DNA of 6,409 nt from an uncultured Prevotellaceae bacterium (lineage in GTDB: Bacteria > Bacteroidota > Bacteroidia > Bacteroidales > Bacteroidaceae): the NCBI GenBank assembly GCA_946644025.1, contig CAMPCG010000171.1, positions 1 to 6,409 on the forward strand, given 5' to 3'. A program made the translations under genes and the position numbers. Below are positions 1 through 6,409 of this stretch, piece after piece. Each line of letters opens with the position of its first letter. Within the stretch, counting starts at the first letter, position 1. The notes beneath the pieces are model-generated. The model had not been told where the DNA came from and did no database searches. It saw nothing but the letters and a program-made list of their open reading frames with translations.

Positions 1-62
1 TGGTGGCCGCGGGAGCTTCCCTGACGGGAGGGAGCGGGGGCCGCGGGAGCTTATTTGGTGGC
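1..62. repeat. GC-rich direct repeat at left edge
   Basis: GGCCGCGGGAGCTT occurs at 5-18 and exactly again at 39-52 (period 34), and TGGTGGC occurs at 1-7 and 56-62. Between the copies lies TCCC-TGAC-GGGA, which could form a small hairpin. The segment is far richer in G+C than the A+T-rich DNA that follows. It lies just downstream of a leftward promoter (62-92), so it is probably the untranslated leader of a gene beyond the left edge. It has no ATG on the minus strand and no tRNA-like T-loop. The function is unknown, and the element may continue outside the window. Confidence 0.55.
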
Positions 63-92
63 AAAGGTAGTAATAATTTCTGACACGGCCAA
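62..92 (-). promoter_or_regulatory. Bacteroidetes-type promoter facing left
   Basis: Read on the minus strand, TTG (92-90) is followed by exactly 20 nt and then TACCTTTG (69-62). This fits the Bacteroidetes sigma-ABfr consensus (TTTG or TTG, 19-21 nt, TAnnTTTG). It would start a transcript running off the left edge, divergent from the dipeptidase gene. The target gene is not in the window. Confidence 0.5.
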
Positions 93-148
93 GGACGATA
101 ACGTTAATTAAATTTTTATGGATGTTTTGACAATTCGGAGAGTAGAAA

Positions 149-180
149 TTTGGCGGTGTGGGGAAAAAGTAGTACTTTTG
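149..180 (+). promoter_or_regulatory. Promoter of the D-Ala-D-Ala dipeptidase gene
   Basis: TTTG (149-152), 20 nt, then TACTTTTG (173-180) is a full match to the Bacteroidetes -33/-7 consensus. The start codon is at 205, so the predicted transcript begins near 185-188 with a leader of only about 20 nt. No Shine-Dalgarno sequence is evident before the ATG, which is usual for this phylum. Confidence 0.7.
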
Positions 181-204
181 CCCACGACTTAACACCGAAA
201 GAAT

Positions 205-981
205 ATGAAGAAGACATTGACAAGCGTCCTCATCGCCGCGAGCCTCCTGGCGATGACGGGATGCAGAGAGAGCAAAGTGAACAAGGAGGCTGTGCTGACA
301 CCCGAAGAGGATGCCAGCGAGTTTGTGATGCTGGCCGAGGCCGTTCCCGATGCTATCCTGGAAATCAGGTACTACGGTACGTACAACTTTGTGGGTACGC
401 GCATCGACGGCTATGAGGAGCCCACCGCGCTGCTTACCCGGCGTGCCGCCGACAGCCTGCGTGCCGTGAGCGACGACGTGAAGCAGCTGGGCTACCGGCT
501 GAAAATCTATGCCGCCTACCGTCCGCAGAAAGGCGTGGACCACTTCGTGCGCTGGGCCGCCGACATCAGCGACACTTGCATGAAGACCTATTTCTACCCC
601 TATCTTGACAAGAGCGTGCTCTTTGAGCAGGAGTACATCTACGAGAAGAGCGGCCACACCCGCGGGTCGACCGTCGACCTGACGCTCTTCGACATGGCCA
701 CGGAGAAGGAGCTCGACATGGGCGGCACCTTCGACTGGTTCGGTGCCGAGAGCCATCCCGACTTCTGCGGAAATCCCGCGACGGGTGAATACAAGGCTGC
801 CACATCGGCCGACGGGCTGACCATCAGCGCCGAGCAATTTGCCCACCGCATGATCCTGCGCCAAGCCATGCTGCGCCACGGATTCAAGGCCCTTGACAGC
901 GAGTGGTGGCACTTCACCCTGAGCGACGAACCATTCCCCGACACCTACTTCACTTTCCCAGTAAAGAAACTGGACCGATAA
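205..981 (+). CDS. D-alanyl-D-alanine dipeptidase (VanX/DdpX type, M15D), predicted lipoprotein
   Basis: A 258-residue zinc metallopeptidase predicted to cleave D-Ala-D-Ala. The N-terminus (MKKTLTSVLIAASLLAMTGC) is a signal peptide ending at Cys20, consistent with a lipoprotein, although Met at -3 is an unusual lipobox residue. Family motifs are intact: YRPQ with Arg106; SGHTRGSTVD giving zinc ligands His151 and Asp158; and SEWWH with catalytic Glu233 and zinc ligand His236. Spacings R-H (45), H-D (7) and E-H (3) equal those of enterococcal VanX (R71, H116, D123, E181, H184). The H-to-E interval is 82 residues against 65, so about 17 residues are inserted, around 165-205. No vanH or vanA-type ligase is adjacent, so a role in cell-wall peptide turnover or recycling is more likely than glycopeptide resistance (inference). 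The start is fixed by the signal peptide and the promoter 25 nt upstream. The gene stands alone and ends at a strong hairpin. Confidence 0.9.
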   Translation: MKKTLTSVLIAASLLAMTGCRESKVNKEAVLTPEEDASEFVMLAEAVPDAILEIRYYGTYNFVGTRIDGYEEPTALLTRRAADSLRAVSDDVKQLGYRLKIYAAYRPQKGVDHFVRWAADISDTCMKTYFYPYLDKSVLFEQEYIYEKSGHTRGSTVDLTLFDMATEKELDMGGTFDWFGAESHPDFCGNPATGEYKAATSADGLTISAEQFAHRMILRQAMLRHGFKALDSEWWHFTLSDEPFPDTYFTFPVKKLDR

Positions 982-985
982 CCTG

Positions 986-1022
986 AGAGCCGTCCAGACC
1001 AATAATTTGAGCCGTCCAAACC
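986..1022 (+). repeat. Imperfect direct repeat overlapping the terminator hairpin
   Basis: GAGCCGTCCAGACC (986-999) is repeated with one change as GAGCCGTCCAAACC (1009-1022), a period of 23 nt. The second copy is the left arm of the hairpin at 1001-1047. The right arm carries the same core inverted, so the core is present three times within about 55 nt. Confidence 0.7.
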
Positions 1023-1047
1023 ATGAGTTTGGACGGCTCAAATTATT
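1001..1047. terminator. Perfect 20-bp hairpin, likely bidirectional terminator
   Basis: Positions 1001-1020 and 1028-1047 are perfect reverse complements around a 7-nt loop (CCATGAG). The stem has a GC-rich centre (GAGCCGTCC) and A/T-rich feet (AATAATTT / AAATTATT). It lies between the stop of the + strand dipeptidase gene (20 nt away) and the stop of the - strand peptidase gene (94 nt away), so it can serve both transcripts. The U-tract is interrupted (AAATTATT) on either strand, so the strength of termination is uncertain. Confidence 0.75.
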
Positions 1048-1048
1048 T

Positions 1049-1091
1049 GGCAGGATGCCTTTTACTTGGCGGTGGCGGCCTCTCAGGCCGC
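1049..1091. other. Two short secondary hairpins in the convergent gap
   Basis: GGCA-GGA-TGCC followed by TTTT (1049-1063) is a miniature hairpin plus U-tract on the + strand, a possible back-up terminator. GCGGCC-TCTCA-GGCCGC (1075-1091) is a 6-bp GC-rich stem. CTCTCAGG at 1080-1087 is also the reverse complement of CCTGAGAG at 982-989, so the main hairpin sits inside a wider weak inverted repeat. The rest of the gap to 1140 shows nothing recognisable. Confidence 0.4.
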
Positions 1092-1140
1092 ACAATAAAC
1101 GAAAAGAATTATAGCGTTCACCATCAATGGGCGGAAGCGC

Positions 1141-3417
1141 CTATTTCTTCAGCCAGCGGTCGAGCCAGTTGAAGTAGGTACGCTGCCAGAGAATACCGTT
1201 CTGAGGCTTGAGCACCCAGTGGTTCTCGTCGGGGAATACGAGGAACTGCGCCTCGATGCCCTTCATGCGTGCAGCGTTAAAGGCCGACATGCCCTGGGTG
1301 TAGTTGATGCGGTAGTCCTTCTCGCCGTGTATGCAGAGGATGGGCGTGTCCCACTTCTCCACCATCTTGTGGGGCGAGTCGTGGTAGGTTTTCTTGGCAT
1401 TGGGCATCTGCGGGCGATGCCAGTAAGCCTCGTCGTACTCCCAGTTGGAGAACCAGTTTTCTTCGGTCTCGGTGTACATGGCGGCGAGATTGAAAGCACC
1501 GTCGTGGGCAATGAAGCACTTGAAGCGCTTCTCGTGAATGCCGGCGAGGTAATAGACTGAGAATCCGCCGAAAGAGGCTCCGACGGCACCGAGACGGTCC
1601 TTGTCGACCCAGGGGAGGTTGTTGGCGGCATAGTCGATGGCGGTGAGGTAGTCGCTCATGCACTGGCCGGTCCAGTCGCCCGAGATTTGCTCCTTCCACT
1701 CCTGTCCGAAACCGGGAAGACCGTGACGGTTGGGAGCCACGATGACATAGCCCTGCGAAGCCATAATCATAAAATTCCAGCGATAGGACCAGAACTGCGA
1801 GACGGGACTCTGCGGACCGCCCTCACAGAAGAGCAGCGTGGGGTACTTCTTCGTCTCGTCGAAGTTCGGGGGGAGGATGAACCATACGAGCATCTTCTTG
1901 CCGTCGGAGGTGTCTACCCAGCGCTGCTGGACAGAGGGCTTGTCAAGCTGGGAGAGGATGTGGTCGTTCTCGTGGGTGAGGGGGACGAGGGCACCCGCTG
2001 CTGACGCAGCGGGAATGGTGGCCGTAGCGGCCTTCATGTCGGAGGCGGCGAGAAGGGCGGCTTTCTGTGCGGCCTTCATGTCAGGGGTGAAGAGGTAGAG
2101 GTCGGCAGGCATTGTGTAGGAATGACGCTCCAAGAGGAGCTGGCGACCGTTGTTCATCATCTGGAGCGAGCCGAAATCATACCAAAAGTCGGTGAGCTGG
2201 ATGACCTCAAGGGGTTTGGGACTTGAGCTTTTAGACTTCTGCTTCGTCTCCTTCACAGCGTAGAGGTTCTCGGTGGCGTTCCATACGCTGATGAAGTAGA
2301 GCAGGGCGTCCTTGGTGTCGCTCCAGCAGAAGGCGTCGACGTCCGACTTCCAGTCCACATAGCGCTTCTCGCCCGTAGCGAGGTCGCAGATGCAGAGGCG
2401 GTTAAGGTCGGCCTCGTAGCCGTCGCGCTCCATGGAGAGCCAGGCGATGTGCTTGCCGTCGGGCGAGAACGAGGGGTTCTGGTCATAGCCCACATTATTC
2501 TTCAGGTTGTCGGGGCTGTTGACAGACTGCACCTTCAGGGTGACGGTGGGGTCAACCTTTGGAGCCACGTAGTCGGCGGGCTTGCAGAGGTTGCGGGTGG
2601 TCTTCGTCGCCACGTCGTAGAGGAAGATGTCAGAGTCAGTAGAGATACTGTACTCCAGGCCCGTCTTCTTGCGGCAGGTGTAGGCAATCTGCTTAGAGTC
2701 ACGGCTCCAGTCGAGCTGCTCAATGCCACCGAAGGGCTCCATGGGGCACTCGTAGGGCTCGCCCTCGAGGATGTCGGTCATGGCTGCGGCAGTGATACTG
2801 CCGCTTACGGGACAGTCAGCCACGAAGGGATGCTGTATGCTCTCTACGTAGTGGTCCCAGTGGCGGTACATGAGGTCGGTGACCAGCCGTCCCGTTGCCT
2901 TGGGCAGGTCGTCGGGATTCTTCATGATGACCTCGTGGAAAGGCAGCGACTTGATGATGATGACCTTGCTGGCGTCGGGCGAGAACTTAAAGCCCTCTAC
3001 CCCACCCTCGGTCTTGGAGAGCTGTCGGCGGTCGGTGCCGTCGGCGTTCATGGCCCATATCTCGCCACCGCTGATGAAGGCTATACGGCCGTCGGGCAGC
3101 CAGGCGGGGTCGGTCTCGTTCTTGCTGCCGGTGGTGAGCAGCTTCTGACCCGTACCGTCGGCGTTTATCACATAGAGCACGTGGTGGCTCTTGTTGTGCT
3201 TCACACTATAGTAGCCCACCTGATAGACAATCTTCTGCCCGTCGGGCGAGGCACTATGGGCGCTGATGCGGCCCATGGCCCAGAGGGCTTCGGGCGTCAT
3301 AAGCCGGCCCTCGACCTTGATGTTCTGTTTTCCGATGTTCACGTTTTCTTCTGCTTTAGCGGTGTTGCCCATGCCCAGCAGGAGGCATGAGGCAATGAGG
3401 ATAAGAGTCTTTTTCAT
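1141..3417 (-). CDS. Exported S9-family serine peptidase (prolyl oligopeptidase superfamily, DPP5/acylaminoacyl-peptidase-like)
   Basis: A 758-residue exported peptidase. MKKTLILIASCLLLGMGNTAKA is a Sec signal peptide with a likely cut after residue 22. Residues about 40-440 form a beta-propeller with repeated blade motifs (SPDG at 57-60, LPDG at 107-110, SPDA at 146-149, then WSRDS, SPDG and WSDT). Residues about 500-758 are the alpha/beta hydrolase. The triad is visible: Ser615 in GASFGGFS, Asp701 in HGEKDYR, and His733 in DENHWVLKPQN. The hydrolase part closely matches what I recall of Porphyromonas gingivalis DPP5 and its Bacteroidales relatives, which release dipeptides in the periplasm of peptide-using anaerobes. 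Substrate preference here is inferred. An unusual Ala-rich tandem repeat (446-473) and a Lys/Ser-rich stretch (KQKSKSSSPK) lie before the hydrolase. The gene is monocistronic, convergent with the dipeptidase gene and divergent from hflX. The start is supported by the signal peptide and the upstream -7 box. Confidence 0.9.
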   Translation of the reverse strand: MKKTLILIASCLLLGMGNTAKAEENVNIGKQNIKVEGRLMTPEALWAMGRISAHSASPDGQKIVYQVGYYSVKHNKSHHVLYVINADGTGQKLLTTGSKNETDPAWLPDGRIAFISGGEIWAMNADGTDRRQLSKTEGGVEGFKFSPDASKVIIIKSLPFHEVIMKNPDDLPKATGRLVTDLMYRHWDHYVESIQHPFVADCPVSGSITAAAMTDILEGEPYECPMEPFGGIEQLDWSRDSKQIAYTCRKKTGLEYSISTDSDIFLYDVATKTTRNLCKPADYVAPKVDPTVTLKVQSVNSPDNLKNNVGYDQNPSFSPDGKHIAWLSMERDGYEADLNRLCICDLATGEKRYVDWKSDVDAFCWSDTKDALLYFISVWNATENLYAVKETKQKSKSSSPKPLEVIQLTDFWYDFGSLQMMNNGRQLLLERHSYTMPADLYLFTPDMKAAQKAALLAASDMKAATATIPAASAAGALVPLTHENDHILSQLDKPSVQQRWVDTSDGKKMLVWFILPPNFDETKKYPTLLFCEGGPQSPVSQFWSYRWNFMIMASQGYVIVAPNRHGLPGFGQEWKEQISGDWTGQCMSDYLTAIDYAANNLPWVDKDRLGAVGASFGGFSVYYLAGIHEKRFKCFIAHDGAFNLAAMYTETEENWFSNWEYDEAYWHRPQMPNAKKTYHDSPHKMVEKWDTPILCIHGEKDYRINYTQGMSAFNAARMKGIEAQFLVFPDENHWVLKPQNGILWQRTYFNWLDRWLKK
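1999..2082 (-). repeat. In-frame 42-nt duplication in the S9 peptidase gene
   Basis: GCGGCCTTCATGTC occurs at 2027-2040 and 2069-2082, exactly 42 nt apart. This encodes two 14-residue units, DMKAAQKAALLAAS (446-459) and DMKAATATIPAASA (460-473). The duplicated, Ala-rich segment lies between the propeller (DLYLFTP) and the conserved PLTHEND lead-in to the hydrolase domain, where relatives are short as I recall them. It is probably a flexible or helical linker that grew by tandem duplication. Confidence 0.7.
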
Positions 3418-3446
3418 TTTACCATTGGACGATTTACTATTGGACG
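3417..3446 (-). repeat. Tandem 15-mer in the leader of the S9 peptidase gene
   Basis: On the minus strand CGTCCAATAGTAAAT (3446-3432) is followed directly by CGTCCAATGGTAAAA (3431-3417), two 15-nt units differing at two positions. The second unit runs into the A of the start codon. The units therefore occupy the 3' half of the predicted 5' leader, where they could affect ribosome binding or bind a regulator. The function is unknown. Confidence 0.7.
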
Positions 3447-3465
3447 TTTTTGTTTAAATTTGCTG

Positions 3466-3473
3466 CAAAATTA
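3466..3473 (-). promoter_or_regulatory. -7 element for the S9 peptidase gene
   Basis: TAATTTTG on the minus strand (3473-3466) matches TAnnTTTG and lies 48 nt before the start codon, giving a leader of about 40 nt. No TTG or TTTG is found at the expected 19-21 nt upstream; the nearest TTTG (3508-3505) is 31 nt away. The promoter may therefore be weak or activator-dependent. Confidence 0.5.
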
Positions 3474-3491
3474 CACATTTTATTTTATTTG

Positions 3492-3523
3492 CTTGCGTAA
3501 TTGTCAAAGAATTGCTAATTTTG
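3492..3523 (+). promoter_or_regulatory. hflX promoter
   Basis: TTG (3493-3495), 20 nt, then TAATTTTG (3516-3523) fits the Bacteroidetes -33/-7 consensus. The hflX start codon follows 31 nt after the -7 box, giving a leader of roughly 25 nt. It is divergent from the S9 peptidase promoter, with the two -7 boxes 42 nt apart. Confidence 0.7.
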
Positions 3524-3554
3524 CAGCATAATTCACATATTTTGCCATTTTTGA

Positions 3555-4835
3555 ATGAAGGAATTTGTCATTTCCGAGGCCAAGACCGAGACGGCGATAC
3601 TTGTCGGGCTCATCACGCCGAACCAGGACGAGGCCAAGACGAAAGAATATCTGGACGAGCTGGAGTTTCTGGCCACCACGGCTGGAGCGCGCACGGTGAA
3701 ACGTTTCACCCAGCGCGTGGGCGGTCCGAGCAGCGTGACCTACATAGGCAGTGGAAAGCTGCGCGAAATCAAGGAATATATAAAGATGTGTGAGGACGCC
3801 GACGAAGAGATAGGTATGGTCATCTTCGACGACGAGCTGACCGCCAAGCAGCTACGCAACATTGAGCAGGAGCTGAAGGTGAAGATACTGGACCGCACGA
3901 GCCTCATACTGGACATCTTCGCCATGAGGGCCCAGACTGCCGAGGCCAAGGCTCAGGTGGAGCTGGCCCAGCACCGCTACATGCTGCCCCGCCTTCAGCG
4001 GCTGTGGACCCACCTGGAGCGACAGGGCGGCGGCTCTGGCGGCGGCGGCGGCAAGGGCACCGTGGGACTGCGCGGCCCCGGAGAGACCCAGCTGGAGATG
4101 GACCGGCGCATCATCCTGCACCGCATCACCCTGCTGAAACAGCGGCTGGCCGAGATAGACAAGCAGAAGACCACCCAGCGAAAGAACCGCGGAAGGCTCA
4201 TCCGTGTGGCCCTCGTGGGATATACCAACGTGGGAAAGTCGACGATGATGAACCTGCTCTCAAAGAGCGACGTCTTCGCCGAGAACAAGCTCTTCGCCAC
4301 GCTCGACACCACCGTCAGGAAGGTGACGATAGACAACCTGCCCTTCCTGCTGGCCGACACCGTGGGATTCATTCGCAAGCTGCCCTCAGACCTCGTGGAG
4401 TCGTTCAAGAGCACCCTCGACGAAGTGCGCGAGGCCGACCTGCTGGTACACGTGGTAGACATATCGCACCCTGACTTTGAGGAACAGATCAACGTGGTCG
4501 AGCAGACGCTGGCCGAGCTGGGATGTCAGGAGACGCCGTCGATGATGGTGTTCAACAAGGTAGACGCCTACCGCTGGACGCCACAGGACGAAGACGACCT
4601 GACGGAACCCACAAGGGAGAACATCTCGCTCGACGACCTGGAACGCACGTGGATGGCAAGAATCAGCGAGCGACAGAAGGTGAAGAGCGGAGAGTTTACA
4701 CCCACACCCATCTTCATCTCAGCCAAGCAGCGACAGAACATCGACGAGCTGAGACACGTGCTCTACCAGAAAGTGCGCGAGCTGCACGTGCAGAAATATC
4801 CCTACAACGACTTCCTCTATGAGATTGATGATTGA
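3555..4835 (+). CDS. hflX: GTPase HflX, ribosome-associated
   Basis: A 426-residue cytoplasmic GTPase; HflX proteins bind the 50S subunit and split stalled or hibernating ribosomes. The N-terminal HflX domain spans about 1-155 and includes YIGSGKLREIKE (63-74) and FDDELTAKQLRNIE (91-104). A Gly-rich segment (GGGSGGGGGKG, 158-168) precedes the family signature LRGPGETQLEMDRR (172-185) and a coiled coil (about 185-210). The G domain has all GTPase motifs: G1 GYTNVGKST (222-230), G2 TLDTT (249-253), G3 DTVG (268-271), G4 NKVD (334-337) and G5 SAK (389-391). Length and N-terminus fit Bacteroidales HflX as I know it, so the ATG at 3555 is secure. There is no hfq neighbour as in proteobacteria. An 11-mer repeat island begins 3 nt after the stop. 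Confidence 0.96.
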   Translation: MKEFVISEAKTETAILVGLITPNQDEAKTKEYLDELEFLATTAGARTVKRFTQRVGGPSSVTYIGSGKLREIKEYIKMCEDADEEIGMVIFDDELTAKQLRNIEQELKVKILDRTSLILDIFAMRAQTAEAKAQVELAQHRYMLPRLQRLWTHLERQGGGSGGGGGKGTVGLRGPGETQLEMDRRIILHRITLLKQRLAEIDKQKTTQRKNRGRLIRVALVGYTNVGKSTMMNLLSKSDVFAENKLFATLDTTVRKVTIDNLPFLLADTVGFIRKLPSDLVESFKSTLDEVREADLLVHVVDISHPDFEEQINVVEQTLAELGCQETPSMMVFNKVDAYRWTPQDEDDLTEPTRENISLDDLERTWMARISERQKVKSGEFTPTPIFISAKQRQNIDELRHVLYQKVRELHVQKYPYNDFLYEIDD

Positions 4836-4838
4836 AGG

Positions 4839-4886
4839 GGGGAGTGAAAGGGGAGTGAAGGGGGAGTGAAAGGGAAGTGAAAGGGA
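4839..4886 (+). repeat. Left arm of 11-mer island: four G-rich units
   Basis: Consecutive units with no phase slip: GGGGAGTGAAA (4839-4849), GGGGAGTGAAG (4850-4860), GGGGAGTGAAA (4861-4871), GGGAAGTGAAA (4872-4882), then a partial GGGA. They start immediately after the hflX stop, so they form its 3' UTR. Positions 4850-4874 pair perfectly with 4947-4971 of the right arm, 25 bp. The G-runs with 6-7 nt loops also satisfy the simple G3+N1-7 G-quadruplex pattern on the + strand. Confidence 0.9.
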
Positions 4887-4889
4887 CAA

Positions 4890-4897
4890 TAGTTTTG
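4890..4897 (+). promoter_or_regulatory. Possible -7 element within the repeat-island spacer
   Basis: TAGTTTTG matches TAnnTTTG and is the only such match I found between hflX and the glycoside hydrolase gene. No TTG lies at -33; that position falls in the G-rich repeats. If used, it would give a leader of about 195 nt made largely of the C-rich repeats. It may be coincidental. Confidence 0.35.
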
Positions 4898-4927
4898 CGC
4901 TTTCATCACGGTAGAAGCCATCGTCAC

Positions 4928-5057
4928 TTTCACTCCCCTTTCACTCCCCTTTCACTCCCCCTTCACTCCCCCTTCACTTCCCCTCCACTCCCCCTTTCAC
5001 TCCCCTTTCACTCCCCTTTCACTCCCCTTTTACTTCCCTTTCACTCCCCTTCATTCC
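4928..5057 (+). repeat. Right arm of 11-mer island: eleven C-rich units plus a remnant
   Basis: Units of TTTCACTCCCC or close variants start at 4928, 4939, 4950, 4961, 4972, 4983, 4995 (one extra C at 4994), 5006, 5017, 5028 and 5039, ending in a decayed TTCATTCC (5050-5057). Units 1-3, 7-9 and 11 are identical. Variants are CTTCACTCCCC, CTTCACTTCCC, CTCCACTCCCC and TTTTACTTCCC. This is the same repeat as the left arm in inverse orientation. It occupies most of the upstream region of the glycoside hydrolase gene, ending 41 nt before its ATG. The minus strand has many G-runs compatible with G-quadruplexes. Confidence 0.92.
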
Positions 5058-5098
5058 ACGTAAGCAAAGCCTACAACAATACAATTAAAACTATAACT

Positions 5099-6409
5099 AT
5101 GAAAAGAAAAGACCTGAACAAGAAGATGGCCACGGTGGTGACAGCCTTGCTGGCATCGTTCACCCTCGAGGCCACGGCGGCCAACACGAAGACCACCGTA
5201 GAAAAAGTGTCGGCAACAGTGGAACTGACCGACGACGTAGACTACATCGTCAGCGGCGCGACGCCCTTCGACAACGCCGGTGTGGTGGACATCAAGAACA
5301 CCGACCACGCCGTGCTCATCCTCAGCAACGTGAAGCCCTCGGCAGCCCTGCGTCTGCTGGCCGCCCACGTGAAAGTGAACGGCGAAAAGGCGGTGAACAA
5401 CTCCAACTGCCAGGTGAAGCTCTACAACCGCGGCTGCATCATCATGCCCTACGGCAGCAACTTCAAGCCACTCACCGCCTACACCGAGCAGAACTTCCAG
5501 GGCGAGTCGTGCAACAACTACGGGCTGGAGAACAGCGGCGGCTACATGAACACGCTGAACAACGCGAAACTGAACAACCGCATACGCTCGTTCAAGCTGA
5601 AACGCGGTTACATGGTGACCTTCGCCAACCGTGCCGGCGGACGCGGCTACAGCCGATGCTTCATCGCAGCCGACGAAGACCTGGAAGTGGCCACACTGCC
5701 CGGCGTGCTGGACAACAGCATCTCGTCGTACCGCATCTTCAAGTGGTATGACGCTGGAAAGAAACAGCTGGCCAACGACCTGACGTCCTCGACACTGGCA
5801 GCCCTCAACGTGCAGAGCAGCTACACCTGGAGCCAGGGACACGACATGGCCCCCGACTATGAGTGCGTGCCCAACCACATCTACGAGGACTACCCCTCGT
5901 CGTCGGCCATCGGACAGGCCACGTGGTCGCCCCACACGAAGACCAACAACGAGCCGCGCAACTCGGCTGACGACCACCCGCAGGACCTCAACACCATCCT
6001 GAACAACTGGGAGAACATGATGCGTACGGGTATGCGCCTCTGCTCCCCCGCCTCGTGGGACGGCAGCGACTACGGGAACGCCACGGGATTCCTGGCCGAG
6101 TTCCTGGACAGCATCGACGCCCGCGGATGGCGATGCGACATCATCGACCTGCACTGCTACTGGCCCGAGAGCAGCTTCAACACCTGGAGCTTCTATGACC
6201 AGTGGGCCAACCGCTACGGCCGACCCATCTGGATCAGCGAGTGGGTCTGGGGAGCATCATGGAACAGCAACGGAGCCTTCGCCAGCGGTGTCACCGAGAC
6301 ACAGAACCGCGACGCCATCCGACGCATCACCGCCAACCTCAACAACTGGGACTGCATCGAGCGCTACTACTACTGGAACAGCGAGCGCGACCCCAGCCGC
6401 ATCTACAAG
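5099..6409 (+). CDS. Secreted GH128-like glycoside hydrolase with N-terminal beta-gamma-crystallin-like region (3' partial)
   Basis: 437 codons are open to the window's end with no stop, so the C-terminus is missing. MKRKDLNKKMATVVTALLAS begins a signal peptide with a likely cut near residue 28 (ATAA) and no lipobox, suggesting secretion or periplasmic location. Residues about 30-120 are a beta-rich module of unknown type. Residues about 120-215 carry two crystallin-like Greek-key signatures: YTEQNFQG (128-135) with NNRIRS (159-164), and DNSISS (205-210). Residues about 220-437 match the Glyco_hydro_cc/GH128 TIM barrel: TWSQG (243-247), NNEP with acid/base Glu285, LCSPASW (314-320), IIDLHCYW (348-355), YGRPIWISEW (373-382) with nucleophile Glu381, and RYYYWN (422-427). 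Known GH128 enzymes cleave beta-1,3-glucans; the substrate here is inferred. The ATG at 5099 is preferred for its signal peptide and the A-rich upstream sequence; no Shine-Dalgarno is seen. Confidence 0.82.
   Translation, partial: MKRKDLNKKMATVVTALLASFTLEATAANTKTTVEKVSATVELTDDVDYIVSGATPFDNAGVVDIKNTDHAVLILSNVKPSAALRLLAAHVKVNGEKAVNNSNCQVKLYNRGCIIMPYGSNFKPLTAYTEQNFQGESCNNYGLENSGGYMNTLNNAKLNNRIRSFKLKRGYMVTFANRAGGRGYSRCFIAADEDLEVATLPGVLDNSISSYRIFKWYDAGKKQLANDLTSSTLAALNVQSSYTWSQGHDMAPDYECVPNHIYEDYPSSSAIGQATWSPHTKTNNEPRNSADDHPQDLNTILNNWENMMRTGMRLCSPASWDGSDYGNATGFLAEFLDSIDARGWRCDIIDLHCYWPESSFNTWSFYDQWANRYGRPIWISEWVWGASWNSNGAFASGVTETQNRDAIRRITANLNNWDCIERYYYWNSERDPSRIYK

Follow-up and report, generated by a model that had tools for sequence, protein, structure and literature searches.

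An inverted array of 11-nt repeats next to hflX is one copy of a dispersed family with IVP-carrying relatives

The inverted island of 11-nt repeats between the hflX and glycoside hydrolase genes of our window, the whole 6,409-nt stretch of DNA analysed here, is one copy of a dispersed family and not a local oddity. The island is probably an ORF-less copy or relative of a selfish element resembling the intervening sequences (IVSs) of 23S rRNA genes, because the layout of the Coxiella burnetii IVS and the fold of an IVP-carrying element found after hflX in another genome (locus L123) both agree with this reading. IVP, the 23S rRNA intervening-sequence protein (PF05635), is a four-helix-bundle protein whose family was first recognised in insertions within ribosomal RNA genes. 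The initial annotation had missed the dispersed family, with its inner tag, usual four-unit arms, IVP-carrying relatives and in-frame copies inside proteins. Each ingredient has a precedent, namely the 23S IVSs, four-unit G-rich repeats, the palindromes in Rickettsia proteins and BrickBuilt; we regard as new a probable IVS-like element outside rRNA with tandem-repeat arms. Neither this combination of ingredients nor IVP genes with inverted tandem-array arms appeared in the available text of the open-access matches listed, which is not proof of absence.

The repeat island and its family

The island (4837-5057) holds four G-rich and eleven C-rich 11-mers within two mismatches of the unit, which reproduces the initial count of fifteen copies in opposed arrays. 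The left arm (4839-4882, + strand) begins 3 nt past the hflX stop codon and consists of four G-rich units (GGGGAGTGAAA) starting at 4839, 4850, 4861 and 4872. The right arm (4928-5057, + strand) comprises eleven C-rich units (TTTCACTCCCC), with starts from 4928 to 5039, and a partial unit; its 11-nt register is broken by a single extra base before 4995, the one inserted base described initially. Between the arms lie the left inner tag GGGACAATAG (4883-4892, + strand), which resembles the tag in family members and in IVP-carrying relatives, a 26-nt spacer (4893-4918) and the right inner tag CATCGTCAC (4919-4927, + strand; degenerate TAWYGTCCC). From the last G unit to the first C unit we measured 45 nt (4883-4927); a spacer had been recognised at the outset, and its stated length of 41 nt depends on where the units are taken to end. 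The spacer contained no recognisable IVP ORF or remnant, which counts against the IVS-like reading. Units within two mismatches were confined to the island in the whole window, and 100 first-order Markov sequences modelled on the window had on average 1.75 unit matches and at most 6. Both arrays were detected by Tandem Repeats Finder. Since eleven units exceed the usual four, the C arm has probably expanded locally.

The longest perfect stem in the island is 25 bp and pairs 4850-4874 with 4947-4971 (span 4850-4971), the same run that had been proposed. The RNA fold of 4830-5100 reached -103.8 kcal/mol (z -10.8), and the DNA fold of 4837-4975 gave a z-score of -11.5. The initial annotation was right that the island is neither a CRISPR, as the units abut head to tail without unique spacers, nor an ordinary terminator, as the stem is long and the window sequence, read directly, has no T-run beyond 5057. 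It was also right about a strong hairpin beside the hflX 3' end, which varies among relatives. Rfam at the gathering threshold detected no known RNA family in the window or around the IVP element of the related genome G001. Both neighbouring genes were correctly named: the upstream gene (3555-4835, + strand) encodes the GTPase HflX (TIGR03156), and the downstream protein (5099-6409, + strand, extending past the window end) matched solved Glyco_hydro_cc glycoside hydrolases, though Pfam and NCBIfam gave no match. The description of the island as non-coding should be qualified: a GTG-started frame (4877-6409) stays open across the C-rich array into the downstream gene, although an ATG for this gene is present at 5099. 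The window also has a second short tandem array at 3418-3450, in the gap between the S9 peptidase gene and hflX (TTTACCATTGGACGA, 2.2 copies), which resembles AAATAGTCC-like arrays in G001, and a terminator-like inverted repeat (GAGCCGTCCAAAC ... GTTTGGACGGCTC) at 1000-1060 between the M15 and S9 peptidase genes.

The exact three-unit pattern was found in 45 stretches of 18 genomes (genome_contigs) labelled Prevotella, Prevotellaceae, Bacteroidales or Bacteroidetes and, to judge from these labels, metagenome-assembled, with many of ruminant origin. All 18 genomes also matched two tandem units when at most two mismatches were allowed: there were 4 to 269 such matches per genome, whereas the reversed pattern gave 0 to 14. 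A slightly different pattern matched in 42 of 299 sampled genomes of the genus, most often in G001 (224), G002 (53) and G271 (47); its reversed control gave 28 matches in G111, itself without a match to the pattern, and at most 7 elsewhere. G001, which carries 269 two-unit matches, is the closest of the 299 sampled genomes, its HflX being 94% identical to that of the window by profile alignment and 92% by tblastn. A viral origin of the array was rejected, as the exact three-unit pattern had no match in viral contigs (IMG/VR). The layout common to the family is an arm (commonly four units), an inner tag, a spacer and an inverted arm.

This anatomy was characterized in 392 kb of G001, picked around array matches and therefore not a random sample, with crude gene calls made from codon usage. 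The sample contained 56 elements with the arm compositions G-C (24), G-G-C (1), C (15), G (14), C-C (1) and G-G (1). All 25 elements with both arm kinds were ordered G...C and none C...G, and 49 of 84 arms had exactly four units. Over 70 inner boundaries the inner tag consensus was AAAAGTAWCGTCCC, in which the search itself had fixed positions 0 and 1 as G and T. Among 312 units of TTTCACTCCCC, positions 3, 5, 6, 7 and 9 were changed in at most 3.2%, position 2 in 8%, and positions 1, 4, 8, 10 and 11 in 12 to 30%. By the crude gene calls, the 33 intergenic elements lay in co-directional (29), convergent (4) and divergent (0) gaps. About half of the elements are single-arm copies, and the outer ends are ragged, with no exact ends or target-site duplication found; these facts count against the IVS-like reading. 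Transposon ends appear unlikely on account of the ragged outer ends and because no target-site duplication was seen by eye, there being no conspecific empty site for comparison.

In the G001 sample, L113:3217-3522 has a long G arm, in which GGGGAGTTAAA alternates with GGGAGTTAT-like units, opposite a short C arm, in a subfamily with TTAAC in place of TTCAC. The palindrome of a short element at L133:4750-4840 extends into both flanks, with AAGAACTAATTTT on either side, a pattern that suggests template switching. The long spacer of the L129 element contained no tRNA.

IVP genes and the site downstream of hflX

The gap between hflX and the homologous glycoside hydrolase gene (78% identical) holds no array in G001 (L076), and arrays of the window kind directly follow hflX at 2 of 30 loci (L091 and L102), as judged by eye. 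The array therefore looks inserted at this place, which speaks against the initial suggestions of a regulatory leader or a structured 3' UTR conserved with hflX. The outcome on absence from close relatives, which the initial annotation had named as a way to refute it, was mixed: the closest sampled genome is empty, but the two filled loci have such arrays. After hflX, L086 has an inverted array with the similar-looking unit GAAGAGTGAA, and L083 and L081 have the next gene at 37 and 21 nt and no array. In the place of L102, the G004 locus L123 showed a complete element directly after hflX, in which an arm, a 125-aa IVP ORF and an inverted arm follow each other and the first unit includes the hflX stop codon. 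When folded, this element forms a long stem (z -7.7) whose loop contains the IVP ORF. In the place of L091, the G257 locus L122 has a truncated IVP ORF between arms after hflX. The window shows the ORF-less form, followed by a different gene. The hflX 3' site thus occurs empty, complete, decayed and ORF-less in different genomes. Filled and empty sites come from different species and no movement was observed, which counts against the IVS-like reading.

IVPs between such arms are present in further relatives of the window element (L002, L004, L039 and L129, in addition to L123), and the inner tag of the G001 IVP element, CAAAAGTAWCGTCAC, equals the tag of ORF-less G001 copies. PF05635 matches were found in all 24 array genomes tested (23 over the cut-off), of which we had picked 16 among the first 18 and another 8 in the 299-genome sample. 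In a phylum sample of 118 genomes 90 had matches (87 over the cut-off), and 14 named control genomes had none. At loci with a recognisable ORF, inspection of the flanks revealed inverted short tandem arrays of varied units, such as GGAGTTAAA (L222) and GAGAGGT (L220), and GGGGAGTGAAA-type arrays flank the IVP loci L218, L212, L215 and L216. Among IVP loci, flanking inverted repeats with z of at least 5, scored against mononucleotide shuffles, occurred at 18 of 28 in array genomes and at 9 of 27 in the phylum sample. The three control groups had them at 0 of 30, 2 of 29 and 1 of 24 loci (3 of 83 in total); the control loci are partly dependent, some being the same gene twice. For this test 30 loci per group were supplied, and the denominators are those with enough flank. 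A refined set comprised 65 IVP loci, 63 of them with enough flank, from which two duplicates were dropped; with refined gene starts, arms were found at 20 of 26 and 12 of 30 IVP loci, the controls being kept at their original starts. By a longest-ORF heuristic, the IVP gene shared the strand of both its neighbours at 43 of 61 loci. The MutS control locus L157 (G022) is surrounded by strong inverted arrays (z 27.6), which counts against the IVS-like reading.

The unit length of the arms follows the IVP type, at 9-11 or 7-8 nt. IVPs with the motif AWQ[KL]A[HR] had arms at 18 of 19 loci, and at 17 of these 18 the period was 9-11 nt or twice that; other IVPs had arms at 19 of 42 loci, none of the 19 with such a period (p=1e-9 for the contrast, which is partly confounded with taxonomy, every AWQ-type locus coming from array genomes). 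The remaining 23 of the 42 other-type loci lacked arms at z of at least 5, and this counts against the IVS-like reading. The 392 kb of G001 (L106-L121 and L126-L145) contain 99 period-7 tandem arrays, about half of them inside genes, whose many unit families include AATGGTC and AAATCTC; since arms of period 7-8 frame other-type IVP genes, these arrays may be relatives of heptamer-type IVP elements. On contig C7 of G003 there are at least 10 PF05635 matches, several within a few kb.

NCBIfam TIGR02436 and database names both identify the IVP of L002 (P0121) as a four helix bundle protein. Its AlphaFold2 model (pLDDT 91.9) matched Xcc0516 (2GSC) and BT_0352 (2RLD) of the S23 family. Avd of diversity-generating retroelements (DGRs) likewise has a four-helix-bundle fold: the NCBIfam Avd match had an E-value of 4e-7, below the cut-off, and against Avd in DGR complexes the P0121 model gave E-values of 0.01 and above with TM scores of 0.68-0.76 by query. 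In contrast to Avd, IVPs do not appear tied to a reverse transcriptase. RVT_1 was found in 52 of the 118 phylum genomes, and among the 27 genomes with at least 8 PF05635 matches it was present in 13 and undetected in 14, in a tally made by hand in which genomes outside the positive list were taken as negative and may be incomplete; dependence on reverse transcriptase was accordingly not supported.

Copies in frame inside proteins

In G001, the crude gene calls place 23 of the 56 elements inside genes, where they introduce no stop codon. Homologues served to check the frame in Der, MutS, RimO, DUF3109, LpxB, BadF and MutS2, the other in-gene calls being based on the open frame. Homologue alignments revealed 16 additional residues in Der, RimO and DUF3109 and 27 in MutS, and the BadF kinase of G001 contains two arms. 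In LpxB (L156 compared with L167-L171 and L174) the arm peptide substitutes for about the same length and is not added, which counts against the IVS-like reading. The coding arms give peptides such as SNVPFTPPSLPLHSPFTP (C strand sense) and KGVKGSERGVKGSER (G strand sense). BadF relatives with both arms are found in the protein database (P0001, 97%, and P0002, 90% identical), so that an error in a single assembly does not account for the inserts; other relatives have fewer units or different repeats in the same loops, as judged from the 34 aligned of 120 matches listed. In G001 MutS2 an arm element occupies a loop whose counterparts in the relatives L184, L192, L193 and L200 have other sequences of partly repetitive appearance. 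The window copy itself is intergenic, and presence in proteins is a property of the family in G001.

Coding copies differ from intergenic ones in two respects. Spacings of 10 nt occurred in 6 of 18 G-strand-sense coding arms and in 0 of 59 intergenic arms (p=8e-5) and keep TGA out of frame; open-frame calling partly forces this bias, and the contrast with intergenic arms is its informative part. Elements with two arms made up 4 of 23 in genes and 21 of 33 between genes (p=0.0009), as expected if a hairpin in coding mRNA is costly.

Nature and origin of the element

The C. burnetii IVS is described in the available text of PMC4990558 as a 428-nt element whose inverted ends form a 28-bp stem with an S23 ORF in the loop. 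It is excised by RNase III and is called selfish; a transposition remnant and a mobile element are both discussed for its origin, and the origin of 23S rRNA IVSs is called unclear in the same text (PMC4990558). The family described here resembles IVSs in that its inverted ends form a stable long stem (in the window the 25-bp run, at -103.8 kcal/mol) and in that complete copies have an S23/IVP ORF in their loop. Unlike an IVS, the window copy, flanked by hflX and a glycoside hydrolase gene, is outside 23S rRNA genes and lacks the ORF; the family occurs between protein genes or inside ORFs, has several IVP genes per genome and has tandem-array arms.

In relatives, the complete form consists of an array arm, an inner tag, an IVP gene (PF05635), a second inner tag and an inverted array arm, and mostly occupies gaps between co-directional genes. 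We propose that transcription through the element would yield a long double-stranded RNA stem, and by analogy with 23S rRNA intervening sequences RNase III would cut this stem and limit the cost of insertion. IVP supplied in trans from complete copies would aid the self-copying of the element. The anatomy, the dispersal, the difference between species at the hflX site and the association with IVP genes were observed; we infer mobility and mobilisation, as well as RNase III cutting and IVP action in trans. The model leaves single arms, ragged outer ends and the LpxB replacement unexplained.

A broader reading, which we advance tentatively as a serious possibility, extends the IVS-like element to a selfish class throughout the Bacteroidota, in which IVP genes would sit in inverted short arrays between operon genes and ORF-less and single-arm copies would spread widely and turn into in-frame peptide inserts of conserved proteins. 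Within it, IVP would be a trans-acting factor that recognises the array unit, a role proposed because unit length tracks IVP type. To our knowledge, S23/IVP proteins have no known function. If true, the phylum-wide class would assign a role to the S23/IVP family and account for many short tandem repeats in Bacteroidota genomes. Short in-frame inserts of conserved proteins, and many short tandem repeats of Bacteroidota that lack an explanation, could be derived from such elements. The link with IVP genes, with its recognisable arms and tags, its sites both filled and empty and its multiple copies in a genome, makes IVP function and IVS origin directly testable.

Among other explanations, a locally grown minisatellite, in which a chance seed past the hflX stop grew by replication slippage and template switching without any mobile element, is unlikely. 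G001 is indeed rich in short arrays (99 period-7 and 79 period-11 Tandem Repeats Finder records per 392 kb), unit number varies, with 11 in the window C arm, the L133 palindrome continues into its two flanks, and between the BadF homologues P0007 and P0004 one loop differs in length by 11 aa, or three units. Local growth, however, does not fit the identical unit, inner tag and four-unit arm at unrelated loci of different genomes, nor the clustering of inverted arrays at IVP genes and their scarcity at control genes. For changes of arm length after insertion, slippage is viable.

We regard as quite improbable a functional RNA hairpin (a terminator, RNase III site or stability element), REP-like and selected between operon genes. 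The very stable fold of the window would suit such a hairpin, as would the 29 of 33 intergenic G001 elements in co-directional gaps, often about 20 nt from both genes by the crude gene calls. Against it, the frequent single arms cannot fold alone, arms also occur inside proteins, the closest sampled genome is without an array at hflX, and a U-tract is missing. C>T changes in C-arm units (40 in 94) are not clearly above G>A changes in G-arm units (32 in 100); with this asymmetry unclear there is no sign of G-U-preserving change, and maintenance of pairing by G-U changes was rejected.

It is very unlikely that the island is a G-quadruplex repeat of the kind that the available text of PMC4692102 describes for Xanthomonas and Nostoc, where GGGAATC heptamers come in sets of four units. 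The family shares with these heptamers the preference for four units, its commonest arm size, the location in co-directional gaps, the under-representation in divergent gaps and the placement of the G strand past a stop and the C strand ahead of the next start. It differs in its 11-nt unit, paired inverted arms, inner tags and IVP relatives. G-tracts are also not its most conserved part: in the 312 G001 units, G-tract position 9 is nearly fixed (0.6% changed), but positions 8, 10 and 11 change in 13, 17 and 20%, and positions 5-7 (A, C, T) in 0.3 to 3.2%. This pattern looks like recognition of sequence and not of G-tracts, and disfavours a G-quadruplex as the conserved feature. Equally little probability attaches to a MITE of an ordinary DDE transposon with a trapped minisatellite, like BrickBuilt of Porphyromonas gingivalis. 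In its favour, the family is dispersed, inverted, non-coding and from the Bacteroidales, and BrickBuilt too has internal tandem repeats. BrickBuilt, however, in the available text of PMC4596501 has 23-nt units and IS5-family-like ends and is always intergenic, whereas the gene observed between the inverted arms of the present family is IVP and 23 of 56 G001 elements were called in genes.

Further likenesses are partial. The palindromic elements of Rickettsia, as cited in the available text of PMC6649704, are likewise transposable palindromic DNA within protein-coding sequence; the present family differs in its tandem-array arms, single-arm copies, IVP relatives and phylum. The TAACTGA heptamers of Beggiatoaceae, cyanobacteria and five Bacteroidetes (PMC4679880) are also dispersed short direct repeats, but with a 7-nt unit, mostly just before start codons, and the available text of that source describes neither inverted arms nor IVP. 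In cas loci, 18 genes of the 23S_rRNA_IVP family have been reported (available text of PMC3936711). Table 5 of PMC5524665, as available, places a four helix bundle gene of Flavobacterium columnare between the guanylate kinase and nicotinate-nucleotide adenylyltransferase genes and counts it among phage elements; its position fits the IVP placement found here.
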